From: Bradyrhizobium sp. CCBAU 53421
GTDB lineage: Bacteria; Pseudomonadota; Alphaproteobacteria; Rhizobiales; Xanthobacteraceae
Length of the DNA stretch: 64,000 bases
Assembly: GCF_015291625.1 (NCBI RefSeq)
Contig: NZ_CP030047.1
Coordinates: forward strand, 4,650,001 to 4,714,000
Reading direction: 5' to 3'
The translations under genes and the position numbers were made by a program. Under the pieces are notes generated by a model. The model was given only the letters and a program-made list of their open reading frames with translations, was not told the origin of the DNA and searched no databases. Shown piece after piece: positions 1 through 64,000 of the stretch. The first letter of the stretch is position 1. Each line of letters opens with the position of its first letter.

Positions 1-471
1 TCGGTGGTACTGTCGGCGCTCGAGGGCCGTACCGTGGTGTTCGCCTATCCGCGGACCGGCGAGCCCGGCAAGATCGGGCTGGTCGACGATTGGGACAAGA
101 TCCCGGGGGCCCGCGGCTGTACCCCGCAGACCTGCGCTTTCCGCGACCTGTTCGCCGACCTGAAGGCGGCCGGTGCCGCGCAGGTGTTCGGGCTGTCGAC
201 GCAGAGCAATGCGTACCAGACCGAGATGGCGTCGCGCCTGCATCTGCCGTTTCCGGTGCTGTCCGACGAAGCGCTGGAACTGACGCGCACGCTGAGATTG
301 CCGACGATGTCGGTCGCGGGCCTGACCCTGATCAAGCGGCTCGCACTCGTGATCGACGATGCGCGCATCACGCACGTGTTCTATCCGGTGTTCCCGCCCG
401 ACCGGAACGCCGGCGACGTGCTGGAATGGCTGCAGGCCAATCCGCGGAAGGATGAGAGCGGTTCCAAGTAG
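1..471 (+). CDS. peroxiredoxin, AhpC/TSA-like (5' end outside window)
   Basis: The frame is open from the first base, so the N-terminus lies outside the window and the GTG at 4 is probably not the real start. The visible 156 codons form a thioredoxin-fold peroxidase. A YPRTGEPG segment is followed by GCTPQTCAFRD near visible residues 38-48, which resembles the Cys-x4-Cys arrangement of Bcp-type peroxiredoxins. In that family the first Cys attacks the peroxide and the second resolves it. A stretch of about 17 residues separates the YPRTGEPG part from the Cys pair, longer than in classical Bcp. The likely role is thiol-dependent reduction of hydroperoxides in the cytoplasm. It is convergent with the glycosylase gene that follows. 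Confidence 0.8.
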   Translation, partial: SVVLSALEGRTVVFAYPRTGEPGKIGLVDDWDKIPGARGCTPQTCAFRDLFADLKAAGAAQVFGLSTQSNAYQTEMASRLHLPFPVLSDEALELTRTLRLPTMSVAGLTLIKRLALVIDDARITHVFYPVFPPDRNAGDVLEWLQANPRKDESGSK

Positions 472-512
472 AGCGCTTCTCAGCAATGTGGATACCGGTG
501 CGCGAAGTGGAT
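468..512. repeat. degenerate Rhizobiales intergenic repeat
   Basis: The spacer between two convergent genes carries TAGAGCG followed by two copies of GTGGATACCGG. The same words, TAGAGCG and GTGGATACC followed by a CGCG tract, occur in the longer repeat at 56951-57051. This copy looks truncated. Confidence 0.5.
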
Positions 513-526
513 ACCGGGAGACGGCC

Positions 527-1186
527 CTAGCCGAGTTCCTTCCGCACGCTCGCGAACACCTTGCGGAACATGTCGGTCGTCAGCACGCCCGTGTTCGTGT
601 TGTAGCGCGAGCAATGGTAGCTGTCGTAGAGCTTGAATGCGCCCACGTTATGCACGGTACCGTGCACAAAGGGTGCGGCAGCCAGGCGAACATCCAGCGC
701 CTTCAACGTTGACTCGTGTGCGATTCGCCCGAGCAGCACGATCGCGCGCAGCTTCGGCATCGTGGCGATGGTGGCGCGGAGGAATTGCCGGCAGGTGTTG
801 ATCTCGGCCGGCAGCGGCTTGTTCTGCGGCGGCACGCAGCGCACCGCGTTGCTGATCCGGGCGTCGACCAGCTTCAGGCCATCGTCCGGCCGCGCCTGAT
901 AGACGCCGCTGGCGAAACCATATTCGAGCAAGGTCGCGTAGAGCAGATCGCCGGCGTAGTCGCCGGTGAACGGACGGCCGGTGCGGTTGGCGCCCTGCAT
1001 GCCCGGCGCGAGCCCGACGATCAACAGCCGCGCATTCGGATCACCGAACGATTCCACCGGCGAGTTGAACCAATCCGGGTGGAGCGAGCGCGCCTGTGCG
1101 CGAAAGTCGGCCAGCCTGACGCAGAGCTGACAGTTGCCGTCGGGGCGCGTAGCTGCGGCGACGAGATTACTCGTCGAAATCGTCAT
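527..1186 (-). CDS. uracil-DNA glycosylase, Fe-S (family 5-like)
   Basis: A 219-residue protein that should remove uracil, and possibly other deaminated bases, from DNA to start base excision repair. The motif GLAPGMQGANRTGRPF near residue 50 is the uracil-pocket/water-activating region of family 4/5 glycosylases. Four cysteines (the CQLC pair near residue 20, plus one in VRC and one in NTC around 105-125) are placed to ligate a 4Fe-4S cluster. The late GTVHNVG region replaces the family 4 HPS-type motif and suggests family 5. The ATG at 1186 was chosen because GGGGAG lies just upstream; longer in-frame extensions are Arg/Pro-rich and look non-coding. It overlaps the upstream NYN gene by 20 bp, suggesting co-transcription. 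Confidence 0.85.
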   Translation of the reverse strand: MTISTSNLVAAATRPDGNCQLCVRLADFRAQARSLHPDWFNSPVESFGDPNARLLIVGLAPGMQGANRTGRPFTGDYAGDLLYATLLEYGFASGVYQARPDDGLKLVDARISNAVRCVPPQNKPLPAEINTCRQFLRATIATMPKLRAIVLLGRIAHESTLKALDVRLAAAPFVHGTVHNVGAFKLYDSYHCSRYNTNTGVLTTDMFRKVFASVRKELG

Positions 1187-1802
1187 CGGCTCCCCGGGGG
1201 GCCATCGTGGTCGCGCGCTGCAGGAATTGCGGGGAGTGGTGACGCGGTTCGCGCGGGGCCGGACGTTCGGACGGATCGCGGCCAAGCTTGGATTGCAGCT
1301 CGACGAGGTCGGTGAAGACGTCGGCCTGGCGGCGCAGCTCGTCGGCGATCATCGGCGGCTGGCTGGCAATAGTGGAGATGACGGTGACGCGGACACCGCG
1401 CCGCTGCACGGCCTCGACCAGCGAGCGGAAGTCACCGTCGCCGGAGAACAGGATCATCTGGTCGATGTGCTCGGCGAGTTCCATGGCATCGACCGCGAGC
1501 TCGATGTCCATGTTGCCCTTCACCTTGCGGCGGCCGCTGGCGTCGATGAATTCCTTGGTCGCCTTGGTGACGACGGTGTAGCCGTTGTAGTCGAGCCAGT
1601 CGATCAGCGGACGGATCGACGAGTACTCCTGATCCTCGATGATCGCCGTATAGTAGAAGGCACGAAGCAGCGTGCCGCGACTCTGGAATTCCTTCAGAAG
1701 GCGCTTGTAGTCGATGTCGAAGCCCAGGGTCTTTGCGGTGGCGTAAAGATTGGCTCCATCGATGAAGAGCGCGATCTTGTTGGAAACAGGTGACGACATC
1801 AA
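1167..1802 (-). CDS. NYN domain protein (LabA/DUF88 family)
   Basis: A 211-residue protein with a PIN-like NYN nuclease fold. Visible markers are ALFIDGANLY at residues 11-20, an acidic MDIELAVDAM stretch near 100, and LFSGDGDF near 118. These supply the conserved Asp residues that bind metal in NYN/PIN RNases. The C-terminal 40 residues are Pro/Arg-rich and end in an acidic tail, probably disordered. NYN proteins are thought to act on RNA, but the substrate cannot be told from sequence. Two ATGs at the start (1802 and 1799) are equally possible. It is the first gene of a two-gene unit with the glycosylase. Confidence 0.8.
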   Translation of the reverse strand: MMSSPVSNKIALFIDGANLYATAKTLGFDIDYKRLLKEFQSRGTLLRAFYYTAIIEDQEYSSIRPLIDWLDYNGYTVVTKATKEFIDASGRRKVKGNMDIELAVDAMELAEHIDQMILFSGDGDFRSLVEAVQRRGVRVTVISTIASQPPMIADELRRQADVFTDLVELQSKLGRDPSERPAPREPRHHSPQFLQRATTMAPRGADDDFDE

Positions 1803-2159
1803 AGTGTTCTCGCGTGGTTGTTAGTGTTCTTAGCGCGGCGGTGATCAACCGCGCGCAATTTCCGGCGTTGCTGCCTAAAGTTCAGTGAATCTTTCCCCAC
1901 CACAGTCACCACCGCAATTATGGTGAGGCGAGGGCAAAAAGCCTAGACCTTTGACATTGCAATGAAGAGATTTACTTGTCTGGGACAGCAACCTAGCCAT
2001 GTCGTCAGACGCTCCGGCCCTTCTGGCCCCGGCAGACCGGGTTATCAGAGCCTGTTGGGAAGGCAAATCACAAATTTTGCCTTGCGAAACCGAGGCTAGC
2101 CCTATAACTAACCCTCATAACCTACATGTTCGGTCCCTTTTACCACGGAGCGCCTCGAG
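1803..2159. other. 357-bp divergent intergenic region
   Basis: This region separates the minus-strand NYN gene from rpoZ. A TTGACA at 1951-1956 is followed after 16 bases by TACTTG, a fair sigma-70-type promoter pair on the plus strand about 180 bp before rpoZ. No RNA gene or convincing small ORF was recognised. Confidence 0.4.
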
Positions 2160-2552
2160 ATGGCTCGCGTCACCGTCGAAGATTGCATTGATAAGGTCGA
2201 CAATCGCTTCGACCTCGTCCTGTTGGCTGCGCATCGTGCCCGAATGATCTCGTCGGGATCGCAACTCACGGTTGATCGCGACAACGACAAGAACCCGGTG
2301 GTCTCGCTGCGGGAGATCGCCGATTCGACGATCTCGCCGGAGGATCTGAAAGAGGAACTCGTGCACTCCTTGCAGAAGTTCGTCGAGGTCGACGAGCCCG
2401 AGCCGGACACTGTGCCGCTGATCGGTTCCGCCGGTGCCAGCGTCGACGCCGACGACACCGAGGTCGCGGTCGAGCGGATGACCGAGGAAGAGCTGCTGAA
2501 GGGCCTCGAGGGCCTCGCGCCCCCGGAAGAGCAGCCCGAGGAAGACGAGTAA
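2160..2552 (+). CDS. rpoZ: RNA polymerase omega subunit
   Basis: A 130-residue omega subunit. It begins [17 protein letters not shown] and continues with the [12 protein letters not shown] segment and the [10 protein letters not shown] helix, all typical of alphaproteobacterial omega. The protein assists assembly of the beta-prime subunit and forms part of a (p)ppGpp site on RNA polymerase. The acidic C-terminal extension (residues about 80-130, ending PEEDE) is common in rhizobial forms. It sits directly before rsh, the conserved rpoZ-rsh pairing, but a strong terminator lies between them. Confidence 0.96.
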
Positions 2553-2589
2553 GCCCGTCGTTCCGCACTGCGTTGCGAATAGATTTGCC

Positions 2590-2625
2590 AAAGGCCCGGA
2601 CATTGCTCCGGGCCTTTGCTTTTGT
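2590..2625 (+). terminator. rho-independent terminator after rpoZ
   Basis: A perfect 11-bp stem (2590-2600 with 2607-2617) with a 6-nt loop, followed by GCTTTTGTT. It should separate rpoZ transcription from rsh. Confidence 0.85.
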
Positions 2626-2770
2626 TGACAATTTTGCTGTTACGGTGCGTCCTATGCGGGCGCGGGAAATTGAATGGTTCCAGGGCCCGCGCGGGGTGCA
2701 GCTTCGTTCGAAAGCGCACTAGATTGAGGAAGAAGGGACGTTTCGGTCCCGCGCGAGAGGCAACGAGTTC

Positions 2771-5062
2771 ATGGCGTATCGACGCCGCAGTTCCATCCAG
2801 ATGCAGGCTGCAACCGAAACGGTCGCGGTGGCGCCGGCGTCGTCCGCGGCGGAGAGGCCGGCCAGGCCGCGGACCCGAATGATGCGACAATATGACCTTG
2901 TCGAGCGCGTCCGTTCGTACAACCCCGACACCAACGAAGACCTGCTCAACCGCGCGTACGTCTACGCCATGAAGGCGCACGGCACGCAGACCCGTGCCTC
3001 CGGCGACCCCTATTTCTCGCATCCGCTCGAGGTCGCCGCGATCCTCACCAACCTCAAGCTCGACGACGCCACGATCGTGGCGGCGCTGCTGCACGACACG
3101 ATCGAGGACACCGAGGCGACGCGGGCCGAGATCGACAATGTGTTCGGCCATGAGATCGGCGCGCTGGTCGAGGGCCTGACCAAGCTGAAGCGGCTGGAAC
3201 TGGTCTCGCGCGAGGCCAAGCAGGCCGAGAATTTGCGCAAGCTGCTGCTGGCGATCGCCGACGATGTTCGCGTGCTGCTGATCAAGCTCGCCGACCGGCT
3301 GCACAACATGCGCACGCTGGAGTTCGTGCCGCCGGCTTCGCGCCGGCGCATCGCCGAGGAGACGCTGGATATCTATGCGCCGCTGGCTGGCCGCATGGGC
3401 ATGCACGAGATGCGCGAGGAGCTCGAGGACCTGTCGTTCTTCGTGCTCGATCCCGAGGCCTATGCGGTGGTCAAGCAGCGGCTCGACTCGCTGGCCGAGC
3501 GCAACCGCAACCTGATCGGCGAGATTGAAACCCAGCTCTCCAAGAATTTGCAGAAGAACGGCATCACCGCGCGGGTGTTCGGCCGCCGCAAGCAGCCGTT
3601 TTCGATCTGGACCAAGATGGAGCGCAAGTCTGTCGGCTTCGAGCAGCTGTCCGATATCTACGGCTTCCGTATCATCCTCGACGATGTCGGCGCCTGCTAC
3701 CGCGCGCTCGGCATCGTCCACACCACCTGGCCGGTGGTGCCGGGCCGCTTCAAGGACTACATCTCGACCCCGAAGCAGAACGACTACCGCTCGATCCACA
3801 CCACGGTGATCGGGCCCGGCAAGCAGCGCGTCGAGCTGCAGATCCGCACCGAGGACATGAACCAGATCGCCGAGTTCGGCATCGCCGCGCATGCCTTCTA
3901 CAAGGAGGGGGCGGGCTCGCCGCATGAGCGGCTGAAGCACGAGTCCAACGCCTTCGCCTGGCTGCGCCACACCATCGGCATCCTCTCGGAGAGCTCCAAT
4001 CCCGAGGAATTCCTCGAGCACACCAAGCTCGAGCTGTTCCACGACCAGGTGTTCTGCTTCACGCCGAAGGGCAAGCTGATCGCGCTGCCGCGCAACGCCA
4101 ACGTGATCGATTTCGCCTATGCCGTGCATACCGGGGTCGGCAACAGCGCGGTCGGCTGCAAGATCAACGGCAAGTTCGCGCCGCTGTCCTCCGAGTTGCA
4201 GAACGGCGACGAGGTCGAGGTGCTGACCTCGAAGGCGCAGTCGGCGCCGCCTTCGGCCTGGGAAGCGCTCGCCCGCACCGGCAAGGCGCGCGCCGCGATC
4301 CGGCGCGCTACCCGCGATGCGGTGCGCGACCAGTATGCCGGCCTCGGCCGCCGCATCGTCGACCGCCTGTTCGCCCGCGCCAAGATCGAATATGCCGACG
4401 ACAAGCTGAAGGGCGCATTGCCGCGGCTTGCGCGCACCTCGATCGAGGAGGTGATGGCCTCGGTCGGGCGCGGCGAGATCAAGGCGTCCGACGTCGCCCG
4501 CGCGATGTATCCCGACTACAAGGAAGAGCGGCTGGTGCGCTACGGCGCCAAGAAGGGGCTCGCCGCCAAGCTGAAGACGCAGACCCCGCCGCATCCGGCG
4601 CGCGCCACCTCGGTGATCCCGGTGCGTGGCATCAACTCCGATTTGCCGGTGAAGTTCGCGCCGAACGGCGGCGCGGTGCCGGGCGACCGCATCGTCGGCA
4701 TCGTCACGCCGGGCGAGGGGATCACGATCTATCCGATCCAGTCGCCGGCGCTGAAGGATTTCGAGGAGGAGCCCGAGCGCTGGCTCGACGTGCGCTGGGA
4801 CATCGACGAGACCATGCCGCAGCGCTTCCCCGCGCGCATCCTGGTTCACAATGTCAACGAGCCGGGCAGCCTCGCCCAGATCGCGACTGTGATCGCCGAG
4901 CACGACGGCAATATCGACAACATCCACATGTCGCGCCAGTCGCCCGATTTCACGGAGCTGACCATCGATCTCGAGGTCTATGACCTCAAGCATCTCCTCG
5001 CTATCATCGCGCAGTTGCGCGCCAAGGCCGTGGTCGCAAGGGTCGAGCGCGTCAATGGGTAA
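2771..5062 (+). CDS. rsh: bifunctional (p)ppGpp synthase/hydrolase Rsh
   Basis: A 763-residue RelA/SpoT homologue that makes and degrades the stringent-response alarmone, probably the only long Rsh of the cell as in most alphaproteobacteria. The order is: an HD hydrolase domain (His84 in FSHPLEV, His108-Asp109 in LLHDTIEDT), the synthetase domain (about 250-390, with the KMERK segment and the YRSIHTT and LQIRTEDMN motifs), a TGS domain (about 435-500), and a C-terminal ACT domain (about 690-760). Both catalytic domains look intact. ATG codons at residues 37-38 (MMRQYDLV) are alternative starts; the first 36 residues are low-complexity. It is downstream of rpoZ, whose product is part of a ppGpp target. 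Confidence 0.95.
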   Translation: MAYRRRSSIQMQAATETVAVAPASSAAERPARPRTRMMRQYDLVERVRSYNPDTNEDLLNRAYVYAMKAHGTQTRASGDPYFSHPLEVAAILTNLKLDDATIVAALLHDTIEDTEATRAEIDNVFGHEIGALVEGLTKLKRLELVSREAKQAENLRKLLLAIADDVRVLLIKLADRLHNMRTLEFVPPASRRRIAEETLDIYAPLAGRMGMHEMREELEDLSFFVLDPEAYAVVKQRLDSLAERNRNLIGEIETQLSKNLQKNGITARVFGRRKQPFSIWTKMERKSVGFEQLSDIYGFRIILDDVGACYRALGIVHTTWPVVPGRFKDYISTPKQNDYRSIHTTVIGPGKQRVELQIRTEDMNQIAEFGIAAHAFYKEGAGSPHERLKHESNAFAWLRHTIGILSESSNPEEFLEHTKLELFHDQVFCFTPKGKLIALPRNANVIDFAYAVHTGVGNSAVGCKINGKFAPLSSELQNGDEVEVLTSKAQSAPPSAWEALARTGKARAAIRRATRDAVRDQYAGLGRRIVDRLFARAKIEYADDKLKGALPRLARTSIEEVMASVGRGEIKASDVARAMYPDYKEERLVRYGAKKGLAAKLKTQTPPHPARATSVIPVRGINSDLPVKFAPNGGAVPGDRIVGIVTPGEGITIYPIQSPALKDFEEEPERWLDVRWDIDETMPQRFPARILVHNVNEPGSLAQIATVIAEHDGNIDNIHMSRQSPDFTELTIDLEVYDLKHLLAIIAQLRAKAVVARVERVNG

Positions 5063-5082
5063 AGCTGGATGCGCAGACCATA

Positions 5083-5142
5083 GGCGAGCGGAAGCGACGC
5101 CGTCCTTCGAACGGCGAGCGGCAACGATGTCGTCCTTCGAAC
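5083..5142. repeat. tandem imperfect 30-bp duplication
   Basis: Two adjacent 30-bp units (5083-5112 and 5113-5142) share GGCGAGCGG at the start and CGTCCTTCGAAC at the end, with a few differences in the middle. They fill the rsh-pdxJ spacer. Confidence 0.85.
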
Positions 5143-5185
5143 TGCTATGCCCACGCACGACAGGCTAGAACTGCAGGTTAGAGAA

Positions 5186-5959
5186 ATGTCAAAGGCTGCT
5201 CCGCTCCGTCTCGGTATCAATGTCGATCACGTCGCGACCCTGCGCAATGCGCGGAGCGGGGCGAGGCCAGATCCGGTGCGGCTGGCGCTTGCCGCGATCG
5301 CGGCCGGCGCCGACGGCATCACCGCGCATTTGCGCGAGGATCGCCGTCATATCCGCGACGAGGACATGGCGCGGCTCAAGGCCGAGATCTCCAAGCCGCT
5401 GAATTTCGAGATGGCGGCGACCGACGACATGCTGCGGATTTCGCTCGCCACCAAGCCGCACGCGGTCTGCCTGGTGCCGGAACGGCGCCAGGAGCTCACC
5501 ACCGAAGGCGGCCTCGATGTGGTCGGCCAGCACAATGCGCTGGCGCCCTTCATCGCACGGCTTGGCGACGCCGGCATCCGGGTCTCGCTGTTCATCGCCG
5601 CCGATCCGAGGCAGATCGAGATGGCCGCGCAGCTGAAGGCACCGGTGATCGAGATCCACACCGGCGGCTGGTGCGACGCCGTGGTCGACGGTCACAAGGA
5701 CAAGGCGGAGGCCGAGTGGAAGCGCATCGTCGCCGGCGCCAGGCTCGCGCAGGCGGCCGGGCTCGAGGTCCATGCCGGCCATGGGCTCGACTATGAGGCC
5801 GCGGAGACGATCTCCGCGCTGCCCGAAATCCGCGAGCTCAACATCGGCTATTTCATGATGGGCGAGGCGCTGTTCGTCGGCATCGCCGAGACGGTGCGCG
5901 AGATGCGTGCGGCAATGGACCGCGGCCGTGCCAGGGCGCAAGGTGGCGTCAGCGCATGA
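5186..5959 (+). CDS. pdxJ: pyridoxine 5'-phosphate synthase
   Basis: A 257-residue TIM-barrel enzyme that condenses 3-amino-2-oxopropyl phosphate with 1-deoxyxylulose 5-phosphate to give pyridoxine 5'-phosphate in vitamin B6 synthesis. Signature motifs are [15 protein letters not shown] at the N-terminus, [22 protein letters not shown], and the late VHAGHGL and [10 protein letters not shown] segments. The ATG at 5186 ([10 protein letters not shown]) follows GAGAA and gives normal family length; a longer frame from 5147 would include part of the upstream tandem repeat. Its stop overlaps the acpS start by 4 bp (ATGA), implying translational coupling. Confidence 0.95.
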
Positions 5960-6372
5960 TCATCGGCATCGGCTCCGACCTGATCGACATCACCCGGATC
6001 GCGAAGGTGATCGAGCGGCACGGCGAGCGCTTCCTCGATCGCATCTTCACCGATGCCGAGCGCGCCAAGGCGATGCGCCGGGCCAACAGCGAGAAGATGG
6101 TGGTCGCAACCTACGCCAAACGCTTCGCCGCCAAGGAGGCCTGCTCCAAGGCGCTCGGCACCGGTATCCGGCGCGGGGTGTGGTGGAAGGACATGGGAGT
6201 GGTGAACCTGCCGGGAGGGCGGCCGTCGATGCAGCTGACCGGCGGCGCACTGGCCCGGCTCCAGGAGCTGACGCCCGAGGGCATGCAGGCGCAGATCGAC
6301 CTTTCGATCACGGATGATTGGCCGCTGGCGCAGGCCTTCGTCATAATTTCGGCGGTTGCTCCCGCCAGATGA
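5956..6372 (+). CDS. acpS: holo-[acyl-carrier-protein] synthase
   Basis: A 138-residue 4'-phosphopantetheinyl transferase that moves the CoA arm onto acyl carrier protein. The Mg-binding N-terminal motif [14 protein letters not shown] and the later [15 protein letters not shown] helix are the AcpS signatures. It overlaps pdxJ by 4 bp, as in many proteobacteria where pdxJ-acpS-lepB-rnc-era-recO are neighbours. Confidence 0.95.
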
Positions 6373-6654
6373 GCGGGCGGGGCCGGAATCTGCCGGAAAA
6401 CTTCAGCAAACTAAAAAATCATTGACATTTCAATGAATTGCGAAGTTTTGAGGCGGCGATTGATTGCGCCCCTGCGAACAACCGTCTAAAACGCCGCAGG
6501 GTATCGAGCGAGACGCGGATTCCAGGTTCCGGCCGGAATTTGCCCTCAAGATCAGAATCAAGGCCATTTTCCTCACGCGGGGGTCGAACGCTTCGCGTGG
6601 AGAGAACGTTCTGCCACCGCGTGGGCGCCAGGGCCTGCGGGAATTGGGAAAGCA

Positions 6655-7416
6655 ATGAGCGCGACCACCGGGACCAAATCTGAGAGCGGCTTGGGCGAGA
6701 CCATCCGCGTCGTCATTCATGCCCTTCTTATCGCGCTCGTCATCCGCACCTTCCTGTTCCAGCCGTTCAACATCCCCTCGGGGTCGATGAAGGCGACGCT
6801 GCTGGTTGGCGACTATTTGTTCGTCTCGAAATATTCGTATGGCTACAGCCACTATTCGATCCCGTTCTCGCCGAACATTTTCTCGGGGCGCATCTTCGGC
6901 TCGGAGCCCAGCCGCGGTGATATCGTGGTGTTCCGGCTGCCGCGGGACGACTCCACCGACTACATCAAGCGCGTTATCGGCTTGCCGGGCGACCGCATCG
7001 AGGTGAAGGGCGGGCTGCTCTACATCAACGACGAGCCGATCAAGCGCGAGCGGCTGAGCGATTTCGTCGGCGAGGATCCCTGCGGCTCGGCGGATGCCAC
7101 CGCCAAGGTCAAGCGCTGGAAGGAAACGCTGCCGAACGGCGTCAGCTACGAGTCGCTCGACTGCACCGACAACAGCTACATGGACAACACTATCGTCTAC
7201 ACCGTTCCGCCTGGGCATTTCTTCATGATGGGCGACAACCGCGACAACTCCACCGACAGCCGCTTCCTGTCGCAGGTCGGCTACGTGCCGTTCGAGAATA
7301 TCATCGGGCGGGCCCAGATGATCTTCTTCTCGATCGCCGAGGGTGAGCAGGCCTGGATGATCTGGCGCTGGCCGTTCGCCGTGCGGTGGAACCGCCTATT
7401 CTCCATCGTGCGATGA
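6655..7416 (+). CDS. lepB: signal peptidase I
   Basis: A 253-residue inner-membrane serine protease that removes signal peptides from exported proteins. One membrane segment spans about residues 16-36. The catalytic Ser is Ser44 in PSGSM and the general-base Lys is Lys105 in YIKRVIGLPGDR. The late MGDNRDNSTDSR box is diagnostic. It is preceded by a 280-bp spacer and its stop overlaps the rnc start by 4 bp. Confidence 0.95.
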   Translation: MSATTGTKSESGLGETIRVVIHALLIALVIRTFLFQPFNIPSGSMKATLLVGDYLFVSKYSYGYSHYSIPFSPNIFSGRIFGSEPSRGDIVVFRLPRDDSTDYIKRVIGLPGDRIEVKGGLLYINDEPIKRERLSDFVGEDPCGSADATAKVKRWKETLPNGVSYESLDCTDNSYMDNTIVYTVPPGHFFMMGDNRDNSTDSRFLSQVGYVPFENIIGRAQMIFFSIAEGEQAWMIWRWPFAVRWNRLFSIVR

Positions 7417-8234
7417 ACGACGATACCGCAGCCATCAACGATCAAGCGCCCGCCGGCGAGCCGAGCCAGACGCCAGCCGCCGAGAGCGCGGCCGCGCCGA
7501 AGAAGCGGCGCAGCAAGGCCGCCAAGGCGGCCGAGGAGAAGGCCGCGATCGCCGGTACCGAGGCGCGTATCGGTTACACGTTCTCAGATGCCGCGCTGCT
7601 GACCACCGCATTCACCCACGTGTCCGCGCTGAAGCCCGCCACCCGCAACCGCGCCGACAGCTATCAGCGGCTGGAATTCCTCGGCGACCACGTGCTCGGG
7701 CTGATCGTGTCCGACATGCTGTTCCGGGCGTTCCCGAAGGCCGACGAGGGCGAGTTGTCGAAGCGGCTCGCCGATCTCGTGCGCAAGGAGAGCTGCGCCG
7801 ATGTCGCCAAGTCGCTCGGGCTGCTCGAGGACATCAAGCTCGGCATGGTGAAGGCGGTCGAAGGCGCACGGCTGCGCAAGTCCGTGCTCGGCGACATCTG
7901 CGAGGCGGTGATCGGGGCGATCTTCCTCGACGGCGGCTACGAGGCCGCGCGCCAGTTCGTCGAGCGCAACTGGACCGAGCGGATGCACAAGTTGCGCCGG
8001 CCGCTGCGCGATCCCAAGACCGTGTTGCAGGAATGGGCGCAGGGCAAGGGACTGCCGACGCCGGTCTATCGCGAGGTCGAACGCACCGGCCCGCACCACG
8101 ATCCACAATTCCGCGTTGCCGTTGACCTGCCGGGCCTGGCCTCAGCCGAGGGCCTTGGCGGCAACAAGCGCGCGGCAGAGAAAGCAGCGGCATCCGCGAT
8201 GATCGAGCGTGAAGGCGTCGGCACCAATGACTGA
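7413..8234 (+). CDS. rnc: ribonuclease III
   Basis: A 273-residue double-strand RNA endonuclease for rRNA processing and regulatory RNA turnover. After a 45-residue Ala/Lys-rich extension comes the RNase III domain, with the QRLEFLGDHVLG signature and the GDICEAVIGAIFLDGG helix carrying metal-binding acidic residues. A C-terminal double-strand RNA-binding domain starts near DPKTVLQEWAQ. The ATG at 7413 overlaps the lepB stop (ATGA) and was preferred over an in-frame ATG at 7386 inside lepB. The gene overlaps era by 8 bp. Confidence 0.95.
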   Translation: MNDDTAAINDQAPAGEPSQTPAAESAAAPKKRRSKAAKAAEEKAAIAGTEARIGYTFSDAALLTTAFTHVSALKPATRNRADSYQRLEFLGDHVLGLIVSDMLFRAFPKADEGELSKRLADLVRKESCADVAKSLGLLEDIKLGMVKAVEGARLRKSVLGDICEAVIGAIFLDGGYEAARQFVERNWTERMHKLRRPLRDPKTVLQEWAQGKGLPTPVYREVERTGPHHDPQFRVAVDLPGLASAEGLGGNKRAAEKAAASAMIEREGVGTND

Positions 8235-9150
8235 CGAAGCCAAAGGGCAGGGGGACGCGACGCGCTGTGGCTTCGTCGCGCTGATCGGCGCGCCCAATGT
8301 CGGCAAGTCGACGCTGGTCAATGCGCTGGTGGGCTCCAAGGTCACCATCGTGTCGCGCAAGGTGCAGACCACGCGGGCGCTGATCCGCGGCATCGTGATC
8401 GAGGGCAACGCCCAGATCATCCTGGTCGACACGCCCGGCATCTTCGCGCCGCGGCGCCGGCTCGACCGTGCCATGGTGTCGACCGCCTGGAGCGGCGCCC
8501 ACGACGCCGATCTTGTCTGCGTGCTGCTCGATGCGAAGTCGGGCATCGACGAGGAGGCCAATGCGATCCTGGCCAAGCTCGAAACCGTCGCGCATCCGAA
8601 GATCCTGGTGCTGAACAAGGTCGACCTCGTGCAGCGCGAGAAGCTGCTGGCGCTGGCGCAGGCCGCCAACGAGCGGATGCGCTTCGAGCACACCTTCATG
8701 ATTTCGGCGCTGTCCGGCGACGGCGTTGCCGACCTGCGCCAAGCGCTGGCCAAGCTGGTGCCCGCCGGCCCGTTCCTCTATCCCGAGGACCAGATGTCGG
8801 ATGCGCCGATGCGGCATCTGGCGGCCGAGATCACCCGCGAGAAGATCTACAGCCATCTGCATCAGGAATTGCCGTACCAGTCGACGGTCGAGACCGACAG
8901 CTGGACCGACCGCAAGGACAAGTCGATCCGCATCGAGCAGACGATCTTTGTCGAGCGCGAGAGCCAGCGCAAGATCGTGCTCGGCAAGGGCGGCGCCACC
9001 ATCAAGTCGATCGGCGCGCAGGCACGGGCCGAGATCGCCGAGATCATGGGCGTGCCGGTGCACCTGTTCCTGTTCGTCAAGGTGCGCGAGAACTGGGGCG
9101 ACGATCCCGACCGCTACAAGGAAATGGGACTGGATTTCCCCAAGGAATAA
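8227..9150 (+). CDS. era: GTPase Era
   Basis: A 307-residue essential GTPase that binds 16S rRNA and helps 30S subunit maturation. It shows the G1 loop GAPNVGKST, the switch region, DTPGIF (G3), NKVD (G4), and a C-terminal KH domain that contains the KGGATIKSIG loop. The start at 8227 (MTDEAKG) lies within the last codons of rnc; an in-frame ATG at 8209 is the alternative. Confidence 0.95.
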   Translation: MTDEAKGQGDATRCGFVALIGAPNVGKSTLVNALVGSKVTIVSRKVQTTRALIRGIVIEGNAQIILVDTPGIFAPRRRLDRAMVSTAWSGAHDADLVCVLLDAKSGIDEEANAILAKLETVAHPKILVLNKVDLVQREKLLALAQAANERMRFEHTFMISALSGDGVADLRQALAKLVPAGPFLYPEDQMSDAPMRHLAAEITREKIYSHLHQELPYQSTVETDSWTDRKDKSIRIEQTIFVERESQRKIVLGKGGATIKSIGAQARAEIAEIMGVPVHLFLFVKVRENWGDDPDRYKEMGLDFPKE

Positions 9151-9164
9151 GAGCCGGCGTCGCA

Positions 9165-9545
9165 ATGAACGTGCCCAGAAATGTGCTGTGGTTTGAGGTG
9201 CTGCTCTATCTGTCGCTGACGCTCGACGCGCTGTCGGTGGCGTTCCAGGACCGCACGCCGACCTTCGAGAAGACCGAGCAGATGATCACGGGCGAGACCC
9301 TGACGGCCGGCTGCATGATCCTGCTGCTGGTGTATTTCGTCCGGCTCGCCGCGCAGCACCGCAAGAACTGGCCGCGCTGGGCGCTGGCCGCGATGCTGGT
9401 GCTGTCGGTGATATCGCTGGTGCAGGTGATCGGCGACAAGGGTCTGGAGCTCGACAGCGCCATCGAGGTGGTGTCCTGCATCCTGACCACGGCCGGGCTG
9501 TATTATTCCTTCACTGGCGACGCGCAGGGCTGGTTCAACGCGTGA
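9165..9545 (+). CDS. small inner-membrane protein, unknown function
   Basis: A 126-residue protein with about four hydrophobic segments (about 8-24, 48-64, 72-90 and 100-116). No family was recognised with certainty. It lies 14 bp behind era in the same direction and is probably transcribed with it, ahead of recO. Gene-like codon use and clean membrane topology support a real gene. Confidence 0.7.
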   Translation: MNVPRNVLWFEVLLYLSLTLDALSVAFQDRTPTFEKTEQMITGETLTAGCMILLLVYFVRLAAQHRKNWPRWALAAMLVLSVISLVQVIGDKGLELDSAIEVVSCILTTAGLYYSFTGDAQGWFNA

Positions 9546-9756
9546 GGGGCGGCGCGCAGGGGCGCGGTGCCAAAATATCGAAAACAACCCCATGCAAAGT
9601 AGCCGGTGGCGGCGGGCGCTCGGCCAGGCAACTTGACACGTCGGGCAACTCAGCGTCATCATTCCAATATTCCGAAATTGTGCAAGCGCCACCGCCCGTC
9701 GGAATGACGGCGTATGATGACTGCGCGGTGCGCTGGAATCCTGTAGTCTCTCTTTC

Positions 9757-10506
9757 ATGGAATGGACCGACGAAGGCATCGTGCTGGGCGTGCGGCGGCA
9801 TGGCGAATCCTCCGCCATCGTCGAGCTCCTGACGCGCGAGCATGGCCGCCATCTCGGCCTCGTGCGCGGCGGTGCCAGCTCGCGGATGCGGCCGCTGCTG
9901 CAGCCCGGCAACAGCGTCACCGCGGTGTGGCGGGCGCGGCTCGACGAGCATCTCGGCATGTACGCGCTGGAAGGCACACGGCTGCGCGCGGCGACACTGC
10001 TCGCCTCGTCGCACGCCGTCTATGGCGTCACGCATCTGGCGGCGCTGGCCCGGCTGCTGCCGGAGCGCGATCCGCATCAAGACATCTACGAGATGCTGCA
10101 GGGGACGCTCGACGATTTCGACGATGCCGGCGTGGCCGCCGTGCACCTGATCCGGTTCGAGCTGGCGATGCTGACCGAGCTCGGCTTCGGGCTGGACCTG
10201 GACAATTGCGCGGCAAGCGGGGAGACCACCGACCTGATCTACGTGTCGCCGAAATCCGGCGGCGCCGTCTCCCGCGCCGCCGGGGAGCCGTGGCGCGACC
10301 GGCTGTTGCCGTTGCCGGCATTCCTGCGCGAAGGCGAGGGCGGTGCCAACAGCTGGTCGGAGCAGGACCTGCGCGACGGTTTCCAGATCACCGGTCTGTT
10401 CCTGCTGCGCCACGTGCTGGAGCCCCGCGGTCAGGGCCATTCCGATGCCCGCGACGGATTTATCAACGCCGTAACGAGGCCGCGGAGCCGAACGGCGGTT
10501 CCGTAA
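9757..10506 (+). CDS. recO: DNA repair protein RecO
   Basis: A 249-residue recombination mediator of the RecFOR pathway, which loads RecA on SSB-coated gaps. It has an N-terminal OB fold starting [17 protein letters not shown] and the middle helical segment with [20 protein letters not shown]. The first Cys of the usual zinc-binding set is visible there, but the full four-Cys cluster is not evident. It follows era after a small membrane gene, a familiar alphaproteobacterial order. Confidence 0.93.
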
Positions 10507-10578
10507 GGCCGATTCGGGCCCTAAATTCCCGGTGATTCGCGGCTTGCCCGATTCAGCGCCAAGGTTTAACGCCTCCCC

Positions 10579-12834
10579 ATGGGAAAACGACAGGTACCGC
10601 CGGAAAAGCCGGCCGAAATTCACGAGGTGCCGCTGCGTGATGCGCTCGAGGAGCGCTATCTCGCCTATGCGCTCTCGACCATCATGCATCGCGCGCTGCC
10701 GGACGCCCGCGACGGGCTGAAGCCGGTGCACCGCCGCATCCTCTACGGCATGGACCTGCTCGGGCTCGACCCGCGCGCGGCCTTCAAGAAATCGGCCAAG
10801 ATCGTCGGCGACGTGATGGGCTCGTTCCATCCGCACGGCGACCAGGCGATCTATGACGCCATGGTGCGCCTGGCGCAGGACTTCTCCTCGCGCTACCCGC
10901 TGGTCGACGGCCAGGGCAATTTCGGCAATATCGACGGCGATAATCCGGCCGCCTACCGCTACACCGAAGCGCGCATGACCGAGGTCGCGCGGCTCCTGCT
11001 CGACGGCATCGACGAGGACGGGGTCGAGTTCCGCCTCAACTACGACGGCCAGTCGAAAGAGCCGGTGGTGCTGCCCGGCGGCTTTCCGAACCTGCTCGCC
11101 AACGGTGCGCAGGGCATCGCGGTCGGCATGGCGACCTCGATCCCGCCGCACAACGCCGCCGAGCTTTGCGACGCTGCGCTGCATCTGATCGAGAAGCCCG
11201 ACGCCAAGTCGAAGGCGCTGTTGAAGTGGGTCAAGGGGCCGGACTTCCCGACCGGCGGCATCGTCGTCGATTCCAAGGAAGCGATCATCGAGGCCTATAC
11301 CACGGGGCGCGGCTCGTTCCGCACCCGCTCGCGCTGGACCCAGGAAGAGGGCGCGCGCGGCACCTGGGTGGTCGTCGTGACCGAGATCCCGTGGCTGGTG
11401 CAGAAGTCGCGGATCGTCGAGAAGATCGCCGAGCTCATCAACGAGAAGAAGCTGCCGCTGGTTGCCGACGTCCGCGACGAGTCGGCCGAGGACGTTCGCC
11501 TCGTGATCGAGCCGAAGTCCCGCACGGTCGATCCGGCGCTGATGATGGAATCGCTGTTCCGGCTCACCGAGCTGGAAAGCAAGATATCGCTGAACCTGAA
11601 CGTCTTGATCAAGGGCCGCATCCCGAAGGTGGTCGGCCTTGCCGAGTGCCTGCGCGAATGGCTCGACCATCTGCGCGACGTGCTGGTCCGCCGGTCCAAC
11701 TTCCGCAAGACCCAGATCGAGCACCGCCTGGAAGTGCTGGGCGGCCACCTCGTCGCCTATCTGAACCTCGACAAGGTGATCAAGATCATCCGAACCGAGG
11801 ACGAGCCGAAGCCCGTCCTGATCAAGACCTTCAATCTCACCGAGATCCAGGCCGAAGCCATCCTCAACATGCGGCTGCGCAATTTGCGCCGCCTGGAGGA
11901 GATGGAGATCCGCACCGAGGATAAGGAGCTTCGCAAGGAGCTGAAGGGCATCGAGGGGCTGCTCAGATCCGAGACCGAGCAATGGGCCAAGGTCGGCGAT
12001 CAGGTCCGCAAGGTCCGCGATATCTTCGGGCCCAAGACGCCGCTCGGCAAGCGCCGCACCACGTTCGCCGATGCGCCCGAGCACGACCTTGCGGCGATCG
12101 AGGAAGCGCTGGTCGAGCGCGAGCCATGCACCGTCGTGATCTCCGAGAAGGGCTGGGTGCGAACGCTGAAGGGCCATGTCGAGGATCTCTCGGGGCTCGC
12201 CTTCAAGACCGACGACAAGCTCGAGCACTCGTTCTTTGCCGAGACGACCTCGAAGCTGCTGCTGTTCGCGACCAACGGCAAGTTCTACTCGCTTGATGTC
12301 GCAAAACTGCCGGGCGGACGCGGCCATGGCGAGCCGATCCGCATGTTCATCGACCTCGAGCAGGACGCCGCGATCATCTCGCTGTTCGTCAACAAGGGCG
12401 AGCGCAAGTTCCTGATCGCGAGCAGCGAGGGCCAGGGCTTCGTCGTCAAGGAAGAGGACTGCGTCGGCAACACCCGCAAGGGCAAGCAGGTGCTCAATGT
12501 CGAGATGCCGAACGAGGCGCGTGCGATCACGACCGTGAACGGCGACACCGTCGCGGTGATCGGCACCAACCACAAGATGGTGCTGTTCGGTCTCGACCAG
12601 GTGCCGGAGATGGCGCGCGGCCGTGGCGTGCGGCTGCAGAAATACACCAGCTCGGAGCTGTCAGACGTTGCGGTGTTCGACTCCAAGACCGGCCTGACCT
12701 GGAAGGACTCCGCCGGTCGCGAGCACAGCATGACCATGAAGGAACTGGCCGACTGGCGCGGCAACCGCGCCGACGCCGGCCGGCTCGCCCATGGCCTGCC
12801 GAAGTCGAACAAGTTCAATCGCGGCGTGGAGTAG
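10579..12834 (+). CDS. parC: DNA topoisomerase IV subunit A
   Basis: A 751-residue type II topoisomerase subunit that decatenates daughter chromosomes. It begins with a standard ParC arrangement: the [21 protein letters not shown] region, the [17 protein letters not shown] quinolone-determining region (about 77-93), and the catalytic Tyr128 in AYRYTEARM. The C-terminal part (about 500-740) is a reduced beta-pinwheel. The length and the absence of a long GyrA-box tail favour ParC over GyrA. The residue following HPHGD is Gln instead of the Ser found in enterobacteria. Confidence 0.94.
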
Positions 12835-12842
12835 TTGCGCAG

Positions 12843-12871
12843 GGCGGGTTAGGCGCAAGCCGTAACCCGCC
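12843..12871 (+). terminator. hairpin after parC
   Basis: A perfect 9-bp stem (12843-12851 with 12863-12871) and an 11-nt loop just past the parC stop. There is no T-run, so it may be a weak terminator or an mRNA 3' end. Confidence 0.5.
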
Positions 12872-12916
12872 GTTCAACAGCCGCGGTGTGATAGTATCCA
12901 CATTTCACCGCGCTAT

Positions 12917-12946
12917 AACCGTCGCCGACGATATCGGGCGACGGTT
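12917..12946 (+). promoter_or_regulatory. 10-bp inverted repeat directly before the CDF gene
   Basis: AACCGTCGCC and GGCGACGGTT form a perfect inverted repeat with a 10-nt spacer, ending 3 bases before the ATG at 12950. It could be a repressor operator or an mRNA hairpin that covers the ribosome-binding region. Confidence 0.55.
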
Positions 12947-12949
12947 GCC

Positions 12950-13930
12950 ATGGCGCACAATCACGACCACAGCGGTCATTCTCACGGAACGTCCCAGATT
13001 GGACATTCCCACGCCGGCCACTCTCATGCCGGGCACTCGCACGCCGGGCACAGCCACGCGCCAGCGAGCTTCGGCACCGCCTTTGCGGTCGGCGCGTCAC
13101 TGAACACCGCCTTCGTCATCGCCGAGCTGATCTTCGGCTACTCCGCCAACTCGCTGGCCCTGGTCTCCGACGCTGTTCACAATCTCTCCGACGTCATCGC
13201 GCTGCTCTTGGCCTGGGGCGGGGCGTGGCTCGCCGGCAGGCGCCCGACCGATACCCACACCTATGGCTACCGCCGCGCTTCGATCCTGGCGGCGCTGTTC
13301 AATGCCGGGCTGCTGCTGATCGCGGTCGGCGGCATCGCGGTCGAGGCGATCAACCGCTTCCGTGAGCCGGCCGAGGTCGCAAGCTGGACCGTGGTCTGGG
13401 TCGCCGCGCTCGGCATCCTGATCAATGGCGGCACCGCGCTGCTGTTCATGCGGGGCCGCGACAGCGACCTCAACGTCCGCGGCGCCTACCTGCACATGGC
13501 GGCGGATGCCGGCGTCTCGCTCGGCGTCGTGATCGCCGCGCTGTTGATCATGGCGACCGGCTGGCAGTGGCTCGATCCGGCGATCAGCCTCGCCATCGCG
13601 GTGGTCGTGCTGCTCAGCGGCTGGGAGCTTGCCCGCGACAGCGTCAACCTCGCGCTCGACGCGGTGCCGAAGGGCATCGATCTCAAACGGGTGAGGGACT
13701 ATCTCGCCGCGCTCGAGGGCGTCACCGAGGTGCACGATTTGCACATCTGGGCGATGAGCACGAGCGAGACCGCGCTGACCGCGCATCTGGTGCGGCCCGG
13801 CGGGCATGACGACATCTTCCTGCATCGCGTCTGCGCCGAGCTGTCGGAGCGCTTCAGCATCCACCACGCAACGCTGCAGGTCGAGATCAGCAGCGAGACC
13901 TGCCGGCTGGCGCCGGCGGAAATGGTCTAG
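12950..13930 (+). CDS. cation diffusion facilitator (Zn/Co-type metal exporter)
   Basis: A 326-residue CDF-family proton-coupled exporter of divalent metal from the cytoplasm. The first 45 residues are extremely His-rich and include four tandem GHSHA units. Six membrane segments follow. The transport site shows HNLSD in the second segment and HMAAD in the fifth, the paired His/Asp motifs of zinc-type CDFs. The C-terminal cytoplasmic domain holds DLHIWAMS. The substrate is probably Zn, Co or Ni; sequence alone does not decide. A perfect inverted repeat directly before the start suggests local regulation. Confidence 0.92.
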   Translation: MAHNHDHSGHSHGTSQIGHSHAGHSHAGHSHAGHSHAPASFGTAFAVGASLNTAFVIAELIFGYSANSLALVSDAVHNLSDVIALLLAWGGAWLAGRRPTDTHTYGYRRASILAALFNAGLLLIAVGGIAVEAINRFREPAEVASWTVVWVAALGILINGGTALLFMRGRDSDLNVRGAYLHMAADAGVSLGVVIAALLIMATGWQWLDPAISLAIAVVVLLSGWELARDSVNLALDAVPKGIDLKRVRDYLAALEGVTEVHDLHIWAMSTSETALTAHLVRPGGHDDIFLHRVCAELSERFSIHHATLQVEISSETCRLAPAEMV

Positions 13931-14057
13931 CCGGCGGCGATCTACTCGCGTTCAATTGATCGATGGACTCCGGGCCATGTCTTCCACGGCCGCCACTGAG
14001 GCGGCACATTGCGGCCGCGCGCGTTGAAGAAAGCGGGCTCGATCAACGGAGGGCAAT

Positions 14058-14885
14058 GTGAAGAAGGCAATCGGTCTTGCGATGTTGCTCTGGGTCGCGG
14101 GCGCAGTGCCGCACGCAGATGCCCAGCCAGCGAAAACTGGCGTCGAGCGGCTCTACATCCTCAACTGCGGCGAAGGTGTTGCCGGCGACATTTCGCGCTG
14201 GTCGCCGGGCGTGAACGAAGGCAAGTCGATGGACTTCGTCGACAATTGCTACCTGATCAAGCACGCGCAGGGCTGGTTCCTGTGGGACACCGGCATTCCC
14301 GACGCGGTCGCGGCGATGCCTAACGGCCTTGCGCCAGCCGATCCCAAGGCCATCACCTGGCGACGGCCGAAGACGCTGGCCGCGCAGCTCGACCAGCTCG
14401 GGGTCAAGCCGTCGGACATCAAGGCGATCGCGGTCTCGCATACCCATCCCGATCACGTCGGCAACGTCGAGATGTTCCCTGTCGCGATGCTGTATGTGCA
14501 GAAAGCGGAGTATGAATGGCCCGGCGCCAACAACGCGCCGCGCTTCAAGCCGGAGCATCCGGTGACGAAGCTCGAGGGCGACCGCGACGTGTTCGGCGAC
14601 GGCAGCGTCACCATCCTGTCGACACCGGGCCATACCCCTGGCCACCAATCGCTGCTGGTGAAGCTACCGAAGACCGGCGCGGTCCTGCTGACCGGCGATG
14701 CCGTTCACTTCAGGGACAATTGGGATAATCGACGCGTGCCGACCTTGAACGCCAGCAAGGAGCAGACGCTGGCCTCGATGCAGAAGATCGCCGACACGCT
14801 GACCAAGGAGAAGGCGCAGCTCTGGATCAACCACGACAAGGCCCAGCGCGACGGGCTGAAAATGTCGCCGGAGTTCTATGACTGA
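14058..14885 (+). CDS. exported metallo-beta-lactamase-fold hydrolase (lactonase-like)
   Basis: A 275-residue protein with a signal peptide (about 1-22, ending AHADAQ-like at the cleavage site). The metal site HTHPDHVGN (about residues 118-126), GHTPGH near 190 and LTGDAVH near 213 are the zinc ligands of the MBL superfamily. The arrangement resembles the N-acyl-homoserine-lactonase (AttM/AiiB) branch, so quorum-signal or lactone hydrolysis is possible, but the periplasmic location is unusual for AiiB-type enzymes. RBS GGAGG precedes the ATG. It stands alone between the CDF and the cyclase genes. Confidence 0.85.
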   Translation: MKKAIGLAMLLWVAGAVPHADAQPAKTGVERLYILNCGEGVAGDISRWSPGVNEGKSMDFVDNCYLIKHAQGWFLWDTGIPDAVAAMPNGLAPADPKAITWRRPKTLAAQLDQLGVKPSDIKAIAVSHTHPDHVGNVEMFPVAMLYVQKAEYEWPGANNAPRFKPEHPVTKLEGDRDVFGDGSVTILSTPGHTPGHQSLLVKLPKTGAVLLTGDAVHFRDNWDNRRVPTLNASKEQTLASMQKIADTLTKEKAQLWINHDKAQRDGLKMSPEFYD

Positions 14886-14925
14886 GCCGCGTTGGCGCCG
14901 CGCACCTTCGACCGGCTTGGCCTGA

Positions 14926-15117
14926 TCAGCTGTGTGGGGCGGACGGCGCCGTCACCGGCGGGGCGGGCACGTGCTTCGGCTTCATCGTGCCGGCGTAGAA
15001 CGACAGTGTGAACATCAGGGCGAGGGCGGCCAGGTAGACCCCATAGGACTGCGGCGGGGTGATCGCCCATTGCACGAGGCGTCGGATCGGGGTCGGCTGG
15101 CCGGGGTCGCTGTCCAT
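14926..15117 (-). CDS. 63-residue single-pass membrane protein, unknown
   Basis: Begins MDSDPGQPTPIRRLVQW, has one hydrophobic segment (about residues 27-43) and a Pro/Ala-rich tail. The N-terminal Arg pair before the segment suggests the N-terminus is inside. The ATG at 15117 was chosen because the upstream frame is Arg/Ser-rich and gene-unlike. It is divergent from the nucleotide cyclase, with only about 100 bp between starts. No function recognised. Confidence 0.6.
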   Translation of the reverse strand: MDSDPGQPTPIRRLVQWAITPPQSYGVYLAALALMFTLSFYAGTMKPKHVPAPPVTAPSAPHS

Positions 15118-15214
15118 GCGCCCTTTTGCGCGAAGGCCGGGGCAAAGGAAAGCGGAATCGCCGGCATTCGGTGGCTTCGTTCCGCCCGAAAATGGCGCGG
15201 CGGGCGGCCTTGCA

Positions 15215-16546
15215 ATGTTGGACTGGCGTCCGCATCTGTCACGCGACGACCAGCCCTTCCTCCCGCACCAATTGCCCGGCATAATCCAGCGTATGGAACT
15301 GACGCCCCGTTTGCGCCTCATGAATTGGTTGGTCCGCCAGGGTCTCACGGGCCTGCCGGAAAACGATCTGCTGCGCGGCTTCTGCGAGCGCTGCCGGGCC
15401 GCCGGCATGCCGCTGTCGCGGGCGATCGTCTTCATCGACACCCTGCATCCGATCTTCGAGGGGCGCGGCTTCCGCTGGAACGACGGCGAAAGCAACGAGG
15501 CCGATATCTTCGAATACGGCTCGACCAGCAGCGGCGAGGCCAGCCAGAACTGGCGGCGGTCGGCGTTCCATCACATGCTCGAAAACGGCCATGACGAGAT
15601 GGTGATCAATCTCGCCGAGACGCACGATTTCTCGATGATCGGCGACCTTGCCGAGAAGGGCCACAAGCACTTCGTGGCCTTCGTGCATCGCTTCGGCGAG
15701 GCCGGCACGATCGGCGAGATGGATTGCTTCTATTCCTACTATACCACCCGCCGTTCGGACGGGTTCGACGAGAACCATATGGAGGCGCTGCGCGACCTCG
15801 TGCCGGTGCTCGGGCTCGCGATCAAATCGGCCGCCCAGGTCGAGATCGCCCGCACGCTCGGACGGGTCTATCTCGGCCGCGATACGGCGGAGCAGGTGCT
15901 GCGCGGACGCATGCAGCGCGGCATCACCGAGAAGATCAAGGCCGTGTTGTGGTACTCCGACGTGCGCGGCTCGACCGCGATCAGCGAGCGCATCGGCCCG
16001 GACGAGATCATTCCGTTCCTCAACGACTACGCGCAGGCCTCGATCGACGCGATCCATGATGCCGGCGGCGAAGTCTTGAAGCTGATCGGCGACGGCGTGC
16101 TGGCGATGTTCACCAGCGAGAACATGGCAAGCGCCAAGCGCGCGGCGCTGCGCGCCGAACACAGATTCCGGCACAACATCCGCGTGCTGAACGATCGGCG
16201 CGAGAATGAGAACCGGCCGACCACCACGGCCTATGTCGGGCTCCATGTCGGCCAGGTCTTCTACGGCAATATCGGCAGCGAGGACCGGCTGGATTTCACC
16301 GTGGTCGGGCCCGCCGTCAACGAGGTCAGCCGGATCGCCTCGATGTGCGCCTCAGTCGACCGGGAGCTGCTGACCTCGACCGATTTCCGCACCGGCCTTG
16401 ACGCCGCCGGCCGCAACTATCTGGTTTCCACCGGCCGCTTCGTCTTGCGCGGCATCGGCCATGCGCAGGATCTTTATACGCTGGATCCGGCCGTCACGGC
16501 CGACGAGGTCATCGGCGGCAAGTACGAGCGGTACCTGGCAAGCTGA
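15215..16546 (+). CDS. class III adenylate/guanylate cyclase
   Basis: A soluble 443-residue protein. Residues about 1-230 form an N-terminal sensor-like region of unknown type, typical of Bradyrhizobium cyclases. The catalytic domain (about 245-420) shows YSDVRGSTAISERIG with the first metal Asp, LKLIGDGVLAMF with the base-contacting Lys and the second metal Asp, and VGLHVGQVFYGNIG plus DFTVVGPAVN at the C-terminal half. It should make cAMP from ATP. The ATG at 15215 gives the longest plausible form; ATG 15293 (MELTPRLRLMNW) is an equally credible start. Confidence 0.85.
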   Translation: MLDWRPHLSRDDQPFLPHQLPGIIQRMELTPRLRLMNWLVRQGLTGLPENDLLRGFCERCRAAGMPLSRAIVFIDTLHPIFEGRGFRWNDGESNEADIFEYGSTSSGEASQNWRRSAFHHMLENGHDEMVINLAETHDFSMIGDLAEKGHKHFVAFVHRFGEAGTIGEMDCFYSYYTTRRSDGFDENHMEALRDLVPVLGLAIKSAAQVEIARTLGRVYLGRDTAEQVLRGRMQRGITEKIKAVLWYSDVRGSTAISERIGPDEIIPFLNDYAQASIDAIHDAGGEVLKLIGDGVLAMFTSENMASAKRAALRAEHRFRHNIRVLNDRRENENRPTTTAYVGLHVGQVFYGNIGSEDRLDFTVVGPAVNEVSRIASMCASVDRELLTSTDFRTGLDAAGRNYLVSTGRFVLRGIGHAQDLYTLDPAVTADEVIGGKYERYLAS

Positions 16547-16557
16547 GGTCTTTCCAC

Positions 16558-16676
16558 CGTCATTGCGAGGAGCTCGCGACAAAATTGCAAAGCAATTTTG
16601 CGCTGAAGCGACGAAGCAATCCATCGTCCCGCATATGCGGACAGATGGATTGCTTCGCTCCGCTCGCAATGACGGC
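16558..16676. repeat. REP-like nested palindrome
   Basis: Outer arms CGTCATTGCGAG (16559-16570) and CTCGCAATGACG (16663-16674) enclose GAAGCAATCCAT/ATGGATTGCTTC (16613-16624 and 16645-16656) and an extra hairpin CAAAATTG/CAATTTTG (16580-16600). This is a palindrome family widespread in Bradyrhizobium and relatives. It lies between the convergent cyclase and MFS genes. Confidence 0.85.
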
Positions 16677-16691
16677 TGAGAGGACTCGGGA

Positions 16692-17933
16692 TCAGCAGCG
16701 CGCGGGCTCGCCGACCATGTCGGGCTGACGCCTGAGCGACACCGCGGGCGACATCAGGATCACCAGCGCCTGCGCCGCAAAGATTGCGGCCGCGAGGTAG
16801 AGGCAGGCTTCGGCGCCGTAGAGGCCACCGACGACGGCGCCGAGTGCGGATCCGAGCGGGCGGGCGCCGTAGCTCATGATGTTGATCGCGGAGACGCGGC
16901 CGAGCAGCGAGGGCGGCGTCACCGACTGCCTGAGCGTAGTTGTCGAGATCACCCACAGGATCGGGCCGACGCCGAGGAGGAAGAAGCCGAGCCCGGCGAG
17001 CAGCGGCGTCGCAATCCAGGTGGTCAGCGCCATCACGATCGCGGCGACGAGGCCGGTGACCGGGCCGAGCCCGATCACGGTGCCGAATGCCAGCCGCTTC
17101 ATGACGCGGGTTGCGAACAGCGCGCCGACCACCATGCCGACGCCGTACATCGCAAGCGTCGTGCCGACACCGGTTGCGCTGAGCCCGACATGGCGCACCG
17201 CATAGGGCACGAACACGGCGAGCAGCAGGAAGGACGCGGTGTTGAAGATGAACTGGGTGATGAACACCGGCCGCAGCAAGGCGTGATGCATGACGAAGGC
17301 CGCGCCTTCCTTGATGTCCTGCATCGGATGACGCCGCGGGGCAGGCTGGCGCGCCGGCTCATAGAGGCCGGCGAGCAGCACGACCGCGATCGCCGACAGC
17401 GCGGCGGCAAAGCCGAATGCGGGCGCGGCACCGACCCAGCCGACCAGCACGCCGCCAAGCGCGGGTCCGCTGGCGAAAGCGACGGTGCGCGCAAGTTCGA
17501 TACGGGCATTCGCGGCCGGCAATTGCTGCGACGTCACCAGCGACGGGACCAGCGCAGGAGCTGCGACGCTGTAGGCGACCGTGCCGCAGACCGCGATGAA
17601 GCCGAGCAAGGCCAGCAGCGGCAGTGTCATCAGGCCGAACCCCAGCAACAGCAGAATCGCGGCCAATGCCGCCGCGCGCAGCGCCTCGGAGCCCGCCATC
17701 ACCCAGCGCCGCGACACACGGTCGGCCAAGAGGCCGGCGGGAATCGCAAACAGGATGAAAGGCAGCGTCAGTGCGGTCTGCAACAGGCCGGTCTGGCCTT
17801 CGCCGACGCCGAGCACCAGCACCGCGACGATGGGCGCGGCCGCAAGCGCGATCTGCTCGGCCGATTGTGCGGCGAGGTTGGACCAGGCCAGGCGATTGAA
17901 GGTGCTTGGCAAGCGAGGCGTATCGGCGGACAT
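16692..17933 (-). CDS. MFS transporter
   Basis: A 413-residue integral membrane protein with about 12 hydrophobic segments. It belongs to the enterobactin-exporter/MefA-like branch of the major facilitator superfamily. The loop GLLADRVSRRWVM near residue 60 corresponds to the MFS motif between segments 2 and 3. The substrate cannot be assigned; the branch commonly exports drugs or small metabolites. ATG 17933 (MSADTPRLPST) was chosen because AGGGA lies upstream; the longer frame adds a gene-unlike leader. Confidence 0.85.
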   Translation of the reverse strand: MSADTPRLPSTFNRLAWSNLAAQSAEQIALAAAPIVAVLVLGVGEGQTGLLQTALTLPFILFAIPAGLLADRVSRRWVMAGSEALRAAALAAILLLLGFGLMTLPLLALLGFIAVCGTVAYSVAAPALVPSLVTSQQLPAANARIELARTVAFASGPALGGVLVGWVGAAPAFGFAAALSAIAVVLLAGLYEPARQPAPRRHPMQDIKEGAAFVMHHALLRPVFITQFIFNTASFLLLAVFVPYAVRHVGLSATGVGTTLAMYGVGMVVGALFATRVMKRLAFGTVIGLGPVTGLVAAIVMALTTWIATPLLAGLGFFLLGVGPILWVISTTTLRQSVTPPSLLGRVSAINIMSYGARPLGSALGAVVGGLYGAEACLYLAAAIFAAQALVILMSPAVSLRRQPDMVGEPARC

Positions 17934-18010
17934 GGCAGAATCCCTGGAAAATTCGACTGCCTTTAGTGTGTGTTTGGAAGACGTCCGATCCCACCCGTTT
18001 CCCGACAACA

Positions 18011-18046
18011 CAAAAACAAAGGCCCGCCGGGAGAGGCGGGCCTTGT
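18011..18046 (-). terminator. rho-independent terminator of the flotillin operon
   Basis: A perfect 10-bp stem (18019-18028 with 18035-18044), read on the minus strand, is followed by TTTGTTTTTG. It lies just after the flotillin stop. Confidence 0.85.
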
Positions 18047-18071
18047 CGCTGATATCAGAAGCGCAGTCACG

Positions 18072-19823
18072 TCATTGCGGCGTGGGCGCGAGCTGGCCGG
18101 TGATGGTACCGACTAATGTGGCGGGCCGACTGTCCTCGCTGGTTGCAGGCGCCTCGGCCTTGCGCTGCGCCAGCGCGCTGGTCAGGCTGGTGAGCGCGTC
18201 GGATCCGGCCGGGAAGCCCGCCTCCGAGAGGATCTTGTCGATCATCGGCTTGAATGCCGAGACCGACAGCAATTGCGCGGCGAGGCCGTCGCCGAGCCCA
18301 AGACCGCCATTGCCCCCGCCATTGCCGTTGGCGTGGCCGTTGGCGCCGCCGCGGCCAAGCATGCTGCCGGTGTCGAAGATCCGGATGTCGGAGATCTTCT
18401 CGATCGGCTTCACTGCCTCGGCGAGCGCGCTCGGGATCACGTTGATCCGGGCGAGGTTGAGATCGTAGTCGATCATCTCGGCGCTCAGCTTGTTGCGCGC
18501 CTCCGCCTTCATCGTCGCGACTTCCGCTTCGGCCTGGCCGAGCGCCTTGACGCCGGCGGCGCGGGTGGTGGCGGCTGCCGCGTCGGCCTTGGCGAGTACG
18601 TTGGTGGCTTCCGCCTTGTTGGCGGCGGCCTGACGTTCCGCCTCGGCCATGACCGTGATCGGCATCGCGTCGGTTTCGGCTGCCTTGCGCGCCGCGATCA
18701 CGTTGATGATCTTGTCACGCTCTGCGATCTCGGTGGCGCGGGCGGTGGTGACCTTTTCTTCCGCCGCGATCGCGACGGCACGCGCGGTCTCGGCGATGGT
18801 CTGGGCCTCCGACTGCTCCTTGCTCTTGGCCGCGACGGCGATCGCGCTTTCCTGCGCGACGATCTGAAGGTCGCGCTCCATCTCGGTATTGCGCCGCTTG
18901 ACCGCGAGATCGGCCTCGATCTTGCGGGTGTCGCGGGCCTGGTTGGCCTCGGTCTGCTTGTTGGCGACCGCGAGCTCCTGCTGGATGCGGTATTCGGCCT
19001 CGTTCTGCAACGCGGTCTGCTCGACCTGCGCGGTCTGCGCGCGCATCGCGGCGGTCTTGTTGGCGATGTCGCGCTGCTGGGCGAGCTCGGCCTCGCGCTT
19101 GGTGCTTTCGATCGTCAGCGTGGTCTGCCGCGCCACCAGGTCCTGCTGGGCGATATTGACCTCGGTGGTGCGGACGATCTGGTTGCGCTCCTGCTCACGC
19201 TCCTTGGTGATCTTGGTCAGCGTCGTCAGACCGTGCGCGTCGAAGAAGTTGCTCGGGTTGAAATGCTTGATGTCGCTCTGGTCGAGCTTGGTCAGCGACA
19301 CCGATTCGAGCTCGAGGCCGTTGTTCTGGATGTCGGCGCCGACCGCGTCCTGCACCGCCTTGACGAAGGTCGCACGCTGCTCCTGCAATTCCTCGAGGTT
19401 CATGGTGGCAGCGACCGAGCGCAGGCCGTCGACGAACTTGGCCTCGACCAGCTCGCGCAGCTCGGCGGCGTCGTTGGTGCGGTTGCCGAGCGTCTGTGCG
19501 GCGAGTGCGATCGACGAACTATCGGGTTTGACGCGCAGATAGAACTCGGCGCCAATGTCGACGCGCATACGATCCTTAGTGATCAGCGAGTCCGGGCCGC
19601 CGCGCGCGACCTCGAGCCGCAGTGTCTTCAGGTTCACCGCGGCGGTGGAGTGGAAGATCGGCAGCACCAGCGAGCCGCCGTCGAGCACCACCTTCTGGCC
19701 GCCGAGGCCGGTGCGGACATAGGCCTCATCGCGCGTCGAGCGCTTGTAGAGCTTTGCGAAGAGCAGACCGATGACGAGAATGGCAATGACGCCAATGACG
19801 ACGGGTATAGCAAGTTCCCACAT
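18072..19823 (-). CDS. flotillin family protein (YqiK-like)
   Basis: A 583-residue membrane scaffold protein. One N-terminal membrane segment (about 5-24) is followed by an SPHF/PHB domain (about 30-200) and a long coiled coil rich in Ala/Glu (about 210-460). A Gly/Asn-rich linker and a 90-residue C-terminal region follow. Flotillins organise ordered membrane microdomains. Together with the YqiJ-like gene 3 bp upstream it matches the E. coli yqiJ-yqiK pair, and a PspA-type gene precedes both, so the operon probably serves membrane integrity under envelope stress. Confidence 0.92.
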   Translation of the reverse strand: MWELAIPVVIGVIAILVIGLLFAKLYKRSTRDEAYVRTGLGGQKVVLDGGSLVLPIFHSTAAVNLKTLRLEVARGGPDSLITKDRMRVDIGAEFYLRVKPDSSSIALAAQTLGNRTNDAAELRELVEAKFVDGLRSVAATMNLEELQEQRATFVKAVQDAVGADIQNNGLELESVSLTKLDQSDIKHFNPSNFFDAHGLTTLTKITKEREQERNQIVRTTEVNIAQQDLVARQTTLTIESTKREAELAQQRDIANKTAAMRAQTAQVEQTALQNEAEYRIQQELAVANKQTEANQARDTRKIEADLAVKRRNTEMERDLQIVAQESAIAVAAKSKEQSEAQTIAETARAVAIAAEEKVTTARATEIAERDKIINVIAARKAAETDAMPITVMAEAERQAAANKAEATNVLAKADAAAATTRAAGVKALGQAEAEVATMKAEARNKLSAEMIDYDLNLARINVIPSALAEAVKPIEKISDIRIFDTGSMLGRGGANGHANGNGGGNGGLGLGDGLAAQLLSVSAFKPMIDKILSEAGFPAGSDALTSLTSALAQRKAEAPATSEDSRPATLVGTITGQLAPTPQ

Positions 19824-19826
19824 GTG

Positions 19827-20489
19827 TTATGCCCTGTTGGAAGATTGTCGTTGTTCGACGAGGTCGGAAGGAGCGGCGATCGCGATGAAGCCTTTGGCGT
19901 CGCGATCGACGAGCAGCACGCTGGCGCCGACCGGCAATGCCTCGGACTCGGCGCTGGCACGCGCCGGCACGGTGTGCCAGTTGCCGAAGACATCCTTGAG
20001 ACGGACCCTGCCGGGCAGGCCCTGATCGAGCGGGCCGACCGACACCGTTGCGACCTTGCCGACGAAGTCGCTGTCGTTGACCGCATAGCTCTCGTCGCGC
20101 GGAATGATGCGGGCGATGCCGCGGCTCGCATTTCTGATCACGGGGATGCTGCCGGCGGCGGCAACCACCGCGGCAAGCGAGACCGGGATGGCGGTGCCTG
20201 CGGCATGCGCCAGTCCCTGAAGCAGGAAGCCTCCGATCGAGAATATGCCAAGTATCAGGATGATCAGGATCAGGAGGGGAAGCCGCCCGGCGTTGATCCA
20301 GAGAAACAGGCCACTGAGAGCATTGTGGCTCTCGGCCTCGACCGCGAAATCCTTGCCGATGAGTTCGCTGATCGAAAGTCCGATCATGGTGGACAGCAAT
20401 TCGATCCCGCCAAGTGTCACCATGATCGCAGCCGCGACCGCAAAGGGCCGCACGTCCGGGGCGAGCAGGATGTCGCCAACTGCACTCAT
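19827..20489 (-). CDS. YqiJ-like inner-membrane protein with OB-fold domain
   Basis: A 220-residue protein with three or four hydrophobic segments (about 12-40, 62-88 and 96-112). A soluble C-terminal OB/NfeD-like beta domain follows (about 135-205: GKVATVSVGPLDQGLPGRV and GASVLLVDRD). NfeD and YqiJ proteins are partners of flotillins and stomatins and are nearly always encoded beside them, as here. It overlaps the upstream PspA-type gene by 4 bp (ATGA) and sits 3 bp before flotillin, so the three genes should be one translationally coupled operon. Confidence 0.85.
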   Translation of the reverse strand: MSAVGDILLAPDVRPFAVAAAIMVTLGGIELLSTMIGLSISELIGKDFAVEAESHNALSGLFLWINAGRLPLLILIILILGIFSIGGFLLQGLAHAAGTAIPVSLAAVVAAAGSIPVIRNASRGIARIIPRDESYAVNDSDFVGKVATVSVGPLDQGLPGRVRLKDVFGNWHTVPARASAESEALPVGASVLLVDRDAKGFIAIAAPSDLVEQRQSSNRA

Positions 20490-21616
20490 TTTTCTGACTT
20501 GATCCTTTCAAGCCGCGCCGCGATTTCCTTTTCGCGGTGCAGGCGATCGAGTTCGTCAAGCTCCTTGTCGCCGAGCACGCTTGCAGCGGGAACACCGGTA
20601 ACCCGGGCGATCGCCGCCATGGCGCGTTCAGCACTCAATGTATTGGTCGTCGATGGGGCCCGGCTGGTTTCGTCGTTGGCCTCGCGGATCAGACTTTGTT
20701 CGAGATCGGCTAGCCGCGTCTCCGCCTCGCGGCGCGCGCCGAGCATGGCCTGCAGCGCCTTGGTCTGCTCGTCGATCTCAAGCTCGATGAAATCCATCGC
20801 GCGTTCCAGCGCGATCACCTGCGACTCCAGGTCGATTTGCCGTGCGACGCCGGCGCGCGCGAGATCCTCGCGATTTTCCGCAAGTGCGAGACGGATCTTC
20901 TCGTTCAGACCAGCCGTCTCGGTATCCAGTTCTTCGCGCCGCCTCTTCAAGCGGAATTCCTCGGCGCGCGACTTGCCGAGCGCATAGCGCGCCTCGTCGG
21001 CGCCGGCGTCGATCTCGCGGATCGCCTGTTTGACCAGCGCGACCTTGTTGTTGCTCTCGACGTTGTCGATGGTCTGGCTCGCGATGGCGGCAAGAAGCCG
21101 GCCCATGCGCGCAAGGATGCCTTCGTGAAGCATGGTCTTCTCCTCCGGTTGTGCTGATTTCGATTTGACGGCGATGTGGATTTCGTAGCCGCGTCCATCC
21201 GAGATCAAATGCGCCGGGAAGGGGCTTTCCCAGCCCGAGACATATCCCGGCACGTCGAACGGCACCAAGACGCGTCCGCTGACAGTGCTAATGGTCAGTG
21301 AAGTTGGGCCCTTGATCGCGAACAACTTGTCGTCGAGCGGTATCCGGCGGACGGCGGCGCCGGCGATGTAGTTGGCGCGGTCGCGCAGGCCGAGCGTCAC
21401 CAGCCGCGCGGGCAGGCCGGTCTCCTTGCGGATCCTCTCATAGGCCTGGGCGTGCAGCGAGACGAGGTTGGCGCCGACGGGAGCGACCTCGGCGAGGATC
21501 TCCATCATCCGGACATAGGCCGCAAAGGTCGCCTCGATCGCCGCGATGCCCGATAGGTCGGGGGCGAGGGCGTAGCGCAGCGTTGCGGTTGGCGTCTCGA
21601 CGGGCAGCTTGATCAT
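20486..21616 (-). CDS. PspA/IM30 protein with TnpB-like N-terminal domain
   Basis: A 376-residue frame made of two unrelated parts. Residues about 11-155 resemble the non-catalytic N-terminal part of TnpB (IS200/IS605 OrfB): an alpha-helical lead, a LHAQAYERIRKETGLPARL helix, then beta strands around ISTVSGRVLVPF and HLISDGRGYEIHIAV. The RuvC nuclease half is absent. Residues 162-376 are a coiled-coil PspA/IM30 (YjfJ-like) protein, from MLHEGILARMGRLLAAIAS onward. PspA proteins coat and repair damaged inner membrane. ATG 21616 was preferred over GTG 21634, which lies inside a palindrome. A strong Shine-Dalgarno before Met162 (21133) may also give a separate 215-residue PspA. Operon with YqiJ-like and flotillin genes. 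Confidence 0.8.
   Translation of the reverse strand: MIKLPVETPTATLRYALAPDLSGIAAIEATFAAYVRMMEILAEVAPVGANLVSLHAQAYERIRKETGLPARLVTLGLRDRANYIAGAAVRRIPLDDKLFAIKGPTSLTISTVSGRVLVPFDVPGYVSGWESPFPAHLISDGRGYEIHIAVKSKSAQPEEKTMLHEGILARMGRLLAAIASQTIDNVESNNKVALVKQAIREIDAGADEARYALGKSRAEEFRLKRRREELDTETAGLNEKIRLALAENREDLARAGVARQIDLESQVIALERAMDFIELEIDEQTKALQAMLGARREAETRLADLEQSLIREANDETSRAPSTTNTLSAERAMAAIARVTGVPAASVLGDKELDELDRLHREKEIAARLERIKSEK
21133..21147 (-). promoter_or_regulatory. internal Shine-Dalgarno and alternative start of PspA
   Basis: On the minus strand GGAGGAGAAGACC immediately precedes an in-frame ATG at 21133. This is the best ribosome-binding site in the operon and lies exactly at the border between the TnpB-like and PspA parts. 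Confidence 0.65.
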
Positions 21617-21625
21617 GCTTCTAAC

Positions 21626-21650
21626 GTAAAGCACTTCTTCAGTGCTTTAC
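21626..21650. promoter_or_regulatory. 10-bp palindrome, candidate operator of the PspA-flotillin operon
   Basis: GTAAAGCACT and AGTGCTTTAC form a perfect inverted repeat with a 5-nt spacer, ending 10 bp before the ATG at 21616. It lies between the two divergent genes. Confidence 0.55.
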
Positions 21651-21691
21651 AAGATCGGCGGCTGGTATCATTTTCGTGAGGCCAGATGCAG

Positions 21692-21708
21692 TTGCAAATG
21701 AGTTGCAA
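21692..21708. promoter_or_regulatory. candidate Mur (Fur-family) operator of mntH
   Basis: TTGCAA-ATGAG-TTGCAA contains the perfect palindrome TGCAA-N5-TTGCA, 30 bp before the mntH start. It resembles the manganese-responsive sequences reported for rhizobial Mur. Mur regulation of mntH is known in Bradyrhizobium; the site itself is inferred. Confidence 0.6.
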
Positions 21709-21737
21709 TAACGAGTCAGATCAGCCATCCTTGAGAG

Positions 21738-23111
21738 ATGGATGCTCGGACCCCTGAAATGTCTCCCGTTTCCGTTGCCGACACCGTGCCGGGAGGCTGG
21801 CGCGATGACGCCGGGCATGCGCGCAGCCTTCCCGAGGTCAATGCGACCGTTCGCGTGCCGAGCACGGGCGTCTGGTGGCGGCGGCTGCTGGCCTTCGCCG
21901 GGCCCGGCTACCTGGTCTCGGTCGGCTATATGGACCCCGGCAACTGGGCGACCGATCTCGCGGGCGGGTCGAAGTTCGGCTATACGCTGCTGTCCGTCAT
22001 CCTGCTTTCCAACCTGATGGCGATCCTGCTGCAGGCGCTCGCAGCACGGCTCGGCATCGCGACCGACCGCGACCTGGCGCAGGCTTGCCGCGCGACCTAT
22101 TCGCGACCGGTCAACTTGCTGCTGTGGCTCGCCTGCGAGGCCGCGATCATCGCCTGCGACCTCGCCGAGGTGATCGGCACCGCGATCGCGCTGAAGCTCT
22201 TGTTCGGCATTCCCCTGATCGGCGGCGCGCTGCTCGCGGCGCTCGACGCGTTCCTGCTGCTGCTCCTGATGAACCGCGGCTTCCGCTTCCTCGAAGCCTT
22301 CGTGATCGCACTGCTGATCGTCATCGCGGTCTGCTTCGTGGTCCAGATCGCCGCCGCTGCGCCGCCGATTGCCGGCGTGATCGGCGGCTTCATGCCGTCG
22401 CGCGAGATCGTCACCAATCCCGAAATGCTCTACATTGCGATCGGCATCATCGGCGCCACCGTGATGCCGCATAATCTCTATCTGCACTCATCGATCGTGC
22501 AGACCCGCGCCTATCCGCGCACCGAGGCGGGCCGGCGCGACGCGATCAAATGGGCGACCACCGACTCCACCATCGCGCTGATGCTGGCGCTGTTCGTCAA
22601 TGCCGCGATCCTGGTGCTGGCGGCCGCGACCTTCCACAAGAGCGGCCATTCCGACGTCGCCGAGATCGATCAGGCCTTCGAACTGCTGTCGCCGCTGCTC
22701 GGCCTCGGCATCGCCTCGACGCTGTTTGCCGTGGCGCTGCTGGCGTCTGGCCTCAACTCGACGGTGACGGCGACGCTGGCCGGCCAGATCGTGATGCAGG
22801 GCTTTCTCGACCTCAAGCTGCCCGACTGGCTGCAGCGGCTGGTGACCCGCGGCATCGCGATCATCCCCGTCATCGTGGTCGCCGCGCTCTATGGCGAGAG
22901 CGGCACCGCGCAGCTCTTGGTGTTCAGCCAGGTCGTGCTGTCGATGCAGCTGCCGTTCGCGGTGATCCCGCTGGTGCGCTTCGTGTCCGACAAGCGCAAG
23001 ATGGGCGCATTCGCGATCTCGCGTCCGGTTGCGGTGGCGGCGTGGATCGTCGCCGGCCTGATCGTGATCCTGAACGTGAAGCTGCTGATCGATACGCTGT
23101 TCGGCAGCTAG
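21738..23111 (+). CDS. mntH: Nramp-family manganese transporter
   Basis: A 457-residue proton-coupled divalent metal importer with 11-12 membrane segments. The metal-site motif DPGN sits in the first segment ([12 protein letters not shown], about residues 64-75) and MPHNLYLHS in the sixth (about 243-251). MntH is the main high-affinity Mn uptake system in Bradyrhizobium. The gene is divergent from the PspA-flotillin operon, and a candidate Mur site lies 30 bp before it. The start at 21738 follows TTGAGAG; the soluble 45-residue N-terminus is somewhat long for the family. Confidence 0.93.
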
Positions 23112-23135
23112 AGCGTCCGATTGGAAGCGCGCTAG
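23106..23135. repeat. short fragment of the Rhizobiales intergenic repeat
   Basis: CTAGAGCG, TCCGATTGGAA and a closing CTAG are the outer and central words of the element at 56951-57051, here reduced to about 28 bp between the convergent mntH and bpt genes. Confidence 0.45.
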
Positions 23136-23908
23136 TCCTGCGGCTCGGCCAATCCCTCGCCCGATGCGTCGACGCGCAGCCAGCCCGACGGCGCGAGCCG
23201 CTGCTGCGGCAGGAAGCGGCCCTTGTAGTCCATCTTCTTGGAGCCCTCGATCCAGTAGCCGAGATAGACGTACGGCAGGCCCTGCCGGCGGGCACGGGCG
23301 ATATGATCGAGGATCATGAAGGTGCCGAGCGAGCGGGCCTCAAGCCCCGGCTCGAAGAAGGAATAGACCATCGATAGCCCGTCGCTGAGCACGTCGGTCA
23401 GCGCCACCGCCATCAGCTCGTCGCCGCGGCCGGTGATGGCGCTGTCGGCATTGCGCTTGCGGTACTCGATGATCCGGGTCTCGACATGGCTGTCCTCGAC
23501 CATCATCGCGTAGTCCAGCACGGTCATGTCGGCCATGCCCCCGTTGCGGTGGCGGCGGTCGAGATAGGCGCGGAAGACCGAATATTGCTCCGAGGTCGGG
23601 ACCGCCGTGCGCTGCTCGCCGATGATGTCGGCGTTGCGGGCCAGCACCTTGCGGAAGTTGCGGGAGGGGCGGAATTCGTTGGCGATCACCCGGACCGAGA
23701 CGCAGGCCCGGCACTGGTCGCAGGCCGGGCGGTAGGCGATCGACTGGCTGCGGCGGAAGCCGCCATGGGTCAGCAAGTCGTTGAGATCGCCCGCTTTGTC
23801 GCCGACCAGGTGCGTGAAAACCTTGCGCTCATGCCGGCCCGGCAGATAGGGGCAGGGTGAGGGCGCCGTCAGATAGAACTGGGGAGTATCACGCGAGTGC
23901 TGGGTCAC
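23132..23908 (-). CDS. bpt: aspartate/glutamate leucyltransferase (arginyltransferase family)
   Basis: A 258-residue aminoacyl-tRNA-protein transferase of the Bpt/Ate1 family, which adds Leu to N-terminal Asp/Glu and so marks proteins for ClpS/ClpAP (N-end rule). Motifs include [16 protein letters not shown] at the N-terminus, the CDQC-x-AC cysteine cluster near residues 63-69, and [18 protein letters not shown] near the C-terminus. Which amino acid is transferred is inferred from the bacterial branch. Confidence 0.92.
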
Positions 23909-23994
23909 GTCTGATCGTCGGGCTCCACATACAATACAGGCAGCCGAGTTAGCATCGCCCCCCGGAGGCTAACGGTCAATTGGTTTAGGTGGGC

Positions 23995-24552
23995 CTAATA
24001 AGTGGCCCGCGCGGCTGGGGATACCTGGGTCCGGACCGAACTGTTGATAATGACGGTTCCGAGGATGATGTCGTGCAGCAGCCGGCGGCGGCCGTTGAGG
24101 AGCCCGATCACGAGCACCAGCGGCGATACGAACGAGACCGTCACCCAGAACAGCACCGCGTGGGTGGCGCCGAGCACGAAATAGCCGCGGGCACCGTACC
24201 AGGTGCGCAGTTCCAGATCCATCATGCGCATGCCGATGGTCGCCGAGTGCTGGCCGCCGATCGAGGCGCCGTAATAGACGATGGCCCAGACGATCGAGGC
24301 CGGTGCAAGCAGGGCGAACAGGTGCCAACCCAGGAAGAAGGTGACCAATCCGAACAGGAAGATGAAGATCGCTGCGACGATCACCGGCACCGACAGCACG
24401 AAGAGGTCGATAAGGAACGCAAAGACGCGCCGCGTCAGCACGCCGCGGAACAGGTCCGGCTGCATCAACGGATCGAACGCATGCGGGGGAACGCCGCCGT
24501 CGTTGCGCCAGGCCTCGTTGCGCCAGGTGCCGCCGTCATTGCCGTAGGACAT
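23995..24552 (-). CDS. RDD family membrane protein
   Basis: A 185-residue protein with an RDD domain: an LTRRVFAFLIDLFVL motif near residues 40-54 and about four hydrophobic segments. RDD proteins are membrane proteins of poorly known role; some affect Na+ or osmotic tolerance. ATG 24552 (MSYGND) is preceded by GGAGG at good spacing; the longer frame is not supported. Confidence 0.85.
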   Translation of the reverse strand: MSYGNDGGTWRNEAWRNDGGVPPHAFDPLMQPDLFRGVLTRRVFAFLIDLFVLSVPVIVAAIFIFLFGLVTFFLGWHLFALLAPASIVWAIVYYGASIGGQHSATIGMRMMDLELRTWYGARGYFVLGATHAVLFWVTVSFVSPLVLVIGLLNGRRRLLHDIILGTVIINSSVRTQVSPAARATY

Positions 24553-24710
24553 GACCAACCTCCGATGAAAGTCCCGCGCAGGACATGGGAACAGGAGGTT
24601 CGCCTGCCAAGGCCGCGCGAACATTAACTAGCCGAAATATTCCGGCGATTCGGCGGCCATCGGCGGTCGCGGAACGTGTATGTTACGTCCGGCAAAGCCG
24701 AGAGGAACCC

Positions 24711-27758
<3,048 letters not shown>

Positions 27759-28277
27759 ATGATGAAAGCCGTTGCGACAACGGCGGCGGACGCCGCCGAT
27801 CGCGCTACCGGTCAAGCTCCGGTGCAGCCGCTCTATCTCGAAGCCCTGACTTTGGTGGAGCGGCTGCATCGCCGGCTCCTCGATGTCATCAAGGACGAAT
27901 TCGATCGTCGTGGCCGCGCCGACATCAACTCGGTGCAGGCGCTGCTCCTGTACAATATCGGTGACAAAGAGCTGACCGCCGGCGAGCTGCGCACCCGCGG
28001 CTACTATCTCGGCTCCAACGTCTCCTACAATCTGAAGAAGCTCGTCGAGCTCGGCTTCCTCGATCATCAGCGCTCGCGCGTCGACCGCCGCTCGGTCCGC
28101 ATCCGCCTGACCCCGCAGGGCCAGGAAGTCCGCAAGATCGTCGACGCGCTCTATCAGAAGCACGTCAAGACGGTCGAGCAGGTCGGCGGCATCTCGAACG
28201 AGGAGTTCGCGAGCCTCAACAAGTCGCTGCACCGCCTCGAGCGGTTCTGGACCGACCAGATCCTGTATCGCCTTTGA
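27759..28277 (+). CDS. ldtR: MarR-family regulator LdtR
   Basis: A 172-residue winged-helix regulator. The helix-turn-helix region is TAGELRTRGYYLGSNVSYNLKKLVELGFL (two segments, about residues 75-105), followed by the wing HQRSRVDRRSVRIRLT. It closely resembles LdtR of Rhizobiales, which controls an L,D-transpeptidase and osmotic/cell-wall stress genes; the target gene is not adjacent here. Two ATGs (27759 and 27762) follow GGGGAAG. Confidence 0.88.
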   Translation: MMKAVATTAADAADRATGQAPVQPLYLEALTLVERLHRRLLDVIKDEFDRRGRADINSVQALLLYNIGDKELTAGELRTRGYYLGSNVSYNLKKLVELGFLDHQRSRVDRRSVRIRLTPQGQEVRKIVDALYQKHVKTVEQVGGISNEEFASLNKSLHRLERFWTDQILYRL

Positions 28278-28354
28278 GCCTTCCCGCTTTCGCCTGATGG
28301 CCAAGCCGGCCGAGCAAAAGACCGGCAGCCTTCCTCCAGTCCAGCCTTGCAGTC

Positions 28355-28387
28355 AACGCATCGGTCATGCCCGGCCGATGCGTTTTT
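28355..28387 (+). terminator. rho-independent terminator after ldtR
   Basis: A perfect 10-bp stem AACGCATCGG/CCGATGCGTT (28355-28364 with 28375-28384) followed by a T-run. Confidence 0.8.
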
Positions 28388-28429
28388 CATGCTGCACCTG
28401 CGAAAATAAATGGGTCCCGGCCAGGAACC

Positions 28430-28705
28430 ATGGCGTTCCCGGCGCTTTATCCCGTCTCCCAACGGAGACAGGACATGCTGGTGGAACGCGGGATTGAGGT
28501 GCTGAATGTCGAGGTCGTCGGTGACGCCTACGCGATCGCCTCGAATTACCTGCGTAAATCCGGCGCCATTCCCGACACTTTCGCCACCAATGAACGGCTG
28601 CTCGGCATCATCGTGAAGCTGTTCCAGCGCGGTGAGATGAATCGGCTCCGCCTCGCCAACAAGGCGATCGCGCAATTCGAGGCCGAGACGCTGGTGGTCG
28701 CCTGA
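28430..28705 (+). CDS. small conserved hypothetical protein
   Basis: A 91-residue soluble protein. It starts MAFPALYPVSQRRQDM; AGGAA stands before the ATG at 28430, and Met at 28475 (MLVERGIEVL) is an alternative. The core RGIEVLNVEVVGDAYAIASNYLRKSGAI, described here in two joined pieces, looks alpha/beta and gene-like. No family recognised. It is in line with the next small gene, 20 bp away. Confidence 0.6.
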   Translation: MAFPALYPVSQRRQDMLVERGIEVLNVEVVGDAYAIASNYLRKSGAIPDTFATNERLLGIIVKLFQRGEMNRLRLANKAIAQFEAETLVVA

Positions 28706-28725
28706 GCGTCAACCCGGAGACATCA

Positions 28726-28947
28726 ATGGAAGCCGCGATCGATCGGATCATGCAGACGTATGATCTGCTGCTCAACCGCACGTCCGCAGCAAGCGACGAA
28801 GCGCGGGCGAAGGTGACAGAGTATGTGCAGACGCTGTTCGACGCGGGCGAGCGTGATACGCATCGGTTGACCGTGTGCGGGCTGACCTATCTGCGCCAGC
28901 TCGATGGCAGCACCGACCATGTGAAAGCCGGGTACACCGGGCTGTAG
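28726..28947 (+). CDS. small conserved hypothetical protein
   Basis: A 73-residue mostly helical protein, MEAAIDRIMQTYDLLLNR at the N-terminus, and a C-terminal GLTYLRQLDGSTDHVKAG stretch. GGAG lies 7 bases before the ATG. It is probably co-transcribed with the preceding small gene. Function unknown; the type is common in Bradyrhizobium genomes. Confidence 0.6.
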   Translation: MEAAIDRIMQTYDLLLNRTSAASDEARAKVTEYVQTLFDAGERDTHRLTVCGLTYLRQLDGSTDHVKAGYTGL

Positions 28948-29278
28948 CGGGCGGCCTGGATTCGCAGTCTGATTCAACTGTCAAACAGCTTGTTCAGTGT
29001 CATCACCCCGCGCATGCGGCGGCGCGCATGACATCGCGGCGCAAGCGTCGGCCGCGTGGGAGGCCGCCGTCTGCCGGGACGACGACTGATCAGTCAAGCG
29101 AAGTGCCGAAGTTCGAGCGGTATGAACGCCGCCAACTCGGTTCCGACGCCGGAACACCGTACTGATCCGGATTTCACAGCAAGCCAGGACGTTCATAATA
29201 CAAATCGTACCGGCACTACCTTTATTTGCAGAGCATTTTAAAACGTCTGAGTTTTTACAGGTCTATTCCAACCGGCAG
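28948..29278. other. 331-bp region without a recognised gene
   Basis: Several short frames exist but none is protein-like. The right part (29170-29270) is AT-rich and leads into a terminator hairpin, so an unrecognised small transcript could end here. Confidence 0.4.
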
Positions 29279-29312
29279 AAAAGGGCCGCCCACGGGACGG
29301 TCCTTTTCGATT
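29279..29312 (+). terminator. terminator-like hairpin
   Basis: A 10-bp stem AAAAGGGCCG/CGGTCCTTTT (29279-29288 with 29298-29307, one G-U pair) with a T-run within the 3' arm. It is not adjacent to a recognised gene. Confidence 0.6.
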
Positions 29313-29452
29313 CGATTGCTCACCGCAGCAGAAGCCACGCCACGCTGGCGATCAGGGCCACAAGCGACACCGCCGCAGCACAGACAAAGGCAACCTCCAC
29401 GCCGTCGATATGGTGGTGGTTCGCCTGCATCGTCACTCCCCTCGATGGGCCG

Positions 29453-29743
29453 CTATCGACGCGCAGCTGCGACGAGTGCCAGCCCGGCAATCCGGTTCAC
29501 CTGCTTCCCGTTCGGGACCCGACGCTTGTCCTCACGCCATAAGGGCTCCTGCGCATGTCGGAGGAGATGCGCGCCGGCGCCGTCGTGGTGAATTCCTGTC
29601 TCGGCACGTCGCAGGCGGGAAAGGTGCTCCGCAGCCATGTCAGTGCACGCGCCATCGAGGCTGTGTGCCTTCTGATGTTTGATTCCCTTGATCTCGAAAC
29701 GCTCATGCTGGTTATCCCATGATGCCGCCTGGTCGGCATGCAC
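29453..29743 (-). pseudogene. IS1595-family transposase remnant (C-terminal part)
   Basis: A 96-codon frame whose product reads like the C-terminal catalytic end of ISXO2/IS1595 transposases: HADQAASWDNQHERFEIK, then HSLDGACTDMAAEHLSRLRR with the usual Asn changed, then GIHHDGAGAHLL and REDKRRVPNGKQVNRI. The N-terminal two thirds, the zinc-binding part and any inverted repeats are missing, and the last residues diverge from the usual GYWQR end. A decayed insertion-sequence fragment. Confidence 0.7.
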
Positions 29744-29889
29744 TGCCGTCCCTTCGCGATGCGAGCGCGAATGAATGAAGCGGCCTAGCTTTCCGAACTG
29801 AAAATTGCCGGAACGGAATTCTCTCCGCGCTCCCGGACTGTGACGATAACTCTGTGCTTGTCGTTCTGGTTCCTGGCCGGGCGACGAGG

Positions 29890-30285
29890 TCAGAACTGAA
29901 ATGGCGCAACCGACACGGTCAACTTTCCGTCAGCGGCTTTTTGCACGGTGAATTCCACCTCTTTCGAAGCCTTGACGTCGCCGACGGCAACCGAAATTCC
30001 GCCGCTGCATTGCAGCGTCCGCTTGTCCTTGCTCGTCGACGTCGTGACGATCTTCTCACCGAGAAGGTACTGTGGCTTCGAGTTTTCCGGATCGGGCTTC
30101 GCCGTCGACTCCTTGGCGGCGTAGTTGACCAGCGGATTGCGGTGGTCATCGGCGATGGTCTGGAGCACGGCCTTTCGGGTCTCGATTGAATCGCACTCGA
30201 GCTGATTGCCGCAACCGCTCAGCGCGACCAGAACCGGAAAACTCAGAACCGACAACAATCGTGATGGTATGCGAACATCTGACAT
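29890..30285 (-). CDS. putative lipoprotein, unknown
   Basis: A 131-residue protein with a signal peptide and lipobox (hydrophobic stretch then LVALSGCGN, Cys about residue 25). The mature part contains a Cys in LECDS, a SKPQYLLGEKIVTTS stretch, and ends with a small beta domain. The start at 30285 (MSDVRIPSRL) places the signal peptide at the N-terminus; longer frames add a polar leader. Probably membrane-anchored in the periplasm. No function recognised. Confidence 0.7.
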   Translation of the reverse strand: MSDVRIPSRLLSVLSFPVLVALSGCGNQLECDSIETRKAVLQTIADDHRNPLVNYAAKESTAKPDPENSKPQYLLGEKIVTTSTSKDKRTLQCSGGISVAVGDVKASKEVEFTVQKAADGKLTVSVAPFQF

Positions 30286-30301
30286 CGGGAAGCCGGGCGC
30301 C

Positions 30302-30532
30302 TCATTGTTTGGGTCCATGGAGGATGAAGGCGGCATGAAATTGCAGTCCGTCGTCGGTGCGGACTTCAATCGCAACGTCATGGTTGCCGCCGGAATGGCC
30401 GGCGTCTCTGGCGATGCCGGCCAGCGTGTTCGCGGCTTCGATCTTGGCGGCTCTCAGATCAGTGAGATCCAGTCCCTCTTCATCGGGGTAGAGATCGCCG
30501 TCGTTCCTGATGTCAAAGAAATAGCGGGGCAT
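30302..30532 (-). CDS. DUF6894 family protein
   Basis: A 76-residue protein starting MPRYFFDIRNDGDLYPDEEG, the typical DUF6894 opening, common and multicopy in Bradyrhizobium. The second ATG (30532) was chosen because GAGGAG lies 9 bases upstream, whereas it is too close to the first ATG at 30538. Function unknown. Confidence 0.8.
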   Translation of the reverse strand: MPRYFFDIRNDGDLYPDEEGLDLTDLRAAKIEAANTLAGIARDAGHSGGNHDVAIEVRTDDGLQFHAAFILHGPKQ

Positions 30533-30587
30533 TGCCATTGCTCCTCGAGCAACGGTGAAGGAAACGGCCGTCCGATGGATTTCGTTC

Positions 30588-30788
30588 CTATTCGGGTGGC
30601 ATCAGCCCCGGCGACGACAGCCACCCGTCCATGTGAGCGGCCGTGTCGGCCTGCCGGGCTTTCTGCAAGAGCCGTTCTTTCTCGATTCCGATCGGAAGAG
30701 CCCTTGCATTCTCGCGTAGGCTTTTGGCCTCTGCCAAAAGGCGTTCGACGAGCGAGCGCTTTTGCCTGAAACGACGACGCTCGAACAT
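30588..30788 (-). CDS. small Arg/Leu-rich protein, intact paralogue
   Basis: A 66-residue basic helical protein: MFERRRFRQKRSLVERL, then KARQADTAAHMDGWLSSPG near the C-terminus. AGGAAAGGA precedes the ATG. A frameshifted paralogue is at 32138-32339, and both genes lie downstream of a copy of the same hairpin element. No known function; the family appears many times in Bradyrhizobium. Confidence 0.75.
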   Translation of the reverse strand: MFERRRFRQKRSLVERLLAEAKSLRENARALPIGIEKERLLQKARQADTAAHMDGWLSSPGLMPPE

Positions 30789-30940
30789 GCGCTGTCCTTT
30801 CCTGCTGGAGAAGGCGGGAGCGCAGTTGGCGTTCTCATCACCGATAGATACCGAGGGCCGCGCGGTGATGCCGGGTTAACTTTTGAACGAGGGCAGGCGT
30901 TCCGTTGGAACGAACTGGAACCGCAGGAGTCGACTTTCAG

Positions 30941-31020
30941 CTCCCGGCCTTAGCCCCCAAGCCCTCCGGGAGTAGCGACCCCCGGTGCCGTGAAACCTCC
31001 GGTGCCGGGGGTCGTTGGTT
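30941..31020. repeat. conserved two-hairpin element, copy A
   Basis: Two stems: CTCCCGG/CCGGGAG (30942-30948 with 30967-30973) and an 11-bp stem (30980-30990 with 31002-31012, with two G-U-type pairs). The unpaired words GTAGCGA, GAAACCTCC and AGCCCCCAAGCCC are shared with copy B at 32523-32604. On the minus strand it lies about 150 bp before the small gene at 30788. It could be a leader RNA, an sRNA or a mobile palindrome. Confidence 0.7.
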
Positions 31021-31181
31021 GGCGGATGCCTGAGAGCTGTGCGCGCCGTGCTGGCCCGGTACATGGGAAATGAAGATGGCGCGAGATCGCGGGGCGCTCC
31101 CGCGCGGCCCAATGATCCGTGACTGAATGGTCCGTCACTGGGTCCCGTCTCCTCGTCCGCGAGCAAACGGGACCGTCAGCG

Positions 31182-31574
31182 CTACTTGTTCTCCGGTTTC
31201 CAGGTGGTGCTGGCTCGATCGTACTTGAAGCCTGGCGCAGCCTTCAGGCTGTCCTTGGTCTCATCGAGTGTGAGCCACCACTTGTCGTCCTTCTTTTGCG
31301 ATTTAACGGCCGTGTACGGCACGATCACGTTCTTCTCGCCGGCGCCGAGAAAGCCGCCGACGCCGACGACGAGGCCGGTCACCTTGCCCGCCTTGTCGAC
31401 GAGCACATCGTCGATCGTCCCGATCTTGGATTCCTTCGGATCATAGACATTCTGCTTGTAGTAGTTGGTGATGGTCCAGCTGTCCGTTGGGGCAGCCGGC
31501 ATGGTGGTGGTCGCCGCGTGCGCGGCAGTCGCCAACGCCGCGGCCGTGATGCAGCCGATAGCAAAACTCTTCAT
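31182..31574 (-). CDS. exported PRC-barrel domain protein
   Basis: A 130-residue protein with a signal peptide (MKSFAIGCITAAALATAAHA). A PRC-barrel domain follows (about residues 40-105: KIGTIDDVLVDKAGKVTGLVVG and NVIVPYTAV, given in two pieces). PRC barrels bind proteins or RNA; exported versions are abundant in Bradyrhizobium and their role is unknown. AAGGAG lies 8 bases before the ATG. Confidence 0.85.
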   Translation of the reverse strand: MKSFAIGCITAAALATAAHAATTTMPAAPTDSWTITNYYKQNVYDPKESKIGTIDDVLVDKAGKVTGLVVGVGGFLGAGEKNVIVPYTAVKSQKKDDKWWLTLDETKDSLKAAPGFKYDRASTTWKPENK

Positions 31575-31681
31575 ATGAAAACTCCTTGTCGGTGAAGATG
31601 ACCGATCGCATGGAGGTCATCGCCACCGATGACGATCGCCCGCTCGGTCCATGGAAACATGATTGGCTCGTTGAGCGCGGC

Positions 31682-31915
31682 TTACTCGGAGCTGCAGACC
31701 TTGACACTCTTCATGCCGGTCTCGGCTTCGGAGCGTGTCGTGTAGACGGTGCCTGACGGACTGACGACGGTGGTCGTCGTGTCGACCGGCTTCTTGTCGA
31801 CGATCGTGCATTTCTTCGTCTTCACATCTTGCACGACGTAGAATTCGTCCGCTGCAAAGGCGGGCGTAACAAAGGCGGCAAGCAATGCTGCCGCGACAAT
31901 CGCTCTCACGTTCAT
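31682..31915 (-). CDS. small exported protein, unknown
   Basis: A 77-residue protein: signal peptide MNVRAIVAAALLAAFVTPAFA, then a 56-residue mature part beginning ADEFYVVQDVKTKKC with a second Cys near the end (VKVCSSE). The two Cys may form a disulfide in the periplasm. GGAGGAGA precedes the ATG at good spacing, which fixes the start at 31915. Function unknown. Confidence 0.8.
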   Translation of the reverse strand: MNVRAIVAAALLAAFVTPAFAADEFYVVQDVKTKKCTIVDKKPVDTTTTVVSPSGTVYTTRSEAETGMKSVKVCSSE

Positions 31916-32137
31916 GGTTGTCTCCTCCAGTTGCCGTGTGACACGGCGGAGGTGAAACGGAAAAAAATCGTGAAGGTTCCTAGAGCTGAACCGGCCGCTA
32001 ATGCTCGGCGTCGTCTGACGATCGTCAGGCAGCGGCCGCATTGGCTTCACGGTTGTGCGTTGTTCGGTCGGAGCTGCCTGAAACACCGCTTCGGTCTCAG
32101 TTGGAGCCTCTATCGCAATGTCGTTCTTGTCGGCAGT

Positions 32138-32339
32138 TTAGTGTGGCGCTGTCGGGCCGGGTGAGGAGAGCCATTCGCTCATCTGCGAGGCCGTGTCGGC
32201 CTGTCGCGCTTTTTTTCAGAGCGGCTTCGCGGACCGGTCCAGGCGGAAGCAGATCGGCCTGCGCACGCAGCCGCATCGCCTCGTCAGCGAGGCGCTCTTC
32301 CAGTGATTGCGTTTGCTTGAAACGACGCCGCGTCTTCAT
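32138..32339 (-). pseudogene. small Arg/Leu-rich protein, frameshifted paralogue
   Basis: It starts MKTRRRFKQTQSLEERLADE, with AAGGAG 8 bases before the ATG, and aligns with the intact gene at 30588-30788. At 32210-32216 a run of seven A (minus strand) puts the rest out of frame. Removing one A restores KARQADTASQMSEWLSSPG and a stop at 32138. This is a recent frameshift, a sequencing error, or a site of transcriptional slippage. Without the shift the frame runs to 32097 with an unrelated tail. Confidence 0.7.
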
Positions 32340-32522
32340 GGCGCTGCTCCTTGCTGATGTTGGGCGGGAGCGCCAGCCGGGCGATCTCATCACCGATGGG
32401 CGCCACGGGCAGTGCGGTGACGCACGGCAACGAAGCGAATGGGATTTGGTCGCTGTTGCCTAACTTAGGTTAATTCGGACACACGCCGGCAGGAACGAAC
32501 CGTAATCCGGCGCGTCTGCTCT
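32340..32522. other. spacer between the frameshifted gene and element B
   Basis: It shares scattered words (GGCGGGAGCGC, CTCATCACCGAT) with 30805-30850, the matching spacer of the other copy, so the whole element-leader-gene unit appears duplicated. No ORF. Confidence 0.5.
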
Positions 32523-32604
32523 CAGCTTCCGGTCTTCGCCCCCAAGCCCACCGGGAGTAGCGATCCCCGGCGCCGCGAAACCTCCAGCGCCGGGGTCGCT
32601 GGTT
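32523..32604. repeat. conserved two-hairpin element, copy B
   Basis: Stems at 32526-32533 with 32550-32557 (one mismatch) and at 32565-32573 with 32587-32595. The second stem keeps pairing where copy A has G-U-type pairs (C-G in place of U-G). Unpaired words are the same as in copy A. On the minus strand it lies about 185 bp before the paralogous small gene at 32339. Confidence 0.7.
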
Positions 32605-32750
32605 GACGAGCGGGGCAGCCAAAACTGGAAGATTAGGCTGGCTTCTCGCGGACTTTGGGCGCATCATCAATCATCGCCGACCGGTCCTTGGCGTTTATCG
32701 GCGACAGAGAGACCAATCGCGCTCCCGCCCGGAGACAAAGGGAGTGCAGC

Positions 32751-32870
32751 ATGATCGAACAGCCTCACCTTGATTCATATTCATTTCCGGCGCGCGTTTG
32801 CCTCGCCATTGCGATCTTTAGCGCAGCGCTATTGGTCGCAGCGGTGCTGACCAACGCTCTCATCGATTAA
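32751..32870 (+). CDS. 39-residue single-pass membrane protein
   Basis: A short frame, MIEQPHLDSYSFPARV at the N-terminus, followed by a hydrophobic segment (about residues 17-36). GGGAG stands 7 bases before the ATG. Too short for family assignment; the clean topology and ribosome site support a real small protein. Confidence 0.5.
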   Translation: MIEQPHLDSYSFPARVCLAIAIFSAALLVAAVLTNALID

Positions 32871-33115
32871 AGGCGCTCACGATTGCCGTCGCGGGCGTTC
32901 GTTTCGCGCCCGTCGTCATCGGATTGATCCTCGGGCCGATCGCGGAAAGCCAGCTGCGCCGGGCGCTCGCGATCAGTCTCGGCGATCCCATGGTGCTGCT
33001 GCAAAGCCCGATGTCGGCTACGCTGCTCGGCGTCGCGCTGATCGCGCTGCTGGCTCCGTTCGTGCTCAAGGGGCTGGGACGGTTCAAGGCGAATGAGGAC
33101 CAGGTAAGTTGCTTC
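32871..33115 (+). pseudogene. tctA remnant (tripartite tricarboxylate transporter)
   Basis: An open stretch whose product reads FAPVVIGLILGPIAESQLRR, then ALAISLGDP and a final hydrophobic segment LLGVALIALLAPFVL. This is the C-terminal end of TctA, the large membrane subunit of tricarboxylate transporters, where APVVIGLILGPIAE is a conserved motif. The remaining 400 or so residues are absent and there is no start codon with a ribosome site, so it is a deletion remnant. Confidence 0.7.
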
Positions 33116-34088
33116 AACGTTGCCTCGTCAGCAAGAGGTCGGAAGCGTCTTGCAGGTGAATGGCGGGATGCAGGGTTCCGAGCAGGCCAACAATGACGAT
33201 GATGCCCAGTCCGAGTGTTGTCTCGATCGCACTGTTACGGATCAGGTGACGAAGGGCGACAGACGATTGTTCGCCTCCGGTGGCGGCGAACTGCGGCGTC
33301 AAGCGAAAGCGGTTGATCGCCGCGAAGACGAGCATCGCGGCGAAGATCGCAATCTTGAGCATCAGTAGGCGCCCATATTCCGTGGCGACGAGCCCATGCA
33401 GCGAGCCGACTAGAAAGGTGGCGTTGACAACGCCACTGAGCAGGATGGTTGCCACGCTGACAATGCCGAGCGTCGAAAACCGTTCGGTGGCATTGCGGAC
33501 CAGCGACATGCTCTCACGGACCTTGCGAGTGGCCAGGAAGGTGATCAGCGACACCAGGCCACCGATCCAGGCTGCCGCAGCAACGGTGTGCAACGCGTCC
33601 GCTGCGAGGTGCAGATAGCCGGTCGGACCAACGGTTGAGGCGGCGTGGCCGGTCCAGGCAAGGCTGCCGGCAAGCCCGATCGCGGCAGCGAGCCCCAGCC
33701 ACTGTGCGGCCACTGCGCGGTCTGCGATGAGGCAGGCCGCCAGGCAGATCGCAAGGCCTGCGCGGATGATCGTCATCTCACCAAACTGGGTTTCGTTGAC
33801 GACGGTTGACAGGATGTCCGCGGTCAAGGCGTCGACGAGCGGCATTCCGCTCATCGACGCTGTCTGCAGCAGAAGCCAAATCGCGCCCGAGATCACCGCG
33901 AGCGCAAGGCTGGCCCAGATATGCCGCCGCGTCCGGCTCCGAAACGCAATCGTCGCCGCGGCGTGGTCGTGCAAGACCGGCATGGCGATCAGGCGGCCAA
34001 AAATAACGCTTCCGACCACTATCGCTGTTGCCGCGAAGTGCACGGCGCGCGTCGCGATCAACGGCGCTCCTGCTGCGGACCAGTCCAT
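33114..34088 (-). CDS. copD: copper resistance protein CopD
   Basis: A 324-residue inner-membrane protein with about eight hydrophobic segments and a CopD domain (about 190-300). Conserved His residues are visible in AVHFAATAIVVG (17), WTGHAAS (about 146), LHLAADALHTVAAAAW (about 158-173) and LHPAIHLQD. CopD works with CopC to move copper across the inner membrane. It follows copC after 12 bp and should be in the same operon. Confidence 0.9.
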   Translation of the reverse strand: MDWSAAGAPLIATRAVHFAATAIVVGSVIFGRLIAMPVLHDHAAATIAFRSRTRRHIWASLALAVISGAIWLLLQTASMSGMPLVDALTADILSTVVNETQFGEMTIIRAGLAICLAACLIADRAVAAQWLGLAAAIGLAGSLAWTGHAASTVGPTGYLHLAADALHTVAAAAWIGGLVSLITFLATRKVRESMSLVRNATERFSTLGIVSVATILLSGVVNATFLVGSLHGLVATEYGRLLMLKIAIFAAMLVFAAINRFRLTPQFAATGGEQSSVALRHLIRNSAIETTLGLGIIVIVGLLGTLHPAIHLQDASDLLLTRQR

Positions 34089-34100
34089 TGCGACCGAGCC

Positions 34101-34451
34101 CTACTGGCCGACCTGGAAGGTGAAGTTTCCCTCGGTCGTGTGGGTGTCGACGGAAAGCACGTGCCAATTGACGTGATAGGTCCCGGCACCGCCACCCTTC
34201 AGGGAGACCGACATCTGGTTGCCGTTCACCCGCGCCTTTCCGGAATCGAGCCGCTGCCCGGACGGACCGGTGACTGTTACTGAGCTGAATGCGGCTTCCA
34301 GCTTCTGGGTGAAGGTGAGCGTCACCTCGCGCGGCGGGCTCGCCACCTGGTTGCCGACGCGTGGCTCGGCATGATCGAGAAAGGCGTGGGCGCGTGCCTC
34401 ATCGGCTGCAAGCGACAGCAAAAGCGCGATGATCAGGGATGAGCGTCGCAT
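34101..34451 (-). CDS. copC: periplasmic copper-binding protein CopC
   Basis: A 116-residue CopC-domain protein with a signal peptide (about 1-21). The mature N-terminus starts HAFLDHAEPRVG, where the first His is the N-terminal Cu(II) ligand. The late WHVLSVDTHTTEG holds further His/Asp ligands. The Met-rich Cu(I) loop of the Pseudomonas protein is missing, as in many one-site CopCs. Starts 2 bp after the stop of the upstream beta-barrel gene. Confidence 0.93.
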   Translation of the reverse strand: MRRSSLIIALLLSLAADEARAHAFLDHAEPRVGNQVASPPREVTLTFTQKLEAAFSSVTVTGPSGQRLDSGKARVNGNQMSVSLKGGGAGTYHVNWHVLSVDTHTTEGNFTFQVGQ

Positions 34452-34453
34452 GA

Positions 34454-35458
34454 TCAATTCCTCGCAAACGGGCTGGCGGGCTGGACCGGGCCGCCGAAGA
34501 TCGGCCTGCCGATGCCCCGGGGATCGATATCGTCGAGATAGAGATGGAGTTGCCCAATCACGCCGACACGAGTGCCGCTCTGCCGATTGATCGGGATCAG
34601 CGCTTCGACGCCGAGCTGATAGGTGTTTCCGACCCACAGAACGCCCGGGTTGATGGTCCCGGTCGTCATCGTGCCGGACGTCAGCGTGTTCGCGACCGGG
34701 GTCTGCAGCGTCGCCTCCACGAGCGGGATCATGCGATTGACGCAATCCGGCAGGCCGAGATCGACGACCGCGGATTTCAGATAGGGCATGCTGTACTGGA
34801 TCGAGGCGCCCCAATTCAGCACCTTGGGATGAAACTCGGTATCGGCGGTCAAGTCACCGGTATCGGGATCGACCCCGAAGGTCGTGGTGGATGACCTTCC
34901 GGGGATGGCGTAGCCAACCTGTCCAGTGACCGCGACGGGCCGCAGCCACGACAGGGTGTCGGGCAGATCGCCGAAGCCTTTGCCGAAGTAGAGGGTCGGC
35001 GTGTAGGTGTTGAACGGGTCGGCTCCGACGCTGTCGGCGCCGGTGCCGCCCCACTCGACGTTCAACCCGATCGACATCACGAACTCATGCTCGGGGTCCT
35101 TCAAGACGCGATACTTGAAGGTCGTCTCGACATTCTGGAAGCCATGGGCGCCGGTTCCGGTCGGTCCTCCAGGCGGATGGAGAAAGCTATACGTTGAGCC
35201 GATCGAGATCGCGAAGGCTTCGGTGATCCGCTTGGAAAACTCGCCGGAGAAGTCGCGCTGCCGAAACGACGGATCGTCGCCGGTGTGGAAGCTGGATACC
35301 GTCGGCAGCGAGAGTTCGTCATTCACGCCGGGATCATCGATGCCGAGCGTGGCCGGAAAGAAGCGGTTGCCGACGATTTCGTGGGCGGTACTGACAGAAA
35401 ATGGAATGAGCGCGACGGCGAGGCCAGGTAAGGCTGCGCGCGCATGACGGATGAACAT
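34454..35458 (-). CDS. putative outer-membrane beta-barrel protein of the cop operon
   Basis: A 334-residue protein with a signal peptide (about 1-25, ending STAHE). The mature part is full of alternating amphipathic strands with aromatic ends (SIGSTYSFLHPP, FVMSIGLNVEWGG, TLYFGKGFGDLP and YQLGVEALIPINR), like the MetA-pathway/transporter barrel family. It has no TonB box. Being directly before copC and copD it probably belongs to the copper system, perhaps as an outer-membrane channel; that is inference. Confidence 0.75.
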   Translation of the reverse strand: MFIRHARAALPGLAVALIPFSVSTAHEIVGNRFFPATLGIDDPGVNDELSLPTVSSFHTGDDPSFRQRDFSGEFSKRITEAFAISIGSTYSFLHPPGGPTGTGAHGFQNVETTFKYRVLKDPEHEFVMSIGLNVEWGGTGADSVGADPFNTYTPTLYFGKGFGDLPDTLSWLRPVAVTGQVGYAIPGRSSTTTFGVDPDTGDLTADTEFHPKVLNWGASIQYSMPYLKSAVVDLGLPDCVNRMIPLVEATLQTPVANTLTSGTMTTGTINPGVLWVGNTYQLGVEALIPINRQSGTRVGVIGQLHLYLDDIDPRGIGRPIFGGPVQPASPFARN

Positions 35459-35515
35459 GGGAATCTCCGCAGGCGTTGATCTGTAAAAGTCTCAGCGGCC
35501 GGTGGCCGCACGGCT

Positions 35516-35890
35516 TTACGACAGAAACGGCGGAGCGCGCGCCTGAGCCTCGGAAGCGGCTCGCGGACCGAACAGACGCGGTGCAAAATCCTGCCAGGCG
35601 ACCTCGCTCGTCACGCGATCGATCGCGATCGCGGCTGCTATCTTCGGGGCAGCGATCGGCGCGCCGGTCTGCAGCACGCTGCAGGCGGCGCAGCAGCCTT
35701 CGTGCGCGCGGTGGCCGGTCTTGTCGTCCTGGTCGGTCGCTTGTGCCGCGCCGCCGTGGCACATGACCGCGCCGGCAAGCGGATCCGAGGCCGCAAGGCT
35801 CGCCGCCCAGCAGGCGCCGACAGGTGCAAAGATCTGCACCAGCAGGGCAACCAGAACTAGCGGTAGAAATCTCTTCAGCCGTCGGCGCAT
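35516..35890 (-). CDS. DUF2946-like small exported/membrane protein
   Basis: A 124-residue protein: an N-terminal hydrophobic segment (about 9-30), then a Cys/His cluster (CHGG, then HRAHEGCCAACS, about residues 44-72) and a polar C-terminus. This is the layout of DUF2946 proteins found beside copper genes and TonB receptors. Metal binding is inferred from the cluster. It is first in the minus-strand direction before the beta-barrel, copC and copD genes, and probably in the same operon. Confidence 0.75.
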   Translation of the reverse strand: MRRRLKRFLPLVLVALLVQIFAPVGACWAASLAASDPLAGAVMCHGGAAQATDQDDKTGHRAHEGCCAACSVLQTGAPIAAPKIAAAIAIDRVTSEVAWQDFAPRLFGPRAASEAQARAPPFLS

Positions 35891-36214
35891 CGGTTCACCT
35901 GCGGCAATCTACCGCAAGGGGAGGCCCCCGTCGAGCCAAGTGACCATGGAGGGAGGAGGGTCGACGATTTAATGGAGGGTGTTGTGCGTCGGCAACGGCG
36001 CGCATACGCGCTGTGGCGGGGCCGCATTCATTGCGGTCCATGCGCTTATCCTCAATGTCGCGCTGTCGCCGTAGTTCTGCTCCGCGATGCCTGCCTTGCC
36101 GAGGCCGGTCGCGCCAACATTTGCGTGATCCGGAAATATCCGAATCCCGATCCAGGTCTTCCCTTCAGCAACGCACACCTCGTTTACACGAGGCTCAATC
36201 AAGGCGGCTGAACG
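35891..36214. other. 324-bp divergent region with a DUF2946-like relic
   Basis: 36021-36074 reads AAFIAVHALILNVALSP then a stop, and over 48 bp matches the start of the intact gene at 36625 (about 35 of 48 bases identical by eye). The upstream piece RRQRRAYALWR is in another frame. This looks like a broken copy. The rest holds the divergent promoters. Confidence 0.45.
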
Positions 36215-36496
36215 ATGAAGATCATCTATCTTCTAGCGGCGCTGATGCTGGCGCCGTCTCTCGCGACCCAGGCCAATGCGCATGCGCGAACCGGCAAGGG
36301 CAGCGATCGCACGCATGTCGGCGCAGGACCGGCACTTGGCGGCGGACCGCAAGGCTACCGGATCGTCGGTCGTCAGATCGCCGCTCCGCCGTGGAGTGCC
36401 GCCTGCATGAACGACGTCGGCCCACGGCAATGCGACGAGCCGATGTGGGTCTATGGCAGCCCCGACTATGTCGCGCAGTTCAGGAGTGCATTCTGA
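36215..36496 (+). CDS. small exported protein, unknown
   Basis: A 93-residue protein with a signal peptide (MKIIYLLAALMLAPSLATQANA). The mature part ends with SAACMNDVGPRQCDEPMWVYG, a Cys pair and pattern I recall from many Bradyrhizobium small secreted proteins. It is divergent from the DUF2946/cop operon and upstream of the second DUF2946 gene. Function unknown. Confidence 0.75.
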   Translation: MKIIYLLAALMLAPSLATQANAHARTGKGSDRTHVGAGPALGGGPQGYRIVGRQIAAPPWSAACMNDVGPRQCDEPMWVYGSPDYVAQFRSAF

Positions 36497-36624
36497 CCTC
36501 GGTCCGCGGCTAGGACAATTCGTCATATGGCTCGTCTGCAACACTGCCGCGCGATCGGTTGAATCTGCGGCCGCCGCGTTTTGACTCGCATCTACGCTGT
36601 GATACGCGTGAGGCGGGGTATGAG

Positions 36625-37008
36625 ATGAGGCGGTTCGTTCTCAGGCAGCGTGTGGGTAGGGTGGCGGCATTTGCCGCAGCCTATGCGCTTGTCCTCAATC
36701 TCATCCTGTCGAGCCTCCTCGTCGCCAGCATATCGCCTGCGGCCGCGGCAGCCGGCCAGATCCTCTGCATCAACAGCACCGATGCCGGTGCGGCACACGA
36801 TGATGCGGGCAAGAGCGGGCGGGGCGGTCCGGTCCACTGCCCGCTCTGCATCGGTCACCACGTCACCGGCGCGCTGCCGCCGCCGGCGTTCGCGCTCGGC
36901 GCACGGCTGCCGGTCGCGATCACGACGATCCGTTCGTTCGAGGCGCGGTTCGTCGCACGTTTCCGATCCTACGATCATCAATCCCGCGGACCTCCGGCTC
37001 TGACCTGA
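36625..37008 (+). CDS. DUF2946-like protein upstream of a TonB receptor
   Basis: A 127-residue protein: an N-terminal hydrophobic segment (AAFAAAYALVLNLILSSLLV, about 14-33), a Cys in QILCINS, and the HCPLCIGHHV motif (about 75-84). This is the DUF2946 arrangement. The ATG at 36625 gives the membrane segment near the N-terminus; an in-frame start at 36559 is longer and less likely. It sits 52 bp before the receptor gene, so it likely works with it in metal handling. Confidence 0.8.
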   Translation: MRRFVLRQRVGRVAAFAAAYALVLNLILSSLLVASISPAAAAAGQILCINSTDAGAAHDDAGKSGRGGPVHCPLCIGHHVTGALPPPAFALGARLPVAITTIRSFEARFVARFRSYDHQSRGPPALT

Positions 37009-37060
37009 CCGCCGGCGCTTCGGCGCCCTTCGTTCGTCAGTTCAAATCCGGAGTCCTGTC

Positions 37061-39274
37061 ATGTCATCCGCATCAGCGCGGCTGCGAGCCTGTGCGCTCG
37101 CCGGCGCCGCCGCAGCATTCATCTCGCCAGCAAGCGCTCAATTCACATCGCAATCGACACTGCCGTCCGTCACGGTCGACGCGCCCCAGCCGCGGCGGGA
37201 CGCATCGGTCCGTCCGCAGCGGCGCGCCGCGCGCAGCGCCCCGGCGCGTGCCGCCCGCGTTCCTGCCGCGCCCGTGCAAGCGGCGACGGGTGACGGCGGC
37301 GGCGCCCGTGCCGCGCTCGCCGTGCTGTCGGCGCAGCAGGCGCTCAAGGAAATCAACAACACCCCGGGCGGCGTCGCGCTGGTGCCGGCCGCGGCCTACC
37401 GCAACTCGACCGTGGCGAGCACGATCAAGGACATCCTCGATTATGTCCCCGGCGTGTTCGCGCAGCCGAAATGGGGCGACGATACGCGGCTGTCGATCCG
37501 CGGCTCCGGTCTGTCGCGCAATTTCCATCTACGCGGCATCCAGCTCTATATGGACGGCATTCCGATCAACACCTCGGACGGCTACGGCGATTTCCAGGAG
37601 GTCGACCCGACCGCCTACAAATATGTCGAGGTCTACAAGGGCGGCAACGCGCTGCAGTTCGGCGCCAATTCACTCGGCGGCGCGATCAATTTCGTCACCC
37701 CGACCGGACGCGATCCGAACCCGAATGGCGCATCGTTCGACTTCGGTGCCTTCAACACACGGCGGTTGCAGGTCAATGCCGGCGGCGCGAACGGGCCGTG
37801 GGACGGCTTCGTCACGGCGGCGACGCAAGCTTCCGACGGGTTCCGCGATCACAGCTTCGGCTCGAGCAACAAGCTCAGCGCCAATGTCGGCTACCAGATC
37901 TCGCCCGATGTCGAGACCAGATTTTACCTGAATGCCAACGAGGTGCGCCAGCGCATCCCGGGCAGCGTCGACCGGACCACGGCGCTGACGTCGCCGACCA
38001 CGGCCGCCGCAGTCAATGTCGCCAATGACTGGCAGCGCAACATCGACACGGTGCGGATCGCCAACAAGACGACGATTCGGCTGGATGACACCCAGCTCGA
38101 ATTCGGCGCGTTCGGCGTCGACCGGCATCTGATGCACCCGATCTTCCAGTGGCTCGACTATCGCTACAAGGATTATGGCGGCTTCGCGAAGCTGACCGAC
38201 GACCGCATCATCGGCGGTTTCCGCAACCGCTTCGTCGCCGGCGTCAATATCCTCAACGGCACGATCGATGCCCAGCAATTCGTCAATATCGGCGGCTTCA
38301 AGGGTGCGCAGACATCGTCGTTGCGGCAGACGCCGGAGAACTATTCGGCGTTTGCGGAGAATTCGTTCTACTTCCTGCCCAACGTCGCCTTCGTCGCCGG
38401 CACGCAATATCTGTTCGCGGTGCGCGACCAGCACGTCAACTTCTCGACCAATGGCGACCTCAACGGCCGCAGCAGCTTCAGCCTGTGGAGCCCCAAGACC
38501 GGGCTGCTGTGGCAGGTCGATCCGAGCTGGCAGGTGTACGGCAATGTCTCGCGCAGCGCCGAGGTGCCGAGCTTCGGCGAGAGCGTCAGCCCGAACTTCC
38601 TCAATCCGACGCTGCCGAACATCCCGTTCTTTTCGATCAAGCCGCAGACTGCGACGACCTACGAGATCGGCACCCGCATGAAGCGGCCGGACTATGCCTG
38701 GGAAGTCACGCTGTATCGTTCCGAGATCGACAACGAGCTGCTGTGCCTCTACAGCGCGTTCGGCAATTGCAACGTCACCAACGCCAACAAGACAGTCCAC
38801 CAGGGGATCGAGGCCGGGGCGGGCGCCGCGATCCTTCGCGACCTCTTCGTGGGTGGGCCGACGCCGGACAAGCTCTGGCTCAATATCGCCTACACGCTGA
38901 ACGATTTCCGCTTCGACAACGATCCGGTGTTCGGCAATAACCAGCTGCCGGGGGCGCCGCGCCACTTCGTGCGCGCCGAGTTGCTCTACAAGCATCCGAC
39001 CGGGCTTTATTTCGGCCCGAATCTCGAATGGGTGCCGCAGGCCTATTTCGTCGACAGCGCCAATACGCTGATGACGTCGGCCTATGCGATCTGGGGCCTC
39101 AAGGCCGGGTTCGACAATGGCGGTCCGCTGTCCGGCTACATCGAGGCGCGCAACATCGCCAACAAGGCCTATATCGCGAGCGCCAGCATCATCGACCGCG
39201 CCAATGCGGCATCGCCGCTGTTCGAACCCGGTACGGGCAGGGCGATCTATGCGGGGCTGCGCTATCGATGGTGA
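37061..39274 (+). CDS. TonB-dependent outer-membrane receptor (FecA-like)
   Basis: A 737-residue ligand-gated outer-membrane barrel. It has a signal peptide (about 1-27), a TonB-box-like LPSVTVDAP (about 34-42), and an Arg/Ala-rich linker. The plug domain (about 100-215) includes LSIRGSGLSRNFHLRGIQLY, YMDGIPINTSDGYGDFQ and NSLGGAINFVTP. A 22-strand barrel ends in YAGLRYRW with the C-terminal aromatic. The plug resembles FecA-type receptors. The substrate is unknown; with DUF2946, CopC and CopD nearby, copper or a metal chelate is a reasonable inference. Confidence 0.9.
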   Translation: MSSASARLRACALAGAAAAFISPASAQFTSQSTLPSVTVDAPQPRRDASVRPQRRAARSAPARAARVPAAPVQAATGDGGGARAALAVLSAQQALKEINNTPGGVALVPAAAYRNSTVASTIKDILDYVPGVFAQPKWGDDTRLSIRGSGLSRNFHLRGIQLYMDGIPINTSDGYGDFQEVDPTAYKYVEVYKGGNALQFGANSLGGAINFVTPTGRDPNPNGASFDFGAFNTRRLQVNAGGANGPWDGFVTAATQASDGFRDHSFGSSNKLSANVGYQISPDVETRFYLNANEVRQRIPGSVDRTTALTSPTTAAAVNVANDWQRNIDTVRIANKTTIRLDDTQLEFGAFGVDRHLMHPIFQWLDYRYKDYGGFAKLTDDRIIGGFRNRFVAGVNILNGTIDAQQFVNIGGFKGAQTSSLRQTPENYSAFAENSFYFLPNVAFVAGTQYLFAVRDQHVNFSTNGDLNGRSSFSLWSPKTGLLWQVDPSWQVYGNVSRSAEVPSFGESVSPNFLNPTLPNIPFFSIKPQTATTYEIGTRMKRPDYAWEVTLYRSEIDNELLCLYSAFGNCNVTNANKTVHQGIEAGAGAAILRDLFVGGPTPDKLWLNIAYTLNDFRFDNDPVFGNNQLPGAPRHFVRAELLYKHPTGLYFGPNLEWVPQAYFVDSANTLMTSAYAIWGLKAGFDNGGPLSGYIEARNIANKAYIASASIIDRANAASPLFEPGTGRAIYAGLRYRW

Positions 39275-39329
39275 GCGGGATGCGAACCGGCCGTCGCCTG
39301 AAACCCTGTCATGCACTCGGCATGTAAAA

Positions 39330-39363
39330 GGCCCGCTCCGGGGCTCGCAATTCGGAGCGGGCC
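39330..39363. terminator. bidirectional hairpin between convergent receptors
   Basis: A perfect 11-bp stem GGCCCGCTCCG/CGGAGCGGGCC (39330-39340 with 39353-39363) with a 12-nt loop. AAAA precedes it on the left, giving a T-run for the minus-strand direction. Confidence 0.65.
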
Positions 39364-39506
39364 AGTCTGGGCGCGGCAAGTGATGCCGCGGCGAGAACCT
39401 AGCGCGACATGCTGACACCACCCTGACGGCGGTCAAAAAAGAGAGGTGGCTCTACGCCGCCGCTCTCTTGATGATCGTTTTGTGAACGGAATGTCTCGCG
39501 GCATGC

Positions 39507-41786
39507 TCACCATTTGTAGGCAAGGCTTGCCGTGATGCGCCGCCGATCGCCGTAGTAACACGAACTGATCGTCGCGCAGCTCGCGACGTAGATCTTGTCT
39601 GTGACGTTGACCACGTTGAGCGCCGCGCGCCAGTTGTTGTCCCATTCGTAGTGCAAGGCGAGGTCGCCGAGCACGACGCCCGGGACGCGCGCGGTGTTCG
39701 CGGTGTCGGCAAAGGACGAGCCGACATAGCGCACGCCGCCGCCGAAGCCGAAGCCGTTCAGCGGGCCCTCGCGGAAGGTGTAGTCGGTCCAGACCGAGGC
39801 GAGCTCGCGCGGCGCGTTGGTCGGCACGGTGCCGATCAGCGCGGGATTGAGGTCCTTGCTGACGAACAGCTCGTAATTGGTGTAGCTCGCCACCAGCTTG
39901 AAATCCCGCGTGATGTTCGCCACCGCCTCGAGCTCGACGCCGCGCGAGGTGACCTCGCCGTTCTGGGTCTGGAACAGCGTGTTGTTCGGATCCGTGGTCA
40001 GCGCGTTCTTGCGCTTGAGATCGAAATACGCGACGCCGAACCGCGCGTTGAGCCCGGCCGGCTCGTACTTGACGCCGACCTCGGTCTGCTCGGAGGTCTC
40101 CGGCAGTAGCAGCTGGCCGGCGGCATTGGTGCCGATCACCGGATTGTAGCCGGTCATGTAGGAGACGTAGGGCGCGACGCCAAAGTCGAAATTGTAGATC
40201 GCGCCGACGCGGCCGGAGAACTTGCTGTCGTCGCGGCCCTGGGAAGCACCGATCCGGTTGTTGTTGGTAAGATCGACCCAGTCCTGGCGTCCTGACAGCA
40301 CGACCGTCAGGCGGTCGAGTTTGACCTGGTCCTGCAGATAGAGCCCGGCCATGCCCTGGGTGAGATAGGCGTTCTGATACAGCGGGCCGTTATACGGCAG
40401 GTTGTTGCCGTAGACCGGATTGAGCACGTTGAGATTCGTGCCCATGCCAAAGCCCTGACGGTCGTCGATGCCGTAATATTTAAGATCGACGCCGACCAGT
40501 GCCGTGTGCTGCAGCGCGCCGGTTGCGAAGCGGTACTCGAGCTGATTGTCGAGGTTCAGCTGGATGGCAATGCCGCGGGTGTAGAAATTGCCTCGGGTGA
40601 TATCGGCGGCCGCCGGCGTCGTCGCGTAGCCGAGCCCGTAGAGGCCGGCGTAATAGACGTCGGCATGCGCCATGCGTGCGTTCTGGCGGAAGTCGACGTT
40701 GTCGGTCACGCTCTTCTGGAACTGGTAGCCGACCATCTCCTGGTCGCGGCGGAACTGATCGACGCCGGGATCGCCGGCGAACAGGCTGGTCGGAATCCGG
40801 CCGAACGGCGCGTTGGTGACGGTGCCGACATAGGGCAGGAAGTTCAGCGCCCTCGTGTTGCTGTGCGAGGCCATGCCGAACACCGTGAGGCTGGTGTCGG
40901 CATCGGGCCGCCAGGTCACCGACGGAGCGAAGAAAAAATTGTTGTCGTAGACATAGTCGGTCTGGGTGCCGCCGCCCTGCGCCTGGCCGACCAGGCGATA
41001 TTGCACCTGGCCGCCGGCCGGCTGCGCCGTCGCGCCGCCGATGTCGAACTGGGTGTAGGCGTTGCCGAAATTGTTGACGCCGGTCTCGATGTAGCGAATG
41101 GGCTCCGCGGACGGCAGCTTGCTCACCGCATTGACGAGGCCGCCCGGCGCCGAGCCGCCATAAAGGATGCCGGACGGACCGCGCAGCACCTCGACGCGCT
41201 CGAGATTGAAGGGCTGCAGCTTCCAGCTTGCATAGGAGGTGTAGAACAGCTGCAGGCCGTCGAGGAACAGCGACTCGTTCTGCGCGGGGAAGCCGCGGAT
41301 CATGAACCAGTCGTTGCGGAAATCGGCGCCATAGGTGCCGCCGATGACGCCCGGCGTGTAGCGCAGCACCTCGTCGAACTTGCTGACGATCTTCTGGTCG
41401 CGGATCTGCTCGGCGCTGATCACCGTCACCGATTGCGGCGTCTGGATGATCGGCGTGCTGGTCTTGGTGCCGCTCGCGCTCTGCCGCGCCAGATAGCCGG
41501 TGACCGGGCCGTTGGCGCGCTCGTGTCCGCCGGCGGCGTCCGCGGCCTGCTGTGCAGACTGCGGCTGCGCGCCCACCGGGGCGACGGTTGCGCGGCGCGA
41601 GGCGCTGCGTGCGCGTGTTGTCCGCTGCGACGGTTGCTGCGATCGCGCCACTTGCCGCTGCTGCGGCGCATCGACCGTCACGGAGGGCAATTGCGTCTGC
41701 GCGAACGCCTCGTCCGCGCCAGCAACCGAAAGCACCACCAGAGCCGAAGCAGCAAACCGCTGCGGCCGAATCCATCCGTCCGTCAT
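39507..41786 (-). CDS. TonB-dependent siderophore receptor
   Basis: A 759-residue receptor of the FhuA/FpvA type. Signal peptide about 1-29, then LPSVTVDAPQ almost identical to the neighbouring receptor, and an Arg/Gln-rich linker. The plug (about 110-235) shows TPQSVTVISAEQIRDQ and RVEVLRGPSGILYGGSAPGG. The barrel ends RRITASLAYKW. It should import a ferric siderophore (hydroxamate-like by family). It is convergent with the FecA-like receptor and transcribed alone. Two 16-bp tandem units lie about 180 bp upstream. Confidence 0.92.
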   Translation of the reverse strand: MTDGWIRPQRFAASALVVLSVAGADEAFAQTQLPSVTVDAPQQRQVARSQQPSQRTTRARSASRRATVAPVGAQPQSAQQAADAAGGHERANGPVTGYLARQSASGTKTSTPIIQTPQSVTVISAEQIRDQKIVSKFDEVLRYTPGVIGGTYGADFRNDWFMIRGFPAQNESLFLDGLQLFYTSYASWKLQPFNLERVEVLRGPSGILYGGSAPGGLVNAVSKLPSAEPIRYIETGVNNFGNAYTQFDIGGATAQPAGGQVQYRLVGQAQGGGTQTDYVYDNNFFFAPSVTWRPDADTSLTVFGMASHSNTRALNFLPYVGTVTNAPFGRIPTSLFAGDPGVDQFRRDQEMVGYQFQKSVTDNVDFRQNARMAHADVYYAGLYGLGYATTPAAADITRGNFYTRGIAIQLNLDNQLEYRFATGALQHTALVGVDLKYYGIDDRQGFGMGTNLNVLNPVYGNNLPYNGPLYQNAYLTQGMAGLYLQDQVKLDRLTVVLSGRQDWVDLTNNNRIGASQGRDDSKFSGRVGAIYNFDFGVAPYVSYMTGYNPVIGTNAAGQLLLPETSEQTEVGVKYEPAGLNARFGVAYFDLKRKNALTTDPNNTLFQTQNGEVTSRGVELEAVANITRDFKLVASYTNYELFVSKDLNPALIGTVPTNAPRELASVWTDYTFREGPLNGFGFGGGVRYVGSSFADTANTARVPGVVLGDLALHYEWDNNWRAALNVVNVTDKIYVASCATISSCYYGDRRRITASLAYKW

Positions 41787-42151
41787 TCAACGCCCCCGAA
41801 AGAGAAGATTTCTTCGGCGTCGTTATCACGATGATTTCGGGGAAGAGCGTGCACGCAGTTAGAAGCTATCGAAGCTGTGCGCTAAGCGCGCGGGTGTGAC
41901 TGAGAGACAACGGAGTACGACGCGCAGTTGCACGCATCACGTGAGAGCTTTGAATCGATCCAGTGTCGAACGATTCAAAATTCGAACGACTCAAAATCAT
42001 CTCGTGACTCGATGCATCGCGATCGCGCGTGATGATCGAGAGAGGCGCAAGGGGCGCAAATCTGTCTTGGGTCAGCGATCGCGTTAGGCATTGCTAAATA
42101 GGGCTGCTAGTGTCCGGATCATTGCGAGAGCGTCCTCCTTCAGGTTTGGCG
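41787..42151. other. 365-bp divergent region with tandem repeat
   Basis: Holds the promoters of the siderophore receptor (minus) and of the small gene at 42152. Two adjacent 16-bp units at 41966-41997 (TCGAACGATTCAAAAT and TCGAACGACTCAAAAT) stand out. No Irr-type (TTTAGAA-N3-TTCTAAA) box was seen by eye. Confidence 0.5.
41966..41997. repeat. two tandem 16-bp units upstream of the siderophore receptor
   Basis: TCGAACGATTCAAAAT followed directly by TCGAACGACTCAAAAT, one mismatch. A possible regulator site. Confidence 0.65.
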
Positions 42152-42412
42152 ATGACTTACAGATCGAACGATGAATTCTTCGCGGAGTTGAAGGGCCTCA
42201 TCGACGCCTGGTGCGAGCGACGGTTGCTCTCGCCTTTGTCGCGCATCCTTGGTCCATTTCTCAGCTTCAACGGCATGACGGATGGATGGGGGGAGGTGTC
42301 GGCTGCCCTCAAGAGCACCCGGGCTCACGACCGAAATGAGTTAACCTCATCTGAACAAGCGAAGGTCGACGACCTTATTCAGGCGGCCACCGCCGTGATT
42401 CATCGAAAGTAG
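42152..42412 (+). CDS. small conserved hypothetical protein
   Basis: An 86-residue soluble protein, MTYRSNDEFFAELKGLIDAW at the N-terminus, with FLSFNGMTDGWGE in the middle. I recall this pattern from several Bradyrhizobium hypothetical proteins. ATG 42152 removes a leader with no gene character. No function is known. Confidence 0.7.
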   Translation: MTYRSNDEFFAELKGLIDAWCERRLLSPLSRILGPFLSFNGMTDGWGEVSAALKSTRAHDRNELTSSEQAKVDDLIQAATAVIHRK

Positions 42413-42724
42413 ACAGCCCATAGTGGAGGGAGCCGGTTGCCGTGAAAGCGCCAGTCGTGGGCCCTCGCGGGCGGGCATTGCCGCTTCGCCGGCTGCGGCA
42501 GCCGTGGCCCGCGGAGAGCGCCCGGAACCATACCCGGGCGGGTCGACCCCCGCCGGCTGGCAATCCCCGCCATCCCCACCATATCTGGCATAATTGACCG
42601 CCGGGGACCGCAACCGCTTGGCCATTCTGGGGTGATGTGATAACCCTCTGAAACCAGCTTCGACCGCCACTCGTGACCGTCCGCATCCTGCCTAAGGGCT
42701 TGCGGCGGTGGAGATATTTCGCCG
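42413..42724. other. 312-bp region before glyA
   Basis: No gene seen. A glycine-riboswitch-like motif was looked for and not recognised. The start of glyA is preceded by GGTGGAGATATTTCGCCG, with GGAG as ribosome site. Confidence 0.4.
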
Positions 42725-44026
<1,302 letters not shown>

Positions 44027-44049
44027 AAAGGTCCTAGAGGTCCCGTCGG

Positions 44050-44532
44050 ATGCGTTGTCCGAGCTGCAATTCTCTCGATACGCAGGTCAAGGATTCGCGT
44101 CCGACCGAAGACTCCGCCGTCATCCGCAGGCGGCGCGTCTGCATGGCCTGCAATTTCCGCTTCACGACCTTCGAGCGGGTGCAGCTGCGCGAGCTCACCG
44201 TGATCAAGCGCAACGGCCGCCGCGTGCCGTTCGACCGTGACAAGCTGGTGCGCTCGCTGCAGATCTCGTTGCGCAAGCGCCCGGTGGAATCCGAGCGGGT
44301 CGAGAAGATGGTGTCGACCATCGTCCGCGAGCTCGAAAGCGGCGGCGAGGCGGAGGTCTCCTCGGAGGCGATCGGCGAGATCGTGATGGAGCATCTGCGC
44401 CAGCTCGACGACGTCGCCTATGTCCGCTTCGCCTCGGTCTATCGCAATTTCCGCGAGGCCAAGGACTTTGAGGCCGTGCTCGACGAATTGACCGGCGAAG
44501 AGGACCCGCGGCTCGCGACGCTACGCAAATGA
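44050..44532 (+). CDS. nrdR: transcriptional repressor NrdR
   Basis: A 160-residue regulator of ribonucleotide reductase genes. It has an N-terminal zinc ribbon (Cys3, Cys6, Cys31, Cys34 in MRCPSC and VCMAC) and an ATP-cone domain (about 49-139) that senses ATP/dATP. It overlaps ribD by 4 bp (ATGA). Confidence 0.96.
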
Positions 44533-45701
44533 TCTTCCGCATTCTGGAAGAGCAGCTCGGGCAGAAGGCCAAAGAGGCCAAGGAAGCAGCCAGGGAAGCG
44601 GCAAAGGCCGCCGATCTGCGCTTCATGCAGCTCGCGCTCGCGCTCGGCCGCCGCGGCCTCGGGCGTACCTGGCCCAATCCGGCGGTCGGCGCCGTCATCG
44701 TCAAGGATGGCGTGATTGTCGGCCGCGGCTGGACCCAGCCCGGCGGCCGCCCGCATGCCGAAGTCGAAGCGCTGAGGCGGGCAGGTGGTGCCGCGCGCGG
44801 CGCCACGCTCTACGTCACGCTCGAACCCTGCTCACATTTCGGCCGCTCGCCGCCTTGCGCGGATGCCGTCGTCGCGGCCGGGCTTGCCCGCGTGGTTTCG
44901 GCGATCGAGGATCCCAATCCGGACGTCGGCGGCAAGGGGCACGCCAAGCTGCGTGCCGCCGGGATCGCGGTTGACGTCGGGCTGTGTGCGGCGGAAGCCG
45001 CGCGCGACCATGCCGGACATTTTCGCCGTATCACGGACAAGCGCCCGCATGTCATCCTCAAGCTCGCGGTGTCCGCCGACGACAAGATCGCAGCCGGTGG
45101 CCATAAGCCCGTTGCAATCACTGGCGAAGCCGCGCGGACCCGCGTGCATCTGTTGCGCGCGCAGAGCGATGCAATCCTGGTCGGCATCGGCACGGTGAAG
45201 GCCGACGATCCCATGCTGACCTGCCGGCTGCCTGGCATGGCTGATCGTTCGCCGGTGCGGATCGTGCTCGATCGCGCGCTGCGGATCTCGGGCGACAGTC
45301 GCCTGGTGCATTCGGCGCGCGAGACGCCGCTCTGGGTCATGACATCGGACCTTGCCGAGGCGCCGGCTGCGATGAAGCTCGGTGCCGCCGGGGCAGAGGT
45401 GATCCGCGTTGCCGCCAGCGCGCAGCCGGGGCTCGATCTGCCGGCCGTGTTGCATGCGCTGGCGGAGAGGGGCGTCACGCGGCTGATGGTCGAGGGCGGC
45501 GCGCGCGTGGCAAATTCTTTCGTGGCGGCCGGCCTTGTCGATGAAATCTGGCTGTTGCGCGGACCCGAACCGATCGGCGCCGATGGCGTTCCCGCGCTGG
45601 ACGCAATGCGGCTGGACGCAATCACGCAGTCGCCCGTCTTCCGCCTTCGTGCTAGCGAAACCCTCGATAACGACAGTCTCACCATCTACGAGCGTGCGTA
45701 A
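44529..45701 (+). CDS. ribD: riboflavin biosynthesis deaminase/reductase RibD
   Basis: A 390-residue bifunctional enzyme for the second and third steps of riboflavin synthesis. The N-terminal deaminase domain (about 33-170) has the zinc motif HAEVEAL and [15 protein letters not shown]. The C-terminal reductase domain (about 175-385) shows [14 protein letters not shown] and [12 protein letters not shown]. The first 30 residues are a charged helix rich in KEAKEAA; Met33 is an alternative start. The 4-bp overlap with nrdR supports 44529. It overlaps ribE by 1 bp. Confidence 0.95.
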
Positions 45702-46309
45702 TGTTTACCGGAATTGTCACCGATATCGGCGAGATCACCAGCCTGAAGCCAGTGGCGCAGGGGCAGCTGCACCGGATGCGGATCGCCTGCGACTACGACC
45801 AGGCCACGATCGCCGACGGCGCTTCGATCGCCTGCAACGGCGTCTGCCTCACGGTGGTCGGCTCCGGCACGGCTGACGGCAAGACCTGGTTCGACGTCGA
45901 TGCCGCGGCCGAGACGCTCGGCATGACCACCGCCAAGCACTGGGCGCAGGGTGGCCGGCTCAACCTCGAGCGCGCGCTCAAGATCGGCGACGAGCTCGGC
46001 GGTCACATCGTGGCCGGCCATGCCGACGGGATCGCGACCATCGTCAGGCGCGACGACCTGCCCGACATGGCGCGCTTCGAGCTCAAAACCAGCCGCGAGC
46101 TGGCGCGTTTCATCGCGGCGAAGGGGTCGATCACGCTGGACGGCGTGTCGCTGACCGTGAATACGGTCGATGACGTCACGTTTTCGGTGCTGATCATCCC
46201 GCACACGCTTAGCGTCACGACCCTGAGCGGCTGGAAGGCCGGCAGCGTGGTCAATATCGAGGTCGATCTGATGGCCCGCTACGCCGCGCGGCTGTCGGAG
46301 ATGAAATAG
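45701..46309 (+). CDS. ribE: riboflavin synthase (alpha subunit)
   Basis: A 202-residue enzyme made of two similar lumazine-binding beta-barrels. The N-terminal [12 protein letters not shown] and CNGVCLTVV mark the first barrel; GGHIVAGHADG and ITLDGVSLTVN mark the second. It converts two 6,7-dimethyl-8-ribityllumazine to riboflavin. Starts on the last base of ribD. ribH, for the preceding step, is 214 bp downstream. Confidence 0.95.
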   Translation: MFTGIVTDIGEITSLKPVAQGQLHRMRIACDYDQATIADGASIACNGVCLTVVGSGTADGKTWFDVDAAAETLGMTTAKHWAQGGRLNLERALKIGDELGGHIVAGHADGIATIVRRDDLPDMARFELKTSRELARFIAAKGSITLDGVSLTVNTVDDVTFSVLIIPHTLSVTTLSGWKAGSVVNIEVDLMARYAARLSEMK

Positions 46310-46523
46310 CCTCGGCCCCGGCATTGCGGCCGGGCTAGACCTCCTTATCTGCCTATTCACCGCCGGTGGCTTGGGGCCGGATGGCCTATGCATTGCGGGC
46401 GAAGCCGACCTGAAAAATCAGGCTGATCGTGGTGACATCCGGGCCAGTATTGCCCTTGGCTTTACCGCCTGCTGCGCCTAAAACGCAGCACAACTTCTCC
46501 CCAAGTTCCGATTGGTTATTGCA

Positions 46524-47015
46524 ATGGCTGACGCGCGGCGCGCACCCCTGAAGGACCAGACCGACATCACAGGCGCTCGCGTTCTGATCGTCGAGGCCCG
46601 GTTTTATGACGACATCCAGGATGCGCTGCTGGAAGGCGCGCTCGCCGAGCTGAAGACGGCCGGCGCCAGCCACGATGTGATCACGGTGCCGGGCGCGCTG
46701 GAGATTCCGGCCGCGATCGCGATCGCGATCGATGCCGCTGAAGCGAACGGCAAGCCCTATGATGCGGCGATCGCGCTCGGCTGCGTGGTGCGCGGCGACA
46801 CCATTCATTTCGAGATCGTCTCGCAGGAGTCTTCGCGCGGCCTCATGGATCTGGCCGTGAGCCGGAAATTCCCGCTCGGCAACGGCATCCTCACCGTCAA
46901 CACCGAGGCGCAGGCCTGGGCGCGGGCGCGCGCCAGCGAGCTGAACAAGGGCGGCGACGCCGCGCGCGCGGCGATCGCGATGCTGCGGATCAAACGCCGT
47001 CTGGCAAAGGCCTGA
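46524..47015 (+). CDS. ribH: 6,7-dimethyl-8-ribityllumazine synthase
   Basis: A 163-residue enzyme for the penultimate step of riboflavin synthesis. Typical motifs are [10 protein letters not shown] (about 57-66), [16 protein letters not shown] (about 84-99) and [13 protein letters not shown] (about 124-136). ATG 46524 (MADARRAPL) is preferred over an upstream TTG at 46512. No FMN riboswitch was seen in the 214 bp upstream. It is 2 bp from nusB. Confidence 0.95.
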
Positions 47016-47017
47016 CC

Positions 47018-47512
47018 ATGGCTGACAGCAAGAAGCCCGCGAAAGCCCCCGACAGGAAGGCCAACCGGCGCGGCGCGGCGCGTCTCGCTGCCGTGCAGGC
47101 GCTGTACCAGATGGACATTGGCGGCGCAGGCATCAACGACATCTTCGCCGAATTCGAGAGCCACTGGCTCGGCAACGAGGTCGAGGGCGAGAAGTACCTG
47201 CCGGCGGAAGCCGCGTTCTTCCGCGATGTCGTCTCCGGCGTGGTGCGCGACCAGGCCAAGCTCGATCCCTTGATCGACGAGGCACTGTCGAAGGGCTGGC
47301 CGCTGAAGCGGATCGACGCGATCCTGCGCGCGGTGCTGCGGGCAGGATCCTACGAGCTCGAGCATCGCAGGGATGTACCGGGCCGCGTGGTGGTTTCCGA
47401 ATATGTCGACGTCGCACATGCCTTTGTCGAGAAGGACGAGACCGGTATGGTCAACGCGGTGCTCGACCAGATCGCACGCCAGTTCCGCGGCGACGAGTTT
47501 GTGCGGAGTTGA
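47018..47512 (+). CDS. nusB: transcription antitermination protein NusB
   Basis: A 164-residue all-helical protein that binds boxA RNA with NusE for rRNA antitermination. The RRGAARLAAVQALYQMDIGG lead helix and the late EYVDVAHAFVEKDETGMVNAVLD region (in two pieces) match NusB. The Lys-rich first 20 residues are an alphaproteobacterial extension. Transcribed with ribH upstream, the usual arrangement. Confidence 0.95.
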   Translation: MADSKKPAKAPDRKANRRGAARLAAVQALYQMDIGGAGINDIFAEFESHWLGNEVEGEKYLPAEAAFFRDVVSGVVRDQAKLDPLIDEALSKGWPLKRIDAILRAVLRAGSYELEHRRDVPGRVVVSEYVDVAHAFVEKDETGMVNAVLDQIARQFRGDEFVRS

Positions 47513-47527
47513 ACCACACATCCCGCC

Positions 47528-47628
47528 GTCATCACCCGCGCATGCGGGTGATCCAGTACGCCGCGGCGGTTATTGGCAACAACAGCTGCTGCGGCGTACT
47601 GGATCGCCCGGTCAAGCCGGGCGATGAC
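47528..47628. repeat. REP-like triple palindrome
   Basis: A perfect 15-bp inverted repeat (47550-47564 with 47591-47605) is flanked by hairpins ATCACCCGC/GCGGGTGAT (47531-47552) and TCGCCCGG/CCGGGCGA (47604-47624), with outer GTCAT/ATGAC. It belongs to a Bradyrhizobium intergenic palindrome family and lies between nusB and thiL. Confidence 0.85.
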
Positions 47629-47650
47629 AGCTGAGGGGAAGGCGCGCGAC

Positions 47651-48652
47651 ATGACAGAGCGTCACGGCAATCCCTCCGGCGAAGACTCTCTGATCGCGCG
47701 TTATTTCAAGCCGCTTGCGACCGACCCCGGCGCGTTCGGGCTCGACGACGACGCTGCCGCGCTGAGGGCGGCCGGCGAGGACATCGTGGTCACCACGGAT
47801 GCCATCGTCGAGGGCGTGCACTTCCTCCCCGACGATCCGCCCGGCACGCTGGCGCGCAAGGCGCTGCGGGTGAACCTGTCCGACATCGCTGCCAAGGGGG
47901 CGGTTCCGGCCGGCTTCGTGCTGACGCTGGCGCTGCGCCACGCCGAGGAGACATGGCTCAAGCCGTTTGCCGCGGCGCTCGGTGAGGACGCCAGTCATTA
48001 CGGCTGCCCGTTGCTTGGCGGCGACACGGTCTCGACGCCGGGGCCGCTGATGATCTCGATCACCGCGTTCGGGCGACTGCCTCAGGGCAAGATGGTGCAC
48101 CGCGCGGGAGCACAGGCCGGCGACCGCGTGTTCGTGACCGGTACGATCGGGGATGCCGCGCTCGGCCTCGATGTGCTCCGGGGCGGTCCAGTCGCGGCGG
48201 CGCTGGCGGGCGATGCCGCCGGTCGGGATTTTCTTGCCGCTCGCTACCGTGTTCCGCAACCGCGCAACGCACTTGCCAACGCCGTCCGCAGCTACGCGAG
48301 CGCGGCGATGGACGTGTCCGATGGTCTCGCCGGCGATCTGGCCAAGCTTTGTGCAGCAAGCGGTGTGACGGCCGTGATCAACGCGCCGAGCATCCCGTTG
48401 TCTCCCGTTGCCACGGGGCTGATCGCGCGCAAGGCGATCGGTATCGAAACCCTGATCGCCGGCGGCGATGACTATGAGCTCTTGTGCGCGGTCCCGGGCG
48501 ATCGCGCGGACGCCTTTCTGCGAGAGGCACGGCAGGCCAAGGTCGCCGTGACCGCCATCGGCGGCCTCATTGCAGGTTCGTCACCGCCGAGCTTCCTCGA
48601 CGGGCAGGGCAGGGAACTGGCACTGAAGCGGTTGTCCTACAGCCATTTCTAG
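47651..48652 (+). CDS. thiL: thiamine-monophosphate kinase
   Basis: A 333-residue AIR-synthase-fold kinase that phosphorylates thiamine monophosphate to the diphosphate cofactor. Motifs are LDDDAAAL (about 35), VVTTDAIVEGVHF (about 50), RVNLSDIAAKGAVP (about 75) and GGDTVSTPG (about 123). ATG 47651 (MTERHG) was chosen because GGGGAAGG lies upstream; earlier codons come from the repeat. The nusB-thiL order is common. Confidence 0.94.
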   Translation: MTERHGNPSGEDSLIARYFKPLATDPGAFGLDDDAAALRAAGEDIVVTTDAIVEGVHFLPDDPPGTLARKALRVNLSDIAAKGAVPAGFVLTLALRHAEETWLKPFAAALGEDASHYGCPLLGGDTVSTPGPLMISITAFGRLPQGKMVHRAGAQAGDRVFVTGTIGDAALGLDVLRGGPVAAALAGDAAGRDFLAARYRVPQPRNALANAVRSYASAAMDVSDGLAGDLAKLCAASGVTAVINAPSIPLSPVATGLIARKAIGIETLIAGGDDYELLCAVPGDRADAFLREARQAKVAVTAIGGLIAGSSPPSFLDGQGRELALKRLSYSHF

Positions 48653-48875
48653 AATTCCCCCGCCTGATGGCGCCGATTTTCCTTCTAAATAGCTGCCGAT
48701 ATCGGCGTTTTCGGCCGTAGGTGGCGTTGCACAGCGGTAACGATTTTGGCAAGGTCGCGCCCGATTTGGGGCAATCCGTTTTTGGGGAGGGTTGTCCTCG
48801 CAAAATAAGCGCCTGCCGCCCCCTAGCGGCACAAGAAGGCGCGGGGGTTACATCAAGGATCTGAGGCAACATTCA

Positions 48876-50996
<2,121 letters not shown>

Positions 50997-51020
50997 ACGG
51001 CGGACACAACTGAAACGAAG

Positions 51021-51052
51021 CCCCGCGGTGAAAGCCGCGGGGTTTTATTTTT
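51021..51052 (+). terminator. rho-independent terminator after hppA
   Basis: Stem CCCCGCGG/CCGCGGGG (51021-51028 with 51035-51042) followed by TTTTATTTTT. Confidence 0.9.
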
Positions 51053-51084
51053 GAACCAGACGCGAACAATACGGAGATCAATCG

Positions 51085-51240
51085 ATGTCGCTCTCATCCG
51101 CCCGGAACTACGCGCTCCGCGCCTCGAAGTCGCAGGATCAGAAGGAGGCGATCGAGCTGCTGTCGCAGGCGATCATGGAACTGGCGATGTCGATCGAGGC
51201 AACCGACGCCAAGCTCAAGAAGATCAACAAGTCTTCGTAG
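51085..51240 (+). CDS. 51-residue conserved small protein
   Basis: A short frame, MSLSSARNYALRASKSQDQK at the N-terminus, then one amphipathic helix (EAIELLSQAIMELAMSIEA) and a Lys-rich tail KLKKINKSS. CGGAG lies 9 bases before the ATG. It starts right after the hppA terminator. High helix propensity and a clear ribosome site support translation. Function unknown. Confidence 0.65.
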   Translation: MSLSSARNYALRASKSQDQKEAIELLSQAIMELAMSIEATDAKLKKINKSS

Positions 51241-51261
51241 TGCTCATCGCGATGGAGGCCG

Positions 51262-52269
51262 TTACTTGACCTCCATCTGCAATCCTTCCTTCTCGATGAT
51301 CGCCGCGAACTTCTTCGTCTCGGCGTCGACGAAATCGGAGAACTGCTGCGGCGTGCCGTAGTCGGCGCGCGCGCCCATGCCGGCGATGTTCTTCTTGACG
51401 TCGGCGCGTTCCAGCATCGCCTTGATCTGGCGGTTCAGCTCGTCGACGACGGGCGCCGGCGCGGTCTTCGGCAGGAACACGCCGAACCAGGACGCAACGT
51501 CGAACTTGGCGAGCTCCGGCGCACCTTCGCGCATCACCGGCAGATTGGGCGCGGACTCGCTGCGTTCGGTGGTGGTGACGCAGAGCCCGTTCAGCTTGCC
51601 GTCCAGCACCTGCGGCAGCGACGGATAGAGATTGTCGAACAGGATCTGGATGTCGCCGGCGAGCCCGGCCTGCAGCGCGGGGCCCGCGCCGCGGAACGGC
51701 ACATGCGTCATCTTCAGCCCAGTGAGTTGCAGGAACCAGGCGCCGGTGAGGTGAGGGCTCTGCCCGGTGCCGGACGAGCCGTAGGTGAGCTTGTCGGGGT
51801 TCTTCTTCAGATAGGCGATCAGTTCGGGGATCGACTTGATGCCGGTCGACGGATGCGCCGAGACGATGTTCGGGATCCTGATCATGTTGGAGACCGCCTG
51901 CAACTGGTCGGCCTTGTAGGTCAGGTTGCGGAAGATGCTGAAGGCGATCGCGTTCGGGCCGGGATTGCCGATCAGGATGGTGTGGCCGTCGCCCTTGCTG
52001 CGGGCGACCTCCGATGTGCCGATGGTGCCGCCGGCGCCGGAGCGATTCTCCACCACGACCGATTGGCCCCAGAGCGGCTGCAGATGCGCCGCGAGCAACC
52101 GGCCCATCACGTCGGTCGAGCCGCCGGCCGCGGCGGGCACGATGATCCGAACTGTTTCGGTCGGCCGCCAGTCGCCGGCGCCGAGGCTGGCACGCGGCAG
52201 GATCGACGCGGCCGCCAACGCGGCCGTGCCCGACAATACCGTACGACGGGAAAATCTGTTCGCTCTCAC
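51262..52269 (-). CDS. tripartite tricarboxylate transporter substrate-binding protein (Bug family)
   Basis: A 335-residue periplasmic binding protein. The N-terminus RFSRRTVLSGTAALAAASIL is a Tat-like signal. The mature part has the Bug landmarks: VRIIVPAAAGGSTDVMGRLL, VVENRSGAGG, YGSSGTGQSPHL and FRGAGPALQAGLAGDIQ. It binds a carboxylate or similar small acid for a TctAB partner; no partner gene is adjacent, although a tctA remnant exists at 32871. Orphan Bug proteins are common in this group. Confidence 0.9.
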   Translation of the reverse strand: MRANRFSRRTVLSGTAALAAASILPRASLGAGDWRPTETVRIIVPAAAGGSTDVMGRLLAAHLQPLWGQSVVVENRSGAGGTIGTSEVARSKGDGHTILIGNPGPNAIAFSIFRNLTYKADQLQAVSNMIRIPNIVSAHPSTGIKSIPELIAYLKKNPDKLTYGSSGTGQSPHLTGAWFLQLTGLKMTHVPFRGAGPALQAGLAGDIQILFDNLYPSLPQVLDGKLNGLCVTTTERSESAPNLPVMREGAPELAKFDVASWFGVFLPKTAPAPVVDELNRQIKAMLERADVKKNIAGMGARADYGTPQQFSDFVDAETKKFAAIIEKEGLQMEVK

Positions 52270-52362
52270 GCGCTTACCCCCTGCTCAGGCTTCTTGTTTG
52301 GAGCAAGCGTAGGGGACCGCTTGCCCGTGAGACAAGCGACAAACTGGCGCAGTGCTTAAGCT

Positions 52363-52842
52363 CTAGTTGAAGCTCAGCAGCTTGAAGAGCGGTGTCAGGT
52401 AGGACATTTCCTGGCCCGACGTCGGCGTGGAGCGGCTGACGAAGTCGAAGATCTTGCCGTCCTTCAGGCCGTAATTGGCGAGCCGGCGCACCTGGCGGTT
52501 CTTGTCGAAATAGACCGCGATGACGCGCTGGTCGACTACGCGCTGGTTCATGAACGCGACCGGCCGCGAGGTCCGCTGCGAGATGTAATAGAACACCTCG
52601 CCGTCCAGCGTTGCGACCGTCGAGGGCGTGCCGAGCACGATCAGCACCTGATCCTGGCTCGCGCCGATCGGAATCTGCTCGAGCGCGCCGTCGGGCAGGA
52701 TGTAGCCCTTCTGGAATTGCTCGCCGGCGCAGCCGCCGAGCGCGGCCGCGCAGAACAGGCCAACGACCGCGAGGGCGCGGAAGCGCGTGAAGAACCCGCG
52801 CGCGGGAGCCGCGCGAGACTGTCTGGGAAGAGTGTGGTTCAT
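52363..52842 (-). CDS. bamE: outer-membrane assembly lipoprotein BamE
   Basis: A 159-residue lipoprotein of the BAM complex that inserts beta-barrels in the outer membrane. It has a signal peptide ending in the lipobox LGGC (Cys about residue 38). The SmpA/OmlA domain is marked by GYILPDGALEQIPIGASQ, VLIVLGTPSTV and GEVFYYIS. ATG 52842 follows GTTCCGCCG and was chosen so that the signal segment is near the N-terminus. It is divergent from the cytochrome chaperone gene. Confidence 0.9.
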   Translation of the reverse strand: MNHTLPRQSRAAPARGFFTRFRALAVVGLFCAAALGGCAGEQFQKGYILPDGALEQIPIGASQDQVLIVLGTPSTVATLDGEVFYYISQRTSRPVAFMNQRVVDQRVIAVYFDKNRQVRRLANYGLKDGKIFDFVSRSTPTSGQEMSYLTPLFKLLSFN

Positions 52843-52979
52843 CGGCGGAACTGATCCGTCCCCTTGCATCGGCCGGAGCATTGACGTACCGGGCAGCTCA
52901 ATGGATTGCAATCATGCCGAGCTCCAATGGATGAGCCCTCAACAGGCGTCCTTTGGGGGACCGGCAGCCGGAACCCGCT

Positions 52980-53531
52980 ATGCTTTGGCCGTTCAATCAC
53001 TTCAGAAGACCCCGGGTGCCCGCGCGCAGCACCATTGAGACCATCTATGGCATGATCGTGACGCAGGCGCGAGAACCGTTATTTTACCGTGACTTGGGCG
53101 TTCCGGACACGGTTAACGGCCGTTTTGACCTGCTTCTGATGCATCTGTGGCTGGTGCTGCGGCGGTTGAAATCCGTCGAGGGCGGGGTGGAGCTGTCGCA
53201 GGCCCTGTTCGATCATTTCTGCATCGATATGGACGACAATCTCCGGGAAATGGGCGTCGGCGACCTCACGGTGCCGAAGCGCATGCAGGCGTTCGGCGAG
53301 GCCTTCTACGGCCGCACCGCGGCCTATGATCTGGCGCTCACCGATAGCGAGGAGGCCTTGGCCCAGTCGTTCTGCAAGAACATCCTCAATGGTCAGAACA
53401 TCGACAAGGCCCGCGAACTTGCCGCCTATGCCCGCGAGGCGATCGCCGAGCTGGCGCGTACCGACCTCGCGGCGCTGATGAAGGGGGCGTGGCGCTTCCC
53501 GGCGCCGCAGGCAGCGAGGACGACGGCATGA
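52980..53531 (+). CDS. ubiquinol-cytochrome c chaperone family protein
   Basis: A 183-residue protein of the CBP3/UQCC1 family, which assists assembly of the cytochrome bc1 complex. Motifs are IYGMIVTQAREPLFYRDLGV, then GRFDLLLMHLWLVLRRL and LFDHFCIDMDDNLREMGVGD. ATG 52980 (MLWPFNHF) gives the usual length. It overlaps the next gene by 4 bp (ATGA). The bamE / chaperone / DUF177 / plsX / fabH / ihfA order is typical of Rhizobiales. Confidence 0.9.
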   Translation: MLWPFNHFRRPRVPARSTIETIYGMIVTQAREPLFYRDLGVPDTVNGRFDLLLMHLWLVLRRLKSVEGGVELSQALFDHFCIDMDDNLREMGVGDLTVPKRMQAFGEAFYGRTAAYDLALTDSEEALAQSFCKNILNGQNIDKARELAAYAREAIAELARTDLAALMKGAWRFPAPQAARTTA

Positions 53532-54121
53532 GCGGCAGCACCACTGGGCGAACAGATGCAACGCGCGACCGCGATCCCTGGCGGGTTCTGGTCAATGTGG
53601 CGCAGATTCCCGAGACCGGCCTGCATCGCGAGATCACAGCCGACGAGGCGACCCGCAAGGCGATGGCCGCGGTCGCGGAATTGCGCGAAGTCATCTCCGC
53701 GCATGCCGCGTTCGACCTGCAGCCCAAGAGCGACGGCAGCTACCACGTCACCGGCCGGGTTCAGGCCCGCATCGGTCAGACCTGCGTGGTGACGCTCGAT
53801 CCGATCGAGAACGGGATCGACGAGCCGATCGACGTGGTGTTCGCACCGCCCGAGCAGATTCCGGAGATGGCCGACCTCGTCGACGACGCCGAGGAAAGCG
53901 ACGAGGAGACCCCGGACCCGCCGGAGCCGATCACTGGCGGCTTCATCGATATCGGCCGGCTTGCCACCGATGCGCTGTTTCTCGGCATAGACCCATATCC
54001 GCGCAAGGCGGATGCGGTCTTTGAACAAGAGGTCGAAGCGCCTGATCCGGAAAATCATCCCTTTGCGGCGCTGAAAGCGCTGAAGGACAACGGCGACGGC
54101 AAGAAGCCCAAGGGCGGCTAA
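53528..54121 (+). CDS. DUF177 (YceD-like) protein
   Basis: A 197-residue acidic protein. In E. coli yceD precedes rpmF-plsX, and family members are linked to 23S rRNA accumulation. Markers are QTCVVTLDPIENGIDEPIDV and DIGRLATDALFLGIDPYPR. The central part is very acidic (DLVDDAEESDEET). rpmF is not between this gene and plsX here. A 10-bp unit GGGCGGCTAA is repeated at its 3' end (54113-54132). Confidence 0.88.
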   Translation: MSGSTTGRTDATRDRDPWRVLVNVAQIPETGLHREITADEATRKAMAAVAELREVISAHAAFDLQPKSDGSYHVTGRVQARIGQTCVVTLDPIENGIDEPIDVVFAPPEQIPEMADLVDDAEESDEETPDPPEPITGGFIDIGRLATDALFLGIDPYPRKADAVFEQEVEAPDPENHPFAALKALKDNGDGKKPKGG

Positions 54122-54452
54122 GGGCGGCTAAGGGCAGTTGAGCGCAGCCAGCCCCAACATTTGAGGGGATGGCTTGCCTGCAGGTCCGCGCGAGGGGTGT
54201 TCGCCGCTACTTCAAATGACCGTCGCAATGCATTGAAATACAATGTATTTCTGATATATCTGAGACTGTTGCGTGACGGTTCGGCGACCCCATCCTTTGT
54301 GGTCAAGAGGTTGTGTCGGACCGCGGACACGCTATTGTCGCGGCCCGGCCGGGACCCGAGTTGGTGTTTCGCCGGACGCCGTTGACGGCGGTGACTTCAA
54401 GCTCGCGGTCTTCGTCTGAAGGGCTGCGGGAGAGCAGGCTTCCGGGACGTTC
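54122..54452. other. 331-bp region between the DUF177 gene and plsX
   Basis: No gene seen. It contains an AT-rich island (54225-54270, with TGATATATCTGAGAC) likely to hold the promoter of the plsX-fabH-ihfA unit. The rpmF gene often found here is absent. Confidence 0.4.
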
Positions 54453-55514
54453 ATGCCTCATAAGGTTCGAATAGCGCTTGACGCCATGGGGGGCGACGTC
54501 GGCGCTTCCGTCGTCATTCCCGGCGCCGCAATCTCGTTGAGCCGTCATCCCGACAGCGAATTCCTGCTGGTCGGGGACCAGGCCCAGATCGAGCCGGAGC
54601 TCGCGAAACATCCTGCGCTGAAGGCGGTATCGAAGGTGATCCATACCGACGTCGCCGTGAAAAATGACGAGAAGCCGAGCCAGGCGCTGCGGCGGACCCG
54701 CCGGGCGTCCTCGATGTGGCTGGCGATCGACGCGGTGAAGCATGGCGAGGCCGATGTCGCGGTCTCCGCCGGCAATACCGGTGCGCTGATGGCGATGGGC
54801 GGGCTCAATCTGCGGACGCTGCCCGGCGTCGACCGCCCGGCGCTCGCCGCGGTGTGGCCGACGCTGCGCGGCGATTCGGTCGTGCTCGATCTCGGAGCCT
54901 CGATCGGCGGCGATGCCCGCCATCTGGCGACGCTGGCGGTGATGGGCAGCGCGATGGCGAGCGTGCTGTTCAATCTGGAACGGCCGACCGTCGGCCTGCT
55001 TAACATCGGGTCCGAGGAGATCAAGGGCCACGGCGAAATCCGCGAGGCGGCCGAGATGCTGCGTGCGATGAACTCGAGCCAGTTCGACTATATCGGCTTC
55101 GTCGAGGGCGATGCGATCGGCAAGGGGCTCGCCGACGTCATCGTGTCGGAAGGGTTCAGCGGCAATATCGCGCTCAAGGCCGCCGAGGGAACCGCGCGCC
55201 AGATGTTCACGCTGCTGCGCGAGGCGATGTCGTCGAGCTGGCTGGCGCGGATCGGCTACCTGTTTGCCCGCGGTGCGTTCCAGAAGCTGCGCGACAAGCT
55301 CGATCCGAACAAGTCGAATGGCGGGCTGCTGCTCGGCCTGAACGGCGTGGTGGTCAAGAGCCATGGCGGCATCAACGCGGAAGGCTTTGCCTATGCGGTG
55401 GATGTTGGCTATGAGATGGCCCACTACGATCTCCTCACCAAGATCAATCAGATGCTCAACCGCGACGGCGGCGCCCTGGTAAAGGCGCAGACCGCGCAGG
55501 AGGCTGTCTCGTGA
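54453..55514 (+). CDS. plsX: phosphate acyltransferase PlsX
   Basis: A 353-residue enzyme that makes acyl-phosphate from acyl-ACP for phospholipid synthesis. Motifs are [11 protein letters not shown] (about 6-16), [15 protein letters not shown] (about 104-118) and [13 protein letters not shown] (about 235-247). It overlaps fabH by 4 bp; plsX-fabH pairing is widespread. Confidence 0.95.
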
Positions 55515-56488
55515 CTGCGATACGTTCGGTAGTGCTCGGCTGCGGCTCATATTTGCCGGAGCGGGTTTTGACCAATGCCGAACTGGCTCAGCGAATCGAT
55601 ACGTCGGACGACTGGATCGTGCAGCGGACCGGCATCAGCGAGCGCCACATCGCCGCCGATGACGAGTTCACCTCGCATCTGGCCATCAACGCCGCGCGTG
55701 CCGCGCTTGCCGATGCCAAGATCGACGCCCAGTCGATCGACCTGATCGTGCTGGCGACCTCGACGCCCGACAATACCTTTCCGGCGACGGCGGTCGCAGT
55801 CCAGCACGCGCTCGGCATCAATCACGGCGTCGCGTTCGATCTGCAGGCGGTGTGCTCCGGTTTCGTTTTTGCCCTGGCCACGGCCGACAATTTCCTGCGC
55901 GCCGGCCACCACAAGCGGGCGCTGGTGATCGGGGCCGAGACCTTTTCGCGCATCCTCGACTGGAACGACCGCGGCACCTGCGTGCTGTTCGGTGATGGCG
56001 CCGGCGCGGTGGTGCTGGAAGCGCAGCAGCATTCCGGCACGACGGACGATCCCGGCGTGCTGACGACGCATCTGCGCTCGGATGGACGGCACAAGTCGAA
56101 GCTGTTCGTCGATGGCGGTCCGGGCTCGACCAAGACGGTTGGCTACCTCCGGATGGAGGGCCGCGAGGTGTTCAAGCACGCGGTCGGCATGATTACCGAC
56201 GTGATCGTCGATGCCTTCAACGCCACCGGCTTTACTGCCGACGACATCACCTGGTTCATTCCGCATCAGGCCAACAAGCGAATCATCGATGCGTCGGCCC
56301 ATAAGCTCCATATTGCGCCGCAGAAGGTGGTCTTGACGGTCGACAAGCACGGCAACACCTCGGCGGCCTCGATTCCGCTCGCGCTGTCGGTCGCCGTGAA
56401 GGATGGACGCGTCAAGAAGGGCGATCTGGTGCTGTTCGAGGCGATGGGCGGCGGCTTCACCTGGGGTTCGGCGCTCGTGCGCTGGTAG
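55511..56488 (+). CDS. fabH: 3-oxoacyl-ACP synthase III
   Basis: A 325-residue condensing enzyme that starts fatty acid synthesis from acetyl-CoA and malonyl-ACP. The catalytic triad is visible: Cys115 in [10 protein letters not shown], His in [10 protein letters not shown] (about 251) and Asn in KHGNTSAAS (about 281). [14 protein letters not shown] at the N-terminus is typical. Confidence 0.96.
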
Positions 56489-56618
56489 CGCATCGTCAAA
56501 GAGTATCGGCAGGTTGCTGGCATCTTTCCGGCGGCCGGATGCTGGTCGCTGTTGACCATTGCGCGCTAAGCTTTTAATTTCAGTCAAGAAATTGTTCGCC
56601 GAGAGTGCGGGGCAGGCG

Positions 56619-56954
56619 ATGACCACGGGAACCGGAAAAACAGTGACGCGCGTCGATTTGTGCGAGGCGGTCTACCAAAAGGTAGGTCTGTCGCGCACGG
56701 AATCGTCGGCGTTTGTCGAGTTGGTGCTGAAGGAGATCACCGATTGCCTGGAAAAGGGCGAGACGGTGAAGCTGTCCTCGTTCGGCTCCTTCATGGTGCG
56801 CAAGAAGGGCCAGCGTATCGGCCGCAATCCGAAGACCGGCACCGAGGTGCCGATCTCGCCGCGGCGTGTGATGGTGTTCAAGCCGTCGGCGATCCTGAAG
56901 CAGCGGATCAATGGCCACGTCGTCACCAATGGCGACGGCAGCAAGGCCGACTAG
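56619..56954 (+). CDS. ihfA: integration host factor subunit alpha
   Basis: A 111-residue DNA-bending protein of the HU/IHF family. [20 protein letters not shown] at the N-terminus, [20 protein letters not shown] in the middle, and the DNA-contacting arm [20 protein letters not shown] (in two pieces) identify IhfA. ATG 56619 (MTTGTGK) gives the usual length. Followed by a MerR gene, as in many Rhizobiales. Confidence 0.95.
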
Positions 56955-57051
56955 AGCGTTTTCAAGCGAAGTGGATACCCGGTTCGCGTGAAGAAAGCGC
57001 GCCAAAGCTAGAGCTCCCGTTCCGATTCAATCGGAGCGGAAAGGCTCTAGG
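56951..57051. repeat. Rhizobiales intergenic repeat
   Basis: It starts CTAGAGCGTTTTCAAGCGAA, continues GTGGATACCCGGTTCGCGTG, has a central palindrome TCCGATTCAATCGGA, and closes with GGCTCTAG, which pairs with the start. I recognise it as a repeat frequent in Bradyrhizobium and related genomes. Partial copies occur at 468-512 and 23106-23135. Confidence 0.75.
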
Positions 57052-57075
57052 CATTGAAGCCAGAGGAGCGGGCAT

Positions 57076-57672
57076 TTGGACAAGGCGCCGGATGCGTTCC
57101 GTACCATCAGCGAAGTCGCAGACGAGCTCGATATTCCCCAGCATGTGCTGAGGTTCTGGGAAACGCGCTTCGCGCAGATCAAGCCGATGAAGCGCAGCGG
57201 CGGACGCCGCTATTACCGCCCCGACGACGTCGACCTGCTCAAGGGCATCCGCCGGCTGCTCTACGGCGAGGGCTACACCATCCGCGGCGTGCAGCGGATC
57301 CTGAAGGAGCACGGCATCAAGTCGGTGCAGGGCATCGCCGACCAGACCGCCGCCGTTTCGTTCGGCGCGGTCGAGGAGGCGGTCGGCAACAGCATGGCCG
57401 AACCCGACGACCTCGAGAGCAATGACGGCCTCGATTTCGACGGCGAGGAGGGCGATGGCGACGAGCAGGGCATCGACTACCGATTCGTCGATCCCGACGA
57501 GGACCCGATCCTGTCGACCTACAAGAAGGCGCACGCCCACCCGGGAAAAGCGTCCGCCGCGCCGCCGGTGCGCGCGTCCGTTCCGCCAGCGGATCGGGAG
57601 CGGCTCGAACGCGCGCTGCAGGAGCTGGTCGCCTGCCGGCAGCTGATCGACGCGGCGATGAAGGACGGCTGA
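57076..57672 (+). CDS. MerR-family transcriptional regulator
   Basis: A 198-residue regulator with a TTG start (57076) preceded by GAGGAGCGG. The MerR DNA-binding domain covers about residues 9-75: [20 protein letters not shown], then [19 protein letters not shown]. The C-terminal half is very acidic and then Pro/Ala-rich, without metal-binding Cys, so the signal is unknown. It follows ihfA in the same direction. Confidence 0.9.
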
Positions 57673-57771
57673 GCCAAGGAAGCTGGCATGGGAACCGAGC
57701 CCCCGGATTGCTCCGTTTAAGGGCCCGCGCCGCCTTGCGCGAACGCCGGATCGCAGCTAATGGAACGGCAT

Positions 57772-57849
57772 CGGAGCGTGGCGCAGCCCGGTTAGCGCAC
57801 TAGTCTGGGAGACTAGGGGTCGGAGGTTCAAATCCTCTCGCTCCGACCA
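57772..57849 (+). tRNA. tRNA-Pro (anticodon GGG)
   Basis: Complete cloverleaf with acceptor stem CGGAGCG/CGCTCCG (57772-57778 and 57839-57845), anticodon stem CTAGT/ACTAG, anticodon GGG at 57807-57809, T-loop GGTTCAAATCC, and an encoded CCA at 57847-57849. Confidence 0.96.
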
Positions 57850-57912
57850 TTTTTCAAAGCATGCGATTCTTGAAGGCAATCGGGCCCGGTCTGGGACCCG
57901 ATGCGGCCGTCG

Positions 57913-58425
57913 TCAGGTCTCGAAATCCATCGCGGCAATCAGACACGCCTTTTCCAGACGGTTATTGAGCATCGCGAGCTTGGCGGTGAACTCGGCCAGT
58001 TCAGGCTCGCTGAATTCCTCGAACACGGTCTTCTTGAACGCCTTGTGCTGGTCGGCGAGGCCAGCCAGATGCTTGCGGGTCTTGTCGGTCAGCGACAGCC
58101 GCACCACACGCGCATCGGCCGGGGAGGGCGCGCGGCGCAGCAGCTCCTTCTGTTCGAGCAGCTTGGACTGCGTGGTCACGAACGACGGATCGACGTGCAG
58201 CAGCTTCGACACCACGTTGATCGGCACGCCGTCATCCTTGTCGAGATCCGAGATCGCGATCAGGATCATCCATTGCGGACCGCTGACGCCAAGCGCCTTG
58301 CCCCAGAGCTGGCGGACCCGTTCGAGATGCGAATTGATGGACGAGATCTCGAGCGTAAAGCGCTTGATAATGTCGAGATGCTCGATGGCGCGCTGGCGCG
58401 CCTGATCCTTCCTGGTCACTGACAC
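57913..58425 (-). CDS. MarR-family transcriptional regulator
   Basis: A 170-residue winged-helix regulator. The recognition region is INVVSKLLHVDPSFVTTQSK (about residues 68-87) and the wing is PADARVVRLSLT (about 103-114). The ligand and targets are unknown. It is divergent from the large porin gene, 450 bp away, and convergent with the tRNA. Confidence 0.88.
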   Translation of the reverse strand: MSVTRKDQARQRAIEHLDIIKRFTLEISSINSHLERVRQLWGKALGVSGPQWMILIAISDLDKDDGVPINVVSKLLHVDPSFVTTQSKLLEQKELLRRAPSPADARVVRLSLTDKTRKHLAGLADQHKAFKKTVFEEFSEPELAEFTAKLAMLNNRLEKACLIAAMDFET

Positions 58426-58879
58426 AGCTTCCCCTTCCCTAGGTGCCGACTCAGCTTTGTGCTGATTTATTTCTTGTTTTCCCGCGCCGGCGGGACGTTT
58501 TTTCTAGTAAGTCGCTCAGGAAGGCAAGTGAACGTAAAGCAATTATGATGCGTGTGTGACGATTGGGCTATTTGGGGTGCGACAAATTTGCCCATACAGG
58601 TAAGTGGCTTAAGGCGAGCGTTGCTGGCGGGACACAGTGTGGCCGCATTCGCATTCCTGACTTTATAAACTATTTTGATCGGCGAACTTGCCAATGCATA
58701 TTGAACCCGGCGGTAGGGGAATCTCGATCGTCCCGTTGCGGTGATCGTTCAAGTCCGTCGCACACCACAGATTGATCTGAGGGTGCGAGGTTTGGGGAAA
58801 ACGGTCTTGGACAATGCGGGAGGATCACGGGGCGCTCGCGACCCGGACTCTACGCATATGAGCAACTTGGAGGTTTGAT
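58426..58879. other. 454-bp divergent region upstream of the porin
   Basis: An AT-richer spacer with no protein-like frame. It must hold the porin promoter and a long 5' leader, as well as the MarR promoter. No riboswitch recognised. The porin start is preceded by TTGGAGG, a strong ribosome site. Confidence 0.45.
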
Positions 58880-60415
58880 ATGAAATTGGCGAAGAGCCTT
58901 ATTCTGGGCTCGGCCGCCGCGCTGGTCGCGGTCGGCGGGGCACAGGCGGCCGATCTTCCCGTTAAGGCCAAAGCGGTCGAATACGTGAAGGTTTGCTCCC
59001 TCTATGGTCCGGGCTTCTATTACATCCCCGGCACCGACACATGCATCAAGCTGGGCGGCTACGTTCGTGCTGACGTTGTCGTCAACGGCAACAGCGTCTA
59101 CGGCCCGAACACCAACGGTGCCAGCGGCGCCAACAACCGTTTCACCAACGGCTACACCTGGCGTTCGCGTGAAGACTTCAACATCGACACCCGCACCGCG
59201 ACCGAGTACGGCGTGGTCCGCACCTACTTCGATGCGGTGTTCACCTGGACCTCGGACACCTACACCGGCCAGGGCAACGGCTCGTCCGTCTACTCGGCGA
59301 TCGGTTCGTCTGCTGCGCCGAACAACGCTGGTTCAGGCAACGTGGCGGCCGGCACGGTCGGCGTCTACTACGCCTTCATCCAGTTCGCCGGTTTCACCAT
59401 GGGTAAGGCGGTTTCGCAGTTCGCTGCTCCCTGGAACGGCTATCCGGGCAACAACTACGACGCTCTCGTCGGCGGCGTGAACACCACCAACGGCATCAAC
59501 CAGTTCACCTACACCGCGCAGTTCGGCAACGGCGTGTCGCTGGCTCTGTCGGCGCAGGACCAGGTTGCCTACATGCAGGCTGGCGTGAACAACCTCGCCG
59601 TCGGCGGCGCTTACGGCTCCAGCGACTACGCCGGCACGATCGCGCCGGACTTCGTCGCTTCGCTCAAGGTCGATCAGGCTTGGGGTATCTTCCAGGCGTC
59701 GGTCGCGGCGCATGACAACCACGCTGCCTACTACGGTGGCACCGAGTTGACCGGTCATCCCGACGACAAGTGGGGTTGGGCTGGTGCACTGGCCCTGTCG
59801 ATCAAGAACATCCCGACCGGACCCGGCGACACCATCAACATCCAGGGCGTCTACACCGACGGTGCGACCCGTTACAACATCCAGGAACTGGCCAGCGGCC
59901 TCAGCTCGATCGCCATCTACGGCGGCTCGAACCTGCCCGGCGTCTATCAGAGCGTTGGCTTCGGCACGGCACCCGACACGGTGTTCGGTCTGAACGGTCA
60001 GCAGCAGACCATCAAGACCTGGGGCTTCCGCGGCGCGTACACCCACAACTGGGATCCCTACTGGAACACCAGCTTGTACGGTGCCTTCGCTGCGGTCATG
60101 TACAACGACACGGCTAAGTCGCTCATCTGCGGCGTTGGCGGCGTCGGTGGCACGTTCCGTACCGCCTTCGGTGGCGGCGCCGGCGTGACCAGCTGCAACC
60201 CCGACTACAACATCGGTCAGATCGGCGTGATCACCCGTTGGACCCCGGTCAAGAACCTGACCTTCTCGGCCGACGTGACCTACGTCCATCTCGATCAGAA
60301 GTATGCCGGCACGATCACCACTTCGTCGGCTGGTATCGGCAAGCCGACCGCGACCTACGAGCTGAAGGATCAGGACACTGTCCAGATGCTCTTCCGCGCT
60401 CAGCGCAACTGGTAA
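58880..60415 (+). CDS. alphaproteobacterial porin (Omp2b-like)
   Basis: A 511-residue outer-membrane porin. It has a signal peptide (MKLAKSLILGSAAALVAVGG, cleaved near AQAAD). The mature start LPVKAKAVEYVKVC and the GFYYIPGTDTCIKLGGYVRAD motif, with its two Cys, are classic for the Porin_2 family. The C-terminus ends with an aromatic residue (FRAQRNW), the sorting signal for barrels. Strong ribosome site and terminator suggest high expression. It lets small hydrophilic solutes into the periplasm. Confidence 0.95.
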   Translation: MKLAKSLILGSAAALVAVGGAQAADLPVKAKAVEYVKVCSLYGPGFYYIPGTDTCIKLGGYVRADVVVNGNSVYGPNTNGASGANNRFTNGYTWRSREDFNIDTRTATEYGVVRTYFDAVFTWTSDTYTGQGNGSSVYSAIGSSAAPNNAGSGNVAAGTVGVYYAFIQFAGFTMGKAVSQFAAPWNGYPGNNYDALVGGVNTTNGINQFTYTAQFGNGVSLALSAQDQVAYMQAGVNNLAVGGAYGSSDYAGTIAPDFVASLKVDQAWGIFQASVAAHDNHAAYYGGTELTGHPDDKWGWAGALALSIKNIPTGPGDTINIQGVYTDGATRYNIQELASGLSSIAIYGGSNLPGVYQSVGFGTAPDTVFGLNGQQQTIKTWGFRGAYTHNWDPYWNTSLYGAFAAVMYNDTAKSLICGVGGVGGTFRTAFGGGAGVTSCNPDYNIGQIGVITRWTPVKNLTFSADVTYVHLDQKYAGTITTSSAGIGKPTATYELKDQDTVQMLFRAQRNW

Positions 60416-60446
60416 TACCGGTTGATCTGATCACGATCCTACAGAA

Positions 60447-60477
60447 CCCCGGCAGGCAACTGCCGGGGTTTTCTTTT
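60447..60477 (+). terminator. rho-independent terminator after the porin
   Basis: Stem CCCCGGCA/TGCCGGGG (60447-60454 with 60461-60468) followed by TTTTCTTTT. Confidence 0.9.
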
Positions 60478-60543
60478 GAGCTGAAATCGGCAGCGGAAGG
60501 CTGGCTGCGTCATTTCTGTCCACGCGAACAACGAAGACGAGCC

Positions 60544-60630
60544 ATGCGATTCATCGGCCGCAAACTTATTTACTTAGCTGATCTACTAAACTATATACGG
60601 CGTGGCCAACACATTGAATGTGGCTCTTAG
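60544..60630 (+). CDS. possible 28-residue peptide
   Basis: MRFIGRKLIYLADLLNYIRR at the N-terminus, with a stop at 60630. It lies between two terminator hairpins (60447 and 60654), so it could be its own short transcript. No clear ribosome site. Confidence 0.25.
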   Translation: MRFIGRKLIYLADLLNYIRRGQHIECGS

Positions 60631-60653
60631 CGCCATGCTAAGCCTCCCAAACG

Positions 60654-60680
60654 TCCGGCAATGCCCTGCCGGAGGTTTTT
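60654..60680 (+). terminator. rho-independent terminator-like hairpin
   Basis: Stem TCCGGCA/TGCCGGA (60654-60660 with 60667-60673) followed by GGTTTTT. It implies a short transcript between the porin terminator and here. Confidence 0.65.
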
Positions 60681-60821
60681 GATTCAAGGCTCAAGCCAGC
60701 GGGAGATCGTGACGGCCGCGGCCATCACGAGTTGCTTTCCGCAAGGCAAGCTCACGCCGTCTTGTCGATTCGACGCCGTCAAGATTTGACGGAATCGATC
60801 CGCAGTGCATTCTCGTCATTC

Positions 60822-61034
60822 ATGGGACGCTTCAAGAACAGCCGCCTGGCTCGGATGAGCAGCGGCCATTACTGCCTGATCCGGGATCTCGGGCTGGTGA
60901 AGGGCGGCAAGGGATTGCGGCACCATGAGGTTGTCATCGACTTTTCCTGGCGCGGCCTGCTCAAGTTTGTCTTGAGCGTTGCCAGCGGCGTTCTGCGGCG
61001 GCGCGCGCCCGTGCGGATCGAGACAGCCGAGTAG
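60822..61034 (+). CDS. hypothetical basic protein
   Basis: A 70-residue frame, MGRFKNSRLARMSSGHYCLI at the N-terminus. It is basic throughout (KGGKGLRHHE, VLRRRAPVR) with one weakly hydrophobic stretch (LLKFVLSVASGVL). An extension to 60732 is open in frame. No family recognised and no strong ribosome site; it might be non-coding. Confidence 0.35.
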   Translation: MGRFKNSRLARMSSGHYCLIRDLGLVKGGKGLRHHEVVIDFSWRGLLKFVLSVASGVLRRRAPVRIETAE

Positions 61035-61539
61035 TTCGAAGTAGTCCCACGCTCAGCAGTGGCGCTCACGAAGTTCGCAGAAGGATGTTGGCGTTTGCCC
61101 CGACATCATCTCGGCAATGCGCGAAGGCGCTGCGACGATGCCGCGTGGTGCCAAGCTGCTTTCGCGCTTGTCGGATCTGAACAGCATGAGCCGTCGGCGC
61201 AGGCGCCGTCGCGCGGGTTCGGTGGTGTGACCTCGGCGGCAGCGGAAATGCTGGCCGCGATCGTCATCAGTGCGGTCGCGACCAATCTGTTCAGGATCCG
61301 TACGGTGATCGTCTCCGCTCGTCGATACCGGATTGTTCGCAACGCGGAATGATTTCGTTACGCCGATGGCCGCAATCCGCTGCTAGCGGCGCACTTGCGT
61401 GTAATAGGCGCGTGCCGTTGCTGCGCGACAATTCGCTGATGTAGAGTGCCGCGGCCAAGCGGCCGGGAGTGCGATCCGCGTTGCGGCCGAAACCAAGAAA
61501 AAGCAGGGCAAGAAGAAGCAAGGAAGGAACGGATCTCAC
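61035..61539. other. 505-bp region with one doubtful small frame
   Basis: The minus-strand frame 61106-61342 has a signal-peptide-like stretch (LVATALMTIAASISAAAEV) and then GACADGSCC. It starts with TTG and lacks a clear ribosome site, so it may be a degraded small exported Cys-rich protein. The rest is non-coding; AAGGAAGGAAC at 61521-61531 is the ribosome site of the SDR gene. Confidence 0.4.
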
Positions 61540-62502
61540 ATGAAGGATTTTGCCGGAAAGATTGCCGTCATCACGGGTGGCGGCACGGGCATGGGGCGTG
61601 AGCTGGCGCGGCAGCTCGTGGCTGAAGGATGCAATGTCGCGATGTGCGACGTCTCGGCCGAAGCGATGGCCGAGACCAAGCGGCTCTGCGAGGTCGAGAA
61701 GCTGCCGCAGGGACTGCGCATCACCACCCACGTCGCCGACGTCTCGATCGAGGATCATTACAAGCGTTTTCGCGATGAGCTGATCGAGCAGCAGGCGACC
61801 GACAAGATCCATCTGCTGTTCAACAACGCCGGCATCGGCGGTGGCGGCAGCCTGTTCACCAACACGCGCGAGCAGTGGGAACGCACTTTCAACATCTGCT
61901 GGGGCGGCGTCTATCTCGGCGTCCGCACCTTCCTGCCGCTGCTGGTGAAGGCCGACGAGGCGCACATCGTCAACACCTCGAGCGTCAACGGCTTCTGGGC
62001 CTCGGTCGGCCTGGGCGTATCGCACACGGCTTACAGCGCAGCGAAGTTCGCGGTGAAGGGGTTCACCGAGGCGATGATCAACGATCTCCGGCTCAACGCA
62101 CCGCATGTGAAATGCTCGGTGGTGATGCCCGGCCACATCGGCACCTCGATCGTATCGAACTCGCGCAAGGTGCAGAATGGCGCCGACCAGCTCAATCCCG
62201 ACGAGCTCAAGCAGGTCCGGCAACGTCTGCAAGGGCAGGGCATCGACGTCGCCAAGATGTCGGATGCCGACATCCAGCAGCTCGCGCTCGACCGTGCCCG
62301 TATCTTCCACGACGAGGCACCGACCACGGCGGCCGCCGCCGCCAAGATCATCCTCGATGGCGTGAAGGCCGACCGCTGGCGCATCCTGGTGGGCGACGAT
62401 GCGCATCTGCTCGACGAGCGCGTGCGCAAGACGCCGGAGCAGGCCTATACGCCGGAGTTTTATCAGGACCTCGTCGCGGCGACCGGCTGGAAGGTCGGGT
62501 GA
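61540..62502 (+). CDS. SDR-family oxidoreductase
   Basis: A 320-residue short-chain dehydrogenase. The cofactor loop GGGTGMGRELA (about 12-22), NNAGIGGG (about 95-102), the catalytic Ser in NTSSVNGF, and YSAAKFAVKG (catalytic Tyr and Lys, about 167-176) are all present. The substrate is unknown. AAGGAAGGAAC stands before the ATG. A perfect 17-bp hairpin follows the gene. Confidence 0.92.
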   Translation: MKDFAGKIAVITGGGTGMGRELARQLVAEGCNVAMCDVSAEAMAETKRLCEVEKLPQGLRITTHVADVSIEDHYKRFRDELIEQQATDKIHLLFNNAGIGGGGSLFTNTREQWERTFNICWGGVYLGVRTFLPLLVKADEAHIVNTSSVNGFWASVGLGVSHTAYSAAKFAVKGFTEAMINDLRLNAPHVKCSVVMPGHIGTSIVSNSRKVQNGADQLNPDELKQVRQRLQGQGIDVAKMSDADIQQLALDRARIFHDEAPTTAAAAAKIILDGVKADRWRILVGDDAHLLDERVRKTPEQAYTPEFYQDLVAATGWKVG

Positions 62503-62514
62503 TTACAGAAGACC

Positions 62515-62551
62515 CATCCCCGCGCAAAGGCAAAGCCTTTGCGCGGGGATG
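62515..62551. repeat. perfect 17-bp hairpin between convergent genes
   Basis: CATCCCCGCGCAAAGGC and GCCTTTGCGCGGGGATG with a 3-nt AAA loop. It lies 12 bp after the SDR stop and 31 bp before the gcrA stop. No T-run, so either a REP-type palindrome or a 3'-end stabiliser/terminator for both genes. Confidence 0.75.
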
Positions 62552-62582
62552 ACGGGATAAGCGCTTCCGTCTTGCGATCGAA

Positions 62583-63050
62583 CTACCCGCGCATTGCGCG
62601 CTGGCGCGATCCCGCCTGATAGGCGAGGCGGTAATGCCCGGAGCAATAGGGCATGCCGCCGAGCGGCGTGTTGCCGCAGAAGCAGAAATCATCGGCGCCC
62701 GGCGTGTTGATCGGCCAGCGGCAGCGCTGCTCGCTCAGCTCGAACAGCGAGCAGTTGTTGGCGCTGACGATCGGCGCATCGTCGGTGGGCTGCTCATAGA
62801 CGGCGTGAAGCAACCGGAGCTGCTGCTTCGCGGTTGCCCGTTGCGCGGCGTGCGCCACGGATTTCTTGCGCCGGGCCCGGCGTTCGTCCGGTGTCGTGCG
62901 TGTCAGGTTCAGCCGCGACAGCTTGCCGATCACCGCGTTGCGGCTGACGCCGATATTCACGGCGATGTCGCGGCAGGAGAGGCCGGCTTCAAAGTAGATC
63001 TTGAGTTGGTCGACGCGCTCCGGCGTCCAGGTCGGTTCGATGGTGATCAT
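62583..63050 (-). CDS. gcrA: GcrA cell-cycle regulator
   Basis: A 155-residue GcrA-family protein, which binds sigma-70 RNA polymerase at methylated GANTC promoters in alphaproteobacteria. The DNA-binding N-terminus has WTPERVDQLKIYFEAGLSCRD (split across WTPERV and the following helix) and GVSRNAVIGKLSRLNL. The C-terminal polymerase-binding part shows CRWPINTPG and FCFCGNTPLGGMPYCSGHY. Spacing is slightly different from Caulobacter GcrA, so it may be one of two paralogues. Confidence 0.9.
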   Translation of the reverse strand: MITIEPTWTPERVDQLKIYFEAGLSCRDIAVNIGVSRNAVIGKLSRLNLTRTTPDERRARRKKSVAHAAQRATAKQQLRLLHAVYEQPTDDAPIVSANNCSLFELSEQRCRWPINTPGADDFCFCGNTPLGGMPYCSGHYRLAYQAGSRQRAMRG

Positions 63051-63101
63051 CTGACGGTCCCACGTTCTGTGTTGAACCGCCGCGCCGACGCGCGCGTGTG
63101 T

Positions 63102-63302
63102 TCAGGGCGTGCGGCCGTTGTCGCGGATTGCAAGCAACCCGTCCTTGATGGCGAGCCGAATGCCTTCCTCGATCAATGTCCGTGCGACGCCCGGGACGCT
63201 CGTGCCGTGGGTGCCCTGTCTCACCAGCTTCTCGAGGTAACCAATGGTCGAGAGCGCCAGCGTGACCGGGACGCGGTCGGTTTCGGCCTTTTCCGTAGCC
63301 AT
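63102..63302 (-). CDS. small ribbon-helix-helix-like protein
   Basis: A 66-residue protein. VPVTLALS could be the beta strand, followed by helix TIGYLEKLVRQG and helix SVPGVARTLIEEGIRLAI, the ribbon-helix-helix layout of CopG-type regulators. This assignment is from pattern only. Two 9-bp direct repeats lie 40 bp upstream, suggesting autoregulation. It follows gcrA on the same strand (upstream of it). Confidence 0.65.
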   Translation of the reverse strand: MATEKAETDRVPVTLALSTIGYLEKLVRQGTHGTSVPGVARTLIEEGIRLAIKDGLLAIRDNGRTP

Positions 63303-63341
63303 GAGGAAACGCTTAACCCTGAACGCCTGTACTGAAAAGTA

Positions 63342-63361
63342 TCTATTTAGAGTCTATTTAG
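63342..63361. promoter_or_regulatory. helically phased 9-bp direct repeats
   Basis: TCTATTTAG at 63342-63350 and again at 63353-63361, period 11 bp, 40 bp before the start of the ribbon-helix-helix-like gene. A candidate operator. Confidence 0.55.
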
Positions 63362-63475
63362 GAATGTGGCTGTTCGTCAAGCCATGAGCTGCGAAACCGG
63401 ACGCACACGCCCGCTTGCGCCGGAAGCTGGTTCCGGCGCGGCGCTGCCGTCAGATTGGCTAGACAAATGAGCGTG

Positions 63476-64000
63476 TTAGGATCGTAACTCGACCTTGACT
63501 GGGAACGTCTTCAGAAGCCGCGCAGCGGTTTCGGCCTTGCCGGCCGGCGCGCTCACACTCAGGTACAGCCCGCGGGACGGGTCGGTCATCGCCTCGACAC
63601 TGACCTCGCCGGACAGGCCTTCTCTTGCCAGCAGCTCGCGCGCGGCCTCGCCAGCGGCGATCTCACGCAGCTTCGGCTTGAAGATCTTGCCGACCGGCGT
63701 GACCGGCATCTCCGGAATCACCGACACAACGCGCGGCCGCGCCGGTGGCTCGAGGATGTTCTCCTGGACAAAGGCGGCGAGCGCGTTCGGATCGATATTG
63801 GCGCCGGGCTGCGCCGAGACGAACAGCATCGGCACTTCGCCGGCATAGCTGTCGGGACGCCCGACGGCCGCGGCCAGCGCCACGCCCGGAAACGCCAAGG
63901 CGGCATCCTCGATCGCGCGCGGGTCGATGTTGTGGCCGCCGCGGATGATGACGTCCTTGGCGCGGCCCAGGATGTAGACGAAGCCGTCGGCGTCGATCCG
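63476..64000 (-). CDS. acyl-CoA synthetase, AMP-forming (C-terminal part; 5' end outside window)
   Basis: The frame is open to the window edge. From the edge it reads a GFVYILGRAKDVIIRGGHNI stretch, the A8/hinge motif of ANL-family adenylating enzymes, then the C-terminal cap domain. The A10 motif TPVGKIFKPKLRE, with the catalytic Lys in GKIFKP, is present. About 175 residues are visible out of a typical 550-640. An unusual tail of about 70 residues follows A10 (VSVEAMTDPSRGLYLSVSAP), longer than in many family members. The acid substrate cannot be judged. Confidence 0.88.
   Translation of the reverse strand, partial: RIDADGFVYILGRAKDVIIRGGHNIDPRAIEDAALAFPGVALAAAVGRPDSYAGEVPMLFVSAQPGANIDPNALAAFVQENILEPPARPRVVSVIPEMPVTPVGKIFKPKLREIAAGEAARELLAREGLSGEVSVEAMTDPSRGLYLSVSAPAGKAETAARLLKTFPVKVELRS

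Follow-up and report, generated by a model that had tools for sequence, protein, structure and literature searches.

A TnpB-type domain fused to PspA heads a flotillin operon

The window, a stretch of 64,000 nucleotides from the 9.26-Mb genome of Bradyrhizobium sp. CCBAU 53421, carries on its minus strand a gene in which a TnpB-type domain is followed, in the same frame, by a PspA/IM30 protein, with genes for a YqiJ-type membrane protein and a flotillin downstream (Table 1). The open reading frame (20486-21634, minus strand) is a single frame of 382 codons; it is as uninterrupted as the initial annotation of this DNA had described it, and the motifs quoted there were all found. Translation from the conserved ATG at 21616 gives 376 amino acids, a length shared by most of the 120 relatives listed. 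Among these, the best named match came from B. elkanii (96% identity over the part searched), and the closest named proteins were all from Bradyrhizobium. Residues 162-376 match the Pfam model for PspA/IM30. The full-length structural model consists of two domains and a low-confidence linker (residues 153-168; pLDDT 75, pTM 0.41), and coiled coils, with E. coli PspA (4whe) among them, fill its list of fold matches. By family membership, the PspA part would bind membranes and assemble in an ESCRT-III-like manner, as other PspA/IM30 proteins do.

Table 1. Features of the fused locus (positions in the window unless a locus is named)
Feature	Position	Strand	Details or basis
Fused gene, TnpB-type REC+WED domain then PspA/IM30	20486..21616	-	376 aa
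N-terminal domain, homologous to TnpB REC+WED, without RuvC	21134..21616	-	161 aa
Codons for LPARLVTLGLRD, residues 68-79, aligned with the TnpB TAM-reading helix	21380..21415	-	Arg71 covaries with the palindrome
Internal Shine-Dalgarno GGAGGAG	21140..21146	-	ahead of ATG 21131-21133
PspA/IM30 part, from the internal ATG	20486..21133	-	215 aa; Pfam PF04012, 43 bits (cutoff 33.9)
Operator-like palindrome GTAAAGCACT-TCTTC-AGTGCTTTAC	21626..21650	.	core AAAGCAC-N7-GTGCTTT at 21628-21648
Predicted -35 element TTGTAA	21647..21652	-	position frequencies, 28 representatives
Predicted -10 element TACGTT	21623..21628	-	position frequencies, 28 representatives
YqiJ-type membrane protein	19827..20489	-	PF21001, PF07290; 4-base overlap with fusion
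Flotillin, YqiK type	18072..19823	-	PF15975, PF01145
Separate gene heading unfused PspA operons	L162:2172-2681, L163:2165-2647, L164:2171-2692	-	

The fusion is conserved and under purifying selection

We scanned GTDB contigs with peptide patterns drawn from each half of the window's protein, a choice that biases the sample of loci. The scan returned 75 loci of named genomes, down to ~50% identity, in Bradyrhizobium, Rhizobium, Pararhizobium, Neorhizobium, Ensifer, Endobacterium, and other genera, and 73 of them have the fusion intact. One of the remaining two is cut by a contig end (L035), and the other, from Bradyrhizobium ivorense, is broken: a remnant of the fusion lies at L076:5827-6298, the YqiJ frame behind it is open, and the flotillin starts after that. 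All 73 intact loci have YqiJ and flotillin downstream in one direction, the arrangement of a PSP-flotillin operon.

Genome samples gave a measure of how widespread the domain is, with the window's own genome counted in each: matches were obtained in 27 of the 397 genomes sampled from the order, in 5 of 337 from the class, and in 11 of 398 from the phylum. The 27 matches in the order comprise 24 intact fusions (open frames of 369-519 aa), one remnant of 75 aa, and two matches that we took as chance, the first resembling by eye an iron/siderophore-type binding protein (L101) and the second having an equal span and nearly equal bits (L102). The 24 fusions answer the proposal of the initial annotation to look for the same two-domain protein across Rhizobiales. 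In the phylum sample, the two matches outside the family were a true TnpB from Mariprofundus (L112) and an esterase-like chance match (L113). Within the families of five members, which overlap the other samples, the domain was present in 4 of 17, 6 of 89, 4 of 5, 8 of 75, and 1 of 15 genomes.

A PspA match was found in 17 of 259 genomes, fused in 12 and unfused in 5. Three of these five unfused operons of the order (L162, L163, and L164) have a separate gene of 160-173 aa before pspA and YqiJ and flotillin after it; a fourth (L165) has YqiJ and flotillin with no extra gene in view, and the fifth (L166) has neither YqiJ nor flotillin. The start of the extra gene looks by eye like a ribbon-helix-helix, a resemblance to which Pfam, NCBIfam, and the PDB gave no support, the PDB matches being coiled-coil proteins. 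The sequence ATACAAATGCATACATT lies upstream in both L162 and L164.

The N-terminal part had median dN/dS values of 0.122 in Bradyrhizobium and 0.167 in Rhizobium; those of the PspA part were 0.117 and 0.092, respectively. We give medians because the ungapped pair comparison lets indels inflate some values; at least one Bradyrhizobium pair had a dN/dS of 2.5. The medians for the N-terminal part, a check that had likewise been suggested, indicate purifying selection and not a chance open frame. Together with the 73 of 75 intact loci, the dN/dS values rule out a chance frame or a sequencing artifact, and, judged from these comparisons, the fusion is old and selected. Six genomes of the window's own genus (L079-L082, L084, and L085) carry a version of the domain that is just 59-62% identical to the window's, hinting at transfer or an old duplicate.

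The N-terminal domain matches the REC and WED half of TnpB

TnpB is the ancestor of CRISPR-Cas12. The initial annotation had recognized in the N-terminal part the segment of TnpB that precedes RuvC, and this was borne out both by a fold search of an AlphaFold model against the PDB and by a profile-profile comparison with 110 TnpBs, for which reversed profiles and C-terminal halves served as controls (both profiles reversed together match again, at E = 1.3e-7, as expected of that control). The structural match of residues 1-161 to TnpB that had been put forward as a check was obtained, though with weak Foldseek E-values (best 5.4e-3, none reaching 1e-3). The Mariprofundus TnpB was matched at E = 6.7e-5, a value that is modest by itself because this protein was chosen from matches at E up to 0.01 in each of 398 genomes; the claim of homology is based on the profile-profile test and the fold search, not on that E-value. 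The ISDra2 TnpB sequence alone did not match the domain profile significantly (E = 0.18), no Pfam or NCBIfam model fits residues 1-161, and a PDB search by sequence with the domain returned chance matches only. HTH_OrfB_IS605 was matched by 4 of 27 members (best E = 0.094), which we treat as a hint only because Abhydrolase_3 was matched as often (4 of 27), at a lower E (best 0.073).

In the full fusion protein, a Pfam scan to E = 10 found PspA_IM30 and no RuvC (OrfB_IS605), and the TNB zinc-ribbon was likewise absent from the Pfam scan, whereas both models were present in the Mariprofundus TnpB in an equal scan (E up to 1); the earlier reading that RuvC is missing and PspA follows in its place thus held. 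As part of an overall explanation that we consider likely, the N-terminal domain would be a domesticated REC+WED half of TnpB that has lost RuvC. In ISDra2 TnpB, helix residues including K76, F77, and Q80, and also Y52 and S56, read the TAM, according to the sections consulted of PMC10097598. Residues 68-79 of the fusion align with this helix by way of the Mariprofundus TnpB, and Ala70-Arg71-Thr74 would correspond to K76-F77-Q80, a pairing made by hand through P0237 that is gapless up to the AYK motif.

A conserved palindrome overlaps the predicted promoter

Upstream of the fused gene lies an operator-like palindrome that has perfect arms of 10 bp in the window. We examined it in a set of 114 loci that excludes the window's own copy and re-fetched duplicates and retains at least three pairs resembling one genome in two collections (L018/L077, L038/L078, and L060/L086); one locus (L137) ends at a contig end, and sequences were clustered by identity to set weights, choose representatives, and build the tree. 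Symmetry extended to 7 of 7 positions in 80 of the 114 loci and to at least 6 in 108, compared with at least 6 in 9.2% of shuffles and 23.7% of within-gene stretches with the same finder. In divergent relatives, the two arms vary together (GGAC/GTCC, ACAC/GTGT, TGAC/GTCA, and a GTAT-type). The palindrome overlaps a predicted -35 element (TTGAAA/TTGTAA) and a -10 element (consensus TATATT in the 28 representatives) that are spaced 17-18 bp apart; TTGN occupies the -35 place and TA[ACT]NN[AT] the -10 place in 101 of 113 loci each. An in-frame ATG or GTG follows 10-13 nt after the palindrome in 112 of 113 loci, the exception being L142, one of the switched loci described below, with a gap of 2 nt to the ATG. 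In L129, there is an imperfect palindrome only, upstream of its promoter.

The exact palindrome occurs once in the source genome; with up to two mismatches it is found at 12 places, as many as a control pattern. Among the 397 genomes of the order, 11 contain the exact palindrome (5 contain the control pattern), immediately upstream of the fusion gene in 9 of them and elsewhere in 2 that lack the gene, and it is missing from the other 15 of the 24 genomes with an intact fusion.

Such a palindrome could also act as RNA: The domain might bind its own mRNA at a hairpin in the 5' leader and so control translation. A T-G pairing at arm position 5 in 10 of the 114 loci, tolerable in RNA, would fit this, but in four loci C faces A at that position, and at the first ATG there is rarely a ribosome site on which such control could act (2 of 107). 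Moreover, because the palindrome sits between the promoter-like elements, with the start codon 10-13 nt beyond, it should escape transcription. We regard control through an mRNA hairpin as quite improbable.

The half-sites covary with residue 71

Across 113 loci (L129 was set aside for its unclear palindrome), position 5 of the half-sites varied with residue 71 of the protein: With Arg71, 184 half-sites had C at that position, 16 had T, and none had G; with Gln71, 18 had G, 8 had T, and none had C. Column 71, which was picked after inspection, had the highest normalized mutual information with position 5 of the columns tested (0.76; the next had 0.54); in raw mutual information, column 16 stood above it for that position. 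The highest normalized covariation overall, between column 55 and position 4, comes from two single lineages and was dropped as evidence. We counted three changes between Arg and Gln on a tree of 62 representatives that had been computed with the two helices left out, and the palindrome changed along in all three. L087 has Gln inside an Arg clade and the half-site GGAC, L131 and L142 have Arg inside a Gln clade and GCAC, and one further palindrome change occurred at L019 (Arg71), with T in both half-sites. Four changes placed randomly by branch length would cover the three branches with P ~3e-4, a post hoc value; an independent-pairs sign test was without power (p = 0.5), as three switches yield 2-3 pairs. 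At the level of sequence, the palindrome covaries with the helix that aligns with the TAM-reading helix of TnpB.

One of the switched loci also separates the domain from PspA. In L131, the TnpB-type domain is a complete gene (1486-1962, minus strand) with a GTG start and without PspA, located directly before YqiJ and flotillin and preceded by AAAGCAC-CCGATCG-GTGCTTT.

These data bear on whether the domain reads the palindrome at all, as an unlinked transcription factor might bind it while the TnpB-type domain serves PspA as a structural or lipid/protein adaptor. PspA is known to act through protein contacts, which agrees with an adaptor, and the tie between domain and palindrome rests on sequence, with three switches behind the covariation. 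However, the genome has just one copy of the exact site, the half-sites change with residue 71 at the TAM-helix position, the PspA-less domain of L131 keeps the same palindrome, and the switches would coincide by chance only at the post hoc probability given above. An adaptor role combined with an unlinked factor thus appears unlikely. The initial annotation had left two options, a domain that binds nucleic acid and controls the operon or a structural adaptor, and the palindrome, the helix covariation, and L131 favor the former.

Two predicted translation starts within one frame

A Shine-Dalgarno sequence of at least four bases precedes the PspA methionine at the junction in 107 of 111 loci (4 are without), as compared to 86 of 561 other internal methionines and 2 of 107 first ATGs; L098, which is outside the 111-locus count, has a Shine-Dalgarno of its own. 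Synonymous variation is very low at the junction: In 37 Rhizobium-type loci, none of the 374 windows is lower, and in 35 Bradyrhizobium-type rows, three of 370 are, all of them located 11-19 codons upstream. For the long form, the -10 element ends 6 nt before the first ATG, which places the predicted transcript start on the A of that codon (21616); transcription probably begins at the AUG, which would make the long form leaderless. The initial annotation had made no mention of the internal start, the palindrome, or a leaderless start.

The long protein might, in principle, not be made, the upstream frame being an independent gene that has lost its stop and PspA from the internal ATG being the only functional product. 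The strong, conserved internal ribosome site is in line with that, as are the three of five unfused operons that have a separate gene in this place, but none of the 73 intact loci loses the frame at the junction, purifying selection acts on both halves, and translating the domain at all gives the fusion. That only the short PspA is made is, in our estimate, extremely improbable.

In Bradyrhizobium, low synonymous variation extends ~20 codons upstream of the internal ATG (21134-21193, minus strand), with AAA at codon -11 in 35 of 35 rows. This stretch exceeds what a Shine-Dalgarno needs and perhaps includes a standby site or an internal promoter.

A model for a proposed stress-responsive autorepressor

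We think it likely that the gene encodes two products, PspA by itself and PspA joined to a TnpB-derived autorepressor that needs no guide. The TnpB-type domain would regulate its own pspA-yqiJ-flotillin operon through sequence-specific DNA binding: Two copies, paired as a dimer, would bind the promoter palindrome, with the counterpart of the TAM helix reading the half-sites, and would block the promoter by keeping RNA polymerase off. Repression is likelier than activation because the promoter spacer, at 17-18 bp, is already optimal. When the membrane is stressed, PspA would relocate to it and pull the attached DNA-binding domain from the operator, which would induce the operon, a step modeled on the general behavior of PspA. 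Sensor, repressor, and effector would thereby be one polypeptide. Translation from the leaderless AUG would produce the long fusion, and initiation at the strong internal ribosome site would produce the short PspA, which could repair the membrane without repressing the operon. The flotillin encoded here fits a link seen in B. subtilis, where, according to the portion consulted of PMC8581546, an SPFH protein connects PspA to the membrane.

The domain most likely works without a guide RNA. In a TldR-like repressor, it would instead hold a guide RNA and find its target by base pairing, a possibility that draws on the retention of WED, which in TnpB holds the omegaRNA scaffold together with RuvC (PMC10097598, passages on the scaffold). 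Yet RuvC, the other holder, is gone; an Rfam scan of 17900-22200 gave just two matches, both unrelated and below threshold, in a collection that need not include every omegaRNA; and a conserved palindrome with helix-matched half-sites has the character of a signal read by protein. We hold RNA-guided repression at this operon to be distinctly improbable and retain guide-free operator binding as the preferred reading.

Relation to known systems

The fusion shares with TnpB (ISDra2 and the Mariprofundus protein) the REC+WED half, the order of elements, and a counterpart of the TAM helix. It differs in that RuvC, the TNB zinc-ribbon, and an omegaRNA were not detected, in its conserved neighbors, which are not transposon genes, in its fusion to PspA, and in its putative reading of a palindrome. 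In E. coli, PspA inhibits PspF, a separate activator. Our model resembles this pair in tying PspA to transcription control of its own operon and departs from it in placing the proposed DNA-binding part in the same chain as PspA. TldRs, as characterized in the part consulted of PMC13418256, are nuclease-dead TnpB-like repressors with an inactivated RuvC, a guide RNA, and a base-pairing target search. Like them, the fusion is TnpB-derived, nuclease-less, and a proposed repressor; unlike them, as far as that part describes TldRs, it has no RuvC relic, and its proposed target is its own promoter. We do not count the fusion as TldR-like: It contains no RuvC model at all, as opposed to an inactivated one, and the Rfam scan gave no guide RNA.

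The association of PspA, YqiJ, and flotillin has been described with a CesT/Tir partner (PMC11237479, relevant sections), that is, the same three functions in one operon with a different partner protein; these sections also describe the E. coli psp operon, and the word "transposase" is absent from the main text. Among the matches listed in the open-license PMC literature, none reports this domain, and "phage shock protein", PspA, and TnpB do not occur jointly in that literature.

TnpB-derived regulators and PSP operons are thus known already, whereas guide-free operator binding, if proven, would define a new transcription factor family. We lean, with less confidence than for the locus itself, toward the broader reading that the DNA-reading half of TnpB constitutes a free-standing, guide-independent transcription factor family whose TAM helix reads palindromic operators, the PspA fusion adding a one-protein membrane-stress switch together with a repressor-free PspA from the internal start. 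TAM recognition alone would then have been exapted into ordinary sequence-specific DNA binding, as opposed to the RNA-guided mode of TldR (PMC13418256, as excerpted), and its specificity would be recorded in natural variants, namely Arg71 or Gln71 with matching palindromes. Stress sensing would also be simple, as one membrane-binding protein made from the operon would include the operon's repressor. The comparison suggests that, in root-nodule and related bacteria, the TnpB half on PspA has become the on/off switch of the operon.

Flanking genes and repeats

The segment of the window at 10-32 kb shared no other open reading frame of at least 100 aa with four distant loci (~13 kb each), and hence no conserved neighboring regulator was seen. 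The divergent mntH of the window is kept in just 29 of 73 loci. Between the fusion and mntH, at 21684-21712, there are GCAACTCATTTGCAACTGCA repeats, found in 27 of 34 Bradyrhizobium-type loci; they resemble a manganese (Mur) box, which presumably serves mntH.
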